The notes under the pieces were generated by a model. It was not told where the DNA came from. It saw only the letters and a program-made list of their open reading frames with translations, and made no database searches. From an uncultured Bacillota bacterium (GTDB taxonomy: Bacteria; Bacillota; Dethiobacteria; DTU022; UBA8154): 64,000 nucleotides of DNA. Of this stretch, positions 1 to 64,000 are shown piece by piece (position 1 is the stretch's first letter; each line of letters starts with the position of its first letter). The stretch is from the NCBI GenBank assembly GCA_937973635.1, contig CALJJZ010000045.1, positions 1 through 64,000 of the forward strand, given 5' to 3'. The translations under genes and the position numbers were made by a program.

Positions 1-1
1 T

Positions 2-229
2 ATCGGGTCTGTTGTGCCTAAAATCAGGGAGCTGGCCCGGGAGAAGGATAGGCGGAACTTAGGTCTGAAAATACAGGTTGATGGGGGCATTAACAGAGAG
101 ACAGCCCCCCTTGTCGTAGAGGCGGGAGCGGAGGTCCTTGTTGCCGGTTCGGCTCTGTTCGGCCACGGGGACCCGGAGGAGCTCATCCATACTTTTAAGC
201 TGCTCCAGCCAAAAGAGAGGGGCGTGTAG
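2..229 (+). CDS. rpe: Ribulose-phosphate 3-epimerase, C-terminal part
   Basis: This is the last 75 codons of a gene whose 5' end lies outside the window. Rpe interconverts ribulose 5-phosphate and xylulose 5-phosphate in the cytosolic pentose phosphate pathway. The visible part holds the late TIM-barrel signature QVDGGIN followed by GAEVLVAGSALFG, which in this family contains the second catalytic aspartate and the phosphate-binding loop. The frame is open to the window edge without a convincing start; the GTG at position 14 is an internal valine. It ends about 110 bases before ribD and probably belongs to an upstream operon. Confidence 0.9.
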   Translation: MGSVVPKIRELAREKDRRNLGLKIQVDGGINRETAPLVVEAGAEVLVAGSALFGHGDPEELIHTFKLLQPKERGV

Positions 230-305
230 GGACAGGGTTTGTCTTTTTTGCTTTCCTTAAGTTTTGTTTTGAAGGTGCAGGGCTCTTCAGGGTTGTTGCT
301 TTGTA

Positions 306-314
306 TGTTATAAT
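306..314 (+). promoter_or_regulatory. Extended -10 promoter for the riboflavin operon
   Basis: TGTTATAAT matches an extended -10 element and lies 25 bases before the ribD GTG. No good -35 hexamer is present at 17 bases upstream (TTCAGG only). The 110-base gap has no FMN riboswitch: the conserved RFN core is missing, so riboflavin control, if any, is by another route. Confidence 0.45.
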
Positions 315-338
315 TATTTAAACCAATGGGAGCGAGAG

Positions 339-1517
339 GTGAAGACGAAACAGATGGAATCAGACGAACGGTATATGTGGATGGCCCTGGACCTGGCCCG
401 TAAAGGATGGGGGAAAACCAGTCCAAACCCCATGGTGGGAGCTGTCCTGGTGAAAGACGGGGAAGTTGTAGGTACGGGTTTCCATCATCGTGCAGGTGAA
501 CCGCATGCAGAGGTTATCGCCCTTAGAGAAGCTGGGGAAAAAGCCCGTGGGGCCACACTCTATACCAATCTAGAACCATGTTCCCATTTTGGCAGGACAC
601 CGCCCTGTACAGACGCCCTGATTGCGGCGGGAGTCCGCAAAGTAGTAATGGCTACCACCGACCCTAACCCCATGATCTCGGGGAAAGGTGCCGCTAGGCT
701 GAAAGAAGCGGGAATTAAGGTGAAAAGCGGCGTTTTGGAGGAAAAGGCCAGACGCTTAAATGAAGCATTTTTCAAATATATTACTACGGGCATCCCTTTT
801 GTGGTAGCCAAGACAGCTATGACCCTTGACGGCAAGATTGCCACGCATACCGGCAAATCACGCTGGATTACCGGCGAAAAATCACGCAACTTTGTCCACC
901 GCCTCCGTTCCAGATGTGATGGGATCATGGTGGGGATCAATACGGTCCTTTGTGATGACCCCCTGCTCAATGTCCGGCTTGAGGGGGAAGAACATAACCC
1001 GTTGCGCATTATTGTGGACAGCCGGGCAAGGTTGCCCCTGGAAGCTACTGTGGTTAAGACAGCCCGGCAATACAGAACGATCCTTGCCACTACTGCCCTT
1101 GCGCCCGAGGGTAAACTCTCGGCCCTGCGTTCGTCAGGGGTCGAAGTAATGGTATTACCGGATAAAAAGGAGAAGGTGGACCTGTACGCCCTGATGCAAG
1201 CTCTGGGGAAACGGGAGGTCAGTGCTTTGCTTGTGGAAGGAGGGGGCAATCTTAATTATGCCCTGCTGGAGCAAAACCTGATTGATAAACTTTACTGTTT
1301 TGTGGCTCCCCTTCTTTTTGGGGGCAAAGATGCCCCTACACCGCTGGAAGGGGAAGGGATTGAAGAGCCGGCACAATCTTGGGTAGTGGAAAATATTGAA
1401 ATAAAACAGCTGGAGCAGGATCTGCTGATTATAGGTTATCCCTCGAGGAGGGAGAAAGTTGTTCACCGGTCTGGTGGAAGAACTGGGCGAAATATTGAGC
1501 CGGCAACACTCCTCTAA
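339..1517 (+). CDS. ribD: Bifunctional diaminohydroxyphosphoribosylaminopyrimidine deaminase / reductase
   Basis: RibD performs the second and third steps of riboflavin synthesis: deamination of the pyrimidine amine, then NADPH-dependent ribosyl reduction. The N-terminal deaminase domain has the zinc site PHAEV (His56) with PCxxxGxTPPC (Cys81, Cys90); the reductase domain starts near residue 155 with KTAMTLDGKIA. First gene of ribD-ribE-ribBA-ribH. The start is GTG 339 with GGGAG upstream; an ATG at 354 is an alternative. The 392-residue product is some 20 residues longer than usual, because the frame runs 59 bases into ribE, and the final residues after LIIGY look unlike the family. Confidence 0.95.
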   Translation: MKTKQMESDERYMWMALDLARKGWGKTSPNPMVGAVLVKDGEVVGTGFHHRAGEPHAEVIALREAGEKARGATLYTNLEPCSHFGRTPPCTDALIAAGVRKVVMATTDPNPMISGKGAARLKEAGIKVKSGVLEEKARRLNEAFFKYITTGIPFVVAKTAMTLDGKIATHTGKSRWITGEKSRNFVHRLRSRCDGIMVGINTVLCDDPLLNVRLEGEEHNPLRIIVDSRARLPLEATVVKTARQYRTILATTALAPEGKLSALRSSGVEVMVLPDKKEKVDLYALMQALGKREVSALLVEGGGNLNYALLEQNLIDKLYCFVAPLLFGGKDAPTPLEGEGIEEPAQSWVVENIEIKQLEQDLLIIGYPSRREKVVHRSGGRTGRNIEPATLL

Positions 1518-2142
1518 TGGCGCTGTTTTGTCCATCAAAGGAGAATTGGTTTACTCCGGTCTTAAGCTGGGCGATAGTGTGGCGGTAAACGGCGTCTGCC
1601 TGACCGTTTCCCGCTTGGGCCCGCCCGGCGTTTTTTATATGGATGTGATGCCCGAGACGCTGCGGCGTACCAACCTCCATGAACTGCAGAGAGGCAGCAA
1701 GGTTAACCTAGAAAGGGCGCTGCGGGCCGGGGACCGTATGGGTGGCCACTTTGTAAGCGGACATATAGACGGGACGGGGGAGATCCTGGCCCAACAACGG
1801 GAAGGAAATGCGCTTGTTTTCCGGATTGGGGCTCCTCCCCGGCTGCTGCGCTATCTTGTGGAAAAAGGTTCCGTTGCAGTGGACGGCATCAGCCTGACTG
1901 TGGTTACGGTGGAAAAGGATTTTTTCAGCGTATCCCTGATTCCCCATACTGCTGCTTTAACCACGCTCGGCTATAAAAGGGCCGGAGATCGGGTTAATCT
2001 GGAAGTGGATATGCTGGCCAAGTATCTGGAGAAGCTGCTCCTGGCTTTTTTCCCCGGCCGTCGCCTTGAAGAAAAAAGGAGCGAAGGAGACAGCGGAGAA
2101 GGGATAACCCTCTCCATGTTGCAGGAAAAGGGCTTTATTTAA
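1459..2142 (+). CDS. ribE: Riboflavin synthase, alpha subunit
   Basis: Converts two molecules of 6,7-dimethyl-8-ribityllumazine into riboflavin and the pyrimidine precursor. The protein has the two homologous lumazine-binding barrels of the family: MFTGLVEELG at the N-terminus and the second repeat beginning about residue 95 with MGGHFVSGHIDGTG. I chose TTG 1459 because it gives the invariant MFTG start and is preceded by GAGGAGGGAG at good spacing; this start lies inside ribD, so the two genes overlap by 59 bases and are likely translationally coupled. A charged tail of about 25 residues extends beyond the usual end. Confidence 0.94.
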   Translation: MFTGLVEELGEILSRQHSSNGAVLSIKGELVYSGLKLGDSVAVNGVCLTVSRLGPPGVFYMDVMPETLRRTNLHELQRGSKVNLERALRAGDRMGGHFVSGHIDGTGEILAQQREGNALVFRIGAPPRLLRYLVEKGSVAVDGISLTVVTVEKDFFSVSLIPHTAALTTLGYKRAGDRVNLEVDMLAKYLEKLLLAFFPGRRLEEKRSEGDSGEGITLSMLQEKGFI

Positions 2143-2201
2143 TGTAAGGGCAGACGCTTGGCGTAAACAGGTCTTTACTTTGAGCTTGCATTTAGACTTG
2201 C

Positions 2202-3443
2202 TTGGAAGGGATGATAGAACTGGAGGTTAAGTTCAACACCATTGAGGAAGCGATTGAAGAAATAAGGCAGGGCAGAATGGTGGTTGTCGTTGATGACGAG
2301 GACCGGGAGAACGAAGGGGACCTGGTCATGGCCGCGGAGAAAGCCACGCCTGAAAGCATTAATTTTATGGTACGTTATGGAAGGGGCCTGGTTTGTGCTC
2401 CTCTTACGGCAAAACGTGTGGCCGAGCTGGAGCTTCCCCTCATGGTCAACCACAATACTGACAGCCAGGGTACAGCCTTTACTGTTTCTGTTGATGTAAA
2501 GGGAGTGACCACAGGGATTTCTGCCCACGAACGGGCCAGGACGATTAACAAGCTGATCGATCCCCAGGCCAGACCGTCAGACTTTAACCGTCCGGGTCAT
2601 GTTTTCCCCCTCCAGGCCAAGGAAGGAGGCGTTTTGCGCCGCGCCGGTCACACTGAAGCCTCTATCGACCTGGCCAGGCTGGCAGGACTTTACCCTGCGG
2701 CTGTTATCTGTGAAATCATGAATGAGGACGGGACCATGGCCCGGGTGCCCCAGTTGATGGAATTTGTGCAAAAGCACGGGTTGAAAATAATTACCATCGC
2801 CGAACTGATCCAGTACCGCATGAAGAAAGAGACCTTTGTGACACGGGGGGCAACGGCCTCTTTGCCCACAATTTATGGCGAATTTCAGTTAATAGCGTAT
2901 GATAACTCCCTGGACAACAAAACGCATCTGGCTCTGGTTAAAGGCGAGATCGACAGCGATAAGCCGGTGCTGGTGCGTGTTCACTCCGAATGCCTGACTG
3001 GTGACGTCCTGGGCTCGCTGCGCTGTGACTGCGGCAAGCAATTGGCCCAGGCCTTGCGCCAGATCAACGAGGCCGGCAGCGGGGTGCTCGTTTATATGCG
3101 TCAGGAGGGTCGGGGTATTGGTCTGCTTAACAAAATAAAAGCCTATGAATTGCAGGATTGCGGCAGGGACACGGTGGAGGCGAACGAAGAACTAGGTTTT
3201 CCCCCCGACCTGCGCGATTATGGGTTGGGAGCCCAGATCCTGGTGGACCTGGGTGTCCGCAAAATCCGTCTCCTTACCAATAACCCGCGCAAGGTTAAAG
3301 GGCTGGAAGGCTACGGCCTAACTATTGTGGAAAGGGTGCCACTGGAAATCCCCCCCGGCGCACACAGCAGCCGTTACCTGCAGGCAAAACGGGATAAGCT
3401 GGGACACCTGCTAAATTGTGGCCCTGTTGCGGAAAATCAATAA
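2202..3443 (+). CDS. ribBA: 3,4-dihydroxy-2-butanone-4-phosphate synthase / GTP cyclohydrolase II
   Basis: Fused enzyme supplying both riboflavin precursors: the N-terminal half makes dihydroxybutanone phosphate from ribulose 5-phosphate, the C-terminal half opens GTP. Seen are the DHBP synthase acidic loop [10 protein letters not shown] (31-40) and [14 protein letters not shown], then the cyclohydrolase zinc cysteines 264, 275 and 277 in [17 protein letters not shown] and RQEGRGIGL. The start is uncertain: TTG 2202 has no clear ribosome binding site, ATG 2211 has GGAAGGG too close, and a good GGAGG at 2222 has no start codon after it. Confidence 0.94.
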
Positions 3444-3455
3444 AAAATAAAGGCG

Positions 3456-3938
3456 GTGAAGCAATTGGTCCGACAGCTTGAAGGGCATCTCCATGCCGGT
3501 GGTTTTCGCTTTGCCCTTATTGTCAGCCGTTTTAACGAATTTATTTCCTCGAAACTGCTTGATGGTGCCCTGGATGCTTTAACAAGGCACGAAGCCAGGG
3601 AAGAAGATATGGAAATCTTCTGGGTGCCAGGTGCCTTTGAAATCCCTTTTCTAGCCAAAATATTGGCTAAAAGCGGTCGTTTCGATGCCGTTGTCTGTCT
3701 TGGCGCAGTAATTCGTGGCAACACACCGCATTTTGATTTTGTGGCTGCGGAGGTGGCAAAGGGTATAGCCCTTGCTGCCATGGAGACGGAAGTGCCCGTG
3801 CTTTTTGGTGTTATTACCAGTGATACCTTGGAACAGGCCATTGAAAGGGCAGGCTCAAAAGCGGGAAACAAAGGATGGGATGCTGCACTGGGAGCCATAG
3901 AGATGGTTAGCTTGATGAAAAAGCTTAAAAATCAGTAG
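3456..3938 (+). CDS. ribH: 6,7-dimethyl-8-ribityllumazine synthase
   Basis: Condenses the pyrimidine and dihydroxybutanone phosphate to lumazine, the substrate of RibE; the family forms icosahedral or pentameric shells. Visible motifs are SRFNEFIS, the substrate loop GAFEIP, and [15 protein letters not shown], which carries the catalytic His. Length 160 matches the family. The start is GTG 3456 after AAAGGCG. It is the last gene of the rib operon, 12 bases after ribBA and followed by a 10-bp stem hairpin. Confidence 0.95.
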
Positions 3939-3953
3939 CCATACCAACAACAG

Positions 3954-3998
3954 CAACCCGCCGTGCCCGGCGGGTTGGTAGTCTCTATTCTATTTTTT
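3954..3998 (+). terminator. Rho-independent-like terminator after ribH
   Basis: A perfect 10-bp stem CAACCCGCCG / CGGCGGGTTG (3954-3963 with 3968-3977) closes a four-base TGCC loop. The T-run (3992-3998) is 14 bases beyond the stem, further than ideal, but position and strength fit the end of the riboflavin operon. Confidence 0.75.
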
Positions 3999-4010
3999 TG
4001 AGGTGACAGC

Positions 4011-6767
4011 ATGACAGAGCAGCAAGGGGAGCGTTTTTTTATCCTGGACGGGCACAGCCTGGCTTACCGGGCTTTTTTTGCTCTGCCCTTGGAGCTGACC
4101 ACCAAAGAGGGCCTGCATACCAATGCTGTGTTGGGTTTTACCAATATGCTGCTGCGCCTGTTGAAAGACGAAAAACCAGGTTATCTGGCTGCAGCCTTTG
4201 ATTATCCTGCAGCTAATTTCCGCCATTATCTTTACGAAGAATATAAAGCGACCCGCCAGAAAACCCCGCCGGAGATGAGTGAGCAGCTGCCACTGATTAA
4301 GGAGATCCTGACCGCTTATAATATCCCCTGTTTTGAACTGGAAGGCTTCGAAGCCGACGATATTATTGGCGCCTGTGTACGTGCTGCCAGAAAGGCCGGA
4401 ATGGAGGCGGTCATTGTAACTGCTGATGCCGATGCTTTCCAGCTTTTAGAAGAAGGAGTGAAGATCCTGATTACGCGCCGTGGTATCAGCCAGGTGGAGT
4501 GGTATGATGCCACAAAACTGCAGGCAGACTACGGCATTTCAGCCCGGCAATGGGTTGACTTCAAAGCTCTAAAAGGAGACAGTTCGGACAACATTCCCGG
4601 TATTCCCGGTGTAGGCGAAAAAAAGGCTCTGCAGTTGTTGCAGGAGTACGGGTCTTTGGAGGAAATCATCCGCTGTAGCGGGAAAATAAAAGGCAAGCTC
4701 GGGGAAAATATTGCTGCCTTTGCCGAGCAGGCCCTCCTGGGCAAAAAATTGATAACGATTAACAGCGATCTGCCTCTGACTTTTTCCCTCCGTGATTGCC
4801 GTTATCGCGGACCTGACCGGCAGACCCTGATGGCTGTGCTGCGGCGCCTGGAGTTAAACAGTATAATCAACAGCCTGAACAGCATGCTGCCGGCAGAGGA
4901 CATGGTTCAGACCGGCCTTTTCCCGGCGGAAACAGGGGCCTTAAACCATACTTCAGGGGCCGGTGGGCGGGTATCAGGCAGCCTTGCCAATCCTCGCTTT
5001 CCCCTTTACCTAAACTCAAAAGCTGACCTAATAGAAATAAGATCTAAAATTGAGCAGGGAGAGGCTTTTGCCCTTTTGCCTTATGCTGATGGCGCCTCCG
5101 CTCCGGGGTCTGACCCCGCAGGAGTAATTTTTTCTTCTCCGGCTGGCACTTATTATCTGTCTTTTAACAAAGGTCAGGTTGGCAGGGATGAACTGTGGCA
5201 TCTGCTGGGGCCTTTACTGGAGAACCCTGCTAAAATCCTGATTACCCATGATTTTAAACCCCTTTACAAGAGCATTTTTAAGGCAGGAATTGAACCCAAA
5301 TGCCGTGTTTTTGATACGATGCTTGCTGCTTACCTGCTCCATCCGGAGCGTCCGACGTACGATCCGCTCTCCCTTTGTGACGATTTTTGCGCCACCTCTC
5401 TCTTGGCGTCTGCAAAGGAAGGAGAAAAGACGGAGGCAAAAAAAGCGGATCCGGGTGTTTGGGCCGTCTGCTGCAGTATGCTCCCTCAATTAAAGAAAAG
5501 GTTTCTTGCTCTTTTACAGGAGCAAGAGATGGATAAGCTTTATTATGAGCTGGAGCTGCCCCTTGTAAAAGTGCTCGCCCGTATGGAGCTAAGGGGCATA
5601 ACCGTCAGGAGGGAAGTCCTGAGCAGGCTGGCAGAGGAGATGCAAACTCTTCTCTCTTTTCTGGAGCAGGAGATCGTGGAGCTGGCCGGGGAAAAGTTTA
5701 ACCTTAATTCGCCAAAGCAGTTGGGTTTTATCCTGTTTGAAAAGCTGGGATTGCCTGTGGTGCGGCGCATTAAAACCGGTTACTCCACCGATGCCCGCAC
5801 CCTGCAGGAGCTGGCCGGCTGTCATCCCATTGTGGAAAAGCTGCTGCAATATCGTACCGTTTCCAAACTTATAAACACATACCTGGACGGCTTGCCGCCT
5901 CTCATCAATCCGGCCACCGGCCGTATCCATACAACCTTTAATCAGACAGTAACAGCCACAGGACGTTTAAGTAGCAGTGAACCCAACCTGCAGAATATCC
6001 CCATACGCTATGCGGAAGGGAGGCGTCTGCGCGAAGCCTTTACCGTTTCCTGCGCAGGGAACCTGTTGTTGGCTGCTGATTATTCCCAGATCGAACTGCG
6101 TATCCTGGCGCACCTTTCCGGTGATGAAAACCTCCTTGATGCTTTCAGAAAAGACCAGGATATCCATACCAGGACTGCTGCCGATATCTTTAATGTGGAG
6201 ATGGAGGCGGTGACTCCCAAGATGCGTAATGCCGCCAAAGCGGTCAATTTTGGCATTATTTACGGCATCAGCGATTACGGCCTTGCCCGGGATCTGCGTA
6301 TCTCCCGCAGTGAAGCGAAACAGTTTATCCATGCTTATTTCCAGCGATACAGCGGGATCGAAAGTTATTTGAACCGTTGTCTTGCTCTGGCCAGAGAACA
6401 GGGGTTTGTTACCACGCTTATGAACAGGCGGCGCTATCTCCCCGATATCAATCATGCCAATCATAACCGCCGCAGTTTTGCTGAACGGGTCGCCCGGAAT
6501 ACGCCCATCCAGGGATCTGCTGCGGACATGATCAAAGCGGCCATGATTGCCATTGACCGGGAGCTGGAGGCGCGGTGCTTTGCCGCGGCAATGTTGCTCC
6601 AGGTCCATGATGAACTGATCTTTGAGCTTCCGGCCCAGGAGTTAAATGAAGTTGCCTCCTGTGTAAAGGGGCTGATGGAGGGGGTTATCTCCTTAAGTGT
6701 GCCGCTGAAAGTTGATTTAAAGGTAGGGCGGGACTGGTACCATCTCGACCCGTGGAAAGGGGTTTAG
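4011..6767 (+). CDS. polA: DNA polymerase I
   Basis: Repair and Okazaki-fragment polymerase of 918 residues with three domains: N-terminal 5'-3' exonuclease (GHSLAYRAFF, ADDIIGA, KGDSSDNIPG, GVGEKKA), a degenerate 3'-5' exonuclease region at about 330-520, and the family A polymerase domain with DYSQIELRILAHLSGDENL, KAVNFGIIYGIS and QVHDELIFE. In the middle domain the acidic metal-ligand motif of a proofreading exonuclease is not present, as in many Firmicutes Pol I enzymes, so proofreading is probably absent. ATG 4011 follows GAGGTGACAGC. mutM starts 7 bases after the stop, so the two repair genes form an operon. Confidence 0.96.
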   Translation: MTEQQGERFFILDGHSLAYRAFFALPLELTTKEGLHTNAVLGFTNMLLRLLKDEKPGYLAAAFDYPAANFRHYLYEEYKATRQKTPPEMSEQLPLIKEILTAYNIPCFELEGFEADDIIGACVRAARKAGMEAVIVTADADAFQLLEEGVKILITRRGISQVEWYDATKLQADYGISARQWVDFKALKGDSSDNIPGIPGVGEKKALQLLQEYGSLEEIIRCSGKIKGKLGENIAAFAEQALLGKKLITINSDLPLTFSLRDCRYRGPDRQTLMAVLRRLELNSIINSLNSMLPAEDMVQTGLFPAETGALNHTSGAGGRVSGSLANPRFPLYLNSKADLIEIRSKIEQGEAFALLPYADGASAPGSDPAGVIFSSPAGTYYLSFNKGQVGRDELWHLLGPLLENPAKILITHDFKPLYKSIFKAGIEPKCRVFDTMLAAYLLHPERPTYDPLSLCDDFCATSLLASAKEGEKTEAKKADPGVWAVCCSMLPQLKKRFLALLQEQEMDKLYYELELPLVKVLARMELRGITVRREVLSRLAEEMQTLLSFLEQEIVELAGEKFNLNSPKQLGFILFEKLGLPVVRRIKTGYSTDARTLQELAGCHPIVEKLLQYRTVSKLINTYLDGLPPLINPATGRIHTTFNQTVTATGRLSSSEPNLQNIPIRYAEGRRLREAFTVSCAGNLLLAADYSQIELRILAHLSGDENLLDAFRKDQDIHTRTAADIFNVEMEAVTPKMRNAAKAVNFGIIYGISDYGLARDLRISRSEAKQFIHAYFQRYSGIESYLNRCLALAREQGFVTTLMNRRRYLPDINHANHNRRSFAERVARNTPIQGSAADMIKAAMIAIDRELEARCFAAAMLLQVHDELIFELPAQELNEVASCVKGLMEGVISLSVPLKVDLKVGRDWYHLDPWKGV

Positions 6768-6774
6768 GGGATAA

Positions 6775-7638
6775 ATGCCTGAACTGCCGGAAGTAGAATG
6801 TGTGGTTCGTGCCCTGAGCGTCAGTGTAGTTGGAAAGAAAATTTTGGATATCGATTTCAAATTTACCAGGATGCTGCAAAGCATCGACCCGGGTGAGTTT
6901 GCGCGGCTGGTTAAGGGACGGATAATAGAAGCGATAAAAAGGAGGGGCAAATATATTTTTTTCGTTTTAAGCGGCGGCCTGATTCTGGAGGTACACCTGC
7001 GTATGACCGGGCGTTTTCTTTATAGTATAAAACCTTTAGCTACGGGACCGCACACGGGGGCGGTTTTTTCGTTTGAAGACGGGAGCAGTCTTTATTATGA
7101 GGATGTACGTCGGTTCGGTACTTTTCGCCTCTTTGATCAAGAAACGCTCTGTTATTCCCCTGCCCACTCCCTTGGACCAGACCCCTTGGACGAGGAGTTT
7201 AGCCTTCAGCAGTTTGCCCGGTTGCTCCGGCACAAAGGGAGAACAAGGATCAAATCCCTTCTGCTCAATCAGCAAAATCTGGCCGGACTCGGCAATATCT
7301 ATACGGATGAAGCCCTTTACCGTGCAGGAATCCATCCAGCCAGGCCCGCAGGTGACCTTGGGCCCGGAGAAAGCAAAAAGTTATTTGAAGCCATAATCTC
7401 TGTCTTGCGGGAGAGCATTCTTTCCGGAGGCACAACCTTCTCCGATTACCGGGATCTGCTCGGCAATGAAGGAAATTTCCAGGATCATTTGCAGGTCTAT
7501 CGCCGGGAAAAGGAAAAATGTCGCCGCTGCGGTGCCGCAATCAGGCGCACCGTCATAGCGGGCCGGGGAACCTATTATTGCCCCGCCTGTCAGGTTCTGC
7601 CCCTGCTTCGGGATGCGGAAACAGGTCTCCGGCAGTAA
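6775..7638 (+). CDS. mutM: Formamidopyrimidine-DNA glycosylase (Fpg)
   Basis: Base-excision repair enzyme that removes 8-oxoguanine and ring-opened purines and nicks the abasic site. The N-terminus MPELPEVE gives the catalytic proline after Met removal and the conserved glutamates; RRGKYIFF carries the catalytic lysine; the H2TH region has LLNQQNLAGLGNIY; the C-terminal zinc finger is CRRCG ... CPACQ (last Cys pair near 269-272). Length 287 is normal for the family. The gene is tightly spaced after polA. Confidence 0.96.
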   Translation: MPELPEVECVVRALSVSVVGKKILDIDFKFTRMLQSIDPGEFARLVKGRIIEAIKRRGKYIFFVLSGGLILEVHLRMTGRFLYSIKPLATGPHTGAVFSFEDGSSLYYEDVRRFGTFRLFDQETLCYSPAHSLGPDPLDEEFSLQQFARLLRHKGRTRIKSLLLNQQNLAGLGNIYTDEALYRAGIHPARPAGDLGPGESKKLFEAIISVLRESILSGGTTFSDYRDLLGNEGNFQDHLQVYRREKEKCRRCGAAIRRTVIAGRGTYYCPACQVLPLLRDAETGLRQ

Positions 7639-7659
7639 AAGACAGGCACCAAAAGTATC

Positions 7660-7699
7660 CTGACCCCATAGTGTACTGTAAAATGTTTCTGGGGGTCAG
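7660..7699 (+). promoter_or_regulatory. Inverted repeat covering the ytaF ribosome binding site
   Basis: CTGACCCC (7660-7667) is complementary to GGGGTCAG (7692-7699), with 24 bases between. The right arm is the likely Shine-Dalgarno region of the GTG at 7703, so the hairpin could hide it in mRNA. Regulation is inference only. Confidence 0.35.
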
Positions 7700-7702
7700 G
7701 CG

Positions 7703-8332
7703 GTGTTTTTGTTCCAGATGTTGTTGCTCTGCTGTGCGGTGAGCTTTGATGGGCTGGCTGCCGGTTTTTCTTACGGGATACGCAATCTGAGGTTGCCTTT
7801 CCTTTCACTGGTAATTATTGCTGTTGCTTCTGCCCTGGTAATGGCGCTGGGGATGATGCTGGGCTGGGCTGTGTCATTTTTTATGGCTGGCTCTTTGTCT
7901 CATCTTCTGGGGTCGCTAATTTTAATCAGCCTGGGTTTCTTTGTGCTCTGGCAGGCATTCTTGCAGCAGAAAAATTGCCGGGCAAAAGCAGATCTATCTC
8001 CTTATAAAAAAGACGGTCTTTTCCAGTTCATAAAAAAACTAATCCGTCAGCCGGAAGAGGCCGATCTGGATCAATCCGGCACCATTAGCTCCGGTGAAGC
8101 CTTTTTTTTGGGGCTTGCCCTGGCCAGCGATGCTTTAGGGGCCGGTCTGGGGATTGGCCTTGCCGGTTTCAGTATATGGCTTACTTCCCTGCTGGTGGGG
8201 GTCAGCAAGTTTTGCCTGATAATCCTCGGGCTTTTTTGGGGGCAATGTTCCCGGGGCAGTATATCCCTTTTCCCTGCCCAGGCACTTGCGGGGCTGATAT
8301 TGCTTTTACTAGGATTATTTAATATACTGTGA
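7703..8332 (+). CDS. ytaF: YtaF-type membrane protein with an EF-hand-like loop
   Basis: Polytopic membrane protein of 209 residues, related to the sporulation membrane protein YtaF and the MntP-like exporters; the biochemical role is not established. About six hydrophobic segments are visible in two halves (near 1-90 and 132-209), each half with a conserved acidic site (SFDGLAAGFSYG and ALASDALGAGLG). The soluble linker carries DLDQSGTISSGE at 121-132, which fits the canonical EF-hand loop at positions 1, 3, 5, 7, 9 and 12. Its position between mutM and coaE matches Bacillus. The start is GTG 7703; its ribosome binding site (GGGGGTCAGG) can pair with an upstream inverted repeat. Confidence 0.85.
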   Translation: MFLFQMLLLCCAVSFDGLAAGFSYGIRNLRLPFLSLVIIAVASALVMALGMMLGWAVSFFMAGSLSHLLGSLILISLGFFVLWQAFLQQKNCRAKADLSPYKKDGLFQFIKKLIRQPEEADLDQSGTISSGEAFFLGLALASDALGAGLGIGLAGFSIWLTSLLVGVSKFCLIILGLFWGQCSRGSISLFPAQALAGLILLLLGLFNIL

Positions 8333-8364
8333 AATGAGCATTAAAGGGAACAGGAATACTCTAG

Positions 8365-8994
8365 ATGTTTAAAATTGGCCTTACAGGCGGTATTGCCTGC
8401 GGTAAATCGACAGTGGCGGAAATGCTGGCACGAAAGGGTGCCCGTATCCTGGATGCCGACAGCTTTGCCCGGGAAGCGGTGGAGCCGGGCCGGCCCGCCT
8501 GGCAGGAGATTAAAACCTGGCTAGGAGATGCCTATTTCCTGGCAGATAAGCGTTTAGATCGGCAAAAAATTGCCGATCTTGTTTTCCATTCTCCGTCAGC
8601 ACGGGAAAAAATAAACGGCATTATTCACCCGCACGTTCTTAAGATGTTGCGCCGCTGCAGCGATGAGCTGGGAAAAGAAGAAGGGGGGCGCATTCAGGTC
8701 TGGGATGTTCCTTTGCTTTTTGAGGCGAAGCTGGATCAAGAAGTGGATCTTGTCCTGGTGGTGGCAGCCGATGAAACCGTGCAGGCAGAAAGATTAAAGC
8801 AAAGAAACGGCCTCAGCAGCAGGGAAGCATACGCGCGCATTTATTCCCAGATGCCCCTTGCCCATAAAATTAAGGCCGCTGATTATGTCATTTACAATAA
8901 TGGTTCTCTCGAAGCATTGCAGGCACAGGTGGATCTCTTCTGGGAAGAGGTTATGCGCAGGGTAAAGGAGCAGGCTGAGCCCGGATTTTGCTGA
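8365..8994 (+). CDS. coaE: Dephospho-CoA kinase
   Basis: Final step of coenzyme A synthesis: ATP-dependent phosphorylation of the 3'-hydroxyl of dephospho-CoA in the cytosol. The P-loop GLTGGIACGKST is at residues 5-16, followed by LDADSFAREAVEPG and the lid/substrate region with VWDVPLLFEA and VVVAADETVQAERLKQRNG. Length 209 is standard. ATG 8365 lies 32 bases after ytaF; the polA-mutM-ytaF-coaE order is the same as in Bacillus subtilis. Confidence 0.95.
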   Translation: MFKIGLTGGIACGKSTVAEMLARKGARILDADSFAREAVEPGRPAWQEIKTWLGDAYFLADKRLDRQKIADLVFHSPSAREKINGIIHPHVLKMLRRCSDELGKEEGGRIQVWDVPLLFEAKLDQEVDLVLVVAADETVQAERLKQRNGLSSREAYARIYSQMPLAHKIKAADYVIYNNGSLEALQAQVDLFWEEVMRRVKEQAEPGFC

Positions 8995-9087
8995 AGATAA
9001 AGGCAAAAATTTGTGCTACTAGTTTTGCCGGTGCTGTGCGCCCGGCGGCAGAGGCCCGTTTTGGGGATTTTAAATTTTTGATTGTAG

Positions 9088-9669
9088 GTGCAGCCGTTGA
9101 AAACCGCTATAAAAACACGCAGGATGGTCTTTTTCTTCCTCTTCCTGCTGGCCCTTTATGTACTTGTTGTCTCCAGCCCTTTTTTTTCTCGCTTAATCTA
9201 TCCCCTTGTTTATAAAGAACTGATTGTAGAGCACGCCCGCCGGCACAATCTTGAGCCCCAGCTCGTTGCCGCTGTAATCAGAGTAGAAAGCAATTTCTAC
9301 AGTGAAGCGGAATCACCCAAGGGTGCCCGGGGGTTGATGCAAATAATGCCCCAGACGGGAGCCTGGGCTGCCGCACAGGCAGGCATAAACGATTTTACCC
9401 CCGATCAGCTCTTTGACCCATGGACAAATATTTACCTGGGCACCTGGTATCTGCATGACCTGAAGCGCAGCTTTAACGAAAACATTTACGCTGTGCTGGC
9501 TGCCTATAATGGGGGGCGAGGGCATGTCAAACGTTGGCTGGAGGAGGGGGTCTGGGATGGCAGCCGGGAAAATTTGGAAGACATTCCCTTTGCGGAAACG
9601 CGCTCCTTTGTCCTTAAGGTGGAAAGGGCGTACCGGCGCTACCTGGAGCTCTATAAAGACGAGTTTTAA
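9088..9669 (+). CDS. Membrane-anchored lytic transglycosylase (SLT domain)
   Basis: Cleaves peptidoglycan glycan strands non-hydrolytically. One N-terminal membrane anchor (about residues 13-31) leads to an extracytoplasmic SLT fold with the catalytic glutamate in RVESNF (Glu67), then GARGLMQIMPQT and AAYNGG, the standard SLT motifs. It resembles the short YjbJ-type enzymes found after coaE in other Clostridia. The start is ambiguous: GTG 9088 has no good ribosome binding site, and TTG 9097 or ATG 9124 are possible; all keep the anchor. It converges on the acetyltransferase gene with a gap of 14 bases. Confidence 0.88.
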   Translation: MQPLKTAIKTRRMVFFFLFLLALYVLVVSSPFFSRLIYPLVYKELIVEHARRHNLEPQLVAAVIRVESNFYSEAESPKGARGLMQIMPQTGAWAAAQAGINDFTPDQLFDPWTNIYLGTWYLHDLKRSFNENIYAVLAAYNGGRGHVKRWLEEGVWDGSRENLEDIPFAETRSFVLKVERAYRRYLELYKDEF

Positions 9670-9683
9670 GAAAGTATCCTGCT

Positions 9684-10160
9684 TTAAGCAGGGTGAAAAT
9701 TCTCTCGCGTTGTCCTGATGAGGGCAACTTCATCGCAGTTGGGGAACTTGGGGCAGTTAATGCATTCAGTCCAGACTTTTTGCGGCAGCTGCTCTTTTTC
9801 AATGCGTTTAAAACCGCATTTTTCAAAAAATACAGGCTGGTAGGTTAAGGTGAAGACCTTTGCGATTTCCATTTTCCGACACTCTACGATGAGATGTTCT
9901 ACCAGCCCCAGGCCAAGGCCTTTGTCAACTTTATCCGGACGGACAGCCAGAGAGCAGATTTCGGCAAGGTCATACCAGAGGATATGCAGCCCCCCTACGG
10001 CGATAATTTCTCCTTTTTCCTCAATAACTGTGTAATCCCGCAGCCGCTGGTAGAGGGTAGGAAGAGTGCGGGGCAACATTAGCCCCATCTCGGCATAGTG
10101 GTTAATCATGGAGGCCATTGCCTGGGTATCGCTCATTTTGGCTTTGCGATAGATATACAT
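9684..10160 (-). CDS. GNAT-family N-acetyltransferase, short ArgA-like type
   Basis: Single-domain GNAT enzyme of 158 residues using acetyl-CoA. MYIYRKAKMSD is a typical start of the fold, and the CoA-binding segment is represented by VRPDKVDKGLGLGLVEHLI. The overall pattern (KVFTLTYQPVFFEKCGFKRIEKEQLPQKVW) is that of the stand-alone N-acetylglutamate-synthase-like proteins of Clostridia, so a role in arginine synthesis is likely but not certain. The C-terminus has a cysteine cluster CINCPKFPNC. No arginine genes are nearby. The preceding ribosome binding site is weak. Confidence 0.75.
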   Translation of the reverse strand: MYIYRKAKMSDTQAMASMINHYAEMGLMLPRTLPTLYQRLRDYTVIEEKGEIIAVGGLHILWYDLAEICSLAVRPDKVDKGLGLGLVEHLIVECRKMEIAKVFTLTYQPVFFEKCGFKRIEKEQLPQKVWTECINCPKFPNCDEVALIRTTRENFHPA

Positions 10161-10374
10161 TTTCTTAACGCACCCCGGTCCAAATAATCATATTACGGGT
10201 ATTGTAACTTAAATCCGCTTTTTTGAACAGGGGATGTTTTGTTGGCGTGGCCGGGGCTTTGCGGCCAATGTTTTAGGCTATAGATGATGTTTTGCCGGCA
10301 GGAAGGGCGGTGTAGCCGTCCCCCTGGAACTTAATTAGGGTTGTTACGGTACACAGAAGCCCTAAGAAGGGTGC

Positions 10375-12015
10375 TTAACTGAACAGCAACCCCAGCAGCC
10401 CTACAAAAGAAGCGTAGAGCAGCAGGGGGAAAAGGTTTCTGCGGATAATGATGCCTTCTGCGCCCAGGATGCCTGTTACCGTACAGACGGCGATGACATT
10501 GTGCACGGCAATCATGTTGCCCGTGGCACCCCCCAGACCCTGGAGAGCCAACACCAGACTGGGGGAGATACCCAGGTTTTCCGCCATGCCGTACTGAAAA
10601 CCGCCAAAAAGGATATTGGAAACGGTATTGCTGCCGGAGACAAAAGCCCCCAGGGCCCCCAGGAAGGGAGCAAAAAAGGGCCAGATCCCGCCAACCAGTG
10701 CGGCGGCAGAGGCAGACATGCTCAGCAACATGCTTTCAAGGCCGGCATGATTGACGTCAGAATGGACCAGGATCCTCACCATACCCACAGCAAAGCCGAG
10801 GGCCAGGGCTGCCGGCAGCAGCTGCTGTCCTGTCTGGAGGGCTATTTTTTTTGTTTGCCGCAAACTAATGCGATGCAACAAAAGGGTAAGACCGGCAACC
10901 AGGGAAAAAGGGAGAATCCCCGGCAGATAAAGAGGTTCCACGCGGTAACTGATGCCCCTTTCCCCCATAATATTTTCCCAGCTGAGGCTAAAAGTAAGCA
11001 GAAACTCTTTAAAAGGGAGCGCCGGCAGACGTGTAAGAATCAGCAGTACAGCAATAATGATATATGGAGTCCAGGCTAAAAAAAGGGAAGGTCCCTTTTC
11101 CACTGCAGAGGCCGTTTGAGCTCTGGGCCCCCATGCAGCAGCCCACAGGTGCGGCGGGGGAAAATCCCAGAGGCGTTCGGGCAGAAAATAACGGCGGGAA
11201 ACCAGAAAAATGGTTACGACCAACCCTGCCAGCCCTCCGGTCACAGAAGGCAGCTCCGGGCCAAGCAACCTTGCCGCCAGAAAAGAGGGGACGGTAAAAG
11301 CCAGGCCGCTGAGCAGCGCCAGGGGCCAGATGGCCAGGCCTTCCCGCAGGGACCGGTTTCCGCCAAAAAACCATGTCATAAACATCACGGCAATGAGGGG
11401 GATCAAAGACCCGGCAAGGATGTTGAGGAAGGCAGCTTCAACCCCCACGCTTTGTAAAAATTTCGCTTTCTCCACGTTAAGGGGCAACAGCCCTTCAAGG
11501 GCTGTCCCAAAGCCCACGTTTATGGTCGTTCCAACTGCTCCAAAGGCAACGGGGGCGCTGTTACAGATAAGTGCCACCATGACGGAACACAAAGGAGGAA
11601 AGCCAAGCCCCACTAGAAGCGGGGCAATTAACGCTGCAGGTGTACCAAATCCGGCGGCACCTTCAATAAAAGCGCCAAAAAGCCAGGCGATAATTAATAC
11701 CTGAACGCGGCGGTCGGCGCTGATATGGTTGAATCCTTCATTGATTGCCACCAGTCCGCCGCCTGCCTTTAGCACATTAAGGACGAGAATGGCTCCGCCC
11801 ACGATGATCAGAATGTTCAAGGCCAATAATGCCCCTTCCAAAGAAGCAGCCAGGATACGCAGCGGCGCCATTTCCCAGAAAAAAAAGGCCACGCCCGCAG
11901 AGAGCAACCATGCCGCAGGCATGGCGCGCTGGGCGGGCCACAGCAGCACGGCCATAGCAACAACGGTAAACAATAAAGGAAGGGCCGCAAGGAGGGCCGG
12001 TCCATAAAGCAGCAT
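10375..12015 (-). CDS. L-lactate permease family transporter
   Basis: Integral membrane carrier of 546 residues with about 12-14 hydrophobic segments, matching the LldP/LctP family that moves lactate or glycolate with protons. Family motifs seen include [20 protein letters not shown] and [17 protein letters not shown], and near the C-terminus [21 protein letters not shown] 12015 is preceded on the minus strand by AAAGGAGGGG. It lies downstream of an acyl-CoA synthetase gene but a hairpin separates them, so co-transcription is uncertain. The substrate among short hydroxy acids cannot be told from sequence. Confidence 0.9.
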
Positions 12016-12090
12016 TTTATATTATCCCCTCCTTTAAATATAACATGTTTCGCCAGTTATCTTTTGCAATGCAGTATTTTGTATGTGCCG

Positions 12091-12121
12091 CAACAAAAGA
12101 GCCGGCATATTTTCTGCCGGC
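12091..12121 (-). terminator. Terminator after the acyl-CoA synthetase gene
   Basis: On the minus strand GCCGGCA and TGCCGGC (12115-12121 with 12101-12107) form a 7-bp GC-rich stem around a 7-base loop, followed by TCTTTTGTTG. It sits between the synthetase stop and the lactate permease start. Confidence 0.65.
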
Positions 12122-12193
12122 CCCGGACAAACTAGGTTTAGCTCCAAGCACCTTGCGGGCCTGCCTGCAGACGGGCAACCCGCCTCTGTTTTT

Positions 12194-13774
12194 TTATCCC
12201 TCGTTGGCGATCTCCTCCTGAAGGATTCTTTTTTCCACTTTGCCTGTCGGCGTCAGGGGCAAGGATTTACGGAAAGAGAACTGTCGGGGAATTTTAAATT
12301 CAGCGAGGCTTTCCTCCATATAGGAGATTAGCTCCGAATGTTTAAATACCTTACCTTCTTTGGGTACGATAAAAGCACGGCCGATTACCCCATGTACCGC
12401 ATCGGGCACGCCCAGGACAGCGGCAGCCTGGATTTCGGGGTGTTCCATAAGCTTTTCTTCCACTTCGTGGGGGAAGACGGTAAAACCGCTGGTCATAAAA
12501 ATATCTTCTTTGCGTCCCTTTAAAATCAGATAGCCGGCCTTGTTAAAAACGCCCATGTCTTCAGTGTAAAACCAACCTTCCGCATCAATGGAGCGGTCTG
12601 TTTCTGCAGGGAGCTCATAGTATTCTTTGATGACGCAGTCTCCCTTAATGGCTATTTCGCCTATTTCCCCCTGGGGCAGTTCCTTTCTGTTTTCATCCAC
12701 GATTTTGATTGTAACTTTGCTGGAGGGCTTCCCCACGGTAGTTTTGATTGTTTCCAGAGAATCGTTGAGAGAGGTATAGGTGACCGGACCGGCCGTTTCG
12801 GCCATGCCGTAGCCTACCATAAATTTACCCATGCCGGCCCTTTTCATCCGTTCCAGAAGGCCGGGCAGTAAAGGTGCCCCTGCGAGCATGCAGAGGCGCA
12901 GGCTGGAAAGGTCGTATTTATGGATGTCGGTAACATTCAGCATCAGGGCGAAAGCGGTGGGAACCTGCCCCATAAAAGTTACTTTCTCCGTTTCAATAAG
13001 GCTCAGGGCTTCTACAGGGTTAAAATGATCCATGATTATCAGTGTGGCGCCGTTATGGATAGCGGCTACGGATAATTCTGCTGCGCCTATATGGCTCATG
13101 TGCAGGCTCAATAAAATTCTATCTGCACTTGAAAGCCCCCATTGCCCTTCTTCAATGGCGCTGGAAGAAATAATGTTTTTATGTGTAAGGGCTGCCCCTT
13201 TGGGTCTGGCGGTAGTCCCGGAGGTATAGATGACCAGGACTTTGTCGTCGGAACTTAAAGTGGCCTTCCGTTCCGCCATTGTTTTTTCTTCAACTCCGTT
13301 GTTTTGGGTCATAAGGTCGTTAAAAGGCAGGGCGTTACGGATCAGGAATTTATTTTTCCTTTCCGTGTCGTGGATAATAATATGGGGAATTACACCGGGA
13401 AAAAGATATTCGCGAATAATTTTCTGATAATCATTCTGGCGGAATTTATCGTACATAATTAAGGCTTTGGGAAGGGAACTATTTAAAATGGAGGCAATCT
13501 CCGGGCCTTTGTATATGGGATTAATACCCACGACAATAGCTCCTACCAGTGATGCGGCCATGTAAGTATAGAGGTACTCCGGGCTATTGGGCATGATCAC
13601 AGCGATGCAGTCTCCCTTTTTAATGCCTATTTTCAGCAATCCCCGTGCCAGGTTGCTGACAGCTTGCCAACATGCGGCATAGGTAATGCGTTGGTCTTTA
13701 TAAACCAGTGCTTCCTTATCCGGGAAAGCTGACGCTGCTTTTTCCAGGTAATCAGAGATTAGTGTTGCGTTCAA
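12194..13774 (-). CDS. AMP-forming acyl-CoA synthetase / ligase
   Basis: Activates a carboxylic acid to acyl-AMP and then acyl-CoA. The ANL-superfamily P-loop is VIYTSGTTARPKGAALTHKN, with alanine where glycine is usual; later motifs are VGYGMAETAGPVTY, GWFYTEDMGVFNKAGYLILKGRKED and the C-terminal lysine region PLTPTGKVEKRIL. I place the start at TTG 13774 (526 residues), because AAGGAGG lies 9 bases before it and the family normally begins near this point; the frame is open further upstream to 13843. The chain length of the substrate is unknown, but the context (permease for hydroxy acids) suggests organic acids. Confidence 0.88.
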   Translation of the reverse strand: MNATLISDYLEKAASAFPDKEALVYKDQRITYAACWQAVSNLARGLLKIGIKKGDCIAVIMPNSPEYLYTYMAASLVGAIVVGINPIYKGPEIASILNSSLPKALIMYDKFRQNDYQKIIREYLFPGVIPHIIIHDTERKNKFLIRNALPFNDLMTQNNGVEEKTMAERKATLSSDDKVLVIYTSGTTARPKGAALTHKNIISSSAIEEGQWGLSSADRILLSLHMSHIGAAELSVAAIHNGATLIIMDHFNPVEALSLIETEKVTFMGQVPTAFALMLNVTDIHKYDLSSLRLCMLAGAPLLPGLLERMKRAGMGKFMVGYGMAETAGPVTYTSLNDSLETIKTTVGKPSSKVTIKIVDENRKELPQGEIGEIAIKGDCVIKEYYELPAETDRSIDAEGWFYTEDMGVFNKAGYLILKGRKEDIFMTSGFTVFPHEVEEKLMEHPEIQAAAVLGVPDAVHGVIGRAFIVPKEGKVFKHSELISYMEESLAEFKIPRQFSFRKSLPLTPTGKVEKRILQEEIANEG

Positions 13775-13811
13775 TGGCGAATACCTCCTTGTAAAAAATA
13801 ATAACAAAAAC

Positions 13812-13840
13812 ATTTTAATATATTTGAAATAAATGATCAA
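13812..13840 (-). promoter_or_regulatory. Promoter for the acyl-CoA synthetase gene
   Basis: On the minus strand TTGATC (13840-13835) is followed after 17 bases by TAAAAT (13817-13812), about 38 bases before the TTG start. It shares an AT-rich divergent region with the promoter of the NusG-II gene. Confidence 0.55.
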
Positions 13841-13969
13841 CATATTTGTTATAATAAGTTTAAATTTTCATTATATTGAAAAAAATCTGCCGGGTCTCTT
13901 TTGCCATGGCTTAGCTTGTCTCTTGCTGTCCGGGTTTATAAAAGTTTAAAAGGGCAAGGGGGGTAGAAG

Positions 13970-13998
13970 TTGTCTTTCGTCCTGTTTGTGGCTATAAT
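13970..13998 (+). promoter_or_regulatory. Promoter for the NusG-II protein gene
   Basis: TTGTCT (13970-13975) and a perfect TATAAT (13993-13998) are 17 bases apart, 26 bases before the ATG at 14024. A second extended -10 (TGTTATAAT, 13847-13855) lies further upstream. Confidence 0.6.
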
Positions 13999-14023
13999 AC
14001 AGGTTGGGAAGGGTGGTCTTTAG

Positions 14024-14422
14024 ATGAAGTTGACTTTTTACGATAAATTGTTGGCCATGCTGATTGTTTTTTTCAGTATCGCTTTATTTGTTTTAAATAT
14101 AACAACTTCCGCCGGCCCGGCACGCCAGTATGTAAATGTATATGTAGATAACGCACTGGTGATGGAGTTCTCCATAGACGAAAGTACGGAAAAGGTGCTA
14201 ACTTTCCCCTTTGGCCCGGCTAAAGAGCATCTTGCCACGCTGGAAATTTCTGCAGGGAAGGTGCGAATGTTACCCATATCCAGAGAGCTCTGCCCCCGGG
14301 GGATCTGTGCCCATACGGGGTGGATTACCAGGGATTACCAGAGTATTGTCTGCATCCCTAACCGTATTGTTATCTCTTTTCGTGCCCAAAAAGATAACGA
14401 TATAGATGGCGTAACCTTCTAG
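14024..14422 (+). CDS. Membrane-anchored NusG domain II protein
   Basis: Protein of 132 residues with one N-terminal membrane segment (about 8-28) and an extracytoplasmic domain of the NusG_II type: the signature ELCPRGICAHTGWI followed by IVCIPNRIVISF is characteristic. The two cysteines in CPRGIC and the later one in IVCIP may be redox-active or bind a ligand. This domain occurs alone in many Clostridia, often close to FMN- or heptaprenyl-related genes, but its function is unknown. Here it is monocistronic, with its own promoter, upstream of the fatty acid cluster. Confidence 0.75.
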   Translation: MKLTFYDKLLAMLIVFFSIALFVLNITTSAGPARQYVNVYVDNALVMEFSIDESTEKVLTFPFGPAKEHLATLEISAGKVRMLPISRELCPRGICAHTGWITRDYQSIVCIPNRIVISFRAQKDNDIDGVTF

Positions 14423-14445
14423 CCATGCCTGCTTCTGGTAATTTC

Positions 14446-14475
14446 TTGACAAAAAAGTAATACCTCATATATAAT
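14446..14475 (+). promoter_or_regulatory. Strong promoter for the yceD-rpmF-fatty acid cluster
   Basis: TTGACA (14446-14451) and TATAAT (14470-14475), both consensus, are separated by 18 bases and lie 29 bases before the yceD ATG. This is the best promoter match in the window and fits a highly expressed ribosomal/lipid operon. Confidence 0.85.
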
Positions 14476-14504
14476 TAGGCTTGACTTTAAGAGGTGTGGG
14501 GATT

Positions 14505-15038
14505 ATGAAGATTTTTGTGCCTGAACTGGAAAAGAAAAAGGGTGAGTTTTTGCCCTTTTTATACCGGGTTTCCCTTGCTTCTCTGGGGGTTCACCTGCCC
14601 GGTTGCAGCCAGTCCCCCCTGACAGTGAGTTTACATGCTTCTTATTTGGGTGGACGTGTTCTGGTTAAGGGGCAGTGGCAGATTAACTTAATCGGCGAAT
14701 GTAGCCGCTGCTTGGAACAAACCCCTTATTCCCTGTCGGAACAGTTCACCGAAGAGTTTATCTCCGGAGGGAGCGGGGTCCAGGAAGCAGGATGGGGTCT
14801 TTATCGGGACGAGGAAGAGGTGCTGGTTTACAGAGGCGAGATTCTGGATCTAAAAGAGTACCTAAGACAATCTTTTCTTGTGGCCCAACCTTTAAAAATC
14901 CTCTGCCATGATGATTGCCGGGGGCTCTGCCCTGAATGCGGGGTTAATCGCAATCAGGGGGAGTGCCGTTGTCAGAATGAAGCCCTGGACCCCAGGTTGG
15001 GAGTGCTTGTAGCCCTTAAAAATAAGCTGAAAGAGTAA
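14505..15038 (+). CDS. YceD family protein (DUF177)
   Basis: Protein of 177 residues of the YceD/DUF177 family, linked in other bacteria to 23S rRNA accumulation; it nearly always precedes rpmF, as here. Visible are the central GECSRCLE segment and the C-terminal cysteine-rich part CHDDCRGLCPECGVNRN with a final ECRC, probably a zinc site. I use ATG 14505 with GAGGTG upstream; a TTG 24 bases earlier is less likely because it overlaps the promoter downstream region. Confidence 0.85.
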   Translation: MKIFVPELEKKKGEFLPFLYRVSLASLGVHLPGCSQSPLTVSLHASYLGGRVLVKGQWQINLIGECSRCLEQTPYSLSEQFTEEFISGGSGVQEAGWGLYRDEEEVLVYRGEILDLKEYLRQSFLVAQPLKILCHDDCRGLCPECGVNRNQGECRCQNEALDPRLGVLVALKNKLKE

Positions 15039-15146
15039 GTTTTAACAAAGAAGAAGTGAGCTCCCGTACCATTTTCAATGTAAGCAACGGTAGGGGAAAT
15101 AGTATCTTAGGAAGTGGTTACTGTCAGCTGTGAGGAGGTGTAACTT

Positions 15147-15317
15147 TTGGCCGTTCCCAAACGAAGAGTATCTAAGACGCGCAGAGACAAGCGGAGAACT
15201 CACTGGAAAATGTCTCTACCTGGTTTGTCCCGGTGCCCAAAGTGCCATGAGGTGAAAATGCCTCATCGTATTTGCCCTGCTTGTGGTTTTTACAAGGGCA
15301 AAGCAGTTGTTAAATAA
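15147..15317 (+). CDS. rpmF: 50S ribosomal protein L32
   Basis: A 56-residue basic protein beginning [17 protein letters not shown], the invariant L32 start, with a zinc ribbon CPKC (30-33) and CPAC (43-46). It is a component of the large ribosomal subunit; this is the C+ (zinc-binding) paralogue type. The start is TTG 15147 with GAGGAGGTG at 15132-15140. It sits between yceD and plsX, the usual place in bacteria. A 108-base leader separates it from yceD and has a partly paired repeat (CCCGTACC / GGTAGGGG). Confidence 0.96.
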
Positions 15318-15403
15318 ATTTTTTTTGTTTACCTGGGTTAGCTGCAGTGGCGGATAACCCGGTATTTATTTTTAGTGTGCCAAGCGGAGAGGACGAAAGC
15401 GAT

Positions 15404-16432
15404 TTGCGTATAGCTGTAGATGCAATGGGGGGGGACTACGCCCCCGCAGAGGTGGTAATGGGAGTAATTTCTGCCGTAGAAATGTCGGATGAGCTGGAGA
15501 TTTTGCTTGTGGGACGGACGGAGCAGCTGCTCCAAGTTGATCACAGAATTGCGGAGCTTCCCCGTATAAAAATTATCCATGCAGACGAAGTTATTGGCAA
15601 TGAAGAAGAGCCGGGTATGACCATCCGTAGAAAGCGTAAGTCTTCCATGGTAACAGCTATGCAACTGGTACGGCAGGGCAAGGCCGATGCCGTGGTCAGC
15701 TGCGGCAGTACCGGCGCCTTGATGGCTGGAGGCTTATTATTCCTGGGAAGGATTAGCGGTATCAGGCGGCCGGCTCTGCTCACGGTAATGCCGGCCCTGC
15801 GGGGTGATCAGACCGTTATCCTGGATGTGGGGGCCAATATGGATGCGCGGCCGGAACAGATGTTGCAATATGCCCTCATGGGCTCCGTCTATGCCAGGGA
15901 AATATTGGGTAAAGCTGAGCCGCGCATAGCCCTGCTTAATGTTGGCGTGGAGGAAAACAAGGGAAATCAGCAGGTTAAAAACGCGTACCGCCTGTTCAAA
16001 TTAAAATTGCCCGGTTTTGTGGGAAACCTGGAGGCTGTGGATATATTTCGCAACAAAGCAGATGTACTGGTTTGTGATGGATTTGCCGGCAATGTTCTGT
16101 TAAAAGCCATGGAGGGGATTATCCGGGAAATCTTTTTTTATATGCATAGCCAGATTAAAGGGGAGAGGGAAAAGGGGGATGCTTCATCCTTTCTTTCTCC
16201 GATCATGCAAAAACTGCAAACCGATTTGGATGCAGCAGAATATGGTGGGGCTTTGCTTATCGGTGTCAACGGTGTTTGTGTCAAATGCCACGGCGCCTCC
16301 CGCCGCAAAGCAGTGACGCAGGCATTGCTCAGGCAGGCTTATCCCCTGGTACAACGGGGAATCAGCGAGAAGATCTTACTGGCGCTGTCCCTGGCGGGGG
16401 AAAGTTATGATGAGGAGGCAAATGATGAGTAA
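15404..16432 (+). CDS. plsX: Phosphate acyltransferase
   Basis: Makes acyl-phosphate from acyl-ACP, the acyl donor for glycerol-3-phosphate acylation by PlsY at the membrane. RIAVDAMGGDYAP at the N-terminus is diagnostic; SCGSTGALMAGG, LDVGANMDARPEQ and DGFAGNVLLKAMEG follow. I place the start at TTG 15404 (342 residues) because GGAGAGGA precedes it by 10 bases and it gives the family N-terminus; the frame is open to GTG 15347. It overlaps fabH by 8 bases. The regulator FapR, often upstream in Firmicutes, is absent. Confidence 0.94.
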   Translation: MRIAVDAMGGDYAPAEVVMGVISAVEMSDELEILLVGRTEQLLQVDHRIAELPRIKIIHADEVIGNEEEPGMTIRRKRKSSMVTAMQLVRQGKADAVVSCGSTGALMAGGLLFLGRISGIRRPALLTVMPALRGDQTVILDVGANMDARPEQMLQYALMGSVYAREILGKAEPRIALLNVGVEENKGNQQVKNAYRLFKLKLPGFVGNLEAVDIFRNKADVLVCDGFAGNVLLKAMEGIIREIFFYMHSQIKGEREKGDASSFLSPIMQKLQTDLDAAEYGGALLIGVNGVCVKCHGASRRKAVTQALLRQAYPLVQRGISEKILLALSLAGESYDEEANDE

Positions 16433-17414
16433 AAATATTCCTGCCGGGATATTGGCTACGGGGAAAGCCCTTCCCGTAGGGAAAATAACCAACTATGATC
16501 TCGAAAATATAGTAGATACCAGTAACGATTGGATTGTAGAAAGAACAGGTATCCGGGAAAGGCGGATCATGACCGGGGACGAATCGGCCTCCGGGCTTTC
16601 CACCAGGGCAGCTGTCATTGCCCTGGAACGGGCCGGGCTTACTTCTGCAGAAATTGACATGATTATTGTCGCCACGGTCACACCGGATCAAACTTTGCCT
16701 TCTGCTGCTTGCCTCGTCCAGGACAAACTGGGTGCCTTTAACGCCTCTGCCTTCGATTTGGTTGCCGGCTGCACAGGTTTCCTTTACGGCCTTGATGTGG
16801 CTGTTCGCTATATAAATAGCGGTGCGGCCCGCCATGTTCTCCTTGTGGGGGTCGATACCCTTTCTCCCATTGTGGACTGGCAGGATCGCAATACCTGCGT
16901 TTTGTTCGGCGACGGCGCCGGTGCCGTAGTCCTGGGCAGGGTTGAGGAAGGCCGCGGCGTCCTTGCCTCCAAGATGTATTCGGATGGCAGCAAGGCTAAT
17001 CTTTTATATATCCCGGCCGGCGGGTCCACCAGACCGGCCACACACAAAACAGTAGAAGGGCGGGGCCACTTTATTAAGATGAACGGGCCGGAGGTATTTA
17101 AGTTTGCCGTTACGGTGATGGTTGATTCCATCAATGAAGTGCTCGCCCTTGCCGGCCATAAGGCGACGGAGCTCGACCTGCTGGCGCCGCATCAGGCAAA
17201 CTTGCGTATTATTAATTTTGCCTGTAAGCGTTTAAAAATGAAACCTGAACAGGTATTGATTAACATCCACCGCTATGGAAATATGTCTTCTGCGGCGATA
17301 CCGGTAGTTCTGGATGAAGCCATAGAGGAGGGCAAGCTAAAAGCTGGTGACCTTATAGGTTTGGTTTCTTTTGGCGCTGGTTTAACCTGGGGAGCTGCTG
17401 TGGTCCGTTGGTAA
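16425..17414 (+). CDS. fabH: Beta-ketoacyl-ACP synthase III
   Basis: Starts fatty acid chains by condensing acetyl-CoA or a branched acyl-CoA with malonyl-ACP. Catalytic triad residues are visible: Cys116 in AGCTGFLYG, His in LLAPHQANLRI and Asn in HRYGNMSSAA. ATG 16425 is chosen because AGGAGG lies 6 bases upstream inside the end of plsX; ATG 16422 is the alternative. The final DLIGLVSFGAGLTWGA is the typical C-terminus. Length 329. Confidence 0.95.
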   Translation: MSKNIPAGILATGKALPVGKITNYDLENIVDTSNDWIVERTGIRERRIMTGDESASGLSTRAAVIALERAGLTSAEIDMIIVATVTPDQTLPSAACLVQDKLGAFNASAFDLVAGCTGFLYGLDVAVRYINSGAARHVLLVGVDTLSPIVDWQDRNTCVLFGDGAGAVVLGRVEEGRGVLASKMYSDGSKANLLYIPAGGSTRPATHKTVEGRGHFIKMNGPEVFKFAVTVMVDSINEVLALAGHKATELDLLAPHQANLRIINFACKRLKMKPEQVLINIHRYGNMSSAAIPVVLDEAIEEGKLKAGDLIGLVSFGAGLTWGAAVVRW

Positions 17415-17487
17415 GAAATTCGGGCCCATCGCCTGCAGCTGGTGCTTTAGTTATGTTCCTTAGTTTGTCCGAGGTTGGTGGGGAAAG

Positions 17488-18423
17488 ATGAGTAAAATCG
17501 TTTTTCTTTTTCCGGGGCAGGGCTCCCAGCACGCGGGTATGGGCCAGGCCTTTTATCGGCAATATGCCGTTGCCCGTGATATTTTTGCCGAGGCTGACGA
17601 GACGCTGGGCTTCAAACTAAGTGAGATAATCTTCCACGGCAAGGAAGAAGATCTGCGGCAGACGGAGATAGCTCAGCCGGCAATTTTAACTGTAAGTATG
17701 GCTGCCCTGGCTGTTTTGCGCGAGGCAGGCATTAAAGCGGAGGCAACGGCAGGCTTTAGCCTGGGCGAATACAGCGCCCTTGTTTGTGCCGGTGCGATCA
17801 GTTTTCGAGATGCTCTTATGGTGGTAAGGGAACGGGGAAAGTATATGCAAAACACAGTACCTGCGGGCAGGGGTGGTATGGCTGCCATCCTGGGCTTAAG
17901 CGCCGAAGAAGTAAAGGCCCTCTGTGGAGCCTGCCTTCCCCTGGGCCATGTGGAAGCGGCCAATTTTAATTGTCCCGGCCAGATTGTAATTTCGGGGCAC
18001 AGGGAAGCCCTGGAAGAGGTCTGCCGCCTTGCCAGGGAACGTAAGGCGCGGACGGTTATGCTCTCGGTAAGCGGCCCTTTCCACAGCCGTCTCCTGTATC
18101 CGTTACACGAAAAAATGTTGCTGCTTTTAAAAGATGTGCCGCTAAAAAGACCAGAGATAGCTTTTGTCAACAATGTACATGCTGCTTTTCTCCAGGATCC
18201 CGAAGCGATTAAAGCATCACTGGTGGAACAGGTCTATCGTCCGGTGCTCTGGGAGGATGCCATGCTGCTGTTATTGCGCCATGGTTACGATTTTTTCATT
18301 GAAGTCGGCCCCGGCCGTGTGCTGACAGGTTTAATGAAAAAGATTCACAAAGATGTTCAGGCTGTGCATGTCGAAGATCCGCTGACAATGGAACGGATGC
18401 TAAGGATGCTTGAGGAGGTATAG
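17488..18423 (+). CDS. fabD: Malonyl-CoA:ACP transacylase
   Basis: Transfers malonyl from CoA to ACP for elongation. FPGQGSQHAGMG is at the N-terminus; the nucleophile is Ser91 in GFSLGEYSALVCAG, with Phe90 in place of the more frequent His of the GHSxG motif; SVSGPFHSRLL holds the catalytic His. Length 311 is standard. ATG 17488 follows GTGGGGAAAG. It sits between fabH and fabG as in many Firmicutes. Confidence 0.95.
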   Translation: MSKIVFLFPGQGSQHAGMGQAFYRQYAVARDIFAEADETLGFKLSEIIFHGKEEDLRQTEIAQPAILTVSMAALAVLREAGIKAEATAGFSLGEYSALVCAGAISFRDALMVVRERGKYMQNTVPAGRGGMAAILGLSAEEVKALCGACLPLGHVEAANFNCPGQIVISGHREALEEVCRLARERKARTVMLSVSGPFHSRLLYPLHEKMLLLLKDVPLKRPEIAFVNNVHAAFLQDPEAIKASLVEQVYRPVLWEDAMLLLLRHGYDFFIEVGPGRVLTGLMKKIHKDVQAVHVEDPLTMERMLRMLEEV

Positions 18424-18426
18424 CCT

Positions 18427-19173
18427 TTGTCATTGGAGGGAAAAGTAGCTCTTGTCAGTGGAGGTTCCCGAGGCATTGGCAGTGCCATCGTTTTGGCCCT
18501 TGCCGGAGCCGGTGCGAAAGTAGCCATTAACTATCAGCAACGGGAAGAAGCGGCGCTGCAGGTTAAGAAAGAAGTGGAAGCACAGGGGGGGGAGGCTTTA
18601 CTCTGCCGTACCGATGTTACAGTCCTTGCGGAGTGTGAGCAGATGGTGCGGGCTGTACTTGACCAATTTGGCAGAATTGATATACTGGTAAATAATGCTG
18701 GGATCAGGCGTGACGGCCTCCTTGCTGTTATGAAAAGCGCAGACTGGGATGCCGTGCTGGACACCAACCTAAAAGGGGTTTTTAACTGTTGTAAGGCGGT
18801 GCTCAAGCCCCTGCTCAAACAAAAAAGCGGCGGCCGCATTATAAATATTGCTTCTGTTGCCGGGCTGAGCGGCAACAGCGGCCAGACAAACTATGCTGCA
18901 GCCAAAGCAGGTGTTATTGCTTTCACCAAGTCGCTGGCAAAGGAGCTGGGCAGCAGGGGGATAACGGTGAATGCCGTTGCCCCCGGCTTTATTGAAACGG
19001 AGATGACAGAAACTTTACCCCGCTCCTTAACAGATACGCTCTGCGACCGTATTGCCCTCGGCCGCTTCGGCAAGCCTGCGGAGGTTGCTGCGGCAGTCCT
19101 TTTCCTGGCAGCGGAAGATGCCGCTTATATTACCGGTTCGGTGCTCTCTGTAGATGGAGGGCTTGCTATTTAA
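18427..19173 (+). CDS. fabG: 3-oxoacyl-ACP reductase
   Basis: NADPH-dependent short-chain dehydrogenase that reduces the keto group in each elongation cycle. The cofactor motif SGGSRGIG is at 11-18, NNAG at 89-92, and the catalytic Ser143, Tyr156 and Lys160 are all present in INIASVAG and NYAAAKAG. The start is TTG 18427, preceded by GAGGAGG at the end of fabD; the gap is 3 bases. Length 248 is standard, ending with SVDGGLAI. Confidence 0.95.
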   Translation: MSLEGKVALVSGGSRGIGSAIVLALAGAGAKVAINYQQREEAALQVKKEVEAQGGEALLCRTDVTVLAECEQMVRAVLDQFGRIDILVNNAGIRRDGLLAVMKSADWDAVLDTNLKGVFNCCKAVLKPLLKQKSGGRIINIASVAGLSGNSGQTNYAAAKAGVIAFTKSLAKELGSRGITVNAVAPGFIETEMTETLPRSLTDTLCDRIALGRFGKPAEVAAAVLFLAAEDAAYITGSVLSVDGGLAI

Positions 19174-19203
19174 GGTTAAGGTGAAAAAAAGGAGGTAAAA
19201 AGC

Positions 19204-19431
19204 GTGTCTGTTTTTGAAAAAGTAAAAGCATTAATTGTGGAACAGCTTGATGTAGATGAGGATAAGATTACCATGATGACTACTTTTGAGGATATTGATG
19301 CAGATTCGCTGGATGTAGTAGAGCTGGTCATGGCGTTGGAGGAAGAGTTTAATCTGGAGATTGCCGATGAAGAAGTGGAAAAGATTAAAACGGTGGGCGA
19401 TATTGTCAACTTTATTGAAGCAAACATTTAG
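19204..19431 (+). CDS. acpP: Acyl carrier protein
   Basis: Acidic 75-residue carrier with the phosphopantetheine attachment serine at Ser35 in [18 protein letters not shown]. It carries growing acyl chains between the Fab enzymes. Start GTG 19204 is preceded by a near-perfect AAAGGAGGT. It lies between fabG and fabF, the common arrangement. Confidence 0.96.
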
Positions 19432-19454
19432 GGCAAGCGGTAAGAGGTGAAACA

Positions 19455-20693
19455 ATGTCAAGCAAACAGGTCGTTGTTACAGGCCTGGGGGTCGTTACAC
19501 CTATCGGACTGGGAATAAAAGATTTCTGGGAGAACCTGGTGAAAGGGCAGAGCGGGGTAAGGGAGGTCGACCGTTTCAGAAATTTTCCCACCTGGATTGC
19601 CGGAACTGTGGAAGGCTTTCAGGCGGAAGATTTTATGGATAAAAGGGATGTTAAAAAAACCGACACTTATACCCATTATGCTCATGCAGCCGCTGTCCTG
19701 GCGGTGGAAGACGCAGGATTGGCTCTGGAAAAAGAGGACCGGGACAGAGTTGGAGTAATTATTGGTTCTGGTATCGGCGGGCTTGATACGATTGAAAAAC
19801 AATTTAAAGTCCTGCTGGAAAAGGGGCCCCGTCGTGTTTCCCCGTTTCTTGTTCCCATGCTTATTGCGAACATGGCCACAGGTTATGTTTCCATTCATTA
19901 TGGCTTGAAGGGACCGAATATTTCTCCCGCAACCGCCTGCACTACAGGGACCCATGCCATTGGCGAAGCGTTTCGTCTTTTACAGCGTGGTGATGCGGAG
20001 ATTATGATTGCAGGAGGCGCCGAGGCGCCTCTTACTGATATTGCCTTTGCCGGTTTCAGTGCGGCCAGGGCCCTTTCTACCCGCAACGCGGAACCGCAAC
20101 GGGCTTCCCGTCCTTTTGACCGCCAGCGGGACGGGTTTGTCATGGGAGAAGGTGCCGGGATCGTGGTTCTGGAGACGCTGGAGCATGCCCTTTCCCGGGG
20201 AGCCCATATTTACGGGGAAGTAGCCGGATATGGCATGTCCGGCGACGGTTATCATATTACTGCTCCCGATCCGGAAGGAAGGGGAGCTTACCTGTGTATG
20301 GAGCGGGCGCTACAGGATGCAGCGATAAAGCCTGAAATGGTGGACTATATTAACGCCCATGGCACCTCCACACCGCTCAACGATCGGATAGAAACTATGG
20401 CCGTAAAAAAACTCTTTGGTGAGCACGCGTACCGCCTGGCTGTTAGTTCAACCAAATCTATGACCGGCCACATGTTAGGAGCAGCGGGGGGCGTGGAACT
20501 GATAGCGACTCTGTTAAGCATCAAAAACGGTGTAATCCCGCCTACGATAAATTATGAAGAAGCTGACCCCGAATGTGATTTATATTATGTGCCCAACAAG
20601 CCCATCACCAGAGAAATTACTGTGGCCATATCCAACTCCTTTGGTTTCGGAGGGACCAATGCCTGCCTTGTAGTGCGACGGGTACCAGCCTAG
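19455..20693 (+). CDS. fabF: Beta-ketoacyl-ACP synthase II
   Basis: Elongation condensing enzyme with thiolase fold. Nucleophile Cys162 is in ATACTTGTHAIG; the two histidines lie in INAHGTSTPLND and STKSMTGHMLGAAGG. Length 412 fits the family. ATG 19455 follows AAGAGGTGAAACA. It closes the fatty acid part of the cluster and is followed after 14 bases by rnc. fabZ and fabK/fabI are not in this window. Confidence 0.95.
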   Translation: MSSKQVVVTGLGVVTPIGLGIKDFWENLVKGQSGVREVDRFRNFPTWIAGTVEGFQAEDFMDKRDVKKTDTYTHYAHAAAVLAVEDAGLALEKEDRDRVGVIIGSGIGGLDTIEKQFKVLLEKGPRRVSPFLVPMLIANMATGYVSIHYGLKGPNISPATACTTGTHAIGEAFRLLQRGDAEIMIAGGAEAPLTDIAFAGFSAARALSTRNAEPQRASRPFDRQRDGFVMGEGAGIVVLETLEHALSRGAHIYGEVAGYGMSGDGYHITAPDPEGRGAYLCMERALQDAAIKPEMVDYINAHGTSTPLNDRIETMAVKKLFGEHAYRLAVSSTKSMTGHMLGAAGGVELIATLLSIKNGVIPPTINYEEADPECDLYYVPNKPITREITVAISNSFGFGGTNACLVVRRVPA

Positions 20694-20707
20694 GAGGGTA
20701 TATCAGC

Positions 20708-21421
20708 GTGACAGAAAAGCATACAGACGAACTGCTCAGGGAGCTGACATGGACAGCCAACAACACGGAGATCTATGAAGAAGCCCTTACCCATGCCTCC
20801 TTTGCCCATGAAGCGGGTAGCCGCAAGCACAATGAACGGCTGGAATTCCTTGGTGATGCCGTGCTGGAGCTGGTGATATCAGAATATTTATATAAGTCCT
20901 ATCCTGACTATGCAGAAGGTAAGTTAACACAGCTGAGGCACAGCATCGTTAATGAAAAATCCCTGGCGGCACTGGCCCGGCGTTTAAACCTGGGTGCTTA
21001 TATCAAGCTAGGAAAAGGAGAAAGCGCCAGCGGAGGGGCGGGAAAAGCATCGTTACTGGCAGATGCCCTGGAGGCGTTAATTGGTGCACTTTTCCTGGAT
21101 CAGGGATATAAAGAAGCGAGCATAAAGATCATCGCCCTGCTGCAGCCTTTGCTGGACGCCCTTGACCAGGGTAAATTCCCCCTGGTGGATTATAAGACGA
21201 TGCTTCAGGAAAAGTGCCAGTCCCTTACCGGCAAGGCGCCTGTATATTCTATTATTAAAGAGATGGGGCCGCAGCATGCCAAGACCTTTGAAGCTGCGGC
21301 AGAGCTTGAAAAATCGGTTATTGGACTGGGTACGGGTAAAACAAAAAAAGAAGCGGAACAGGCTGCGGCAAAAGCAGCCTGGGAACAATTGAAGTGGGAG
21401 CGTTTAAAAACAAAAGAATAA
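20708..21421 (+). CDS. rnc: Ribonuclease III
   Basis: Double-strand-specific RNase processing rRNA precursors and other structured RNAs. The signature ERLEFLGDAVLELVISEYLY contains the catalytic acidic residues; a second acidic cluster is in LLADALEALIGALFLDQGY; the C-terminal dsRNA-binding domain covers about 160-232 with VIGLGTGKTKKEAEQAAAKAAW. Start GTG 20708 follows GGAGGG. It lies between fabF and smc as in Bacillus. Confidence 0.95.
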   Translation: MTEKHTDELLRELTWTANNTEIYEEALTHASFAHEAGSRKHNERLEFLGDAVLELVISEYLYKSYPDYAEGKLTQLRHSIVNEKSLAALARRLNLGAYIKLGKGESASGGAGKASLLADALEALIGALFLDQGYKEASIKIIALLQPLLDALDQGKFPLVDYKTMLQEKCQSLTGKAPVYSIIKEMGPQHAKTFEAAAELEKSVIGLGTGKTKKEAEQAAAKAAWEQLKWERLKTKE

Positions 21422-21483
21422 CAACTGCTGCCGGTTAACTTTATGCCCCTGCCGGCGGGGAAAAGATACGGTGGTCTTATGCC

Positions 21484-24400
21484 ATGTACTTAAAAAAGTT
21501 GGAGATAACCGGGTTTAAATCTTTCCCGGAGAAAGTAGAATTCATTTTTTCTCCGGGAATTACTGTTGCTGTGGGCCCCAATGGTTGCGGCAAAAGCAAT
21601 TTGCTGGACGCGGTACGTTGGGTCCTGGGTTCTCAGAGTGCGCGCCTTCTGCGTGGCGCCCAGATGGAGGAGCTAATCTTTTCCGGCACGACAAAGAGAC
21701 GTCCGATGAACTACGCCGAGGTATCCCTAAGCCTGGCTGATGTGCAAGGTGCTTTGCCTCTGGACTACGATGAAGTAGTCATTACCAGGCGGATGTACCG
21801 TTCCGGTGAAGGGGAATTTTACATCAATAAAAATCCCTGCCGCCTGAGAGATATTATTGATCTTTTTCTGGATACAGGTATTGGCACGGAGACGTATTCG
21901 CTCATTGGACAGGGCCGCGTAGAGCAGATTATAAATGCCAGACCTGAAGAACACAGGGAACTTTTTGAGGAAGCGGCACGCGTACATAAATACAGACGCA
22001 GAAAAAAAGAAACCCTGGGCAAGCTGGAGGAGGCAGCCCAGAACCTCCAGCGCGTGGAAGACTTGCTGTGGGAATTGAAAAATCAGCAGGAATCCCTCGT
22101 TGATGCGGTGGAGCTGGCAAAAAGGTATCGTTATTTATATGATCTGCTACGTGAAGCGGAGACAAAAATCCTGGCGAGACAGTGGTTGGACAACAATAAA
22201 CGTAAGGAGAAGGCAGAAAAAGAACTGGCAAGGACAGAGGAACAGCTAAGGGAACAGGAAGAGATTCGCAGTTCCTGGAAAGACAGGCTGGATTATAACC
22301 TGCTCCGGGAAGAAGAACAAGAAAGCATTATGGAGGCCGAACAGACTTGCCTGCGTGAACTGGAGCAGGGTGTACAGCAGCTGGAGAGAAACCTGGCCGT
22401 GGTCCGGGAACAAAAAAAATTCTCCCTGGAAAAGTATCGTTTCAAGGAAAGCGCCATGCAGGAAGTATGGGAGCGTATTGCCGGCCTGGATAAGACCCTT
22501 GCACAAAACAGGGTTGAATTGCAAAAACTGGAACAGGAGCAGAAAGAACAGGGAGAAAAGGCGGCAATTTTAAGGGAGAACCGGAAACGGTTGCAAGAAA
22601 AGCGGGGGCTTGCTCTCCTGGAGGACTTGCGCCGCCAGGTAACGGAGACCTCCTCTCGCCTTATGACCTTGTACCAGTCTATACAGGATAAGGAAACGCG
22701 CTGCAGTGAGATGCGGGAAACGATGGAAGAACTGCAGGAGCGCAGGCATAAACTCCTTGCTGAGGAGCAGCAAACCCTGGAGAAGGGGAAAAAAAATGCC
22801 GCGCTCCTTGAACGCCTGTACCGGGAGGAAGAGAAGCAGCTGGAAGATTTGTCCCTCCTGGCGAAGGTGCGGCAGGAATTGAAGAGCAAGCTGGAAGAAG
22901 CAAAGACAAATTGGGACAAACTGGTAAATGAACAGGAAAATAAGCGCAACCGCGCCAGGTATTTAAGGGAAGGGGAGGAAAACCTCCATCATTATGGCGG
23001 CGGTGTCAGGTCGGTAATGCAGGCCGTACATGGCAATAAAGGTCTGACGGGGATCCACGGGCCGCTGGCCGGCCTTATCAAGGTGCCTCCGTCTTTGGAA
23101 AGAGCTATAGAGGTGGCCCTGGGCGGAGCATTGCAATATATTGTCTGTGACCACGAAAAAGCGGCGAAAGAGGCCATCACCTATTTAAAGAAAGAGCGGG
23201 CGGGAAGGGCCACTTTTCTCCCCCTTAATCTCTTGCGCCTGCCGTCACGGCGTTATTTGCTGCCTGCAGAGAGCGAAGAAGGAGTACTGGGCCTGGCGGC
23301 CGGACTGGTAGAGACAGCAGAACCTTTCCGCAAGGCCGTTGACTACCTGCTGGGCCATGTCCTTGTCCTGGCCAATCTGGAGGCGGCGGTAGAGCTGGCC
23401 CGCAGGATTAAAGGGGGCTGGAAACTGGTAACGCTTGACGGCGAAGTAATTAACCCCGGAGGAGCTATTACTGGGGGCTTTCAGCCCCGGGAAAACCCCG
23501 GGTTTTTGCAGCGCCGGCGCGAGCTGGAAGATCTAATGAAAGAAATTAAGGGAGGGGAAACCAGGCTAAATGAGCTGGCCCTGGCCATCCAGGAGTTAAA
23601 AACAAAAGGGGAGCAGATCCGGCAAAAAGCAGTTCTCCTTGAAGGAGAAGGGAAAGAACTTTCCAGGCGCAAACTTGAGTTGCAAAGTGAAAGGGAGCAT
23701 ATAGCCAGGGAACTTAAACTGATCTCTGCTGAAAAGGAGCGGCTGGAGCAGGAGCAAGACAGGTGGCAGGGCAGATACAGCAGCTTGTTTGCTCAGATAG
23801 ACCGGGAGAAAAAAGAGCAGGCGGACCTGCAAGAAGCTCTCAACGGTTTACAAAAAAAAGAAAAGGAGCTGGAGCAGCAGGTACGGCAAAGCGAGGAAGA
23901 ATTCCGTGCTGTCGAAAACGAGCTTGTGGAGCTGCGCGTACGTTTTTCCGCCATGCAGGAGAGAGAAGGCGCCCTGCAAGAACAGTGCCGCCGCCAGGAA
24001 CAGGAAAGAAGCGGTTTGCAGAAACTGGCTGCTGAACTAGTGGGAGAAAAAGAAGCTCTGCAGGCGGAAGGGGAACGCCTGGCCGCAGAAGAAAAAATGC
24101 TCGTTGCCCGGCTGGCAGAGTTAAAGGTGGGGCTGGAAGACAGTAAAACACGGCTTTATGCTCTTGCAACAGAAGCAGAGAGCTTAACCAGGGAGAAAGC
24201 CTATTTTGCTGCAGAATTGCAGAAGGTGGAGAGGGAAAGGGAGAAATGCCTGCGGCGCCTTCAGCAACTGCAGCTCGAACTGGTAAAAGTGGGAGAAGCT
24301 GAGCGGTATCTTGAAGAACAGCTTCAAGAAAAATTTGGACTGGATCCGGCACAGGAATGCGGTGCCCTGGAAAGCAAAGCCGTAGGGAAAGAAACTACCG

Positions 24401-25056
24401 CAGAACTGCTGGCCCGCCGGGAACAGCTTGCCGCGGAAATTGCCGCTCTGGGGACGGTAAATACGGCGGTAATTACCGAATACGAACGCCTGCAGGAGCG
24501 CATCACTTACCTGGAAGCGCAACAGCAGGATTTGCAGGCGGGCGAAAAAAGCATTAAAAATATCTTGGCCGAGCTGGATCGGCAGATAAAAGAGCAGTTC
24601 CTAACGGCCCTTTCCGCCGTAGAAGAGCATTTTAACCATGTTTTTCAGCAGCTGTTCGGCGGGGGGCAGGCCTTTTTGCGCCTTGCCGATCCTGAGAATG
24701 TCCTTGATTCAGGGGTGGAGATAATTGCGCAGCCACCTGGGAAAAACTTGAAGAATATATCTCTGCTGTCCGGGGGGGAAAAAGCCCTTACTGCCATCGC
24801 CCTCTTATTTGCCTTGATCCATTATCGTCCCGTTCCTTTTTGTATCCTTGACGAGATCGATTCATCCCTGGACAATAATAACCTTGAACGCTTTACTGGT
24901 TATCTGAAAAATTTGTCCAGACAGACCCAGTTTATTTTAATCACGCACCGCCGTCAGACCATGGAAGAGGCGGATGTATTATATGGTATTACTATGGAGG
25001 AAGAAGGGGTATCAAAAATAATATCTCTGGATCTGAAGAAACTTAAAGCAGTATAA
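21484..25056 (+). CDS. smc: Chromosome segregation protein SMC
   Basis: ATPase of the condensin complex that compacts and segregates the chromosome. N-terminal Walker A is GPNGCGKSNLLDAVRWVLG (about 32-50); two long coiled coils rich in Glu, Lys and Gln flank a hinge at about 500-650; the C-terminal head has the signature LLSGGEKALTAIALLFAL and Walker B FCILDEIDSSLDNNN. Length 1190 is standard. ScpA and ScpB are not in the window. ATG 21484 follows the rnc stop by 62 bases. Confidence 0.96.
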   Translation: MYLKKLEITGFKSFPEKVEFIFSPGITVAVGPNGCGKSNLLDAVRWVLGSQSARLLRGAQMEELIFSGTTKRRPMNYAEVSLSLADVQGALPLDYDEVVITRRMYRSGEGEFYINKNPCRLRDIIDLFLDTGIGTETYSLIGQGRVEQIINARPEEHRELFEEAARVHKYRRRKKETLGKLEEAAQNLQRVEDLLWELKNQQESLVDAVELAKRYRYLYDLLREAETKILARQWLDNNKRKEKAEKELARTEEQLREQEEIRSSWKDRLDYNLLREEEQESIMEAEQTCLRELEQGVQQLERNLAVVREQKKFSLEKYRFKESAMQEVWERIAGLDKTLAQNRVELQKLEQEQKEQGEKAAILRENRKRLQEKRGLALLEDLRRQVTETSSRLMTLYQSIQDKETRCSEMRETMEELQERRHKLLAEEQQTLEKGKKNAALLERLYREEEKQLEDLSLLAKVRQELKSKLEEAKTNWDKLVNEQENKRNRARYLREGEENLHHYGGGVRSVMQAVHGNKGLTGIHGPLAGLIKVPPSLERAIEVALGGALQYIVCDHEKAAKEAITYLKKERAGRATFLPLNLLRLPSRRYLLPAESEEGVLGLAAGLVETAEPFRKAVDYLLGHVLVLANLEAAVELARRIKGGWKLVTLDGEVINPGGAITGGFQPRENPGFLQRRRELEDLMKEIKGGETRLNELALAIQELKTKGEQIRQKAVLLEGEGKELSRRKLELQSEREHIARELKLISAEKERLEQEQDRWQGRYSSLFAQIDREKKEQADLQEALNGLQKKEKELEQQVRQSEEEFRAVENELVELRVRFSAMQEREGALQEQCRRQEQERSGLQKLAAELVGEKEALQAEGERLAAEEKMLVARLAELKVGLEDSKTRLYALATEAESLTREKAYFAAELQKVEREREKCLRRLQQLQLELVKVGEAERYLEEQLQEKFGLDPAQECGALESKAVGKETTAELLARREQLAAEIAALGTVNTAVITEYERLQERITYLEAQQQDLQAGEKSIKNILAELDRQIKEQFLTALSAVEEHFNHVFQQLFGGGQAFLRLADPENVLDSGVEIIAQPPGKNLKNISLLSGGEKALTAIALLFALIHYRPVPFCILDEIDSSLDNNNLERFTGYLKNLSRQTQFILITHRRQTMEEADVLYGITMEEEGVSKIISLDLKKLKAV

Positions 25057-25120
25057 AGGCAAGAGGCAAAAAAGAGGAAACAAAAAGCAAGAAGTCGGAA
25101 AAAAGCATGGTGAGAGCAAA

Positions 25121-26026
25121 ATGTTGAAAATATTTAAAGAAGGATTACGCCGGACCAGAGAAGCCTTACAGGATCGTTTAGACCAGCTGTTCAGTAAAAA
25201 TGAAATTAATGATGATTTTTTTGCAGACCTGGAGGAAGTCCTTATCTCTGCCGATGTGGGGGTGGAGACCTCCACAAAGATTATTGCCCTCTTGGGACAG
25301 CGCCTGCGTGAGGCTAAAATTAAAGAAGCGCAAAAAGCCCGGGAGATCCTTAAAGAGCTGCTTATTGCCCTTATGGACGGGGAAAAGGACCGCTCCCTTG
25401 TCTTTGCTCCTGTCCCGCCCACGGTCTTTCTTGTCCTTGGAGTCAACGGCGTGGGAAAAACCACAAGTATTGCCAAGTTGGCATATCATTACCGTCAGGC
25501 CGGGAAAAGTGTGCTTCTAGCTGCAGGAGATACTTTCCGCGCCGCGGCGATTGAACAGCTGGAAGAATGGTCCGGCCGGGTGGGGGCGGGTTTGATCAAG
25601 CACCAGTCGGGTGGTGACCCGTCGGCGGTGGTCTTTGATGCCGTAAATGCAGCTGCAGCGCGCCATGTAGACCTGCTCCTGTGTGATACGGCGGGGCGGC
25701 TGCATACCAAAAGCAACCTGATCGAAGAGATTAAAAAGATTAACCGTGTCATCGGCAGGGCCTTGCCAGGGGCGCCCCATGAAACATTGCTGGTCCTTGA
25801 TGCGACGACGGGCCAGAATGGTATCGCTCAGGCAAAATATTTTCAGGAGGCTGTCCCTGTTTCAGGCGTGATCCTGACTAAGTTGGACGGTACTGCCAGG
25901 GGCGGTATTGTAGTTGCGGTTAAGGATCTTACGGGTATACCGGTAAAACTTGTAGGTATCGGGGAGAAAAAGGAAGATCTGCAGGTCTTTGACCCCGCTC
26001 TTTTTGTGGAAGCACTGCTGGGGTAA
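25121..26026 (+). CDS. ftsY: Signal recognition particle receptor FtsY
   Basis: SRP-type GTPase docking ribosome-nascent-chain complexes at the membrane. The N domain is short and there is no long acidic A domain, as in many Firmicutes, so membrane binding depends on the amphipathic N-terminus. GTPase motifs are GVNGVGKTTSIAKL, DTAGRLHTKSNL and TKLDGTARGG. Length 301. ATG 25121 follows GTGAGAGC. It is encoded between smc and ffh. Confidence 0.95.
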   Translation: MLKIFKEGLRRTREALQDRLDQLFSKNEINDDFFADLEEVLISADVGVETSTKIIALLGQRLREAKIKEAQKAREILKELLIALMDGEKDRSLVFAPVPPTVFLVLGVNGVGKTTSIAKLAYHYRQAGKSVLLAAGDTFRAAAIEQLEEWSGRVGAGLIKHQSGGDPSAVVFDAVNAAAARHVDLLLCDTAGRLHTKSNLIEEIKKINRVIGRALPGAPHETLLVLDATTGQNGIAQAKYFQEAVPVSGVILTKLDGTARGGIVVAVKDLTGIPVKLVGIGEKKEDLQVFDPALFVEALLG

Positions 26027-26154
26027 TTTGCCCCCGGCTACTTGGCTTCCCATATCCAGCTTCTGGTTACATCTTACATCAGGTATTTACTTTGGGGCGG
26101 GAATAGTGTATAACTGTAATGTTAAAGGAGGTAGCCCATAAGGGGCGATTTGTT

Positions 26155-27501
26155 TTGTTATTTGGCGGATTGGCTGAAAAGCTTCAGGATACGTTCCAGA
26201 AACTGAAGCGTAAGGGAAAACTAACGGAAAAAGACGTCGAACTGGCACTGCGCGAAGTGCGTATGGCTTTGCTGGAGGCCGATGTCAACTACCGCGTGGC
26301 CAGGGATTTTACTGCGGCTGTAAAAGAGCGGGCCATCGGGGCGGAGGTCATTAAAAGCCTTACGCCCGGTCAGCAGGTAATTAAGATCGTCCATGAAGAA
26401 CTAATTAAGCTCATGGGAGAAACCCAGAGCAAAATTGCTCCACCGTCACCGCCGCCCCAGTGTATTATGCTGGTAGGCCTGCAGGGTTCGGGGAAAACTA
26501 CCAGTGCCGCCAAGTTAGGGTTGCTTCTGCGGCGCGGGGGGCATAATCCCCTGCTGGTTGCCGCCGATATTTACCGTCCTGCAGCGATCCAGCAGCTCGA
26601 AACGCTGGGCCGGGAGAACGGGCTCCCCGTTTTCAGCCTGGGCAAGGAAAGACCCCTGCAGATCGGCCTTCAAGCCATGCAAAGGGCTTCACGCGAGCAG
26701 AATGATTATGTTATCATTGATACGGCAGGGCGTTTACACATTGATACCGAGTTAATGGACGAACTGAAGGGGCTTAAAGAGGGCTTGAAACCCCTGGAGA
26801 TCCTGCTCGTGGTTGATGCCATGACGGGGCAGGATGCGGTGAATGTGGCGGGCACTTTTCACCAGCAGCTGGGCCTGACGGGGGTTATTCTGACCAAGCT
26901 GGACGGTGATACCCGGGGCGGCGCGGCTCTCTCTGTACGGGCTGTTACCGGATGTCCCATTAAGTTCAGCGGTTTGGGTGAGAAAATGGACGCTTTTGAA
27001 CCCTTTCATCCTGACCGCATGGCTTCGCGTATCCTCGGCATGGGCGATGTCCTCTCCCTGATAGAGAAAGCGCAGCAGGTGGTGGACGAAGAAAAGAGCC
27101 GCCTGCTGGAGAAGAAGCTGCGGAGCCAGTCCCTTACCCTGGAGGATTTCCTGGAACAGCTGCAGCAGGTCAGGCAGATGGGCCCCCTCGACGAATTGTT
27201 GGGCCTGATCCCCGGCTTTAACAGGGCTTCTAAAGCAATGAAAAACCTCTCTGTCGATGAAAAGGAGCTGCTTAAAGCCGAGGCTATTGTAAAATCCATG
27301 ACACGCCAGGAACGACTGCAGCCGGAGATTATCAACAGCAGCCGCCGCCGCCGTATTGCCAGGGGGAGCGGCACGACGGTGCAGGATGTAAACCGGTTGT
27401 TGAAACAATTTGGTGAAATGAAAAAAATGCTCAAACAATTCAGCTCTATGGACAAAAGCCGTTTTAAAAAAAGCAAAGGTTTGTTTCCTTTTATCAGGTA
27501 A
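26155..27501 (+). CDS. ffh: Signal recognition particle protein Ffh
   Basis: GTPase of the SRP that binds signal sequences and 4.5S/scRNA. The NG domain has GLQGSGKTTSAAKL, DTAGRLHIDTEL and TKLDGDTRGGAAL; the M domain ends with SSRRRRIARGSG, the RNA-binding motif, and a Met/Phe-rich helix. I prefer TTG 26155 (448 residues, start MLFGGLAEKL like other Ffh proteins, AGGGG 9 bases upstream) over ATG 26119, whose only good ribosome binding site lies downstream of it. YlxM, often between ftsY and ffh, is missing. Confidence 0.93.
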   Translation: MLFGGLAEKLQDTFQKLKRKGKLTEKDVELALREVRMALLEADVNYRVARDFTAAVKERAIGAEVIKSLTPGQQVIKIVHEELIKLMGETQSKIAPPSPPPQCIMLVGLQGSGKTTSAAKLGLLLRRGGHNPLLVAADIYRPAAIQQLETLGRENGLPVFSLGKERPLQIGLQAMQRASREQNDYVIIDTAGRLHIDTELMDELKGLKEGLKPLEILLVVDAMTGQDAVNVAGTFHQQLGLTGVILTKLDGDTRGGAALSVRAVTGCPIKFSGLGEKMDAFEPFHPDRMASRILGMGDVLSLIEKAQQVVDEEKSRLLEKKLRSQSLTLEDFLEQLQQVRQMGPLDELLGLIPGFNRASKAMKNLSVDEKELLKAEAIVKSMTRQERLQPEIINSSRRRRIARGSGTTVQDVNRLLKQFGEMKKMLKQFSSMDKSRFKKSKGLFPFIR

Positions 27502-27545
27502 ACCATTTTTTAAAATAAAACTCTCTGATACAGGAGGTGCTAACA

Positions 27546-27791
27546 TTGCCCGTACGTATTCGTTTAAAGCGAATGGGAGCAAAAAAGAAGCCGTTTTATC
27601 GTATCGTTGTCGCCGATTCCCGCTCTCCCCGTGATGGAAGGTTCATTGAAGAGATTGGTTATTACAACCCCACCACGCAACCGACGACGATTAAAATCGA
27701 TATGGAGAAAGCCGGTGCCTGGCTTTCTCGCGGTGCGCTGCCCACCGATACTGTAAAGGCCCTTTTCAATAAAGCAGGGCTGCAGGATTAA
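27546..27791 (+). CDS. rpsP: 30S ribosomal protein S16
   Basis: Small-subunit protein of 81 residues with the typical start [20 protein letters not shown] and the following [25 protein letters not shown] 27546 is chosen because AGGAGG lies 8 bases upstream; the in-frame GTG at 27537 overlaps that ribosome binding site. First of the ribosome-maturation group rpsP-khpA-rimM-trmD-rplS. Confidence 0.96.
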
Positions 27792-27809
27792 CAACAAAAG
27801 GGAGTTATT

Positions 27810-28046
27810 GTGCTGATGAAAGAAATCGTAGAATTTATTGCCAAAGCCCTTGTGGATTATCCTGAACAGGTGGATGTACGACTGGTAGAAGGTGAACGTT
27901 CGGTAATTCTGGAGCTGCGCGTAGCCCCCGAGGATATGGGGAAAATTATTGGCAAACAGGGGCGCATCGCCAAGGCGATCCGTACTGTGGTAAACGCCGC
28001 TGCTGTAAAGGAAAATAAGCGGGTTATGGTTGAGATCATTGAGTGA
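27810..28046 (+). CDS. khpA: KH-domain RNA-binding protein KhpA
   Basis: Small (78 residues) single KH-domain RNA-binding protein; in Gram-positive bacteria it pairs with KhpB (Jag) and affects cell elongation. The nucleic-acid-binding loop is [16 protein letters not shown] (GxxG motif). The start is GTG 27810 with AAGGGAG upstream; ATG 27816 is possible. It is always found between rpsP and rimM in Firmicutes and overlaps the rimM start here. Confidence 0.93.
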
Positions 28047-28587
28047 GCATAGCCGTGATAAGCAGCCTTTGGCTACAATTGGAAAGTTTCTCGGCCCTTT
28101 TGGGGTTGCAGGGAGCGTAAAGGTCTATCCTTATTCCGATTTTCTGGAGCGCTGCAGTGACCTGCACGACGTGATTGTGGAGCGAAAGGGACAGCGGGAA
28201 ACCCATTACGTTCTGGAGGCGCGGGTCTATAAAAACCTGTGGGTTATGCACTTGAAAGGCTTTACTTCACGGGAAGAAGCGTCCCGCCTCAACGGGGCTT
28301 TGCTCAAAATCCCCTCAGACCAGCGGGTGGCGCTGCCCGAGGGCAGCTATTACCTTGATGAGATTGTCGGCCTTGTAGCTCTCAGTGTAACGGGGGAGAA
28401 GCTGGGTGTGGTGCGGGACGTGATGAAACCAGGCGGAAATGATGTCTATGTAGTAGAGACAGCAGCCGGCACAGCGGGAACAACATACGGGGAGATACTG
28501 GTCCCGGCCACACGTGAGGTGGTAAAGGAAATTAATTTGCAGGAAGGCTATATGCTGCTGGAGCTTCCCCCGGGGCTGGTGGATTAG
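28030..28587 (+). CDS. rimM: Ribosome maturation factor RimM
   Basis: Assists assembly of the 30S head by binding S19. The N-terminal domain shows [23 protein letters not shown], the C-terminal PRC-barrel shows [26 protein letters not shown] and [13 protein letters not shown]. The start is unresolved: TTG 28030 and TTG 28039 both overlap khpA by 8-17 bases and neither has a strong ribosome binding site, so coupling to khpA translation is likely. Length 185 or 182. Confidence 0.93.
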
Positions 28588-28612
28588 TCTTTTCTTTACG
28601 GGTGTGGAAACA

Positions 28613-29344
28613 ATGCTGATTGATCTGATCACAGCTTTCCCCGGCAGTTTTAGCGGTATTTTCGGGGAGAGTATGCTCAGGCGGGCCCAGGAAAAAGGGC
28701 TGTTGCAGCTCAGAATTACGGACCTGCGTGATTTTAGCAGAGACAAACACCGCCGTGTTGACGACGCTCCTTACGGTGGGGGGGCCGGTATGGTTATGCG
28801 GGCTGAACCCTTTTTCCTGGCTGTTGAAGCACTGGCGGTAGCCAAGGATGATCCGGGGACAAGGATAATCCTCCTTTCTCCGGGAGGGAAGATTTTCAAT
28901 CAAAGAAAAGCGCAAGAACTGAGCACCCTCAACCACCTGGTATTGCTTTGCGGGCATTATGAAGGGATCGACGAACGTGTAGCTCTCTACCTGGCCCAGG
29001 AACGTATTTCCATAGGTGATTATGTGCTTACGGGGGGGGAGATCGCGGCCATGGTGATAGTAGATGCCGTCACGCGCCTGCTCCCCGGCCTCTTAAGCGG
29101 TCCTTCCCTGGAGGAGGAGTCCTTTACCGACGGTATGCTGGAATATCCCCAGTACACACGCCCCTATAATTTCAGAGGCATGCTGGTTCCGGACGTCCTC
29201 CTTTCTGGCAACCACGCCGAGATTAAAAAGTGGCGGCGCCGGCAAGCCCTGGAGCAGACAAAGCTCTACAGGCCGGATTTAGTTAACGGCAGGGGGAATA
29301 CCCCACTGGCGAAGGAAAATAATTTGGGCCGGTCTGAAGAATGA
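28613..29344 (+). CDS. trmD: tRNA (guanine37-N1)-methyltransferase
   Basis: SPOUT-class enzyme methylating G37 of tRNAs to prevent frameshifting. Start ATG 28613 gives [13 protein letters not shown], aligned with the family N-terminus; GTG 28604 is possible. Motifs: [16 protein letters not shown] (substrate), [13 protein letters not shown] and [12 protein letters not shown] (knot, AdoMet site), [18 protein letters not shown] at the C-terminus. Length 243. Between rimM and rplS as in most bacteria. Confidence 0.95.
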
Positions 29345-29419
29345 TGCCTGCATTGTTTTCTCTGTAAATATAATGTATGGCGGGCGGTTTTGGCCGTTTG
29401 CAAGCTGAAAGGAGTAAGA

Positions 29420-29764
29420 ATGATGAACCTGATCAAGAGCGTAGAAAAAGATTACCTGAAGGAACAAATAACAGATTTTGCTCCCGGTGATACGGTACGT
29501 ATTCACTTCAAAGTTATTGAAGGGAACAGGGAAAGGATTCAGATTTTTGAAGGGATTGTAATCAAACGCCGGGGTAGCGGACTAGGCGAAAGCTTTACTG
29601 TGCGGCGCGTCTCTTACGGTGTAGGTGTGGAGCGCACATTTCCCCTCCATTCCCCCAAGATAGAAAAAATCGAAGTCGTACGTAAAGGCTCAGTAAGGAG
29701 AGCCAAGCTTTATTATCTGCGTAAGCTAAAAGGGAAAGCGGCCCGGATTAAGGAAGCACGCTAA
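29420..29764 (+). CDS. rplS: 50S ribosomal protein L19
   Basis: Large-subunit protein at the 30S-50S interface, 114 residues. Typical sequences are [33 protein letters not shown] and a basic C-terminus [21 protein letters not shown] 29420 (or the next codon 29423) has AAAGGAG at 5-8 bases, which decides against the open frame extending to 29390. Confidence 0.96.
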
Positions 29765-29795
29765 GAATATAACTTAAGGACTGGGGACTGCGTTA

Positions 29796-30371
29796 ATGCA
29801 TGATCAGGCGGGGAAAGAAGAAAAAGAGCAGCATGAAAGCAACGAATTAAAGGAATGGCTAAAATCCATTGCCCTGGCAGTTGTCATTGCCCTGGTAATA
29901 CGTTTCTTTTTCTTCGAAACCTTTCTTGTGGAGGGTACTTCTATGTACCCTACGCTCAAGCACCATGAAAGGTTAATCGTAAATAAAATTGTCTATAATT
30001 TCAAGGAGCCGGAACAGGGTGATATTGTTGTCTTTAATTATGCGCCCCGCCGTGATTTTATAAAAAGGATTGTAGCTTTTGACGGTGATGAGGTTGAAAT
30101 CCGGGAAGGGCGGCTTTATGTTAACAAAAAATTAATAGTGGAGCCATATATCCGCAACCAGGCGATGCATGATTACGGTCCGGTAATCGTGCCGGAGGGG
30201 CATGTCTTTGTGCTCGGGGATAACCGGGTTAACAGCATGGACAGTCGTGATCCGGCGGTGGGACCTATAGCTCTGGAAAAAATTAAAGGGAAAGCCATGC
30301 TTGTTTTTTGGCCTCTTACCAACGCCGGACTTTTAAATAATTCGGCAAAAGATATGCTTCTGAACAGGTGA
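29796..30371 (+). CDS. lepB: Signal peptidase I
   Basis: Membrane serine protease that removes signal peptides from exported proteins. One N-terminal membrane segment (about 25-42) is followed by the catalytic Ser49 in VEGTSMYPTL and Lys90 in RRDFIKRIVAFDGDEVE; GDNRVNSMDSRDPAVGPI is box E. Length 191 is typical of Gram-positive SipS-type enzymes with a single anchor. Next to rplS and rbgA as in many Clostridia. Confidence 0.95.
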   Translation: MHDQAGKEEKEQHESNELKEWLKSIALAVVIALVIRFFFFETFLVEGTSMYPTLKHHERLIVNKIVYNFKEPEQGDIVVFNYAPRRDFIKRIVAFDGDEVEIREGRLYVNKKLIVEPYIRNQAMHDYGPVIVPEGHVFVLGDNRVNSMDSRDPAVGPIALEKIKGKAMLVFWPLTNAGLLNNSAKDMLLNR

Positions 30372-30376
30372 ATTGG

Positions 30377-31261
30377 ATGCAAAGCCGGGGAACAACAGCT
30401 GTTTTTTTCCAGGAAGAAAAGAAACTGGTGCAGATCCTTAAGCATGTGGATATGGTGCTGGAAGTGCTGGATGCCAGACTGCCCCTTAGCAGCAGAAACA
30501 GCCGCCTCGCCGGGCTGTTTGCAGCGAAGGGCGTTATTATCATGAACAAGGCTGATCTGGCTGAAAAGAAGATTACGGGCCGCTGGCTCGATTTTTTTTA
30601 TCAAGAGGGTTATACGGCCGTTCCTTTTACGGTCAAAAGCCCCGCTGCCCTCAAAGAGCTGGAAAAAAAACTTTTACAGAGAAAACGCAGCGGGTTAAAA
30701 TTTCAGCGGCCCTTGCGGCTGATGGTGGCAGGAATTCCCAATGTGGGCAAATCATCCCTTATCAATTGCCTGGCCGGCAGATTTGCTCTGCGAACAGGTG
30801 CGCGCCCCGGTATTACCCGCGGCCCCCAATGGATTCGCTTGCGTGCCGGTTGGGAGATGCTCGATACCCCGGGCCTGCTGCCTCCATATCTTAGGAGTAA
30901 GAGCAGTAAACTGCCTCTGGCTTTAATCGGGGCCCTGGAAAAAGACCTGCCCGATGCCGTGGAGGTGGCTCGTTTTTTGCTTTCCCGAATTGTTGCCAGG
31001 GAGGCTCTGTATAAACGCTTTCTAAACTACTATCTGGGTAAGAGCCTGTTAATGCCGGACTACGATGCCATACTGCAACAGCTTGGCAGGGCGCGCGGTT
31101 GCCTGGGGCCGGGCGGCGTGGTTAACCTTGACAAAGCGGCAAACCTGTTAATAAATGATTTTCGCCGGGGTGCTTTGGGGCGGATAAGCCTGGAAGAGCC
31201 GGCAATGGCGGCAGAAGCGTCAGGGTGTGACCATGAAGAAAAGGGAGAAGATGAAAACTAA
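30377..31261 (+). CDS. rbgA: Ribosome biogenesis GTPase RbgA (YlqF)
   Basis: Circularly permuted GTPase needed for late 50S assembly. Order of motifs is G4 (MNKAD) before G1 (AGIPNVGKSSL) and G3 (DTPGLL), as expected for the permuted class. The C-terminal helical domain follows. ATG 30377 is chosen since AGGTG lies 6 bases upstream; GTG 30368 overlaps the lepB stop by 4 bases and is an alternative. The usual N-terminal PGHM segment is not recognisable, a mild divergence. Confidence 0.92.
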   Translation: MQSRGTTAVFFQEEKKLVQILKHVDMVLEVLDARLPLSSRNSRLAGLFAAKGVIIMNKADLAEKKITGRWLDFFYQEGYTAVPFTVKSPAALKELEKKLLQRKRSGLKFQRPLRLMVAGIPNVGKSSLINCLAGRFALRTGARPGITRGPQWIRLRAGWEMLDTPGLLPPYLRSKSSKLPLALIGALEKDLPDAVEVARFLLSRIVAREALYKRFLNYYLGKSLLMPDYDAILQQLGRARGCLGPGGVVNLDKAANLLINDFRRGALGRISLEEPAMAAEASGCDHEEKGEDEN

Positions 31262-32102
31262 AAAGACGGAAAACTTTCCGGGCAAATTTGATCCCGCTGT
31301 CCTAAGTGTGGGAGAAATAAGAGAAATACTTTCCCGCTGTTCTTCTTTGGGCGGCAGAGAGCTGGAGCTGCTGCAAAGGGACCCCCGCAAAGGTGTGCAG
31401 GACCTGCTAAAGAGGTGGTTAAAGCACGTCAGGGTAGAAACCGCAGAACAGGAGCGCCTGCATAAAATGAGCTTGCGGGAAAAAGAACTGCAGGAAAAGG
31501 GGTATGCTTTCGTTGCCGGGGTTGATGAGGCGGGGCGGGGGCCGCTGGCCGGTCCCGTAGTAGCTGCTGCGGTAATCCTGGACTGGCGCAAGGTATCGCT
31601 CTGGCGGGAGCTGGATGATTCCAAAAAACTGAGTATAACGGTGCGGGAAAGGCTTTTCACCATGCTGGCTGCCGAAGCTGAGGCCATTGCCGTGGGCGTT
31701 GTGGATCATGCCCTCATCGACCGCATGAATATCCATCGTGCCTCCCTGGAGGCCATGCGCCTGGCTGTGCGGCAACTCCATCCCCAGCCCGACTACCTGT
31801 TATGCGATGGCTTTACCATTCCCGGAGTGGAAATCCCCCAGGAAGGGATTAAGGGGGGAGACGGCTCCTGTCTGTGTATTGCTGCGGCATCAATTGTGGC
31901 CAAAGTAATAAGGGATCGGGCCATGAATGGTTTTGCCGCCCTTTATCCCGGCTATGGTTTTGAACGACACAAAGGTTATGGCACATCTCTGCACTATGCG
32001 CTGTTAGAGCTGTTGGGTCCGTCACCGCTGCACCGGCGCAGTTTCAGCCGGGGCTGGTTCAAGCAGCCGGTCTCTCCCGAACAGGAGTGTCCGGATGGCT
32101 GA
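31233..32102 (+). CDS. rnhB: Ribonuclease HII
   Basis: Removes ribonucleotides from DNA-RNA hybrids and misincorporated ribonucleotides. VAGVDEAGRGPLAGPV supplies the first catalytic Asp-Glu pair, DDSKKL and the later DYLLCDG the others. An N-terminal extension of roughly 80 residues precedes the catalytic core, as in Bacillus RNase HII, which uses it for substrate binding. The gene overlaps rbgA by about 29 bases; ATG 31233 follows AGGGTG, ATG 31251 is also possible. Confidence 0.93.
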   Translation: MKKREKMKTKKTENFPGKFDPAVLSVGEIREILSRCSSLGGRELELLQRDPRKGVQDLLKRWLKHVRVETAEQERLHKMSLREKELQEKGYAFVAGVDEAGRGPLAGPVVAAAVILDWRKVSLWRELDDSKKLSITVRERLFTMLAAEAEAIAVGVVDHALIDRMNIHRASLEAMRLAVRQLHPQPDYLLCDGFTIPGVEIPQEGIKGGDGSCLCIAAASIVAKVIRDRAMNGFAALYPGYGFERHKGYGTSLHYALLELLGPSPLHRRSFSRGWFKQPVSPEQECPDG

Positions 32103-32478
32103 GATAGAGAAGGGGAAAAAATATAAACAGCTACTGGGAGCAAAGGGAGAAGCAGCAGCAGCCCGATATCTAAGGCAGCACGGTTACCGTATTGTGGAAC
32201 GGAACTTTCGCTGTGCCCTTGGCGAGCTTGATCTCATCGCTTATAAAGGAGATACCCTTGTTTTTGTGGAGGTGCGTACCAACAGCCCGGCGTTTGCCGG
32301 TATGGCCGAAGCCTCCATCGGCTGGCGCAAACAGCGCAAGCTGCGCCAGCTGGCAACATACTACCTTAAACTGAAAGGACTCCTGGAACATCCCTGCCGC
32401 TTTGATGTGGTAATCGTTCTTTTTGACGAAGAGAGGCCCCAATCCTGCGAGGTCAGGATCATCGACAACGCGTTTTAA
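32095..32478 (+). CDS. YraN family (UPF0102) endonuclease-like protein
   Basis: Protein of 127 residues with the restriction-endonuclease-like pattern GEAAAARYLRQHGYRIVERNF ... GELDLIA ... LVFVEVRT; the family has Lys where Arg is found in the last motif here. No confirmed function; commonly next to rnhB. Its start overlaps rnhB by 8 bases, so it is co-translated. The gene ends 2 bases from the stop of the convergent ADP-forming synthetase gene and no terminator is visible between them. Confidence 0.85.
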   Translation: MAEIEKGKKYKQLLGAKGEAAAARYLRQHGYRIVERNFRCALGELDLIAYKGDTLVFVEVRTNSPAFAGMAEASIGWRKQRKLRQLATYYLKLKGLLEHPCRFDVVIVLFDEERPQSCEVRIIDNAF

Positions 32479-32480
32479 AT

Positions 32481-33170
32481 TTATTCAAGGATTATCCTGG
32501 CGTCGGCGGCAACGGCTCCCCCGGCACCGGCAATAAGAGGGTTTATATCCAGCTCGCTGATTTGAGGGTTTTTTTCCACAAGGTGGGCCAGTTTGACGAT
32601 TATATCCACCAGCAGATCTTGCTGAACCGGCTGTCTGCCCCTTACGCCATCCAACAAAGCTTTGCCCCTGATCTCCCCCAGCATCTTCCGGGCATCATCT
32701 TTGCTTAAAGGGATGAGACGGAAGGAAACGTCCTTGAGCACCTCTACGAAAATCCCCCCCAGCCCGAACATCATAAGAGGGCCAAACTGGGGGTCACGGC
32801 TTATACCGAGGACTATTTCCACGCCTTCACCTGCCATTTTTTGCACCGTTACCCTTTTATGCTTAAGGCGAGGGTACCTGGCTGTAACCGCTGTTAAAAT
32901 CTGTTGATAGGCCTCTTCCACTTCTGCTTCGCTGGAGAGGTTTAGCCAAACCCCGCCCACATCTGTTTTATGCACAATTTCCGGGCTGCAGACCTTAAGG
33001 ACCACCGGAAAACCCAGGCGGCGTGCGGCATTTAACGCTTCTTCCCGTGAGGACGCCAGGACTGTCTCCACCACGGGTATACCTGCTGCCTTCAGCACTT
33101 CTTTCGCTTCAAATTCGGTAAGGACTTTTCGCCCCTCTCTCTTTGCCTCTGCCAAAATAGTCGTTATCAT
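32481..33170 (-). CDS. ADP-forming acyl-CoA synthetase, beta (ATP-grasp) subunit
   Basis: Nucleotide-binding half of an NDP-forming acetate-CoA ligase, which conserves the energy of an acyl-CoA as ATP. The ATP-grasp fold is indicated by LKVCSPEIVHKTDVGGVWLNL, VQKMAGEGVEIVLGISRDPQFGPLMMFGLGGI and LDINPLI near the C-terminus. At 229 residues it is the separate small subunit, as in archaeal ACD and some anaerobes. It overlaps the alpha gene by 4 bases (ATGA), so both are translated together. Confidence 0.88.
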   Translation of the reverse strand: MITTILAEAKREGRKVLTEFEAKEVLKAAGIPVVETVLASSREEALNAARRLGFPVVLKVCSPEIVHKTDVGGVWLNLSSEAEVEEAYQQILTAVTARYPRLKHKRVTVQKMAGEGVEIVLGISRDPQFGPLMMFGLGGIFVEVLKDVSFRLIPLSKDDARKMLGEIRGKALLDGVRGRQPVQQDLLVDIIVKLAHLVEKNPQISELDINPLIAGAGGAVAADARIILE

Positions 33171-34630
33171 GGAAGCTCCCTTGCCCTTTCCTGGTATCTG
33201 TAATAATCAATCAGCTTGTTGATCGCTGTGGCGGCGCGCCCGGGGCTTGAGAACACAGGGATGCCCGCTGTGGTTAACTGCTGCCTCAGGCGAAAGAGGG
33301 ACTGCCAGCGCCAATTTTCCAGGTGACGTGCCTCCAGTTCGGGGGTATTCATAACGGCAACTACAGGTTTTAACCGTTTCCTCCTGATGGCTATCCCCCC
33401 GCGTACTTCTTCCCGGATAAACGCTGTCCACATCCTGCCGGGGAAAAGTGAGTCTTCGGAAGCGTTGATGCTCAGCAGGTCGAAAGCCGGTGAAGCAGCC
33501 ATACATTGGAGCAGCTCACTAGCTTTAACATTAATGCCGGCCAGAATGGAAGCATCGACCGGGTTGCCCAGCCAGCCTGTAATGCCGGGGGCCCGCCCTT
33601 CCAAGAAGGCTAAAACCTCCCGGGGCAAGGCAATAAGTTCAAGTCCCGCTTCTTCATATTCATCGGAGGCAAGGACGCTTTTCCCGCCGCCGCCCCCGAT
33701 CATACCTACTCGCTTGCCGGTAAGGGGGGGTAAGAAATAAAAAGCTACAGCCAGATCCAGCAGTTCATTTAAGTTGCTTGCCTGGATGGCCCTGGCCTGG
33801 CGGAGCATTACTCGCCAGGTATCGATGGAACCGGCCATAGAAGCGGTATGGGAGGCCACAGTTTTTTGCCCGGCTTTGCTCCTCCCCCCTTTTAAAATAA
33901 CAACGGGCTTTATTTTGGTCGCCTCCCGCAGAGCTTGATACAGCCCGCGCCCATCTTTTGTGCCTTCAATATACATAAGAATTATTTTTGTTTTTTTATC
34001 CCAGAGCAGGTATTCCAGGAAATCTCTTTCATTAAGGTCGACGGCATTTCCATAGCTTACAACTTTGCTGAAACGGACCCCTCGCAAGGCAGCCAGCCTT
34101 ACAATTTCGCCGGCAAGCCCCCCGCTTTGCACTATGGCTCCCACGGGACCTGGTTCCATACACAGGTCATGGTTAAAGGTAAGGCGATGCTCTGGATTGT
34201 AAATACCCATGCAGTTGGGGCCGATTAAACGTATACCCAGTTTTTTGGCCTTTTGCCCTATCTCCTCCTCAAGGCGGCGGGCATTGGCGTCTCCCGTTTC
34301 GCTTAATTTTGCCGTAAAAAGGTGGACTGCCCTGACCCCTTTTTCTGCGCATTGTTCCAGCAATTCCTTTACTTGTCCGGCATTTATGCAGCTAATCACA
34401 TAATCGACCTTCCCGGGAACCCTGGTCAGGGATGGATAGACGGGCAAACCGAGGATCTGCTTTCTTTGAGGGTTAACGGGATAGAGGGGACCACTATAAC
34501 CTGCATCTTTCAGGAAACGGAGGTACTGGTAACCGTTTGCTTTTTTATCAGCTGAAGCGCCAACCACGGCGATGGAGCGGGGGCAGAAAATCCGCTCCAT
34601 TGTTTCCGCCCAATCTTTTGTAATGGTCAC
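33167..34630 (-). CDS. ADP-forming acyl-CoA synthetase, alpha (CoA-binding) subunit
   Basis: Partner of the preceding subunit, 487 residues: CoA-binding Rossmann domain (IAVVGASADKKANGYQYL), then succinyl-CoA-ligase-like domains. The phosphorylated histidine is probably the one in TVASHTASMAGS. GPNCMGIYNP and GRAPGITGWLGNPVD are family hallmarks. Start GTG 34630 is preceded on the minus strand by GAGGAGG at 7 bases. Substrate may be acetate, or an aryl/branched acid; not decidable here. A 10-base direct repeat lies just upstream. Confidence 0.88.
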   Translation of the reverse strand: MTITKDWAETMERIFCPRSIAVVGASADKKANGYQYLRFLKDAGYSGPLYPVNPQRKQILGLPVYPSLTRVPGKVDYVISCINAGQVKELLEQCAEKGVRAVHLFTAKLSETGDANARRLEEEIGQKAKKLGIRLIGPNCMGIYNPEHRLTFNHDLCMEPGPVGAIVQSGGLAGEIVRLAALRGVRFSKVVSYGNAVDLNERDFLEYLLWDKKTKIILMYIEGTKDGRGLYQALREATKIKPVVILKGGRSKAGQKTVASHTASMAGSIDTWRVMLRQARAIQASNLNELLDLAVAFYFLPPLTGKRVGMIGGGGGKSVLASDEYEEAGLELIALPREVLAFLEGRAPGITGWLGNPVDASILAGINVKASELLQCMAASPAFDLLSINASEDSLFPGRMWTAFIREEVRGGIAIRRKRLKPVVAVMNTPELEARHLENWRWQSLFRLRQQLTTAGIPVFSSPGRAATAINKLIDYYRYQERARELP

Positions 34631-34660
34631 TTTGAGCCTCCTCTGTCGCCATTTATATTT

Positions 34661-34680
34661 AACTATACTTAACTATACTT
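34661..34680. repeat. Tandem 10-base repeat upstream of the ADP-forming synthetase
   Basis: AACTATACTT occurs twice in direct succession in the 64-base gap between the helicase stop and the synthetase start. On the minus strand each copy gives a TATAGT that could act as a -10 element, so it may be part of the promoter. Confidence 0.7.
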
Positions 34681-34694
34681 ACTTAGACGTAAAT

Positions 34695-36671
34695 TTATAT
34701 TTCCACTACTTCATAGCAGTGCAGGGGCAGCTCCGTAAGAAAGAGAGAAGGACCGCTGATATAGCGGTTCCAGCCCCGGTAATCTTCCTGGGTCGCTGTA
34801 AGGTAAAGATAATCTTTGGCCCGCGTCACGGCTACATAAAAAAGCCGCCTTTCTTCCTCCAGATTTTTCATGCCCATGGCCGAAGGGAAATGCCCTTCGT
34901 TCAGCCCTATCACAAAGACAGCTTTCCACTCCTTGCCCTTGGCGCTGTGAATGGTAGAAAGGGTTAAAAAATCCTGCTCCGGGTTTTCCTCCTTGACGCT
35001 GTCAAGAATCAGGGTCTCTTCCAGCAGCAGAGACTCCAGAAATTCCCCCAAGGATGCGCAGCGGGCCCCGTAAGCGGCAAGCCTTTCAATCCCCAGGCTT
35101 CTTTCCATAAAATCATCGGGATATTTTTGCTGTAAAATCCGGCCATATGAGCTTTGCATAATGATGGAAATAAGCTGGGGAACATCGTTTTTTTCAGCCT
35201 TGTGCAGATTGGCCAGGGTCCCGGTAAAGGTTTCCCATCCCTGGCGCCCCCGGGGAGGCGCTACCTTATTTCCCAGCGCCGCCTCCAGGGGGTTTGGATA
35301 TGCTCTCAATTTTTGCCAGGTTGCCTGAAAAGTAGCCGGACCAAGCCCTTCGTGCAGTGTCGCTACCCGTTGCCACGATAGTTCGTCTCTGGGGTTCTCC
35401 AAAATTTTCAGCCAAGCCAGGATATCTTTAATGTGGGCCCGTTGCAAAAACTTGAGGCCGCCGAAAGTAAGGTAAGGGATGTTCCGGTTGATCAGGGCGA
35501 GCTCAATATCCTGTGAAAGGTACGAACTACGGTAGAGGACGGCGATCTCCTGGAGCTTAAGGCCGTCGTTGTACAGCTCTTCCACCATCTGGGCCACAAA
35601 ACCGGCCTCTGTATAATTGTCCATAGAAATGTAGACACGGGGTTTCTCCCCGGAAGGGCGGACTGCAGTCAAATGCTTGGGGATCTGCACTTTGTTTTTG
35701 TTGATGGAACAGTTGGCCAGTTCAAGAATTTCAGGGACACTGCGGTAATTCTGGACGAGCTTGACAATAGTGCACCCTGGTTTCTTGCAGGGGAAACTGA
35801 GGATGTTGTCTATCTCTGCACAGCGAAAACCATAGATGGACTGGGCGTCGTCACCTACCAGGCAGGTTGAGCCTTTTTCTCCCAGCAAGAGGATAAGTCT
35901 GTCCTGGATATAATTGGTGTCCTGGAATTCATCCACCAGAATATGCTGGAACTGTTCCTGGTAGCGCTGCAATAAAGCAGGGTTTTCTAGGAGCAGCCTC
36001 AACCATACAACCAGGAGGTCATCGTAATCAAAGGCGTTGGCTGCCCTTTTTTTGTCCTCGTAATCTTCCTCCACCTGCTGGAATAGGGAGAGATAGGGCA
36101 CAAGTTCGGGCAACTGGGCCTTCACGTAGGTGCTGATATCCATGCCGGAGTTGCGGGCGGAGCTGATTATTTTGCCGAGGAGGCCGCGTTTGACGAACAG
36201 ATCCTGGTCTTTTTCTTTTAGTCCGCTTTTATAAGCAGCCAGGACAAGTTTGAGCATGGCCGCCCTGTCGTCTTCATCCAGAATGGTAAAGTTGGGGCTC
36301 CTCTCCACCAGGGGGGCGTGGCGCCGCAACATCCTGGCTCCGATACTGTGGAAGGTCCCCGCCCAGAGACCCCCGGGCAGGTAACCGGCGATCTCCCGGA
36401 CGCGTTTTTTCATCTCTTCGGCTGCTTTATTGGTAAAAGTTACCAGCATGATGCTGTGCGGAGGGACTTTTTCCTGGAGCAAGTTGGCCAGACGGTAGGT
36501 AAGGGCCCGTGTTTTCCCTGAACCTGGTCCTGCTATTCCCAGGATAGCATGGTGATGATGGGTGGCAAAAAATAGCTGTTCTGCGTTAAGTTCCCGCTGT
36601 AGCCGCTCTTGCCAGGCTAAGGTAGCTTTGTCCGGCCATGTGTTTGCCTGTTCTGCTCTATTGTTAATCAT
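34695..36671 (-). CDS. UvrD/PcrA-like superfamily 1 DNA helicase
   Basis: ATP-dependent 3'-5' helicase for repair or displacement of proteins from DNA. Motif I is GIAGPGSGKTRALTYRL, motif Ia TFTNKAAEEM, motif II ILVDEFQDTN, motif III LVGDDAQSIYGFR, motif V LSTIHSAKGKEW, motif VI LFYVAVTRAKDYLYL. Start ATG 36671 (658 residues) has GGCGGTGAT upstream; the open frame further upstream encodes an unlikely N-terminus. It is somewhat shorter than PcrA (about 730) because the C-terminal tail is missing, so it is better named UvrD-like. Confidence 0.9.
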   Translation of the reverse strand: MINNRAEQANTWPDKATLAWQERLQRELNAEQLFFATHHHHAILGIAGPGSGKTRALTYRLANLLQEKVPPHSIMLVTFTNKAAEEMKKRVREIAGYLPGGLWAGTFHSIGARMLRRHAPLVERSPNFTILDEDDRAAMLKLVLAAYKSGLKEKDQDLFVKRGLLGKIISSARNSGMDISTYVKAQLPELVPYLSLFQQVEEDYEDKKRAANAFDYDDLLVVWLRLLLENPALLQRYQEQFQHILVDEFQDTNYIQDRLILLLGEKGSTCLVGDDAQSIYGFRCAEIDNILSFPCKKPGCTIVKLVQNYRSVPEILELANCSINKNKVQIPKHLTAVRPSGEKPRVYISMDNYTEAGFVAQMVEELYNDGLKLQEIAVLYRSSYLSQDIELALINRNIPYLTFGGLKFLQRAHIKDILAWLKILENPRDELSWQRVATLHEGLGPATFQATWQKLRAYPNPLEAALGNKVAPPRGRQGWETFTGTLANLHKAEKNDVPQLISIIMQSSYGRILQQKYPDDFMERSLGIERLAAYGARCASLGEFLESLLLEETLILDSVKEENPEQDFLTLSTIHSAKGKEWKAVFVIGLNEGHFPSAMGMKNLEEERRLFYVAVTRAKDYLYLTATQEDYRGWNRYISGPSLFLTELPLHCYEVVEI

Positions 36672-36725
36672 TTTATCACCGCCCGGGTTATTCCTTTCTG
36701 GAGATCTCTTTTGCTGTTTTTTGCC

Positions 36726-36754
36726 TTGTCCTGTTTGCGCCCGGTATATATAAT
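36726..36754 (+). promoter_or_regulatory. Promoter between the helicase and the Rossmann-protein gene
   Basis: TTGTCC (36726-36731) and TATAAT (36749-36754), spacer 17 bases, directed to the gene at 36896, with a leader of about 135 bases. The divergent promoter for the helicase is not clear. Confidence 0.45.
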
Positions 36755-36895
36755 ATCTCTGCAGTTGATTTAAAGATATAGTTTTCTCCGGGGCAGCTGT
36801 AGGAGAAAAGGTTGCTTTTGCCAAATTCAACACTTGGGGGTCAAGATCCTTCTTTTAGTTTTGCCAGTCATTTTTTAACGCCGGAGGTGGCCTTT

Positions 36896-37360
36896 GTGCT
36901 TTATATCGGTGTAATTGGCGCAGGACGCTGTGATGCGGCCACAGGAGAGCTTGCCCGGGCCGTAGGGCGGGAGATTGCCAGGCGCGGCGCTGTTATGGTT
37001 TGCGGAGGGCTAAGCGGGGTTATGGAGGAAGCAAGTCGCGGTTGTAGGGAAAACGGCGGGGTGGTTATCGGGCTTTTGCCCGGCACGGAGCGGGCAAAAG
37101 CAAACCCCTACGTCAGCTATGCTCTGCCCACGGGGATGGGAGAGATGCGCAACTTTCTTGTAGTCCGCTGCAGCGACGTGCTCATTGCTGTAGCCGGAGA
37201 ATATGGAACCCTCTCAGAGATAGCCATTGCCCTTAAAGAGGGGAAACTTGTTATTGGGTTGCAACCATCTTTTGAAATCCCCGGCATGGAGATTGCTTCA
37301 TCTCCCCGGGAAGCAGTACAGCGGGCGGTAGAAGGAGGCTCAAAAGGCTTGCTCTCCTGA
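36896..37360 (+). CDS. TIGR00725-type nucleotide-binding (LOG-like) protein
   Basis: Rossmann-fold protein of 154 residues related to the lysine-decarboxylase-like/LOG superfamily. Motifs: YIGVIGAGRC at the N-terminus, CGGLSGVMEEASRGCRENGG, and GEYGTLSEIAIALKEGKLV, which parallels the GGxGTxxE nucleotide motif. Function unproven; related proteins hydrolyse nucleoside monophosphates. GTG 36896 is selected because GGAGG lies 8 bases before it. Its end overlaps the end of the convergent MBL gene by 21 bases. Confidence 0.8.
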   Translation: MLYIGVIGAGRCDAATGELARAVGREIARRGAVMVCGGLSGVMEEASRGCRENGGVVIGLLPGTERAKANPYVSYALPTGMGEMRNFLVVRCSDVLIAVAGEYGTLSEIAIALKEGKLVIGLQPSFEIPGMEIASSPREAVQRAVEGGSKGLLS

Positions 37361-38326
37361 ATTTCTTAAATCTAAAAGGAGCCCGTCTGCCGAATCAAAA
37401 AGGGGTTCCAGCAGCAATCTCATCTCGTTGGCAGCTTTATTGTCCAGGGTCAAGTTATTTATCTCTCCTGTGCTGCTGTGCCGCAGTCCCATCTTTATTT
37501 CTTCCTGCAAGGCACGACCAAGTTTTTCCACGGCGTTTTCTGTGCCCGCAAAGTTCCGGGCAAGTTGCCTATGGACATATAGCTGTCCCATTACCAGCTC
37601 CAGCAGCAAATGGGCCGGTGTGGCGGCGCCGAAATGTGTAAAATAAAGGATTTGAAGGTTACTGCTGAACATACGGTATAAATCCTGCAGCATTAAACTG
37701 CTGTTAAAATCTGGTCCCGGGGTTGCGGGCCGTGTTACCGGCAGGTTTGTCAACCTAGAAAGACGAGGAGCGTAGACCCCGGCAGCATCGCCGCAAAATA
37801 AGCCTCTGGTTTGGCGGTCATAAAAACAAAGATGATGCCTGGCATGGCCCGGCGTTTCCCAGACATCAATAATCCTTTCTCCCACAAAAATTTTTGTCCC
37901 TTCGCCGGCGGCATGGATTCTTTCCCGAGGGACAGGCAGCACTTCCCCGTAGTCTTGCATTTTCTTTTCCCCGTAGACAGCGATGGAGCCTTCGACCAGG
38001 CGGCTGGGATCAACAAGGTGCTTCAGCCCTCGGGGATGCACCCATATCTTTGCTTTACTGAAGTGGCGGGCCAGTAAGCCCAGCCCGCCGGCGTGATCAA
38101 CGTGAATATGTGTAACTCCAATATTTTTGACAGCTGCAGCAGATATACCCAGGTGCGCGGCAGCGGTTAGGATCTTGTTCATGGAGCTTGCCGCCCCTGT
38201 CTCCAGCAACATCCACTCATTGTCGCCGCTACCTTTTAAAAAGTAGGCGGAGGTCCAGCCGGGGATACCCCTTTCTTCGACGTCAACCTGCCAGATATCT
38301 CCGTTTAAGGCGATTATTTCCGACAA
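37340..38326 (-). CDS. MBL-fold metallohydrolase
   Basis: Metallo-beta-lactamase-fold protein of 328 residues. The metal motif is THIHVDHAGGLG (HxHxDH), with later ligand positions in TPGHARHHLCFYD (His) and GDAAGVY (Asp) and FTHFGAA (His). The C-terminal part (about 230-328) is a helical tail. Resembles hydrolases acting on lactones or thioesters; substrate unknown. ATG 38326 is preceded by an AT-rich stretch with AGGGAGAAC. Confidence 0.82.
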   Translation of the reverse strand: MSEIIALNGDIWQVDVEERGIPGWTSAYFLKGSGDNEWMLLETGAASSMNKILTAAAHLGISAAAVKNIGVTHIHVDHAGGLGLLARHFSKAKIWVHPRGLKHLVDPSRLVEGSIAVYGEKKMQDYGEVLPVPRERIHAAGEGTKIFVGERIIDVWETPGHARHHLCFYDRQTRGLFCGDAAGVYAPRLSRLTNLPVTRPATPGPDFNSSLMLQDLYRMFSSNLQILYFTHFGAATPAHLLLELVMGQLYVHRQLARNFAGTENAVEKLGRALQEEIKMGLRHSSTGEINNLTLDNKAANEMRLLLEPLFDSADGLLLDLRNSGEQAF

Positions 38327-38406
38327 TTTAGTTCTCCCTATTTTTGTTGTTGCTAATCAAGTTATTATTATCATAAACCTGGCTGTGGAGATCTTCAAGT
38401 ATGAAT

Positions 38407-38444
38407 TATTAATATATGGCCGAAATATTAATATATGGCCGAAA
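38407..38444. repeat. Perfect 19-base tandem duplication
   Basis: TATTAATATATGGCCGAAA is present twice without a spacer (38407-38425 and 38426-38444), in the gap between the MBL gene and a small zinc-ribbon ORF. It looks like a recent duplication or a pair of binding sites. Confidence 0.9.
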
Positions 38445-38470
38445 AGCGGGGGAAGAATTTAGCTGCAGTG

Positions 38471-38623
38471 CTATTCCCTTTTTCCTTTGTTCCCCTCATC
38501 TTCTCCGGTTTTGCTTGCACCATTTTCTTGATGGCAATCAGGACACAGACACCGGCTTTTTCCTCCTTTCCAGAGGAGGAAATCTGCGTCGATTTTTTTG
38601 CCGCAGTGCAGGCAGGCAGGCAT
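38471..38623 (-). CDS. Small zinc-ribbon protein (50 residues)
   Basis: A 50-codon frame starting ATG 38623 with MPACLHCGKKIDADF and carrying CxxC (Cys4, Cys7) and CLCPDC (Cys25, Cys27, Cys30), followed by a charged tail rich in Glu, Lys and Gly. The spacing is that of a zinc ribbon. AAGGGG lies about 8 bases upstream. I do not recognise a named family. Both other frames and the opposite strand are also open over part of this interval, so the call depends on the cysteine pattern and the ribosome binding site. Confidence 0.5.
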   Translation of the reverse strand: MPACLHCGKKIDADFLLWKGGKSRCLCPDCHQENGASKTGEDEGNKGKRE

Positions 38624-38845
38624 TTTTTCAACCCCTTGCTGTTCTTGGATAAGGCAATGTGGAACAAGTTAATTTATTCTCTGCCGGAAGGGCAAGACCT
38701 GCTTTGTAAGCCTGTGTTCAGAATTGGGGAGCAGAATTTCTGTGGATTTTATTCTTAATTGATTATTTTTAGAGAAAACTTTATAATGATAAAGATCAAT
38801 GACGCATCAGCATCAGAGACTGTTTGGAGAAGGGTGGGTTATGCT

Positions 38846-39577
38846 GTGCCTGTGGAGACAACGGTAAATCCCATGCGCCTGGGGAAGCGCCTCGCCGCCG
38901 TGGCTTCCTTAATTCCGGAAGGTGCTGTTGTGGCGGATATTGGCACCGATCATGCCTATTTGCCCGTTTACCTGGTTATGCAAAAAACGTCTCCCAGAGT
39001 CATCGCCATTGAAAAGTCACCCCAAAATTGTCAGCGGGCCCGGGAGACAGTAAATCTTTTTAATCTTGGAGAGAAAATAGAAGTGCGCTGTGGTGACGGG
39101 TTGTCGGCCCTGCAAGAAGAAGACAGGGTTGATCTAGTGGTAATTGCCGGTCTGGGTGGCAAAACAATTTGCCGCCTGCTTATGACTGCCGGGGAAAAAC
39201 TGGAGCGTTACAGACGCCTGGTCTTGCAGCCGATGGGTGATGCTTCCCTGTTACGTCGCTGGCTGCTTGCCCGCGGCTTTGCTCTGGCAGAAGAACGACT
39301 GGCCCTGGAGCGCGGCTTTTTCTATGAGGTTATGGCGGTGGAAAAGGGCTGTACTTATGTGGCTGACCCTATTTATTACGAGCTGGGTCCTGGTCTTATG
39401 GAAGCAAAAGACCCCCTGCTCATACCCTGGTTGCAACAAAAAATAAAGAACAGCCGGCACGTCCTGGATGGCCTGGGGAAAAGAGCGAAAGGGCCAAGGG
39501 ACGGGCGTTATCTTTATTTTCTCGCCCGCCATAAGAAAATGGAGGAGGTATTACGGCATGTTTGCCACGGGCAATAG
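38846..39577 (+). CDS. trmK: tRNA (adenine22-N1)-methyltransferase TrmK
   Basis: SAM-dependent enzyme that methylates A22 in bacterial tRNAs. Motifs VVADIGTDHAYLPVYLVMQ (AdoMet-binding), AIEKSPQNCQRA, RCGDGLSAL and LVVIAGLGGKTI are those of the YqfN family. GTG 38846 is the likely start (AAGGGTGG 8 bases before); the frame is open to 38759 but without homologous sequence. Length 243. It lies just before nif3, as yqfN-yqfO in Bacillus. Confidence 0.9.
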   Translation: MPVETTVNPMRLGKRLAAVASLIPEGAVVADIGTDHAYLPVYLVMQKTSPRVIAIEKSPQNCQRARETVNLFNLGEKIEVRCGDGLSALQEEDRVDLVVIAGLGGKTICRLLMTAGEKLERYRRLVLQPMGDASLLRRWLLARGFALAEERLALERGFFYEVMAVEKGCTYVADPIYYELGPGLMEAKDPLLIPWLQQKIKNSRHVLDGLGKRAKGPRDGRYLYFLARHKKMEEVLRHVCHGQ

Positions 39578-40682
39578 TTTAATCGCGCTCCTGGAAGAAT
39601 TTGCCGATCCTGCCTGGATCTTGCCCGGGGACAACAGCGGGCTACAGTGGGGCAACCCGGATGACAATGTTAAAGCCGTGTTTCTGGCCCTTGATTTCAG
39701 CGAAACCGTGCTGGAGCAGGCCCTGGCAGCAGGGGCAAATTTTGTTTTTACCCACCACCCGTTTTTTTATCGCCCCCTTTCCCGGTTGGACCTGCGGGAA
39801 CGGCGGCATGCGCTCATGGTCCGTACCTTGGGGGAGGGAGTACTCCTTTACAGCAGCCATACCAACCTGGATGTGGCGCCTTTTGGCGTCAGCCATGCCC
39901 TGGGCCGGCTTTTGGGCCTGGAAAATATGTCTGTACTCCACCCCACAGGTCAGGAGAGGCTGGAAAAGCTGGTTGTCTTTGTCCCCGAAGGCTTTGAGGA
40001 CAGAGTGCGGGACGCTGTGGCCGAGGCGGGAGCGGGATGGATTGGCAATTACAGCCACTGTACTTTTCAGCTCCTGGGAACAGGTACCTTTTTGCCCCGT
40101 GAAGGCAGCAACCCTTATCTTGGCACGCAGGGTGCTCTGGAAAGGGTTAAAGAATACCGCCTGGAAACGGTTTTGCCCGTTTCCCGGCGGGAGGCGGTTC
40201 TGGAAGCAATGAAAAAGGTCCATCCTTATGAAGAAGTGGCTTATGATTTATATCCCCTTTCTCTGACAGGAAAGGAGCTGGGGCTCGGGCGGATTGGGGA
40301 TCTGCCTGAGCCTGTTACTCTGCGGGAGATGGCGTCAAGATGCAGAAAAGCACTTCACCCCTGTTTGCCCAGGGTCTTTGGCGAAGGGGAGAGGAAAATT
40401 AAAAGGGTTGCGGTTTTAGGCGGTAGCGGTGGGGCATATCTCCCTGCTGCGGCGGAAAAAGGCGCCCAGTTATTTATCAGCGGCGATCTAAAATTCCATG
40501 ATCTGCAATTTGCCCATGAAGCCGGTATGTCTCTGATTGATGCCGGGCATGCTGCTACAGAGAGGCCCGTTATCCCTGTTGTGGAGGCGTATTTGCGGGA
40601 GAAGTTACAGCAATTGGGCTGTCTTACAGAAGTAATAAGGGAACGTGAAGAAGAAGAGATTTCCTGGAAGATACTGGACTAG
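39558..40682 (+). CDS. Nif3-like dinuclear metal centre protein (YqfO type)
   Basis: Widely conserved hexameric protein with two bound metals, biochemical role uncertain (GTP cyclohydrolase-I-like activity has been proposed for relatives). The first part begins LIALLEEFADPAWILPGDNSGLQ, and the metal histidines are in FVFTHHPFFY and SSHTNLDVAPFGV; a central insert of about 100 residues is PII-like as in YqfO; the C-terminal part has ISGDLKFHDLQFAHEAG and DAGHAATERPV. ATG 39558, overlapping trmK by 20 bases, is preceded by GGAGGAGG. Length 374. Confidence 0.9.
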   Translation: MFATGNSLIALLEEFADPAWILPGDNSGLQWGNPDDNVKAVFLALDFSETVLEQALAAGANFVFTHHPFFYRPLSRLDLRERRHALMVRTLGEGVLLYSSHTNLDVAPFGVSHALGRLLGLENMSVLHPTGQERLEKLVVFVPEGFEDRVRDAVAEAGAGWIGNYSHCTFQLLGTGTFLPREGSNPYLGTQGALERVKEYRLETVLPVSRREAVLEAMKKVHPYEEVAYDLYPLSLTGKELGLGRIGDLPEPVTLREMASRCRKALHPCLPRVFGEGERKIKRVAVLGGSGGAYLPAAAEKGAQLFISGDLKFHDLQFAHEAGMSLIDAGHAATERPVIPVVEAYLREKLQQLGCLTEVIREREEEEISWKILD

Positions 40683-40695
40683 GGATGTGGAAAGC

Positions 40696-41427
40696 ATGGG
40701 CCACGTGGAGCAATTAAAATTACTTTGGGAACTACAGAAAGTCGAGGGGGAAATCGCGCATAAAGAACAGGAATTACAGAATATTCCCAGTGTAAAAGCC
40801 TATCATGCCCGTAAAAAAGAGCTGGCTGACTTGCAAGAAGCCAGACGCTGCCACGGAGAGAAAATGGATGCGGCTAGGGAAAAGATGCGAAACGGCGAAA
40901 TGAACCTGCAAAATATCAGTGCGGTAATGAGAGGCTTGCATAAAAAGCTCTACGGCGGGGAAGTGCACAGTACCAGAGAGCTGGAGAGCATGGAAAAAAA
41001 ATTATCGTTAATACAGGCAGAGAAAACAGTCCTGGAAGACGAAATCCTCTCCCTGATGGAGGAGCTGGAAAAAGACGAACTGGAAAAGCTGCGCCTTGAT
41101 AGCAGGGAGAAAGAGGGGCAGGAAAAACTCCAGCAGCTTAAAAACAGGGCGCAAAAAGAGATGCAACTGGCAAAGCAGGAGCTGGAACTGCTCCATGAAC
41201 GCCGTACTGCGATTATGCAACAGGTGGATGCTCCCCTTTTGCAAAAGTACCGGGAGCTTTCCAGTAAAATGCAGGGCCAGTGCGTATCCCTCGTTTTGGA
41301 TGGTTTTTGCGGAATCTGCAATGTTTCTTTGCCCTCTGCCTTCTTTGCCCGTATTCTGACTCCGGGGAAACTGGTTTATTGTGAAAATTGCGGCTCTCTG
41401 CTTGTGCCGGGAGATAAAAAGACTTAG
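40696..41427 (+). CDS. Coiled-coil protein with C-terminal C4 zinc ribbon
   Basis: Protein of 243 residues. Most (about 5-185) is charged coiled coil rich in Glu/Lys/Leu; the end has two zinc pairs, CGIC and CENCG. It matches the zf-RING_7 group, found next to nif3 in Firmicutes; in related proteins of this class a role in nucleic acid handling has been suggested, without proof. Start ATG 40696 follows GGGATGTGGAAAGC; the frame is open upstream to 40645 within the end of nif3. Confidence 0.85.
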   Translation: MGHVEQLKLLWELQKVEGEIAHKEQELQNIPSVKAYHARKKELADLQEARRCHGEKMDAAREKMRNGEMNLQNISAVMRGLHKKLYGGEVHSTRELESMEKKLSLIQAEKTVLEDEILSLMEELEKDELEKLRLDSREKEGQEKLQQLKNRAQKEMQLAKQELELLHERRTAIMQQVDAPLLQKYRELSSKMQGQCVSLVLDGFCGICNVSLPSAFFARILTPGKLVYCENCGSLLVPGDKKT

Positions 41428-41439
41428 AAAGGGGATTAC

Positions 41440-42069
41440 ATGAGGGCGAAGCAGAAAGAAAACAAAAAGATCCGACGTCGAAAAATTTTTGCTTCTTCTG
41501 TGGCTCTGCTTCTGGTAGCCGGCTTGCTCCTCAGCGCGGTAATTGGCTTTGCTGATTTTATGATTGACGGCAACCGGAAAAAAGACCCGCCGGCAACGGA
41601 AGATTATCCTTCTCTCCTAGAGAGGCTGGCTGCTTCCCTGGAACAACAACTGGCCGCGGCTCCTGATGACGAAAAGCTAAAAATGCAACTGGCCGATATC
41701 TATCTGGAACTGGCCATGGCCCATGGCAGCTCAGGTGCGGCTGAGCTAAGAGACCGTTACGCCCTTAAAGGAGAAGAATTGTTACAGCAGATCGTCTCTG
41801 CAGAAACTGCGGAATTGGTCCTCAAACTTGCCCTTGTGACGGCTTATTATCAGGAGAATGACCTCAAAGGGGAGAGCCTTTTTCATCGGGCTCTGGAGCT
41901 GGATCCTGAGCATACGGAGGCGCTTTTCTATTATGGCATCTTTCTGGCCTTACGTGGACGGGGCCAAGAGGCCCGTGATTACCTGGAAAAAGTGCTGGAG
42001 CTTGAGCCTGAAAATTCTTACCTGGCTGAGCTGGCCCGTCTTGCCATGGAAGAATATCTGGCGGAATAA
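41440..42069 (+). CDS. Membrane-anchored TPR protein
   Basis: Protein of 209 residues with one N-terminal membrane segment (about 18-40) and an outside or cytosolic helical region. Two or three tetratricopeptide repeats are visible near the C-terminus, for example HRALELDPEHTEALFYYGIF and EKVLELEPENS. Such repeats mediate protein contacts; partner unknown. ATG 41440 follows GAAAGGGGATTAC. It begins 12 bases after the zinc-ribbon gene, so it likely belongs to that operon. Confidence 0.75.
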   Translation: MRAKQKENKKIRRRKIFASSVALLLVAGLLLSAVIGFADFMIDGNRKKDPPATEDYPSLLERLAASLEQQLAAAPDDEKLKMQLADIYLELAMAHGSSGAAELRDRYALKGEELLQQIVSAETAELVLKLALVTAYYQENDLKGESLFHRALELDPEHTEALFYYGIFLALRGRGQEARDYLEKVLELEPENSYLAELARLAMEEYLAE

Positions 42070-42113
42070 TTTATGGGTCCATGCTTTTGTTTAAAACCTG
42101 GGAGGAGGGGTTT

Positions 42114-43349
42114 GTGTTGGCCTTAAAACGCGACTCGCTCGCCGTTATGGGAGCAGCTGCAGCCATTTTCTGGCCGGGAGCTCTGACTTTTGGCTTCCCC
42201 GGTGTTATGGCTGCTTACTGGCAGAAAACGTTTGGCGTCGGCAGTGCTTCTACCGGTAACATCATGTTTTTTATCCTGGCGGCGGTGGGTATTTTTATGT
42301 ATTTAACGGGACGCTGGCAAGAAAAACTGGGTGCGCGGCTGGTGATTGCCATCGGTATATTAATTTGCAGCCTCAACCTCCTGCTGGCTGCTTACGCCCG
42401 CAGCATTCTGACCATCTACCTCTGGGCTTTTATCAACGGCCTTGCCTGTTCCCTGGTCTATGTTCCGGCTTTAACCACCGTGCAGCGCTGGTATCCTCAT
42501 CGCCGCGGTCTGGTTACGGGAATCGTTAACCTCTTTTTTGGTATATCTGCGGCTGTTATGTCCCCGGTTTTTTTGCGTATGTTTAATGATCTCGGCTATA
42601 TTCCTATGAATATCAGACTTGCCCTGGTGGTGGCCGTTGTTGGCCTGGGTGCTGCTTTCTTTACAGAAATGCCGGACCGGGTAAAACCTGCCGCTTCAAC
42701 TGAGCAGATTAAACCGGCCCCGGGAAAAGAGCCAATGCCGCCCCCTTCTTACACGGTAAAAGAGAGCCTGCAGACAAAAAACTTCTGGTTTTTATGGTTT
42801 ACCTGGGCGCTACAGGGCTCTGCTGGTATTGCCATGATTCCTCTTTCTGTAGCTTTTGGCCTTTCCCGCGGCCTTACTCCCGCTGCGGCCGTCTTATTAT
42901 TAACGTCCTTTAACCTGGCCAGCGGGCTCAGCCGCCTGTTGAGCGGCTATCTCTCTGACTTTATAGGCAGAACGTTGACCATGAGTATTACTTTCCTGGC
43001 GGCGGGTATTGCTTATTTCCTCCTGCCCCGGGTAGACGGCTTTACTTTTTTGTTGCTTTTGGCAGGGGTGATTGGATACGCTTTTGGCACTCTTTTTGCT
43101 GTTTCCGCCCCTCTGGTTTCTGATTGCTTTGGTTTAAAGCACTTTGGCGCTATCTTTGGCTTGGTGTTTACCGCTTACGGCTTTTTCTCCGGCTTGTTGG
43201 GCCCGACCTTGAGCGGATACCTCCTTGACCAATCTGCGGGGAATTTTAGTCTTGTTTTCAGCTATTTGGGCATTTTCTGCTTCCTTGCGGCCATCCTGGT
43301 CCGTTTAATCAGACGTGAAACGGTTATGGCTGCGCCTCTGGTGCGGTAA
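42114..43349 (+). CDS. MFS transporter, oxalate/formate-antiporter-like
   Basis: Twelve-helix major facilitator of 411 residues. The hydrophobic segments are interrupted by a central loop rich in Pro/Lys near 190-215; the motif after helix 2 is TGRWQEKLGARL, and the second half has RLLSGYLSDFIGR. It is similar to monocarboxylate/oxalate-formate type carriers, so an organic acid substrate is plausible. GTG 42114 has GGAGGAGG 5 bases upstream, preferred over ATG 42081. Confidence 0.82.
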   Translation: MLALKRDSLAVMGAAAAIFWPGALTFGFPGVMAAYWQKTFGVGSASTGNIMFFILAAVGIFMYLTGRWQEKLGARLVIAIGILICSLNLLLAAYARSILTIYLWAFINGLACSLVYVPALTTVQRWYPHRRGLVTGIVNLFFGISAAVMSPVFLRMFNDLGYIPMNIRLALVVAVVGLGAAFFTEMPDRVKPAASTEQIKPAPGKEPMPPPSYTVKESLQTKNFWFLWFTWALQGSAGIAMIPLSVAFGLSRGLTPAAAVLLLTSFNLASGLSRLLSGYLSDFIGRTLTMSITFLAAGIAYFLLPRVDGFTFLLLLAGVIGYAFGTLFAVSAPLVSDCFGLKHFGAIFGLVFTAYGFFSGLLGPTLSGYLLDQSAGNFSLVFSYLGIFCFLAAILVRLIRRETVMAAPLVR

Positions 43350-43358
43350 CTTGTTCTC

Positions 43359-43367
43359 TGGTATAAT
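43359..43367 (+). promoter_or_regulatory. Extended -10 promoter for the small transcription unit
   Basis: TGGTATAAT is an extended -10 element located 66 bases before the GTG at 43433. No fitting -35 is seen. With the hairpin at 43629-43654 it delimits a transcript of roughly 280 bases. Confidence 0.45.
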
Positions 43368-43432
43368 CTTCCTGTGTATCTCAGCTATAAAGGCAGGCTT
43401 TTTCGTAAAAACTGATCCCGGAGGTGATAAAC

Positions 43433-43600
43433 GTGGATTATAAACAGCTTGCCAAATCCACGGAAAAATGAAGGGAAAGCCTGCAAAGCCTGGTACGGGC
43501 TGCTTCAGGGACCATGGGTGAAAGTATTAAAAACAAGGGCCAGGAAATTGTAAGCTTGATGGATGATTTTATGGATATGTTGAAAGAAAAAATGAAGTGA
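43433..43600 (+). CDS. Short frame with an in-frame TGA (possibly broken or read through)
   Basis: GTG 43433 is preceded by an excellent GGAGGTGAT site. The reading frame encodes 12 residues (MDYKQLAKSTEK), then TGA at 43469-43471, and continues in the same frame for 42 codons to TGA 43598-43600 with a very helix-prone sequence ending MDMLKEKMK. The two parts together look like one amphipathic helix of about 55 residues. No relative is recognised. Explanations: nonsense mutation or sequencing error in a small gene, readthrough or selenocysteine, or a 12-codon leader with a regulatory RNA. Confidence 0.5.
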
Positions 43601-43628
43601 TTTTTTAAAAATCTCTCTGTCAGGAGTT

Positions 43629-43654
43629 AACACCCCTGTCGGGGTGTTCTTTTT
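43629..43654 (+). terminator. Terminator of the small transcription unit
   Basis: AACACCCC / GGGGTGTT (43629-43636 with 43641-43648) around a TGTC loop, followed directly by CTTTTT. Classical intrinsic terminator upstream of the aldolase gene. Confidence 0.88.
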
Positions 43655-43693
43655 GTCTCTTTCAATAAAAATTTTTAAGGAGGGAAACGTACC

Positions 43694-44746
43694 GTGTTGG
43701 AGAAGATCGTTGGCTGGTTGGGCGGTGAAGCTGATTTTTTATTAAACCATAAATGTAAAACTGTGCCCCGGGAGATGCTTTTTGCTCCTTCTCCTGACTT
43801 TGTGGACCGTGTTTTTTTGCCGTCGGACAGGCCGCCTGCGGTTTTAAGAAACATGCAGCTACTCTTTAACACCGGCCGGCTGGCCGGCAGCGGTTATCTA
43901 TCTATCCTGCCCGTGGACCAGGGGGTGGAGCATTCAGGAGGAGCTTCTTTTGCCCCTAATCCCATCTACTTTGACCCGGAAAACATTGTCAAACTTGCCC
44001 TGGAGGGCGGGTGCAACGCCGTTGCTTCCACGCTGGGAGCCCTTGGTATAGTGGCGCGCAAGTATGCCCACAAAATTCCCTTCATCTTAAAAATAAACCA
44101 TAATGAACTGCTTACGTACCCCGAAAAACATGATCAAACCCTGTTTGCTTCTGTCCAGCAGGCTTTTGATCTGGGTGCGGTTGCCGTAGGCGCCACTATA
44201 TACTTTGGTTCGGAAGAGAGCCGCAGGCAGATCATGGAAATTTCCGAGGCTTTTCAGTTTGCCCATTCCCTGGGGTTGGTGACGATCCTGTGGGCTTATC
44301 TAAGGAACCCGTCTTTCAAGCAGGGCAGCACCGATTACCACGTTGCTGCAGATTTAACGGGCCAGGCCAACCATCTCAGCGCCACCATTGAAGCAGATAT
44401 CGTCAAACAGAAGCAGCCGGAAAACAACGGCGGTTTTACGGCCCTAAAATTTGGGAAAACGCATAGTAAGGTTTATGCCGACTTGACTTCAGACCATCCC
44501 ATTGACCTGACCCGTTACCAGGTGGTTAACTGTTTTATGGGCAGGGTAGGACTGATCAATTCCGGCGGGGCATCGGGGGAAAACGATCTGGAACAAGCCG
44601 TACGTACGGCGGTAATCAACAAGCGGGCCGGCGGCATGGGGCTGATCTCCGGTAGGAAGGCTTTCCAGAAAGAGATGGCGGAGGGTGTGAAAATACTAAA
44701 CGCCATTCAGGACGTATATCTCTGTAAGGAGATTGACCTTGCCTGA
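43694..44746 (+). CDS. Class I fructose-bisphosphate aldolase (DhnA/FbaB type)
   Basis: Schiff-base aldolase of glycolysis and gluconeogenesis, in the archaeal-type DhnA family also present in anaerobic Firmicutes. Length 350. The sequence [12 protein letters not shown] near the N-terminal third, [26 protein letters not shown] and, near the C-terminus, [12 protein letters not shown] are family hallmarks; the catalytic lysine I cannot pin down with certainty. Start GTG 43694 follows AAGGAGGG. Flanked by hairpin terminators on both sides, so monocistronic. Confidence 0.9.
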
Positions 44747-44754
44747 AGATTTTT

Positions 44755-44783
44755 AAAAAGCCGGTTCAGAGAACCGGCTTTTT
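44755..44783 (+). terminator. Terminator after the aldolase gene
   Basis: AAAAAGCCGGTTC / GAACCGGCTTTTT forms a 13-bp stem around AGA (44755-44767 with 44771-44783). The A and T runs on both sides let it work in either direction. Confidence 0.92.
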
Positions 44784-44875
44784 GCTTATTCCCCACAAAA
44801 GAAATGTCCAATTTTGCGGGTATTTATGGTAAAATAATTATAAAAAAAGCTATAAAACAGGATGGTGTATGATCC

Positions 44876-45751
44876 ATGCGTTACGAAGGGGCAATCTATC
44901 GTCCTCCCAGTGAAGCAAACAGCCTTATTTTGCAAGTAACGATTGGTTGTTCACACAACCGTTGTACTTTTTGTGTTTCTTTTCTCGACAAAAAATTCAG
45001 GGAACGGAGCTTGCAGGAAATAAATGAAGACATTGAGATGGCGGCTCGTACCCTGCGGGGAGTGGACCGGGTTTTTCTGGCGGATGGCAATGCCATGGTC
45101 ATGGAAACGGGAAAATTGTTGCAAGTGCTGCAAAAACTGTACAGTTCCTTTCCCCTGTTGGAGCGGGTCAGCATCTACGCCACGCCGCAGGACCTCCTGG
45201 AGAAAAGCAAGGAGGAGCTTGAGGCCCTTAAAAAAGCCGGTCTTGGCATTGTCTACCTCGGTGTGGAATCGGGGAATGAAGAAATCCTGGCGTGGATCCG
45301 CAAAGGCGCTACCCGGGAGGAGATCATTGCCGCCGGTCAGCGGGCCAGGGCTGCTGGCCTGGTGCTCTCCGTTACCGTAATCAACGGGCTTGGTGGCAGA
45401 GAAAAGATGGTCGCCCATGCCGTGGATACGGCGACACTGTTAAATGAGATAGACCCAGAATACCTGGGCCTGCTTACACTCATGGTTTGTGAAGGGACCC
45501 CTATGGCACGAAAAGTGGCCCGGGGAGAGTTTGCTGTGCCCGGCCCCCTAGAAATACTTTATGAAATTGAAGTAATGCTGCGGCACCTTGAACTGAGCAA
45601 CTGCGTCTTCCGTTGTAACCACGCTTCAAATTATCTCCCCCTTAAGGGCACTTTGCCCCAGGATAAAGAAAAACTGTTGAAGCTGCTGGAGTCAGTACGC
45701 CTCAGCGGTGATATGCGCAAGCTGCGGCCCGAATTTTTACGGGCTTTGTAG
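44876..45751 (+). CDS. Radical SAM protein with CX4CX2C cluster motif
   Basis: Iron-sulfur enzyme of 291 residues that would cleave S-adenosylmethionine. The cluster motif is GCSHNRCTFC (Cys25, Cys30, Cys33): four residues instead of three between the first two cysteines, a pattern that I recall from an uncharacterised radical SAM family with this N-terminus (YEGxIYRPPSEA). SAM-binding GVESGNEEIL and GLGGREKM follow. No C-terminal second cluster is visible. Monocistronic, 130 bases after the aldolase. Confidence 0.82.
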   Translation: MRYEGAIYRPPSEANSLILQVTIGCSHNRCTFCVSFLDKKFRERSLQEINEDIEMAARTLRGVDRVFLADGNAMVMETGKLLQVLQKLYSSFPLLERVSIYATPQDLLEKSKEELEALKKAGLGIVYLGVESGNEEILAWIRKGATREEIIAAGQRARAAGLVLSVTVINGLGGREKMVAHAVDTATLLNEIDPEYLGLLTLMVCEGTPMARKVARGEFAVPGPLEILYEIEVMLRHLELSNCVFRCNHASNYLPLKGTLPQDKEKLLKLLESVRLSGDMRKLRPEFLRAL

Positions 45752-45845
45752 CCGGCACTAACACTTTGATATTCTTTTTTATCTTGTTTTTGCATATACT
45801 GGGACACAATGTCCCATTTTTTTTGCAAAATAGCATAAAGTAATT

Positions 45846-45874
45846 TTGAAAAATGTTGAAATATAGGATATAAT
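45846..45874 (+). promoter_or_regulatory. Promoter for the HD-GYP gene
   Basis: TTGAAA (45846-45851) and TATAAT (45869-45874), spacer 17 bases, 61 bases before ATG 45936. Confidence 0.75.
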
Positions 45875-45935
45875 TAGCTATTATTGGTGCTTATGTTATT
45901 TAGGCTGTTATTTTGTTTGCAGGAGATCGCTGTTT

Positions 45936-47015
45936 ATGCGTAAGATTTCGCTTGATTCGGTACAGCCTGGCATGGTTCTGGCAAAAGCGATCCTGGGCAG
46001 TGAGGGCCAGGTCTTGCTCAACGCTGGTGTAGAAATAAAGCCCCAGTATCTTGTTTATTTAAAAAACATGGGTATACATGCGTTATACGTACAGGACGAC
46101 AGGTTAGATGATGTGGAAGTTTTGGATGTGGTCAGCGAGGAGACTCGCCTTGAAGCCCGTTTCTTGGTAAAGGAAATCATGAAAGAGGTCCAATCCGGCG
46201 CATACAAGAAAGGACTTACCATCTACGAGAAACAGATAACCAGGACGGTTTCCATGATCGTCATGGAGCTCCTGGAAAATAAGGATATGGTTATACAGCT
46301 CATGGATATAAGGGCGCAGGAAGATTATCTTTTTGCCCACAGCGTCAATGTTTGCATCATGGCGACCCTTATAGCGGCGAAGATAAACTTTAGCAAAGAA
46401 ATGCTGAAGCAACTAGCTACAGGTTGCCTACTCCATGACTTGGGCCTCATATCTATACCGAAAAACGTCCTGAATAAAAAAGGATGTTTGACCAGGGATG
46501 AGTTTGAAACGGTAAAAAACCATCCCGTTTATGGCTATGAGCTTTTTAAGAAAAGCCCTATTTTTTCTGCCCGCGCTGGCATGGTTATCCTGCAACACCA
46601 CGAACGGTTCCAGGGCCAGGGCTACCCCCATGGGCTTAGAGGGGATAAGATTAACCTGCTGGCGCAAATTGCTGCTGTGGCTGATGTTTATGATGCCCTT
46701 ACTTCGGAAAGGCCGTATCGTAAAGCCTTTCAACCCCATGAAGCTACGGAGATGCTCATGTCCTATGGCAACGACCTGTTTGAATTGGAGATCCTGAAGC
46801 TTTTTTTGCAAAACATCGCTGCTTTCCCCCTGGGCACCCATGTGCAGCTTAGCAACGGGGAAAGCGGCCTAGTGGTGGCCTTATCGCCGGGTTTTGCCCT
46901 GCGCCCGACAGTGAGGGTGCTGTATGTTGGAGAAGATATGGCCCCACACCCTGCTCCTTATGATCTTAACCTTTCCCAGGTTATGGATGTGGTAATCGTT
47001 AAAGTCATAGCATAA
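45936..47015 (+). CDS. HD-GYP domain cyclic-di-GMP phosphodiesterase
   Basis: Protein of 359 residues predicted to degrade cyclic di-GMP. The N-terminal third (1-110) is a variable sensory part, not recognised. The HD-GYP core starts near residue 130 and shows HSVNVCIM, LLHDLGLISIP, HPVYGYEL, LQHHERFQGQGYPHGLRGD and ADVYDALTSERPYR, so all metal ligands and the GYP motif are present. A C-terminal tail of about 60 residues follows. ATG 45936 follows CAGGAGATCG. It is 105 bases before a PAS/PP2C gene, likely the same signalling unit. Confidence 0.9.
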   Translation: MRKISLDSVQPGMVLAKAILGSEGQVLLNAGVEIKPQYLVYLKNMGIHALYVQDDRLDDVEVLDVVSEETRLEARFLVKEIMKEVQSGAYKKGLTIYEKQITRTVSMIVMELLENKDMVIQLMDIRAQEDYLFAHSVNVCIMATLIAAKINFSKEMLKQLATGCLLHDLGLISIPKNVLNKKGCLTRDEFETVKNHPVYGYELFKKSPIFSARAGMVILQHHERFQGQGYPHGLRGDKINLLAQIAAVADVYDALTSERPYRKAFQPHEATEMLMSYGNDLFELEILKLFLQNIAAFPLGTHVQLSNGESGLVVALSPGFALRPTVRVLYVGEDMAPHPAPYDLNLSQVMDVVIVKVIA

Positions 47016-47120
47016 TTTAGCGCTACAGCAGCAGGCGCTGGCAAATTGGCGGAAATATGGGCTTGTCCCTATGGCATACAAGGAATACGGGATTATGTTG
47101 GATACCGGGGGGCTGTCTGA

Positions 47121-49043
47121 ATGATAGGGGACGCAAACCATGCCGGACATCTGGATTGGGGTGTTATTGATACCATTGACAGCCTTATTGTGGTCCTTGA
47201 CCGTGAAGGCAAAATAGTCCGTTATAATCGTGCCTGTAGCGAACTGACGGGGTTTACGCCCCAGGAGGTAGAACAAAAATTCTACTGGGATGTTTTCTGC
47301 CTTCCCGAGGAGGTGGAGCTGTACAAAGCTTTTTTAAAATCTACGGGCCCCGTTGATTATCCCTTTGAAGTAGAGGCCGTTTACATAACTAAGGGCGGGG
47401 AAGAACATACCATCCTCTGGCTCCATACTGTTTTGCTAAACCCAGACCGTACTGTCAAATATTATATCTTAAAAGGCACTGATGTAACGGCACGGAAAGA
47501 GTCAGAGAAGGCACTGCGTGAATTGGGAGAAAAATACAGGGCTTTAATCCATGCCCTGCCTGTGGCTGTTATCTCTTTGAATGGGAGTAGGCGGATTAAT
47601 AGCTGGAGCGCTGCTGCCGAGCGTATTTTTGGCTGGCCGGAAAAAGAGGTATGGGGAAAAGATATTTCTCTATTTTTGAAAGACAGACAGGGCTTGTTCC
47701 CTCTTTTGCTCAACCAAGCACTACGGGGAAAATCTATTGATAACGCAGAACTGTACTGCTGGCGTAAGGACGGATCCCCTGTCCATATTAATCTTTCTTT
47801 GGCGTCGCTGCGTAACTATAAAGGAGAGATTGACGGTGCGGTCCTGGTTGCTGCTGACATTACGGACCGTAAGCTGGCTGAAGCAACTCTGCTGGAAGAA
47901 AGGAACAAGGCTTTAAATATCCATAAGAGATCGCTGCCCCGGGACTTTTCCGTCTTTAACGATATATATTTGGCAGCCTATTATCAGCCCGCCCAGGAGC
48001 TGCGTGGAGATTTTTACAACGTAATCAGGAGAGATGACCGCTTATTGTTATATCTAACAGATGTGGCGGGTAAAGGGCTTGATGGAGTTATGCTCAGTAT
48101 TTTTGTAAGAGACGTCATTGAGAATTTCTGCACCATATCAGGCAATGGGGTACTTATCCCTTCTCCGGCGGAGATATTAAATTACCTTATGGAAGAGTAC
48201 AGCAGAGAAAAAGGCGTTTATGAGTGCCCTCTGTGCATTTTTCTGGCGGTGATTGATTTAAAGACAAAGGAATTACGGTATGTTTCTTCGGGCTATAGCA
48301 GCGCGCCTCTGGCTACCTTTAACGACGGTATCTTTATGGAGTTGCATGTGGAGGATGACTTTACAAACAACGGCGCTGCAACGCCGGGCCATCCGGACGG
48401 AACCCTTGCGCCAGTACAGTTTCCTGAACGGCATGTTCATTTTTCGCCTGGTTCTGTGTTTTTATTCAGTACCGACGGTTTATTTAAAGGCGGGCAGTAC
48501 GGGCCAAGGTTAAAAAAATTGTTCAAGGAGAATTGCCATCTCCCTCCGGAATTAATCGTCAAAAAAATCAATGAAGACTTTATGGCCTTTAACGGCAGTC
48601 TCCAGGCCGAAGACGATATTGCTTTTCTGGTTGTGCAGGCGGCACAAAGCAAAAAATACCTTGCCTTTGAGGTGGAAAGCGATTTTTCAGTTATTGAAAA
48701 GGTTGTGGACGACGTCCTGCTCTTTCTTGGCACACATATAGAGCTCGACACTAACTTGCTTGACTTCCATGAAATGCTGACAAATGCCATTGAGCACGGC
48801 AACAAACGCGACGGTGCTAAAAAGGTTTTTATTAATATAATTATAGAAAAAAATTATTATAAGATAGTTATTACCGACCAGGGAGAAGGGTTTAACTGGC
48901 GGGAACGGCTGGAACGGGAACTGGATCTTGGCAATTACCATGAACGGGGCCGGGGCATTATGATGACGAAGATGCTTTGCGATTATATCGGCTATAATGA
49001 CAGTGGCAACAGGGTTACCTTGATTAACCTGATCCGGAAATAA
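47121..49043 (+). CDS. PAS-PAS-PP2C phosphatase with fused HATPase (partner-switching protein)
   Basis: 640-residue cytosolic signalling protein, no membrane segment. Order: PAS 1 (about 15-130), PAS 2 (about 135-255, ending DITDRKLAEATLLEER), SpoIIE-type PP2C phosphatase (about 280-500; ELRGDFYNVI, DVAGKGLDGVM, FSTDGLFKGG, AEDDIAFLV carry the acidic metal ligands) and an anti-sigma-type HATPase (about 510-638; LTNAIEHGNKRDG, DQGEGFNW, GRGIMM). Such fusions dephosphorylate and phosphorylate an anti-anti-sigma STAS protein; no STAS gene is seen next to it. Start ATG 47121 lacks a strong ribosome binding site. Confidence 0.85.
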   Translation: MIGDANHAGHLDWGVIDTIDSLIVVLDREGKIVRYNRACSELTGFTPQEVEQKFYWDVFCLPEEVELYKAFLKSTGPVDYPFEVEAVYITKGGEEHTILWLHTVLLNPDRTVKYYILKGTDVTARKESEKALRELGEKYRALIHALPVAVISLNGSRRINSWSAAAERIFGWPEKEVWGKDISLFLKDRQGLFPLLLNQALRGKSIDNAELYCWRKDGSPVHINLSLASLRNYKGEIDGAVLVAADITDRKLAEATLLEERNKALNIHKRSLPRDFSVFNDIYLAAYYQPAQELRGDFYNVIRRDDRLLLYLTDVAGKGLDGVMLSIFVRDVIENFCTISGNGVLIPSPAEILNYLMEEYSREKGVYECPLCIFLAVIDLKTKELRYVSSGYSSAPLATFNDGIFMELHVEDDFTNNGAATPGHPDGTLAPVQFPERHVHFSPGSVFLFSTDGLFKGGQYGPRLKKLFKENCHLPPELIVKKINEDFMAFNGSLQAEDDIAFLVVQAAQSKKYLAFEVESDFSVIEKVVDDVLLFLGTHIELDTNLLDFHEMLTNAIEHGNKRDGAKKVFINIIIEKNYYKIVITDQGEGFNWRERLERELDLGNYHERGRGIMMTKMLCDYIGYNDSGNRVTLINLIRK

Positions 49044-49153
49044 GGGCCTAAAATTAAGCAGCTTGAGGCTCCAACAGCAGCAGTATTTAGGCAGGAACAG
49101 CAGCGTTTATGCAGGCAAGGAAGCTTGCTTGTCCTGCAGCGGAGGTTGAAGCA

Positions 49154-50125
49154 ATGGTGGAAGAAGTATTACCGGGGATCTTTCGTATCGAGGTACCCCT
49201 TAGGCATAACCCCCTTGAGTCGGTTAATGCTTATCTTATTAAAGGACGGAAACGAAACCTGGTTGTCGATACAGGGTTGGATAGGGATGAATGCGCAAAA
49301 GTGCTGCAGGTGGCTTTTCGCAAGCTGGCGGTTAACCCAGAGAATACGGATTTTTTTATTACCCATCTGCACGTTGATCACTTGGAACTGGTCTTTAAAG
49401 TTGCTTCGCCCAACTCCCGCGTTTTTTTTAACTCTGCCGACTTCAGTATTTTTGATGATGACTCCTGGGAGGACGAGCTTTCCTTTGCCTCTGCCCATGG
49501 CTTTCCGCCAAAAGAACTACAGAAAATGTTTAACGGCTTTTCCCGGACTGTATTTAATGCTAAGGACAAAGTTAAATTTACCTTTCTCCGAGACGGGGAA
49601 GTAATCGATATGGGAAATCGCCTTTTCCAGTGTCTGGAAACGCCGGGACATACGCCAGGCAGCATGTGCCTTTACGAAGCCGGAGAAAGGATCCTCTTTT
49701 CCGGGGACCATATCTTGGAAAAGATCACCCCGGGCATTGTCCTGTTCCGAGAAAAGGAGATGAATCCGCTGCAAAGCTATCTTGAAAGCCTTGATAAAAT
49801 TGCTGGCCTGCGTGTGGACCTGGTCCTGCCTGGTCACAGGAAGGTTTTTGGAAATTTGCACCGGAGAATCGAGGAGTTAATAAATCATCACCGTAAGAGA
49901 GGAGAAGAAATCCTTACGGTGCTAAACGAAGAAGATGCTGATGCCTTCCAGCTGGCTTCTCGCATAAGTTGGGATCTGCCTCTGGCCTGGCACGAGTTTC
50001 CCACTTTACAGAAATGGTTTGCCACCGGCGAAACCCTAGCTCACCTCAAATACCTGGAAAACAGAAAGCTTGTGGTCCGCTATGAAACCGCAGGAAAAAC
50101 AAAATTTATTTGCGCAAACACTTGA
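49154..50125 (+). CDS. MBL-fold hydrolase with C-terminal helical domain
   Basis: Metallo-beta-lactamase-fold protein of 323 residues. The metal motif is FITHLHVDHLEL (HxHxDH), further ligands in TPGHTPGSMCLY and FSGDHIL and PGHRKVFG. The C-terminal 80 residues are a winged-helix-like extension common in thioesterase-like relatives. ATG 49154 follows GGAGGTTGAAGCA. Substrate unknown. It ends just upstream of the TPP-regulated operon, with the next promoter overlapping its stop codon. Confidence 0.83.
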   Translation: MVEEVLPGIFRIEVPLRHNPLESVNAYLIKGRKRNLVVDTGLDRDECAKVLQVAFRKLAVNPENTDFFITHLHVDHLELVFKVASPNSRVFFNSADFSIFDDDSWEDELSFASAHGFPPKELQKMFNGFSRTVFNAKDKVKFTFLRDGEVIDMGNRLFQCLETPGHTPGSMCLYEAGERILFSGDHILEKITPGIVLFREKEMNPLQSYLESLDKIAGLRVDLVLPGHRKVFGNLHRRIEELINHHRKRGEEILTVLNEEDADAFQLASRISWDLPLAWHEFPTLQKWFATGETLAHLKYLENRKLVVRYETAGKTKFICANT

Positions 50126-50151
50126 AACTTCTGTTTTCTTTAGTGTATAAT
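50122..50151 (+). promoter_or_regulatory. Promoter of the thiamine operon
   Basis: TTGAAA (50122-50127) and TATAAT (50146-50151) with an 18-base spacer, immediately upstream of the TPP riboswitch. Confidence 0.75.
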
Positions 50152-50182
50152 ACCATTGTAATTTTACAATTGAATAATTTGC

Positions 50183-50294
50183 CGGGGGTGCTTCCGAGCG
50201 GAGGCTGAGAGGGGGACGCCATGAAGTCCCCAAACCCTACGAACCTGTTTTACGGGCTGCACAGCAGCCCGTCTGGGTAATGCCAGCGGAGGGA
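50183..50294 (+). promoter_or_regulatory. TPP riboswitch (THI element)
   Basis: All conserved blocks are seen in order: GGGGGTGC, then GGCTGAGA (50203-50210), ACCCTACGAACCTG (50234-50247), and CTGGGTAATGCCAGCGGAGGGA (about 50273-50294). The variable stem between the last two blocks is CGGGCTGC / GCAGCCCG. When thiamine diphosphate binds, the downstream hairpin is expected to form and stop transcription of the whole thiamine salvage operon. Confidence 0.96.
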
Positions 50295-50316
50295 TGGTAA
50301 TTGGATGCATTTAATT

Positions 50317-50345
50317 GCGGACCCGGTGCTGGGTCCGCTTTCAAT
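50317..50345 (+). terminator. Expression-platform hairpin of the TPP riboswitch
   Basis: GCGGACCC / GGGTCCGC (50317-50324 with 50331-50338) closes a GGTGCT loop and is followed by a T-rich stretch TTTCAATTTC. Likely a weak intrinsic terminator; the T-run is broken, so block of the GTG start at 50369 is an alternative. Confidence 0.65.
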
Positions 50346-50368
50346 TTCAGAAGGAAGGGGTGTGCAAT

Positions 50369-51796
50369 GTGGTTTATCTCCTTATCTTGACGGTGGTTAT
50401 ATTTACTCTGGCCGCTGTTTTTCATATTTACCGCACGCGCAGGGAATATCTCACCGTCGATTCCTTTCTCACTGCCAGGGGGACATTGGGGACCTGGCTG
50501 GCTACAGCCACAATCTTTGCTTCTATTATGGGAGCGTGGATTCTTTTTACCCCTGCTGAGGCAGCAACCTGGGGGGGGATTACTGCGATCACAGGCTACG
50601 CACTGGCGCAGGCCCTGTCGATCATGGCTTTTGCCCTGCTGGGCCCCCGGTTGAGGGAACTGGCCCCCCATGGCTCTTCCCTGGTAGAGTTTATCTATTA
50701 CCGTTTTGGCCGCCCTATGTACGTTATTACCCTAGTGGTGGGGGTTTTTTATATGGCGGTCTTTTTATCTGCCGAACTAACAGGAATCGCCCTGGCCTTG
50801 GAAACCGTAATTGGCCTCCCGCTGTGGTTAACCGCTCTGGTGGTTGGCGCGGGGACGCTTATTTATACGGCATACGGCGGCATTCGCGGCTCCATTTTTA
50901 CTGACGCTATACAGGCTTTGATTATTGTTCCGGCGTTGCTCCTGCTTTTCGCTGTTATTAGCGCCGTCGTCGGCGGCCCTGCAAACATCGTTGCCTCACT
51001 GCGGCAAGTTGATCCTTCTCTGCTGGGTATGGGGCACCGCAGCGGCTGGAGCTTTACTTTATCGCTCATTATCGCCATTGTGGCGGCCAACCTGTTTCAC
51101 CAGGGGTTTTGGTCCAGGGTTTATGCGGGCAAAAACGCAGGGGTGGTGCGGAGGTCGTTTCTTTTCGCCGGCCTGTGTGTTATCCCCGTTATTGTCCTGG
51201 CCGGGTCGTTCGGTCTGCTGGCGGTGGCCGGTGATTTTTTAAATGTTCCGTCGGCGGCCCTTTTTGAAGTGGTTCTGGCCGTGGCGCCCCTGTGGGTTCT
51301 TCCCGTCCTTTTATTGCTGGCCCTGGCCCTAGTGATGAGCAGCGCCGATACGTTGATCAACGGCCTGGCTGCTGTCTTTACCGTGGATATTGCCCGTTTT
51401 TACCCCGCCCTCTCCTCAAGCCGCCTGCGCAGCTGGGCTCGTATCATTACTGCAGCAATTTGCGCAGCCGTTATTGCTGTGGCGGCCCAGGGCTATAGTG
51501 TCCTTTACCTTTTTTTGCTGGCCGACCTGGTATGTGCTGCTGCCGTATTCCCTGTTTTTTTAGGTTTCTATACCGATCGTTTATCGGGGGGAGCCGCTGC
51601 CTTATCTGTAATTAGCGGCATTATAGCAGGCGCTTTCATTTTTCCGGACCCCGCCTTCAGCAGAGGCAACCTGCTCCATTCTTTTCTGGCGGCGTTACTG
51701 GTGCCTGCTCTTTTATCTCTGCTTCTGGCATGGGTCGGCAGACCGGCAGTAAATTTGTCCAGCCTGGCGGAAAAGGTGCACGACATTAAAGGCTAG
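50369..51796 (+). CDS. SSS-family sodium:solute symporter, thiamine-regulated
   Basis: Sodium-dependent transporter of 475 residues with about 13 membrane segments. DSFLTARGTLGTW, AYGGIRGSIFTDAIQ and NLFHQGFWSRVYAGKNAG are typical of the PanF/PutP-like family. As the first gene behind the TPP riboswitch it is probably a thiamine-precursor carrier, resembling the thiV genes predicted earlier from TPP-element comparisons; hydroxymethylpyrimidine is the likeliest load since ThiW is thought to take the thiazole. GTG 50369 is the best start (GGAAGGGG 8 bases upstream). Confidence 0.85.
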   Translation: MVYLLILTVVIFTLAAVFHIYRTRREYLTVDSFLTARGTLGTWLATATIFASIMGAWILFTPAEAATWGGITAITGYALAQALSIMAFALLGPRLRELAPHGSSLVEFIYYRFGRPMYVITLVVGVFYMAVFLSAELTGIALALETVIGLPLWLTALVVGAGTLIYTAYGGIRGSIFTDAIQALIIVPALLLLFAVISAVVGGPANIVASLRQVDPSLLGMGHRSGWSFTLSLIIAIVAANLFHQGFWSRVYAGKNAGVVRRSFLFAGLCVIPVIVLAGSFGLLAVAGDFLNVPSAALFEVVLAVAPLWVLPVLLLLALALVMSSADTLINGLAAVFTVDIARFYPALSSSRLRSWARIITAAICAAVIAVAAQGYSVLYLFLLADLVCAAAVFPVFLGFYTDRLSGGAAALSVISGIIAGAFIFPDPAFSRGNLLHSFLAALLVPALLSLLLAWVGRPAVNLSSLAEKVHDIKG

Positions 51797-51827
51797 GAGA
51801 TCTCAGAACTTAGCAGGGGGAAGTCAA

Positions 51828-51869
51828 ATGCAGGGAACGATTTTGCTGTTTGGTGAAAGGGCAAATTAA
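51828..51869 (+). CDS. Possible 13-residue leader peptide before thiW
   Basis: ATG 51828 follows CAGGGGGAAG at good spacing and opens a 13-codon frame (MQGTILLFGERAN). It fills part of the 115-base gap between the symporter and thiW genes. Too short to assess by homology; may be a coupling ORF or chance. Confidence 0.25.
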   Translation: MQGTILLFGERAN

Positions 51870-51911
51870 GCATAATCAACAAGAAGGTATAATGAACAAG
51901 GAGGAAGAAAA

Positions 51912-52412
51912 ATGGAAAATTCGCTGGTAAAATCGCTTCCTTTGCGGAAAGTGGTAGCCGTTGGTCTGTTGGTAGCGCTGGGTGTGGTGGCTGCTCCCTT
52001 TTCTATTCCTGTGGGAGTAGCTAAAGTTTATCCAGTACAACATGCCATAAATGTCCTAGCGGGGGCCATGCTTGGACCCGGGCCTGCAGTAATTGCTGCG
52101 CTGCTGACCTCAACGCTGCGTAATTTAATGGGCACCGGGACGCCCCTTGCTTTCCCAGGAAGTATTTTTGGCGCCCTTTTAGCCGGGTTAGCTTTTCGTT
52201 TCCTTAAAAAGGATTATTTTGCCGCTGCCGGTGAAGTTGTGGGTACGGGCTTAATTGGCGCGCTGGTGGCCTTTCCCCTGGCAAAATGGATCCTGGGCTT
52301 TACAGGAATGGCTTATTTTTTCATCATCCCCTTTACCTTAAGCAGCCTCTCCGGAGCAATTGTTGGCTTAATCATCCTCAGGCTCTGGCAGAAATCCATT
52401 GACAGGGACTAA
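51912..52412 (+). CDS. thiW: Thiamine-precursor ECF transporter S component ThiW
   Basis: Membrane protein of 166 residues with about five hydrophobic segments. The signature PVGVAKVYPVQHAINVLAG and RNLMGTGTPLAFPGSIFGALLAG is characteristic for ThiW, which is predicted to bring in the hydroxyethylthiazole moiety through the energy-coupling ABC module (EcfAA'T, not in window). ATG 51912 follows AAGGAGGAAG. Its end overlaps the upstream open part of thiD, in line with operon translation. Confidence 0.93.
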   Translation: MENSLVKSLPLRKVVAVGLLVALGVVAAPFSIPVGVAKVYPVQHAINVLAGAMLGPGPAVIAALLTSTLRNLMGTGTPLAFPGSIFGALLAGLAFRFLKKDYFAAAGEVVGTGLIGALVAFPLAKWILGFTGMAYFFIIPFTLSSLSGAIVGLIILRLWQKSIDRD

Positions 52413-52446
52413 GATATATTTAATAAAGAAGGCTGGTGAGAGGCCC

Positions 52447-53271
52447 ATGCAAAGGAGGTTGCCCTGCGCCATGACTGTGGCAGGTTCTGATTCCGGTGCC
52501 GGAGCGGGCATTCAGGCGGATCTAAAAGCCATGGCGGCTCAGGGTGTTTACGGGCTGACTGTAATTACGGCTGTTACTGCGCAAAACACCTTGGGTGTGG
52601 ACCGGTTTCAGGTGTTGCCGCCAGAGATGGTGGAAGCGCAGATGGCAGCATTGCTGCGGGATTTTCCCGTAGCTGCCGTGAAAACGGGGATGCTGGCGAA
52701 TACCGAGATCGTTCAGGTGGTGGCAGCCGGGTTAAGGCAATATAAACTGTTAAAAGTTGTCGTGGACCCGGTGATGGTGGCGAAAAGCGGCGATTCCCTT
52801 TTGCAGGAGGATACCCAGGCGGCTATACGGGAAAAATTGTTGCCCCTCTCTCTTCTTGTTACTCCCAATATTCCGGAGGCGGAGACGCTTTGCGGGCAGC
52901 CTATAGAGGATATTGAAGGAATGAAAAAGGCGGCGCGTTTGTTACAACGTCAGGGTCCTGCCTATGTCCTGCTTAAGGGGGGGCACCTTAAAGACGAACA
53001 GCGACTTACAGATGTACTGTTTGACGGGTACCGCTTTTATTATTACCGTGCCCTGCGTATCCCTACCAGACACACGCATGGCACAGGCTGCACCTATGCT
53101 TCGGCCATTGCGGCCCAGTTGGCCCTGGGGTGCTCCGTCCCCCGGGCTGTCCTGGCCGCCCGTCGTTACTTGCAGCGCATTCTGCCGTGGGCGCCGGGTT
53201 TGGGCGCAGGCAGCGGTCCTATGGATCATTTTGCTTTATGGAGAAAACAGTCCTGCGGGAGTTGTCTGTAA
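52447..53271 (+). CDS. thiD: Hydroxymethylpyrimidine kinase / phosphomethylpyrimidine kinase
   Basis: Phosphorylates HMP twice to HMP-diphosphate for coupling by ThiE. Ribokinase-like fold: TVAGSDSGAGAGIQADLKAM at the N-terminus, KTGMLAN, VVDPVMVAKSGD, TPNIPEAE, LLKGGHL and, with the catalytic Asp in a GTGCTYAS-like anion hole, THGTGCTYASAIAA. I choose ATG 52447 (274 residues); the other ATG at 52471 has AAAGGAGG at 52451-52458, 12 bases upstream, and would truncate the first strand. The open frame to 52399 overlaps thiW. The TAATG overlap leads to thiM. Confidence 0.94.
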   Translation: MQRRLPCAMTVAGSDSGAGAGIQADLKAMAAQGVYGLTVITAVTAQNTLGVDRFQVLPPEMVEAQMAALLRDFPVAAVKTGMLANTEIVQVVAAGLRQYKLLKVVVDPVMVAKSGDSLLQEDTQAAIREKLLPLSLLVTPNIPEAETLCGQPIEDIEGMKKAARLLQRQGPAYVLLKGGHLKDEQRLTDVLFDGYRFYYYRALRIPTRHTHGTGCTYASAIAAQLALGCSVPRAVLAARRYLQRILPWAPGLGAGSGPMDHFALWRKQSCGSCL

Positions 53272-54104
53272 TGTTAAGCGGCAGATCTGCAGCAGCGATT
53301 ATGGAAAAAGTCCGCCGGGAACGCCCCCTTATACATCACCTGACCAATTACGTCACTATGGCGGATTGCGCTGCCATAACGGTAAGCGTAGGAGCGGTGC
53401 CTGTAATGGCCGAAGCGGCAGAAGAAGTTGCAGAGATGGTCTCTGCTGCCCGTGCTGCCGTAATTAATACGGGGACCCTTTCTCCCTCCCGCGTGCGGGC
53501 CATGCATAATTTGGGCCTGGTTGCCCGGGAGAAAGGTCTCCCTGTAGTATTCGATCCCGTGGGTGCGGGCGCCACCCGCTACCGTACGGAGGCGATCCTC
53601 ACTTTGCTGCGAAGGTTGCAGCCTCCGTTGATCAAAGGGAACAAAGCGGAGATCGCCTTTCTCGGAGGGCTTAAAGAAGCAAAAATCAGGGGAATTGAAG
53701 CGCTGCCTTCACATCTGGATCCCCGTCAGGCAGCACGCTGCCTGCTGGAATGGCTTAATTATGAGGCCGTAGTTATTGTGACCGGCGCCACAGATATTGT
53801 TTATGCTCCCGGGCGGAGCGCCCAGGTATCCAACGGCAGTGCCATGTTGCCTCTGGTGGTGGGAAGCGGTTGTATGGCAGCCTCTGTAATTGCTTCTTTC
53901 GCAGCGGTGGAAAGGGACTATTTTGTTGCCGCTACCGCTGCTCTGGCAGCTTTGGGCGTGGCTGCTGAGCTGGCTGGAGAAAAGGAGGGGCAGCAAATTT
54001 CCGGGCCTGCCGCCTTTAAAATAAATTGGTTGGATACCCTTTTCTCTCTGACGGTGGAACAACTGGAAAAGGGGGCACGTATTCATCAAGACAGGTGGAG
54101 ATGA
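53271..54104 (+). CDS. thiM: Hydroxyethylthiazole kinase
   Basis: Phosphorylates 4-methyl-5-hydroxyethylthiazole, the salvaged half of thiamine. RPLIHHLTNYVTMADCAAITVSVGAVPVMAEAAEE and VFDPVGAGATRYRTE, LIKGNKAEIAFL and VVGSGCMAASVIASFAA are family motifs, the last containing the active-site Cys region. The start ATG 53271 overlaps the thiD stop by one base and has CGGGAG 9 bases upstream. Length 277. The frame is open further into thiD, but not homologous there. Confidence 0.94.
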   Translation: MLSGRSAAAIMEKVRRERPLIHHLTNYVTMADCAAITVSVGAVPVMAEAAEEVAEMVSAARAAVINTGTLSPSRVRAMHNLGLVAREKGLPVVFDPVGAGATRYRTEAILTLLRRLQPPLIKGNKAEIAFLGGLKEAKIRGIEALPSHLDPRQAARCLLEWLNYEAVVIVTGATDIVYAPGRSAQVSNGSAMLPLVVGSGCMAASVIASFAAVERDYFVAATAALAALGVAAELAGEKEGQQISGPAAFKINWLDTLFSLTVEQLEKGARIHQDRWR

Positions 54105-54111
54105 ATAAAAG

Positions 54112-54792
54112 ATGACAACAGCAAAAAACTTTGATCCCAGTGTTTATGTGATTACTGATACGCGCCTTTCTGCCGGCAGATCGATTATAGATGTCGTAGA
54201 GCAGGCTATCGCCGGCGGCGCCACCTGTATCCAACTGCGGGAAAAAAATTATACTACAGAACAGCTTTACTATGCGGCAGAGCATTTACGCAAGCTTACC
54301 CGGCAAAAAGGCGTTACCTTTATTGTTAATGACAGGCTCGATGTGGCCCTGGCCGTGGAGGCGGACGGGATCCACCTAGGGCGGGAGGACCTGCCGCTGC
54401 CGGCCGCCTTGCGCATCATGCCTTCATGGATGATCCTGGGTGTTACGGCGCGCAGCGTAGAGCAGGCTCTGCAATTTCAAAGGGCCGGGGCTACTTACCT
54501 GGGCGTGGGGTCCGTCTTTGCCACCACGACGAAAGAAAATACGGGCAAACCCATAGGGCTGCACGGCTTAAAAGAGATCGCACGACAAGTTAAAATACCC
54601 GTTGTAGGAATAGGCGGCATTAATGCCGGGAATGCCGGAGAAGTAATAGGCGCCGGGGCAGCAGGTGTAGCCGTAGTTGCCGCTGTTGTCTCTGCGGCAG
54701 ATATTGCTGCGGCTGCCGGCGAGCTGGCCCGCAGTGTGGCCCTGGCCCGCGCGCGGGACAAAAGGGATAAGGGAGACATTTATGAAACTTAA
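54112..54792 (+). CDS. thiE: Thiamine phosphate synthase
   Basis: Joins HMP-diphosphate and thiazole phosphate to thiamine monophosphate. TIM-barrel motifs: VYVITDTRLSAG, GATCIQLREKN, FIVNDRLDVALAVEADGIHLGREDLPL, GVTARSVEQAL, YLGVGSVFATTTKEN and VVGIGGINAGN. Length 226. It lies 7 bases after thiM and overlaps thiL by 11 bases. Confidence 0.95.
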   Translation: MTTAKNFDPSVYVITDTRLSAGRSIIDVVEQAIAGGATCIQLREKNYTTEQLYYAAEHLRKLTRQKGVTFIVNDRLDVALAVEADGIHLGREDLPLPAALRIMPSWMILGVTARSVEQALQFQRAGATYLGVGSVFATTTKENTGKPIGLHGLKEIARQVKIPVVGIGGINAGNAGEVIGAGAAGVAVVAAVVSAADIAAAAGELARSVALARARDKRDKGDIYET

Positions 54793-55783
54793 AGACATGG
54801 GCGAATTTGTCCTGATTAACCATCTTACGCAAAAAATGCGGTGCTATGACCCTTCCGTTATCCTGGGAATCGGCGATGATGCTGCTGCCTTGCGCAGTGC
54901 GGCCGGGAGAAACCTGGTGGTGACCAGCGATATGCTGGTGGAAGGGCAACACTTCAGGCGGGAGTGGGCTACGCCGCAGCAGCTGGGCCATAAAGCCCTG
55001 GCCGTGAGCCTTAGCGATATTGCCGCCATGGGAGGCACTCCCCGCTATGCCCTTGTTTCCGCCGGCTGGCCTCCCGACCTGGATCTTGGTTATGCGGAAG
55101 GCGTGTACGGGGGCATCGGCGACCTGGCTGCAGCCCATGGCGTTTTTATTATCGGCGGGGATACGGTGGCGGCTCCGCAAATTATCCTTGATCTTACGGT
55201 TATCGGGGAGATGGAAGACGAACCTGTTGCGCGCAGTGGCGCCCGGCCGGGCCATCTTTTCGCCGTTACGGGATTTCTCGGGGCTTCGTCTGCGGGACTG
55301 GCCCTGCTGCGGGGTCAACTGGCTGAAACAGACTGGGCATGGAGCCTGGTACAGGCGCACCTGTTGCCGCAGCCGCGCCTTCTGGAAGCTGCTCTCCTGT
55401 TAAAAGCTGCCCGACCTTCAGCCATGATTGACATCAGTGACGGGCTTGCCAGTGAGCTGCACCATATTTGTAGTGCCAGCGCCGTAGGAGCGGAAATAAT
55501 GCTTGAGCTCCTGCCTGTCAGCCGGGATACAATTAAGGCGGCTCAGGCGCTTAAACAGGACTGGCAGGAATGGGCCCTTTACGGCGGGGAAGACTATGAG
55601 CTGCTCCTTTCCCTGCCGCCGCAGCAGCTCAAGGTTGCGCAGCAAGCGCTGCGGCAACATGGGACCCAGCTTACGGTTATTGGTAAGGTCGTGGAAAAAG
55701 AAAAGGGCGTAAAGCTCCTTTATGGCCGTGGCAATAAGGCGGATTTGCTGCAAAAAGGCCACGACCATTTTTCACCAGGATAA
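54782..55783 (+). CDS. thiL: Thiamine-monophosphate kinase
   Basis: Final step: thiamine phosphate to thiamine diphosphate, using ATP. The fold is that of the PurM/HypE class: GIGDDAAALRS, SDMLVEGQHFRREW, VSLSDIAAMGGTPRYALVS, IGGDTVAAPQ, MIDISDGLASELHHIC and YGGEDYELLL are seen. ATG 54782 (333 residues) overlaps thiE and is preceded by AAGGGAGACA. It completes the TPP-regulated salvage operon, so thiamine supplied by ThiW/SSS uptake ends as cofactor. Confidence 0.95.
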   Translation: MKLKDMGEFVLINHLTQKMRCYDPSVILGIGDDAAALRSAAGRNLVVTSDMLVEGQHFRREWATPQQLGHKALAVSLSDIAAMGGTPRYALVSAGWPPDLDLGYAEGVYGGIGDLAAAHGVFIIGGDTVAAPQIILDLTVIGEMEDEPVARSGARPGHLFAVTGFLGASSAGLALLRGQLAETDWAWSLVQAHLLPQPRLLEAALLLKAARPSAMIDISDGLASELHHICSASAVGAEIMLELLPVSRDTIKAAQALKQDWQEWALYGGEDYELLLSLPPQQLKVAQQALRQHGTQLTVIGKVVEKEKGVKLLYGRGNKADLLQKGHDHFSPG

Positions 55784-55813
55784 GAGCGACGGGAAAATAC
55801 AAAATTTTATCTC

Positions 55814-55842
55814 TTGACAAAAAAACAGCGGTATGGAATAAT
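55814..55842 (+). promoter_or_regulatory. Promoter of the molybdoenzyme gene
   Basis: TTGACA (55814-55819), 17-base spacer and AATAAT (55837-55842). The leader from there to the ATG (about 105 bases) holds two hairpins: GCAAACC / GGTTTGC and GACGC / GCGTC. Confidence 0.65.
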
Positions 55843-55850
55843 TTTGTTAG

Positions 55851-55917
55851 GCAAACCAAAGGGGTTTGCTTAATTTGATATTAGTAAAAAACAAACGGTA
55901 GGTTGACGCAATAAGCG
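55851..55917 (+). promoter_or_regulatory. Structured leader with two hairpins before the molybdoenzyme
   Basis: GCAAACC...GGTTTGC (around 55851-55870) and GACGC AATAA GCGTC (around 55905-55919) are both in the leader of the molybdoenzyme mRNA. It does not look like a known riboswitch class that I can name; could be a protein-binding operator or a chance fold. Confidence 0.35.
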
Positions 55918-55954
55918 TCTGGCATAAAAATTATTTTTTTGGAGGAGAGAAACC

Positions 55955-58009
55955 ATGTCGTCACAAATTGCTATAAGCGACTGTATGCTCTGTGTTTGGG
56001 ATTGTGGCATTAAAGCTCACCTGGAAAATGGTCGTTTGGTCAAAGTAGAAGGCAATCCCGAGCACCCCATCAGCCGCGGTTATATCTGTCCCCGCGGCGA
56101 GGCGCTGCCCGAGTATGTCTATTCGTCCAACCGGCTTACTACGCCCATGATTCGCCGTAACGACCGTTGGCAAAAGGCAAGCTGGGATCAGGCCCTAGAC
56201 TATTGTGCGGAGAAATTGACCCGTATCAAAGAAGAGTACGGCGCAAGAGCTCTCTCCATATTCTGCGGTTCTGTCGGCGTAGAGAATATCGAGGTGGCTA
56301 CCTTTGCCCGCCGCTTTACCGGGGCTTTCGGTACGCCCAACCTGCTGTCTGTGGAAAATATCTGCTACCGTACCCGTATTCTAGCCCGCCAGATTACTTT
56401 TGGGCGCTATCCCCTGGATGATCCCAAACTATCACGTTTAATCGTTCTGTGGGGGCACAACCCCGACGGGGCCAAGGGCATGCTCGGTGAATTGATCAGA
56501 GAAAGGCTGGGGAAAGGTGAACTTGACTTAATCGTAATCGACCCCAAGCGTATTCCCCTGGCTGAAGAAGCGTATTACCTTCCCATACGGCCGGGCACTG
56601 ACGCTGCCCTGGGGCTGGCCATGTTAAATGTAATCATTAATGAAGGGTTATATGACAAGGAATACGTGGAACAATATACCATCGGTTTTGAAGAACTGGT
56701 GGAACATGTACAAAAATACACCCCTGCCTGGGCAGAAGAGATCACAGGGATTCCCGCCGCTGACATCCAGGCTGTTGCCAGAACATTTGCCCGCTGCAAA
56801 CCGGTCTGTATTATCCAGGGCGTTAATACCCTGGACCAGCATCGCAACGGGCTGCAAAACTCAAGGCTGCTGTCAATTTTACAGGCTGTTACAGGCAATG
56901 TTTATACCCCCGGCAGCTGGGTAACCATTCCCCGCATCCCTCTGGCAAACCTGGCCATTAAAGTCGAAGAGATGCCCCTGGGGGCAGAGGATTACCCCAT
57001 ATTCAGCAACCTCTGGGGCAGAAGGGGGGCATTCGGCATTGCTACCATGTTCCCCCAGGCAGTCCTTGAAGGAAAGCCCTACCCGATCCGCGGCTCCATT
57101 GTCACTGCCGCCAACCCTGTTGTCTCTTTCCCTGCTGCCGCCCTTTTTAAAGAAGCGTTTTCCAAGTTGGATTTTCTGGCGGTTATCGATCCTTTCCTCA
57201 CAGAAACGGCAGAGCTGGCGGATGTGGTGCTGCCGGCGAGCACTTTCCTGGAAAAAGGCGGCCTCGCTTATGTTTATGGCGTTGTTTTTGGGGAGCCATA
57301 CGCCATTATACGCCGTAAAGTGATCGAACCGGTAGGTGACAGCTGGCCTGACTGGAAAATATGGAAGGGACTGGCCGAGCGCCTGGGTATGGGAGAGCTC
57401 TTTCCCTGGGAAACGGACGAGGAGGCAACAGATGTTCTGGTGGAACCGGGAGATTTTAAAAACCGTCTCCTGGCTGCCTTCCCCATGGGCACTTACTATG
57501 GAGAAAAAGAGTATGATATACAGAAAAAGAAGAAGCTTAACACGCCAAGCGGTAAAATTGAGCTTTATTCCCAGACACTTAAGGATCATGGTTATGACCC
57601 CATACCGGTGTATATGGAGCCATACCAGAGCCCCATTAACACGCCGGAATTATACGAAAAATATCCCCTTATCTTAATTAGTGGTGCCCGTTGCCAGGAG
57701 TACACCCATACCCAGATGCGCTCCATTCCCGTGTTGCGCCGTCAGAATCCTGAACCGCTGGCAGAGGTGCATCCGGCTACGGCGGAACAGTATGGCATCA
57801 AAGATTATGACCTAATTAAGATTGAAGCCAAAACCGGCAGCATAAAGCTCCGGGCAAAGCTTACAGACAAACTTTCTCCGGGTATTGTCAGCGTGCCCCA
57901 TGGCTGGGCCCATGCCAATGTGAATTTGCTTGTGGATATGGAGGGCCTTGATCCCATAACCGCTTATCCGGATTTCAAGGCGGTTCTTTGCCGTATCAGC
58001 AAGGTTTAG
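55955..58009 (+). CDS. Molybdopterin-dependent oxidoreductase (DMSO reductase family)
   Basis: 684-residue catalytic subunit of the molybdo/tungsto-bis-PGD family. N-terminal [4Fe-4S] motif CMLCVWDC followed by GYICPRGE; molybdopterin-binding regions include IVLWGHNPDGAKGM and the C-terminal domain near VSVPHGWAHANVN. The likely metal ligand is the Cys in SVENICYRT, no selenocysteine TGA being visible. No twin-arginine signal, so cytosolic. No iron-sulfur or membrane partner gene adjoins. It resembles the acetylene hydratase / thiosulfate-reductase-like subgroup; substrate unknown. ATG 55955 follows GGAGGAGAG. Confidence 0.85.
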   Translation: MSSQIAISDCMLCVWDCGIKAHLENGRLVKVEGNPEHPISRGYICPRGEALPEYVYSSNRLTTPMIRRNDRWQKASWDQALDYCAEKLTRIKEEYGARALSIFCGSVGVENIEVATFARRFTGAFGTPNLLSVENICYRTRILARQITFGRYPLDDPKLSRLIVLWGHNPDGAKGMLGELIRERLGKGELDLIVIDPKRIPLAEEAYYLPIRPGTDAALGLAMLNVIINEGLYDKEYVEQYTIGFEELVEHVQKYTPAWAEEITGIPAADIQAVARTFARCKPVCIIQGVNTLDQHRNGLQNSRLLSILQAVTGNVYTPGSWVTIPRIPLANLAIKVEEMPLGAEDYPIFSNLWGRRGAFGIATMFPQAVLEGKPYPIRGSIVTAANPVVSFPAAALFKEAFSKLDFLAVIDPFLTETAELADVVLPASTFLEKGGLAYVYGVVFGEPYAIIRRKVIEPVGDSWPDWKIWKGLAERLGMGELFPWETDEEATDVLVEPGDFKNRLLAAFPMGTYYGEKEYDIQKKKKLNTPSGKIELYSQTLKDHGYDPIPVYMEPYQSPINTPELYEKYPLILISGARCQEYTHTQMRSIPVLRRQNPEPLAEVHPATAEQYGIKDYDLIKIEAKTGSIKLRAKLTDKLSPGIVSVPHGWAHANVNLLVDMEGLDPITAYPDFKAVLCRISKV

Positions 58010-58039
58010 GGCAAAGTTGACGCATTTCTCTGTAGATTC

Positions 58040-58068
58040 TTTACCATAACGTCGTGCTACGCTATAAT
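58040..58068 (+). promoter_or_regulatory. Promoter of the CoA-ligase / TetR genes
   Basis: TTTACC (58040-58045) and TATAAT (58063-58068) with a 17-base spacer. Two additional TATAAT copies follow within ACAGTATAAT repeats (58071-58080 and 58081-58090), so several start sites or a regulator site are possible. Confidence 0.6.
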
Positions 58069-58070
58069 TA

Positions 58071-58090
58071 ACAGTATAATACAGTATAAT
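58071..58090. repeat. Tandem repeat ACAGTATAAT x2
   Basis: Two perfect 10-base copies directly downstream of the -10 element of the CoA-ligase promoter, each holding TATAAT. A candidate operator for the TetR-like protein encoded in this transcript. Confidence 0.7.
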
Positions 58091-58151
58091 CACGGCAATC
58101 CCTACCATAAACGGGTAGCGAGAATATGCGAGGAAAGAAAGGGGTTTTTAG

Positions 58152-59486
58152 ATGCTGGTTAAGGGAATAGATGTGTACTGGAACCCGCTGTTGGAAACGC
58201 TGCCCCGTGATAAGCTGAAAGCGTTGCAGTTTAAAAAATTTAAGCGTATTGTTAATTGGGGTTATGAAAACTCCAAATTGTACCGTCGGATTTATGACGA
58301 AGCCGGATTCCATCCCGATCAACTTAAAACCTTTGAAGATATTAACAAGGTTCCCACTATTGAAAAAGCCGATTACCTCAGCGCCCAGGCCAAGGAGCCG
58401 TGGCCTTATGGCGACAGTCTCTGCGTGCCCCTGGAAAAGGTTACGACTTATCACCAGACGAGCGGGACGACGGGGCAGCCCGTTTACCAGCCCGATACGT
58501 GGGAGGACTGGGAGCTGCTCAATGAATTGTGGGCGTACATAATGTGGGCCCAGGGTTTTAGAAATACGGACAGGGTCTTTATCCCCTTTGGTTATAATGT
58601 TTTTATCGCTTACTGGCAGGGCCATTATGCCGCAGAAAAACTTGGCTGTGAAGTAGTTCCCGGAGGCATACTAAATACGGAAGAAAGGTTGCTCAAGATC
58701 AAGGAACTGAAAGCAACCGCCCTCATGGGAACACCTACTTATATTTTGAATATGGCCGATGTCTGCCGCAACAAGCTGGGAATGGATCCCGCCGAGCTAG
58801 GCATTAAACGGATTCTCTGCGCCGGGGAACCGGGGGCCAACGTGCCGACCACCAAAAAGCGTATTGAAGAGGCCTGGAATGCCAAGGTTTATGATCATGT
58901 CGGGGGTACGGAAGCAGGCGGCTGGAGCTATGAGTGCACCTCCCAGCCCGGCGGCATCCATGTTAACGAGGCTTTCTGCCTGATGGAGCTCGTAGATATT
59001 GAAACGGGAGAACCTATTGAGGAGCCGGGCAGGCCGGGCAAGCTGATCATGACTTTATTTGACCGCCTCGCCCAGCCCTGCATTAGGTTTGACTCCAAGG
59101 ACGTGAGCATGTGGGGCGAAGATTGTGACTGCGGCAGAACTTTCAGGATTTTAAAAGGCGGTATCCACGGGCGTACCGACCATATTACCAAAGTCAAGGG
59201 TGTTTTGTTTAGCCCCATTGCCGTAGAGGAGATAGTGCGCGGTATGCCTGAACTTGGCAATGAGTATGAACTGATTGTTTCCAAAAAAGGGGATACAGAC
59301 GTGCTTACTTTGAAAGTTGAATTGGCCCCCGATACGACGGCAACGCAGGAAATGGTGCTCCCGGAACTGGTCAGGCAGCTGCGCTTAAAGACAAACCTTG
59401 CTTACAATATTGAATTTCACCCCTTTGGCAGCCTTCCCCGCTACGAAGTGAAAGCCAGAAGGTTTAAGGATTTAAGGAAGGGCTAA
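58152..59486 (+). CDS. Phenylacetate-CoA-ligase-like AMP-forming enzyme (PaaK family)
   Basis: 444-residue adenylate-forming ligase. The phosphate-binding motif YHQTSGTTGQPVY is PaaK-specific; GTPTYIL, LCAGEPGANVPTTKKRIEE, VYDHVGGTEAGGWSYEC, CIRFDSKDVS and the cysteine pair CDCGRTF, then GRTDHITKVKGVLFSP are typical. The likely substrate is an arylacetate, benzoate or another aromatic acid. It follows the molybdoenzyme by 142 bases with its own promoter and precedes the TetR gene by 5 bases, so the two downstream genes are one transcript. Confidence 0.88.
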   Translation: MLVKGIDVYWNPLLETLPRDKLKALQFKKFKRIVNWGYENSKLYRRIYDEAGFHPDQLKTFEDINKVPTIEKADYLSAQAKEPWPYGDSLCVPLEKVTTYHQTSGTTGQPVYQPDTWEDWELLNELWAYIMWAQGFRNTDRVFIPFGYNVFIAYWQGHYAAEKLGCEVVPGGILNTEERLLKIKELKATALMGTPTYILNMADVCRNKLGMDPAELGIKRILCAGEPGANVPTTKKRIEEAWNAKVYDHVGGTEAGGWSYECTSQPGGIHVNEAFCLMELVDIETGEPIEEPGRPGKLIMTLFDRLAQPCIRFDSKDVSMWGEDCDCGRTFRILKGGIHGRTDHITKVKGVLFSPIAVEEIVRGMPELGNEYELIVSKKGDTDVLTLKVELAPDTTATQEMVLPELVRQLRLKTNLAYNIEFHPFGSLPRYEVKARRFKDLRKG

Positions 59487-59491
59487 CAGCA

Positions 59492-60106
59492 ATGAGGAAT
59501 CTTAAGGCAAACAGTTTGTTGATGGAAGAAGATATAAACAGAAATAAACGGGAAGAAATCTTGAGCGAGGCGGCCAAGCTTTTCCGGAGGAAAGGTTACA
59601 GCGGCACTTCCATGCAGGACATTGCTTCTGAAGTGGGGATATTAAAAGGTAGTATATACTACCATTTCAAGAGCAAGGATGAAATCTTCCGGGAAGTGCT
59701 CTTAAGGGGGATCAGCCCCATCCTAAAGAAAGCAGAGTTTACCCTTAACAGTAAATTGCCTCCCCGGGAAACGTTAAAGGAGCTTATTCGGGATCATGTT
59801 AACTATATTTTAAACAACGACTATTCTCTGGTTATTTTTGCCCAGGAAAAAGAAAAAATCTCGGAAAAACAAACTAGGGATTATGTATTAAGCAGAAACC
59901 GCTATGAAAAAATTTTCAAGGAAGTCCTGGCTAACGGGATTAAACAAGGAGATTTTCCCGATGTAGACGTCTCCCTGACTGTCCTGGCGATCCTGGGGAT
60001 GTGTAACTCCATCATTCAATGGTATAACCCGGCCGGGCCTAAAACCAGTTCGGAGATAGCCGACCAGATGGTGAACCTGATAGTGGATCTGATGTTAAAA
60101 AAATAA
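59492..60106 (+). CDS. TetR/AcrR family transcriptional regulator
   Basis: DNA-binding regulator of 204 residues. Helix-turn-helix region about 30-70: LFRRKGYSGTSMQDIASEVG then GSIYYHFKSKDEIFREVL, as in FadR/TetR-type repressors of acyl-CoA metabolism. The C-terminal ligand-binding helices follow. The ATG 59492 is 5 bases after the CoA-ligase stop, so the operon is likely self-controlled, with an acyl-CoA product as effector (inference). Confidence 0.88.
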   Translation: MRNLKANSLLMEEDINRNKREEILSEAAKLFRRKGYSGTSMQDIASEVGILKGSIYYHFKSKDEIFREVLLRGISPILKKAEFTLNSKLPPRETLKELIRDHVNYILNNDYSLVIFAQEKEKISEKQTRDYVLSRNRYEKIFKEVLANGIKQGDFPDVDVSLTVLAILGMCNSIIQWYNPAGPKTSSEIADQMVNLIVDLMLKK

Positions 60107-60140
60107 GGCCCCCTTCTCACAGCTCTTTGCCGGTATAAAG

Positions 60141-60178
60141 CTCCAGCTTAGGTCTATTCACTTTAGCTGGAGTTTTTT
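60141..60178 (+). terminator. Terminator after the TetR gene
   Basis: CTCCAGCT / AGCTGGAG (60141-60148 with 60165-60172), 16-base loop, then TTTTTT. It ends the CoA-ligase/TetR transcript. Confidence 0.8.
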
Positions 60179-60307
60179 GTAGCTATTTTTATGCCTGTTA
60201 ATTTTGCTTTTGGGCAGGTTTTCAAGAAAAGTGTGACGAATTTATTCCTCATAGTAACCGGAATGTTTTGCGGCAGTATTTCTATAAATTATGCTGGAGG
60301 CGGCTTT

Positions 60308-60703
60308 ATGTCCAGAATTTATTTCATCGGCATTGTTGTTTTTTGCCTGTTTTTCCCCGGCTGTGCCGGCCCGGCTCCAAAAGAAGGCCCTGGTAATCTG
60401 GAAGCGGAGCCGCCTGCAGAAGTTGAGGAAATTGAAACTGTGGAAGTGGAAGAAATACGGGCCGTTGTCTCCGTAAGCACGGGGAGCACCCTTGCCATAC
60501 GCAAAACCCCGGGTACCAGGGAAAAGCCTGCGGACGATGTCATTGACCGCGTGCCCGAGGGAAGGGTATTTATCGTCAAAAACAGGCACAACGACCAGGT
60601 TGTGGAAGACGGGTATATCTGGTGGGAAGTGGAAGACAGCGTTACAGGCAGGTCAGGCTGGTCTGCGTCAAAATTTTTAAGAATTATGGCAGAAGAAAAT
60701 TAG
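60308..60703 (+). CDS. SH3-domain lipoprotein
   Basis: Secreted lipoprotein of 131 residues. Start ATG 60308 (GGAGGCGG upstream) gives a signal peptide MSRIYFIGIVVFCLFFPGCAG, with a lipobox FPGC; the frame continues upstream to 60191 without sense. After an acidic, Glu/Pro-rich linker of about 30 residues, a bacterial SH3-like domain: GSTLAIRKTPG ... VFIVKNRHNDQ ... WWEVEDSVTGRSGWSASKFL. Role in cell wall binding or scaffold is assumed. 22 bases before the cyclophilin gene. Confidence 0.75.
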   Translation: MSRIYFIGIVVFCLFFPGCAGPAPKEGPGNLEAEPPAEVEEIETVEVEEIRAVVSVSTGSTLAIRKTPGTREKPADDVIDRVPEGRVFIVKNRHNDQVVEDGYIWWEVEDSVTGRSGWSASKFLRIMAEEN

Positions 60704-60725
60704 GGGAAGGGGGATATTTAAAGGT

Positions 60726-61454
60726 ATGGCCAAGGGCAAAGCCGGCAAAAAAACGGAAAGGAAAACAGGTAAAAAGCTAGCATCTACCCGCCAGCGGCGG
60801 CGGGGCGCAAATAAGATTATCATGGCTTTACTCGCTGTTGTGCTGGTGATTGCGGTAGCGATTGTACTGCTGATAATAAACAATGGCAAGGAGGAAAAGG
60901 AGATGGCCTGGAGCGGCGAAGACTATATCGGTCTGCCAAAACCCCTGGTTACGATTGAAATGGAAAACGGTGCCTTGATTCAGGTGGAGCTGGACCCGGT
61001 AAACGCTCCCAACACAGTGAGAAATTTTATTTCCCTGGCAAACGCCGGCTTTTATGACGGGCTTATTTTCCACCGTGTGATTCCCGGTTTTATGATCCAG
61101 GGCGGCTGCCCAGAAGGGACGGGACGCGGCGGACCAGGCTATTCCATCAGGGGCGAATTTACCGCCAATGGCCATCAAAATGAGATATTGCACCAACGTG
61201 GAGTTATCTCTATGGCCCGCACCCTTGATCCAAACTCTGCCGGTTCCCAATTTTTTATTACGGTGGCAGAACGGGCGCATCTTGACGGAGAATATGCCGC
61301 CTTTGGGCACGTGGTCGCGGGAATGGAGGAAGTGGACAGAATTGCGGAAGTTCCCCGGGACCAGGCGGATAAGCCTCTGGAAGCCCAGCGGATTAGGCGC
61401 ATAAGCGTGGAAACTTTTGGTGTAGAATATGCTCCTCCGGTTAAGTTAAAATGA
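60726..61454 (+). CDS. Peptidyl-prolyl cis-trans isomerase, cyclophilin type, membrane-anchored
   Basis: 242-residue protein with a basic N-terminus (1-35), one membrane segment (about 36-58) and a cyclophilin domain (about 75-235) on the outside. Catalytic and substrate motifs: FHRVIPGFMIQGG, GSQFFITVA and HLDGEYAAFGHVV; RTLDPNSAGSQFF carries the conserved Gln/Phe. Probably assists folding of exported proteins. Start ATG 60726 follows AGGGGGATATTTAAAGGT. Confidence 0.9.
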   Translation: MAKGKAGKKTERKTGKKLASTRQRRRGANKIIMALLAVVLVIAVAIVLLIINNGKEEKEMAWSGEDYIGLPKPLVTIEMENGALIQVELDPVNAPNTVRNFISLANAGFYDGLIFHRVIPGFMIQGGCPEGTGRGGPGYSIRGEFTANGHQNEILHQRGVISMARTLDPNSAGSQFFITVAERAHLDGEYAAFGHVVAGMEEVDRIAEVPRDQADKPLEAQRIRRISVETFGVEYAPPVKLK

Positions 61455-61590
61455 AGATGTAAGCAAATTAATCAACGAAATGGATTATTTGTGGAACATT
61501 TATAGAACACGAGAAGGAAACAGCGTCCCATTTAGAGAAATATAAGGATTATTATAGATTTATTGAAGATTGAAGGAGGTTGGTTTGTTT

Positions 61591-62223
61591 ATGGCAATGG
61601 CGGATAACAGTTGCGCTTATTTCCTGGATGTCCTTGCATCCAAGGCTCCGACGCCCGGTGGCGGTGGAGCAGCGGCCATGGGCGGTGCCATAGGGATGGC
61701 CCTCTCCAACATGGTAGGGAATCTTACAGTAGGAAAAAAGAAATTTGCTGATGTGGAAGACGAAGTAAAAGAATTGTTGGAGAAGGGCTATAAAATTATT
61801 GAAGACTTAAAAATGCTTGTGGATAAAGACGCAGAAGTATTTGAGCCCCTCTCCAAAGCTTACGGCTTGCCGAAAGATACACCTGAAGAAGCTGCTTATA
61901 AGGAAAAGGTCATGCAGGAGTGTTCTATAGCAGCCTGCTCGGTCCCTGTGGAGATCATGCGTAAATCCTATGAAGGGATTAAAATCCATGAGCGTATGGG
62001 CCAAATTGGTACAAAGCTGGCTATTTCCGATGTGGGCTGCGGCGTTGTGTTTTTAAAGGCGGCGCTGATTAGCGGTTATCTTAATGTATTGATTAACCTG
62101 GGTGCCATTAAAGACGAGAAATACGTCAGCGAGACCAGCGAAGAAGTCAACCGGCTCCTGGCGGAGGGCAGCAGGATTGCCGATGAAACCCTGCAGCTGG
62201 TGATTGATAAAATTAAAAATTAA
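61591..62223 (+). CDS. Cyclodeaminase/cyclohydrolase family protein (FtcD C-terminal type)
   Basis: 210-residue stand-alone version of the cyclodeaminase domain of formiminotransferase-cyclodeaminase, predicted to form methenyl-tetrahydrofolate by cyclisation/hydrolysis. The glycine-rich start [19 protein letters not shown] and later [12 protein letters not shown] are family features. ATG 61591 is chosen since AAGGAGGT lies about 10 bases before it; a TTG at 61585 is possible. It is 53 bases from folD, so both C1 enzymes likely act together. Confidence 0.85.
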
Positions 62224-62276
62224 ACAGGCCCTTTCCCCATGACAGTAAGATTAACTTTTCAACGGGAGGTCTTTTA

Positions 62277-63137
62277 ATGGCTGAAAGTTTAAAGGCTAAA
62301 GCAGTAGTAGATTCCATCAAAGCGGATCTGGTACAGAGAGTCGAAGCTTTAAAAGCGAGGGGCATTACCCCCAAGCTGGGTATTATCCGTGTAGGCGCCC
62401 GCCCCGACGATCTGTTTTATGAAGGCGGGGCCAAGAAAACTGCCGATTCCATCGGTCTGGCCCACCAGGTATTTGAATACCCTGAAGATATCTCCCAGGA
62501 AGATTTTGAAAAAGCGGTGTTGGAGATAGGCGCCAACAAAGAAATTAACGGCATACTTATGTTTGCCCCTCTGCCCAAGCACCTCAATGAGAAAAAGATC
62601 CGCTCCATGATCCCTGTGGAAAAAGACGTGGACTGCATGAACCTGGCTAGTGCGGGGAAAGTCTTTGCCGATGACGAGACCGGCTTTCCTCCGTGTACCC
62701 CCACAGCCTGCATGGAGATGATCAAATTTTACGGCATTCCCTTGAAAGGCAAAAGGGTTGTAGTGGTCGGCCGTTCCCTGGTCGTGGGTAAGCCCGTGGC
62801 CATGCTGGCAATGCGTGAGCACGCCACCATTACTATCTGCCATTCCCGTACAGTGAACCTGCCCGCCGTCTGTGCCGAAGCCGACATCTTGATTGCGGCC
62901 ATTGGTAGGGCCAAAATGATCGACAGCAGCTACGTAAAGCCGGGCCAGATTGTCATCGATGTGGGGATTAACCCCGATCCCGACAACCCTGGCAAGTACT
63001 GCGGCGACGTAGATTTTGCCTCGGTGGAGCCCATCGTGGATAAAATTACGCCCGTCCCTGGCGGGGTGGGTTCCGTTACCACCATCGTCCTTTGCAAACA
63101 TACGGTTATGGCCTGCGAGATGCAGCACAGCGCCTAA
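62277..63137 (+). CDS. folD: Bifunctional methylene-THF dehydrogenase / methenyl-THF cyclohydrolase
   Basis: NADP- or NAD-dependent interconversion of methylene-, methenyl- and formyl-tetrahydrofolate. The catalytic pair Tyr and Lys lies in [47 protein letters not shown] and the end [19 protein letters not shown] are FolD signatures. Length 286. ATG 62277 follows GGGAGGTC. Together with the cyclodeaminase-like protein it forms part of a C1 pathway, possibly Wood-Ljungdahl. Confidence 0.95.
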
Positions 63138-63161
63138 GCCCTTTTTTGACGCTTAAATTAA

Positions 63162-63198
63162 CAACTGCACCTGTTTTGGCAGGTGCAGTTGCGTTTTT
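63162..63198. terminator. Bidirectional terminator between folD and the oxidoreductase gene
   Basis: CAACTGCACCTG / CAGGTGCAGTTG (63162-63173 with 63180-63191), followed by CGTTTTTG. Converging genes on both sides. Confidence 0.85.
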
Positions 63199-63251
63199 GT
63201 ACGGCCTGGCAGTGTCCTGCCGCCGGGCCGGGAAAATAGTTTTTTCTGGTT

Positions 63252-64000
63252 TTACATAAATTCCCTTTGCACCTCTTCCAAGGCAGCGGGATTAAAGGGT
63301 CGCTCTGCCAGGGGTACCCCTTTGAGGACAGGATGCTGTTCTTCAAAAGTAGGGCGGGGTACGCTATAGAAGATGCCCAGGGGAATCTTCTCCCCCCACA
63401 ACCGTGCCAGTTTCAGGGCTGCGTCCAGATCTGTGGGGTCATGCCCTTCTATTATAAATACACGCTTTTTATACCAGGCAAAATTGTTCAGCTTGTTAAA
63501 AGAAACGCAGGGTTGCAATATATCTACCAGAGCATAGCCTGGAAATTCCAGGGCCGCTTTCATCGTTTCTTTGAGGTGCTCCTTTTCTCCGCTGAAGCAG
63601 CGCGCCACAAAGCCGGCCCCCAGGGAGAGGGCCAGGGTTAGAGGGTTAAGGGGCGGCAGGATAACCCCGGCGGTTTGCACCGGTGTTTTCATGCCAACTT
63701 CGCTGGTGGGACTGGCCTGGCCTTTGGTTAAGCCGTAAACCTGGTTGTTGTGCACGAAATGGGCAAGATCGGGGTTGCGGCGGATATTGTGCAGGAAGTG
63801 GTTTCCTCCTTCGCCGTAGCTGTCGCCGTCGCCTGACTGGACAATCACTTTTAGGGTATGGTTGGCGATGCGGGCCCCTACGGCCGGCGGCAACGCCCTG
63901 CCATGCAGGCCGTTAAAGCCATTCAGGCGCAGATACTGGGGTATTTTGGCTGCCTGGCCAATCCCAGAACAGAGCAGGACGCGGTGAGGGGGCAGCTGCA
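63252..64000 (-). CDS. 2-oxoacid:ferredoxin oxidoreductase, beta subunit (partial, 5' end missing)
   Basis: C-terminal 248 codons of the thiamine-diphosphate-binding beta subunit of a pyruvate- or other oxoacid:ferredoxin oxidoreductase; the frame is open to the window edge. SGIGQAAKIPQYL and GRALPPAVGA are upstream; the ThDP/Mg motif is QSGDGDSYGEGGNHFLHNIRRN with HNNQVYGLTKGQ, then PCVSFNKLNNFAWY. Substrate (pyruvate, 2-oxoglutarate or branched) is uncertain; the short beta type is usual for Kor/Vor/Por of anaerobes. It uses the product of the thiamine operon as cofactor. Confidence 0.9.
   Translation of the reverse strand, partial: QLPPHRVLLCSGIGQAAKIPQYLRLNGFNGLHGRALPPAVGARIANHTLKVIVQSGDGDSYGEGGNHFLHNIRRNPDLAHFVHNNQVYGLTKGQASPTSEVGMKTPVQTAGVILPPLNPLTLALSLGAGFVARCFSGEKEHLKETMKAALEFPGYALVDILQPCVSFNKLNNFAWYKKRVFIIEGHDPTDLDAALKLARLWGEKIPLGIFYSVPRPTFEEQHPVLKGVPLAERPFNPAALEEVQREFM

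Follow-up and report, generated by a model that had tools for sequence, protein, structure and literature searches.

An in-frame TGA, very probably a selenocysteine codon, in a small and apparently sporulation-linked gene of an uncultured Dethiobacteria bacterium

The window analysed here (the whole 64,000-nucleotide stretch, positions 1 to 64,000 of contig CALJJZ010000045.1) contains a very short gene whose reading frame is split by a TGA. The question raised by this locus is whether that TGA ends translation, is a lesion in the DNA or in its sequencing, or is read as an amino acid. The frame runs from a GTG at 43433 through a TGA at 43469-43471 to a second TGA at 43598-43600, and its translation is VDYKQLAKSTEK-(TGA)-RESLQSLVRAASGTMGESIKNKGQEIVSLMDDFMDMLKEKMK. 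The internal TGA is codon 13, with 12 codons before it and 42 sense codons after it in the same frame, just as an earlier note on this DNA had described. The features of the locus are as follows.

43385 to 43389, plus strand: possible -35 element CTATA (SigF type GYWTA, one mismatch), with a 15-base spacer to the -10
43405 to 43414, plus strand: SigF-type -10 element GTAAAAACTG (GGNNANAHTR, one mismatch); same element in 11 of 11 intact orthologues
43420 to 43428, plus strand: ribosome-binding site GGAGGTGAT, from the sequence; GGAGGTG kept in orthologues
43433 to 43600, plus strand: predicted small selenoprotein gene of 55 codons, GTG start, Sec as codon 13, stop TGA at 43598-43600; homologues in 12 genomes, with purifying selection before and after the TGA
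43469 to 43471, plus strand: in-frame TGA, probable selenocysteine codon; all 12 orthologues have TGA here
43487 to 43501, plus strand: SECIS-like hairpin AGCCTG-GTA-CGGGCT, from covariation, a synonymous-codon test and likeness to the fdhA and selD SECIS of the same genomes
43629 to 43655, plus strand: intrinsic terminator AACACCCC-TGTC-GGGGTGTT followed by CTTTTTG, from the sequence

The ribosome site lies four bases upstream of the GTG, and the terminator downstream of the gene has a strong stem (43629-43648) and a T tail; both had been recognized in the earlier note. By its predicted signals the small gene is a stand-alone, one-gene transcript. No operon partner is conserved, the neighbors vary between genera, and the aldolase gene by which the locus had previously been placed turned out to be a conserved neighbor in the closest relatives only. 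No known RNA family was found over the whole window. The source genome is a 2.56-Mb draft of 98 contigs, in which the small-gene sequence is present once. A relative of the aldolase with 79% identity belongs to a Dethiobacter MAG, and the source is probably a spore former similar to Dethiobacter.

An alignment of homologues at the TGA had been proposed as the deciding check. A search of 60 relatives gave 11 genomes, the source genome being one of them, that have a homologue interrupted by a single TGA; a class-wide profile search (98 genomes) brought in one further carrier, G066. The carriers therefore number 12 genomes from six genera and two families; nearly all of the compared genomes are drafts. 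All 12 orthologues have their TGA in one and the same column of the alignment, and TAA, TAG, Cys or Trp codons never occur there, an outcome on the side of readthrough or selenocysteine. The TGA form was not found outside the class in a phylum scan of 399 genomes, and neither the class nor the phylum scan contained a Cys form of the protein. One copy, that of G004 (L012 / L168, on G004:C28), is decayed: it retains the TGA, loses the frame about nine codons later and lacks the promoter element. It was left out of the intact orthologue set (n = 11). In non-saturated pairs dN/dS downstream of the TGA is 0.09-0.24, similar to upstream, and third-position changes predominate. Judging by this pattern of substitution, the frame downstream of the TGA is under purifying selection and is translated.

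Four paralogues (L013-L016), in G009, G003, G020 and G017, match the small gene in size, in type of promoter and in ribosome site and can be aligned with it over their full length. They differ from it in that Leu (CTA or TTA) takes the place of the TGA and that there is no hairpin at the corresponding place. The tree of these 55-residue proteins has too low a resolution to order Leu and Sec within the family. We also noted that L014:1501, L015:1501 and L016:1501 make up a second family of small paralogues that code for Leu (MDWLKIAATAQKLKEG...). Its SigF-type promoter and ribosome site are the same, and it weakly resembles the spore protein Tlp (E 0.0065).

The short AGCC/GGCT hairpin that had been seen after the TGA is present, starting 15 bases past the TGA and with its apical loop 21 bases after it. 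It can be drawn as a 6-bp stem with a GUN triloop or as a 5-bp stem with an NGUNN loop. In an ungapped alignment of the 11 intact members, pairing is kept in 90.9% of cells, and both sides have changed in 10 cells, which affects three of the six base pairs. The covariation score was 0.436 as compared to 0.243 in shuffles (0 of 500 shuffles as high); it dropped when the hairpin position was slid and exceeded all slid versions. Compensation is clearest at columns 21 and 31, which pair as C-G in six sequences and as U-A in five; this pair joins the third (wobble) base, C/T, of a Ser/Gly codon to the first base of an Ala/Thr codon. Under resampling of synonymous codons, 60 of 66 pairs were observed where 40.1 were expected (0 of 20,000 draws as high), and with nine lineages and the family codon usage the figures were 49 of 54 and 34.1. 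The pairing of the hairpin exceeds what synonymous codon choice explains.

The published model of the bacterial SECIS has a loop of 3-9 nt, a stem of 4-16 bp and a spacing of 16-37 nt from the UGA, with a G at the first or second position of the loop that usually precedes a G or U (PMC13188914). The geometry of all 11 intact members agrees with this model (PMC13188914). As for energy (limit ≤ -7.5 kcal/mol), 8 of the 11 whole 45-nt folds and 2 of the 11 bare hairpins are within the limit, the bare hairpin being weak in some members (-1.5 kcal/mol in G009 and -1.7 kcal/mol in G017). Within the same genomes, the fdhA SECIS has a 6-bp stem with a GGTCT loop at +18 (for example, GTGGCC-GGTCT-GGCCAC), and the usual selD SECIS has a 7-bp stem with a GGA loop at +20 (GGCCAGG-GGA-CCTGGCC). 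The small-gene hairpin carries its NGUNN/GUN loop at +20/21 (for example, GGTCT-GGTCA-GGACC, loop at +20) and resembles both in spacing, stem and loop. Glycine reductase GrdA, tried as a further source of SECIS for comparison, gave no match anywhere, a result that carries no information.

Decoding of UGA as selenocysteine depends on dedicated machinery, and the earlier note had suggested a look for selA, selB and selC. The source genome has all three (the tRNA-Sec with anticodon TCA) as well as a TGA-containing selD, and its FdhA genes also contain an internal TGA. A TGA-containing SelD, with the motif SAGUAAK, occurs in 12 of 12 carrier genomes, SelB in all 11 carriers tested and tRNA-Sec in 11 of 12, G066 among them. 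In the draft genome G040 selC was not found; because SelB, Sec-SelD and Sec-FdhA are present in that genome, we infer that its tRNA-Sec gene lies in an assembly gap. G066 has two tRNA-Sec genes (G066:C138:3054 and G066:C158:14049; 79 and 76 bits); the contamination estimate for this genome is 7%, so they may reflect a mixed bin.

As the TGA is conserved, the frame behind it is under selection, the hairpin covaries and the Sec machinery is complete, we consider it very likely that the ribosome reads the TGA at 43469-43471 as selenocysteine. Sec insertion had been one of several options listed for this locus, and it is now the best supported. The small gene is very probably a member of an undescribed family of small selenoproteins.

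One alternative is programmed readthrough of the UGA without selenium, where a near-cognate tRNA, aided by the hairpin, would insert an ordinary residue and both a short and a long product would be made. A conserved stop, a conserved downstream frame and a hairpin would fit this too, and to judge by the Leu of the paralogues an ordinary residue would do; however, the stop codon is always TGA, every carrier uses Sec in its SelD, and the loop and spacing of the hairpin are those of the fdhA and selD SECIS. Readthrough of this kind is therefore improbable. Another possibility is that translation truly stops at the TGA, so that the 12 codons before it encode a leader peptide and the part behind it is a regulatory RNA or gives a second peptide through re-initiation. 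An ATG does directly follow the TGA in G011 and G017, but the other orthologues have AGG, AAG, AGA, ATA, CGC or CGG in its place and none of the possible in-frame starts behind the TGA is conserved, so re-initiation does not explain the selection downstream. In addition, alignment with the full-length Leu-coding paralogues shows the family to be a single domain that spans the TGA, and we regard a true stop as very improbable.

It could also be speculated that the TGA is a point mutation or a sequencing error, or that the gene is a pseudogene, and the decay of the G004 copy behind its TGA, together with its missing promoter element, would suit such a reading. Nevertheless, the TGA is common to separate genomes of 12 species and purifying selection continues behind it, while sense codons (Leu) occur only in the diverged, hairpin-less paralogues. 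This reading is hardly credible, and for the source copy the conservation of the TGA led us to reject a sequencing error or a pseudogene, barring one artefact common to all the relatives.

In the most likely mechanism, SigF would transcribe a monocistronic mRNA whose leader is very short, and the ribosome would meet the UGA at codon 13, where the hairpin at 43487-43501 would act as a bacterial SECIS. SelB bound to the hairpin would deliver Sec-tRNA(Sec) at the UGA. The product would be a 55-residue Sec protein, or a 12-residue stub if selenium is lacking.

The role given to SigF comes from the promoter region. An extended -10 had been proposed for this gene; its sequence, TGGTATAAT, is indeed present at 43359-43367, but a sigma-70 scan found no promoter and the element is not kept in relatives. 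The SigF consensus is GYWTA (-35) and GGNNANAHTR (-10). A SigF-type -10 with at most one mismatch precedes the start codon by 17-21 bases in each of the 11 intact members, and it is exact in five of them as compared to 3 of 120 background genes; the -35 is weaker. This -10 would place the transcription start almost at the ribosome site. The source genome has the spoIIAA-spoIIAB-sigF operon, SigG, SigE and SpoIIR. Of 30 relatives that have SigF/SigG, 11 carry the small gene; of 28 that lack them, none does (Fisher 0.0003, uncorrected for relatedness; two incomplete genomes were left out of the count). Transcription is probably from the predicted SigF-type forespore promoter, which SigG may recognize as well. 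A second SigG-like sigma factor gene adjoins spoIIR (G000:C50:6060-6737), besides the SigG beside sigE, and extra SigG-like copies seem to be present in several relatives.

The AlphaFold2 model of the 55-residue protein is a two-helix hairpin (helices 3-24 and 30-54, pLDDT 87). The protein contains no Cys and no CxxU/UxxC redox motif, and Sec 13 would lie in the hydrophobic register of helix 1, at the position of a Leu in relatives. A fold search returned generic helical hairpins (Rop-like) alone, none with an E below 1, and this has no bearing on kinship. The nearest sense proteins in the phylum scan were mostly Spo0E-like (PF09388), that is, small two-helix regulators of Spo0A. They share with the small protein its length and two-helix hairpin (a generic shape; 40-100 residues) and have an IEKLRxEL...KSxELD pattern that can be aligned with it over its whole length; the distant sense protein L147 carries the SxELD pattern. 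On the other hand, the Pfam model PF09388 did not match the small protein at E ≤ 1, and the Asp of the Spo0E signature SxxxD, which is critical (PMC11115286), is replaced in all members except that of G009, where the Ser is Gly. The Sec at the helix 1 Leu position and the SigF-type promoter are further differences. An hhalign comparison gave 97.6% against SpoOE sequences, but these had been fetched by the family's own profile and the value is biased; when SpoOE proteins of the order were chosen independently, the profile comparison was not significant, so we keep the kinship as probable only. The small protein is thus probably derived from Spo0E-like sporulation regulators and is not a PF09388 member. 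A search of openly accessible literature found no paper naming both Spo0E and selenoproteins.

Most known bacterial selenoproteins are redox proteins, and in most known families Sec comes with Cys homologues and a redox motif. The small protein shares with them, including FdhA, SelD and the 119 prokaryotic families and subfamilies of a 2026 inventory (PMC13188914), the in-frame UGA at a conserved Sec position, the hairpin about 15-20 nt downstream with a GU/GG loop, and the presence of tRNA-Sec, SelA, SelB and SelD. In contrast to them, it is an all-helical protein of 55 residues without a Trx-like fold, a CxxU/UxxC motif, a Cys homologue or a known enzyme activity. No entry like it was found in the inventory (PMC13188914), and NCBIfam gave no relevant match at E ≤ 10. 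Selenoproteins are a known kind, among which this one is unusual in being tiny, Cys-free, lacking Cys relatives and apparently linked to sporulation. Many known bacterial selenoproteins were discovered through Sec/Cys pairs (PMC1088965). Such searches would miss the small protein, which is just 55 residues long and lacks both a redox motif and a relative with Cys; this suggests that other tiny Cys-independent selenoproteins may hide behind annotated stop codons.

With regard to function, which is much less certain than the decoding of the TGA, the small protein most likely acts in the forespore, in regulation or in stress, and depends on selenium both to be made and to be active. Sec could have a redox role, such as forming a diselenide between the subunits of a dimer or reacting with a thiol from outside the protein, or it could do no more than make the protein selenium-dependent. 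In the latter case Sec would be kept so that a sporulation regulator is made only when selenium is available, and not for its chemistry. The lack of a Cys, of a redox motif and of a Cys form in any homologue found is consistent with such a gate, as are the Leu in the paralogues, the likeness to Spo0E-like regulators and the Spo0E-like gene that adjoins selB in 13 genomes. A conserved Sec alone, however, fits chemistry equally well, and we hold the gate to be possible but tentative. To our knowledge, no selenium regulation in forespores has been described. The fuller proposal, a Spo0E-derived, Cys-free developmental selenoprotein that is made in the forespore only with selenium and whose Sec arose from a Leu codon and not from Cys, seems to us rather unlikely; TTA to TGA is one base change. 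If it were true, spore formation would be coupled to selenium supply. The small gene is a lead that ties selenocysteine to endospore formation.

In 13 genomes of the order, no more than 150 bases separate selB from a genuine Spo0E-like gene (PF09388), and in a 14th genome the distance is 1.3 kb. The link that this makes between the Sec machinery and a regulator of sporulation is conserved. At the loci inspected the two genes are arranged tail to tail, as at G000:C27:36304-36435 (L158:6242-6457).
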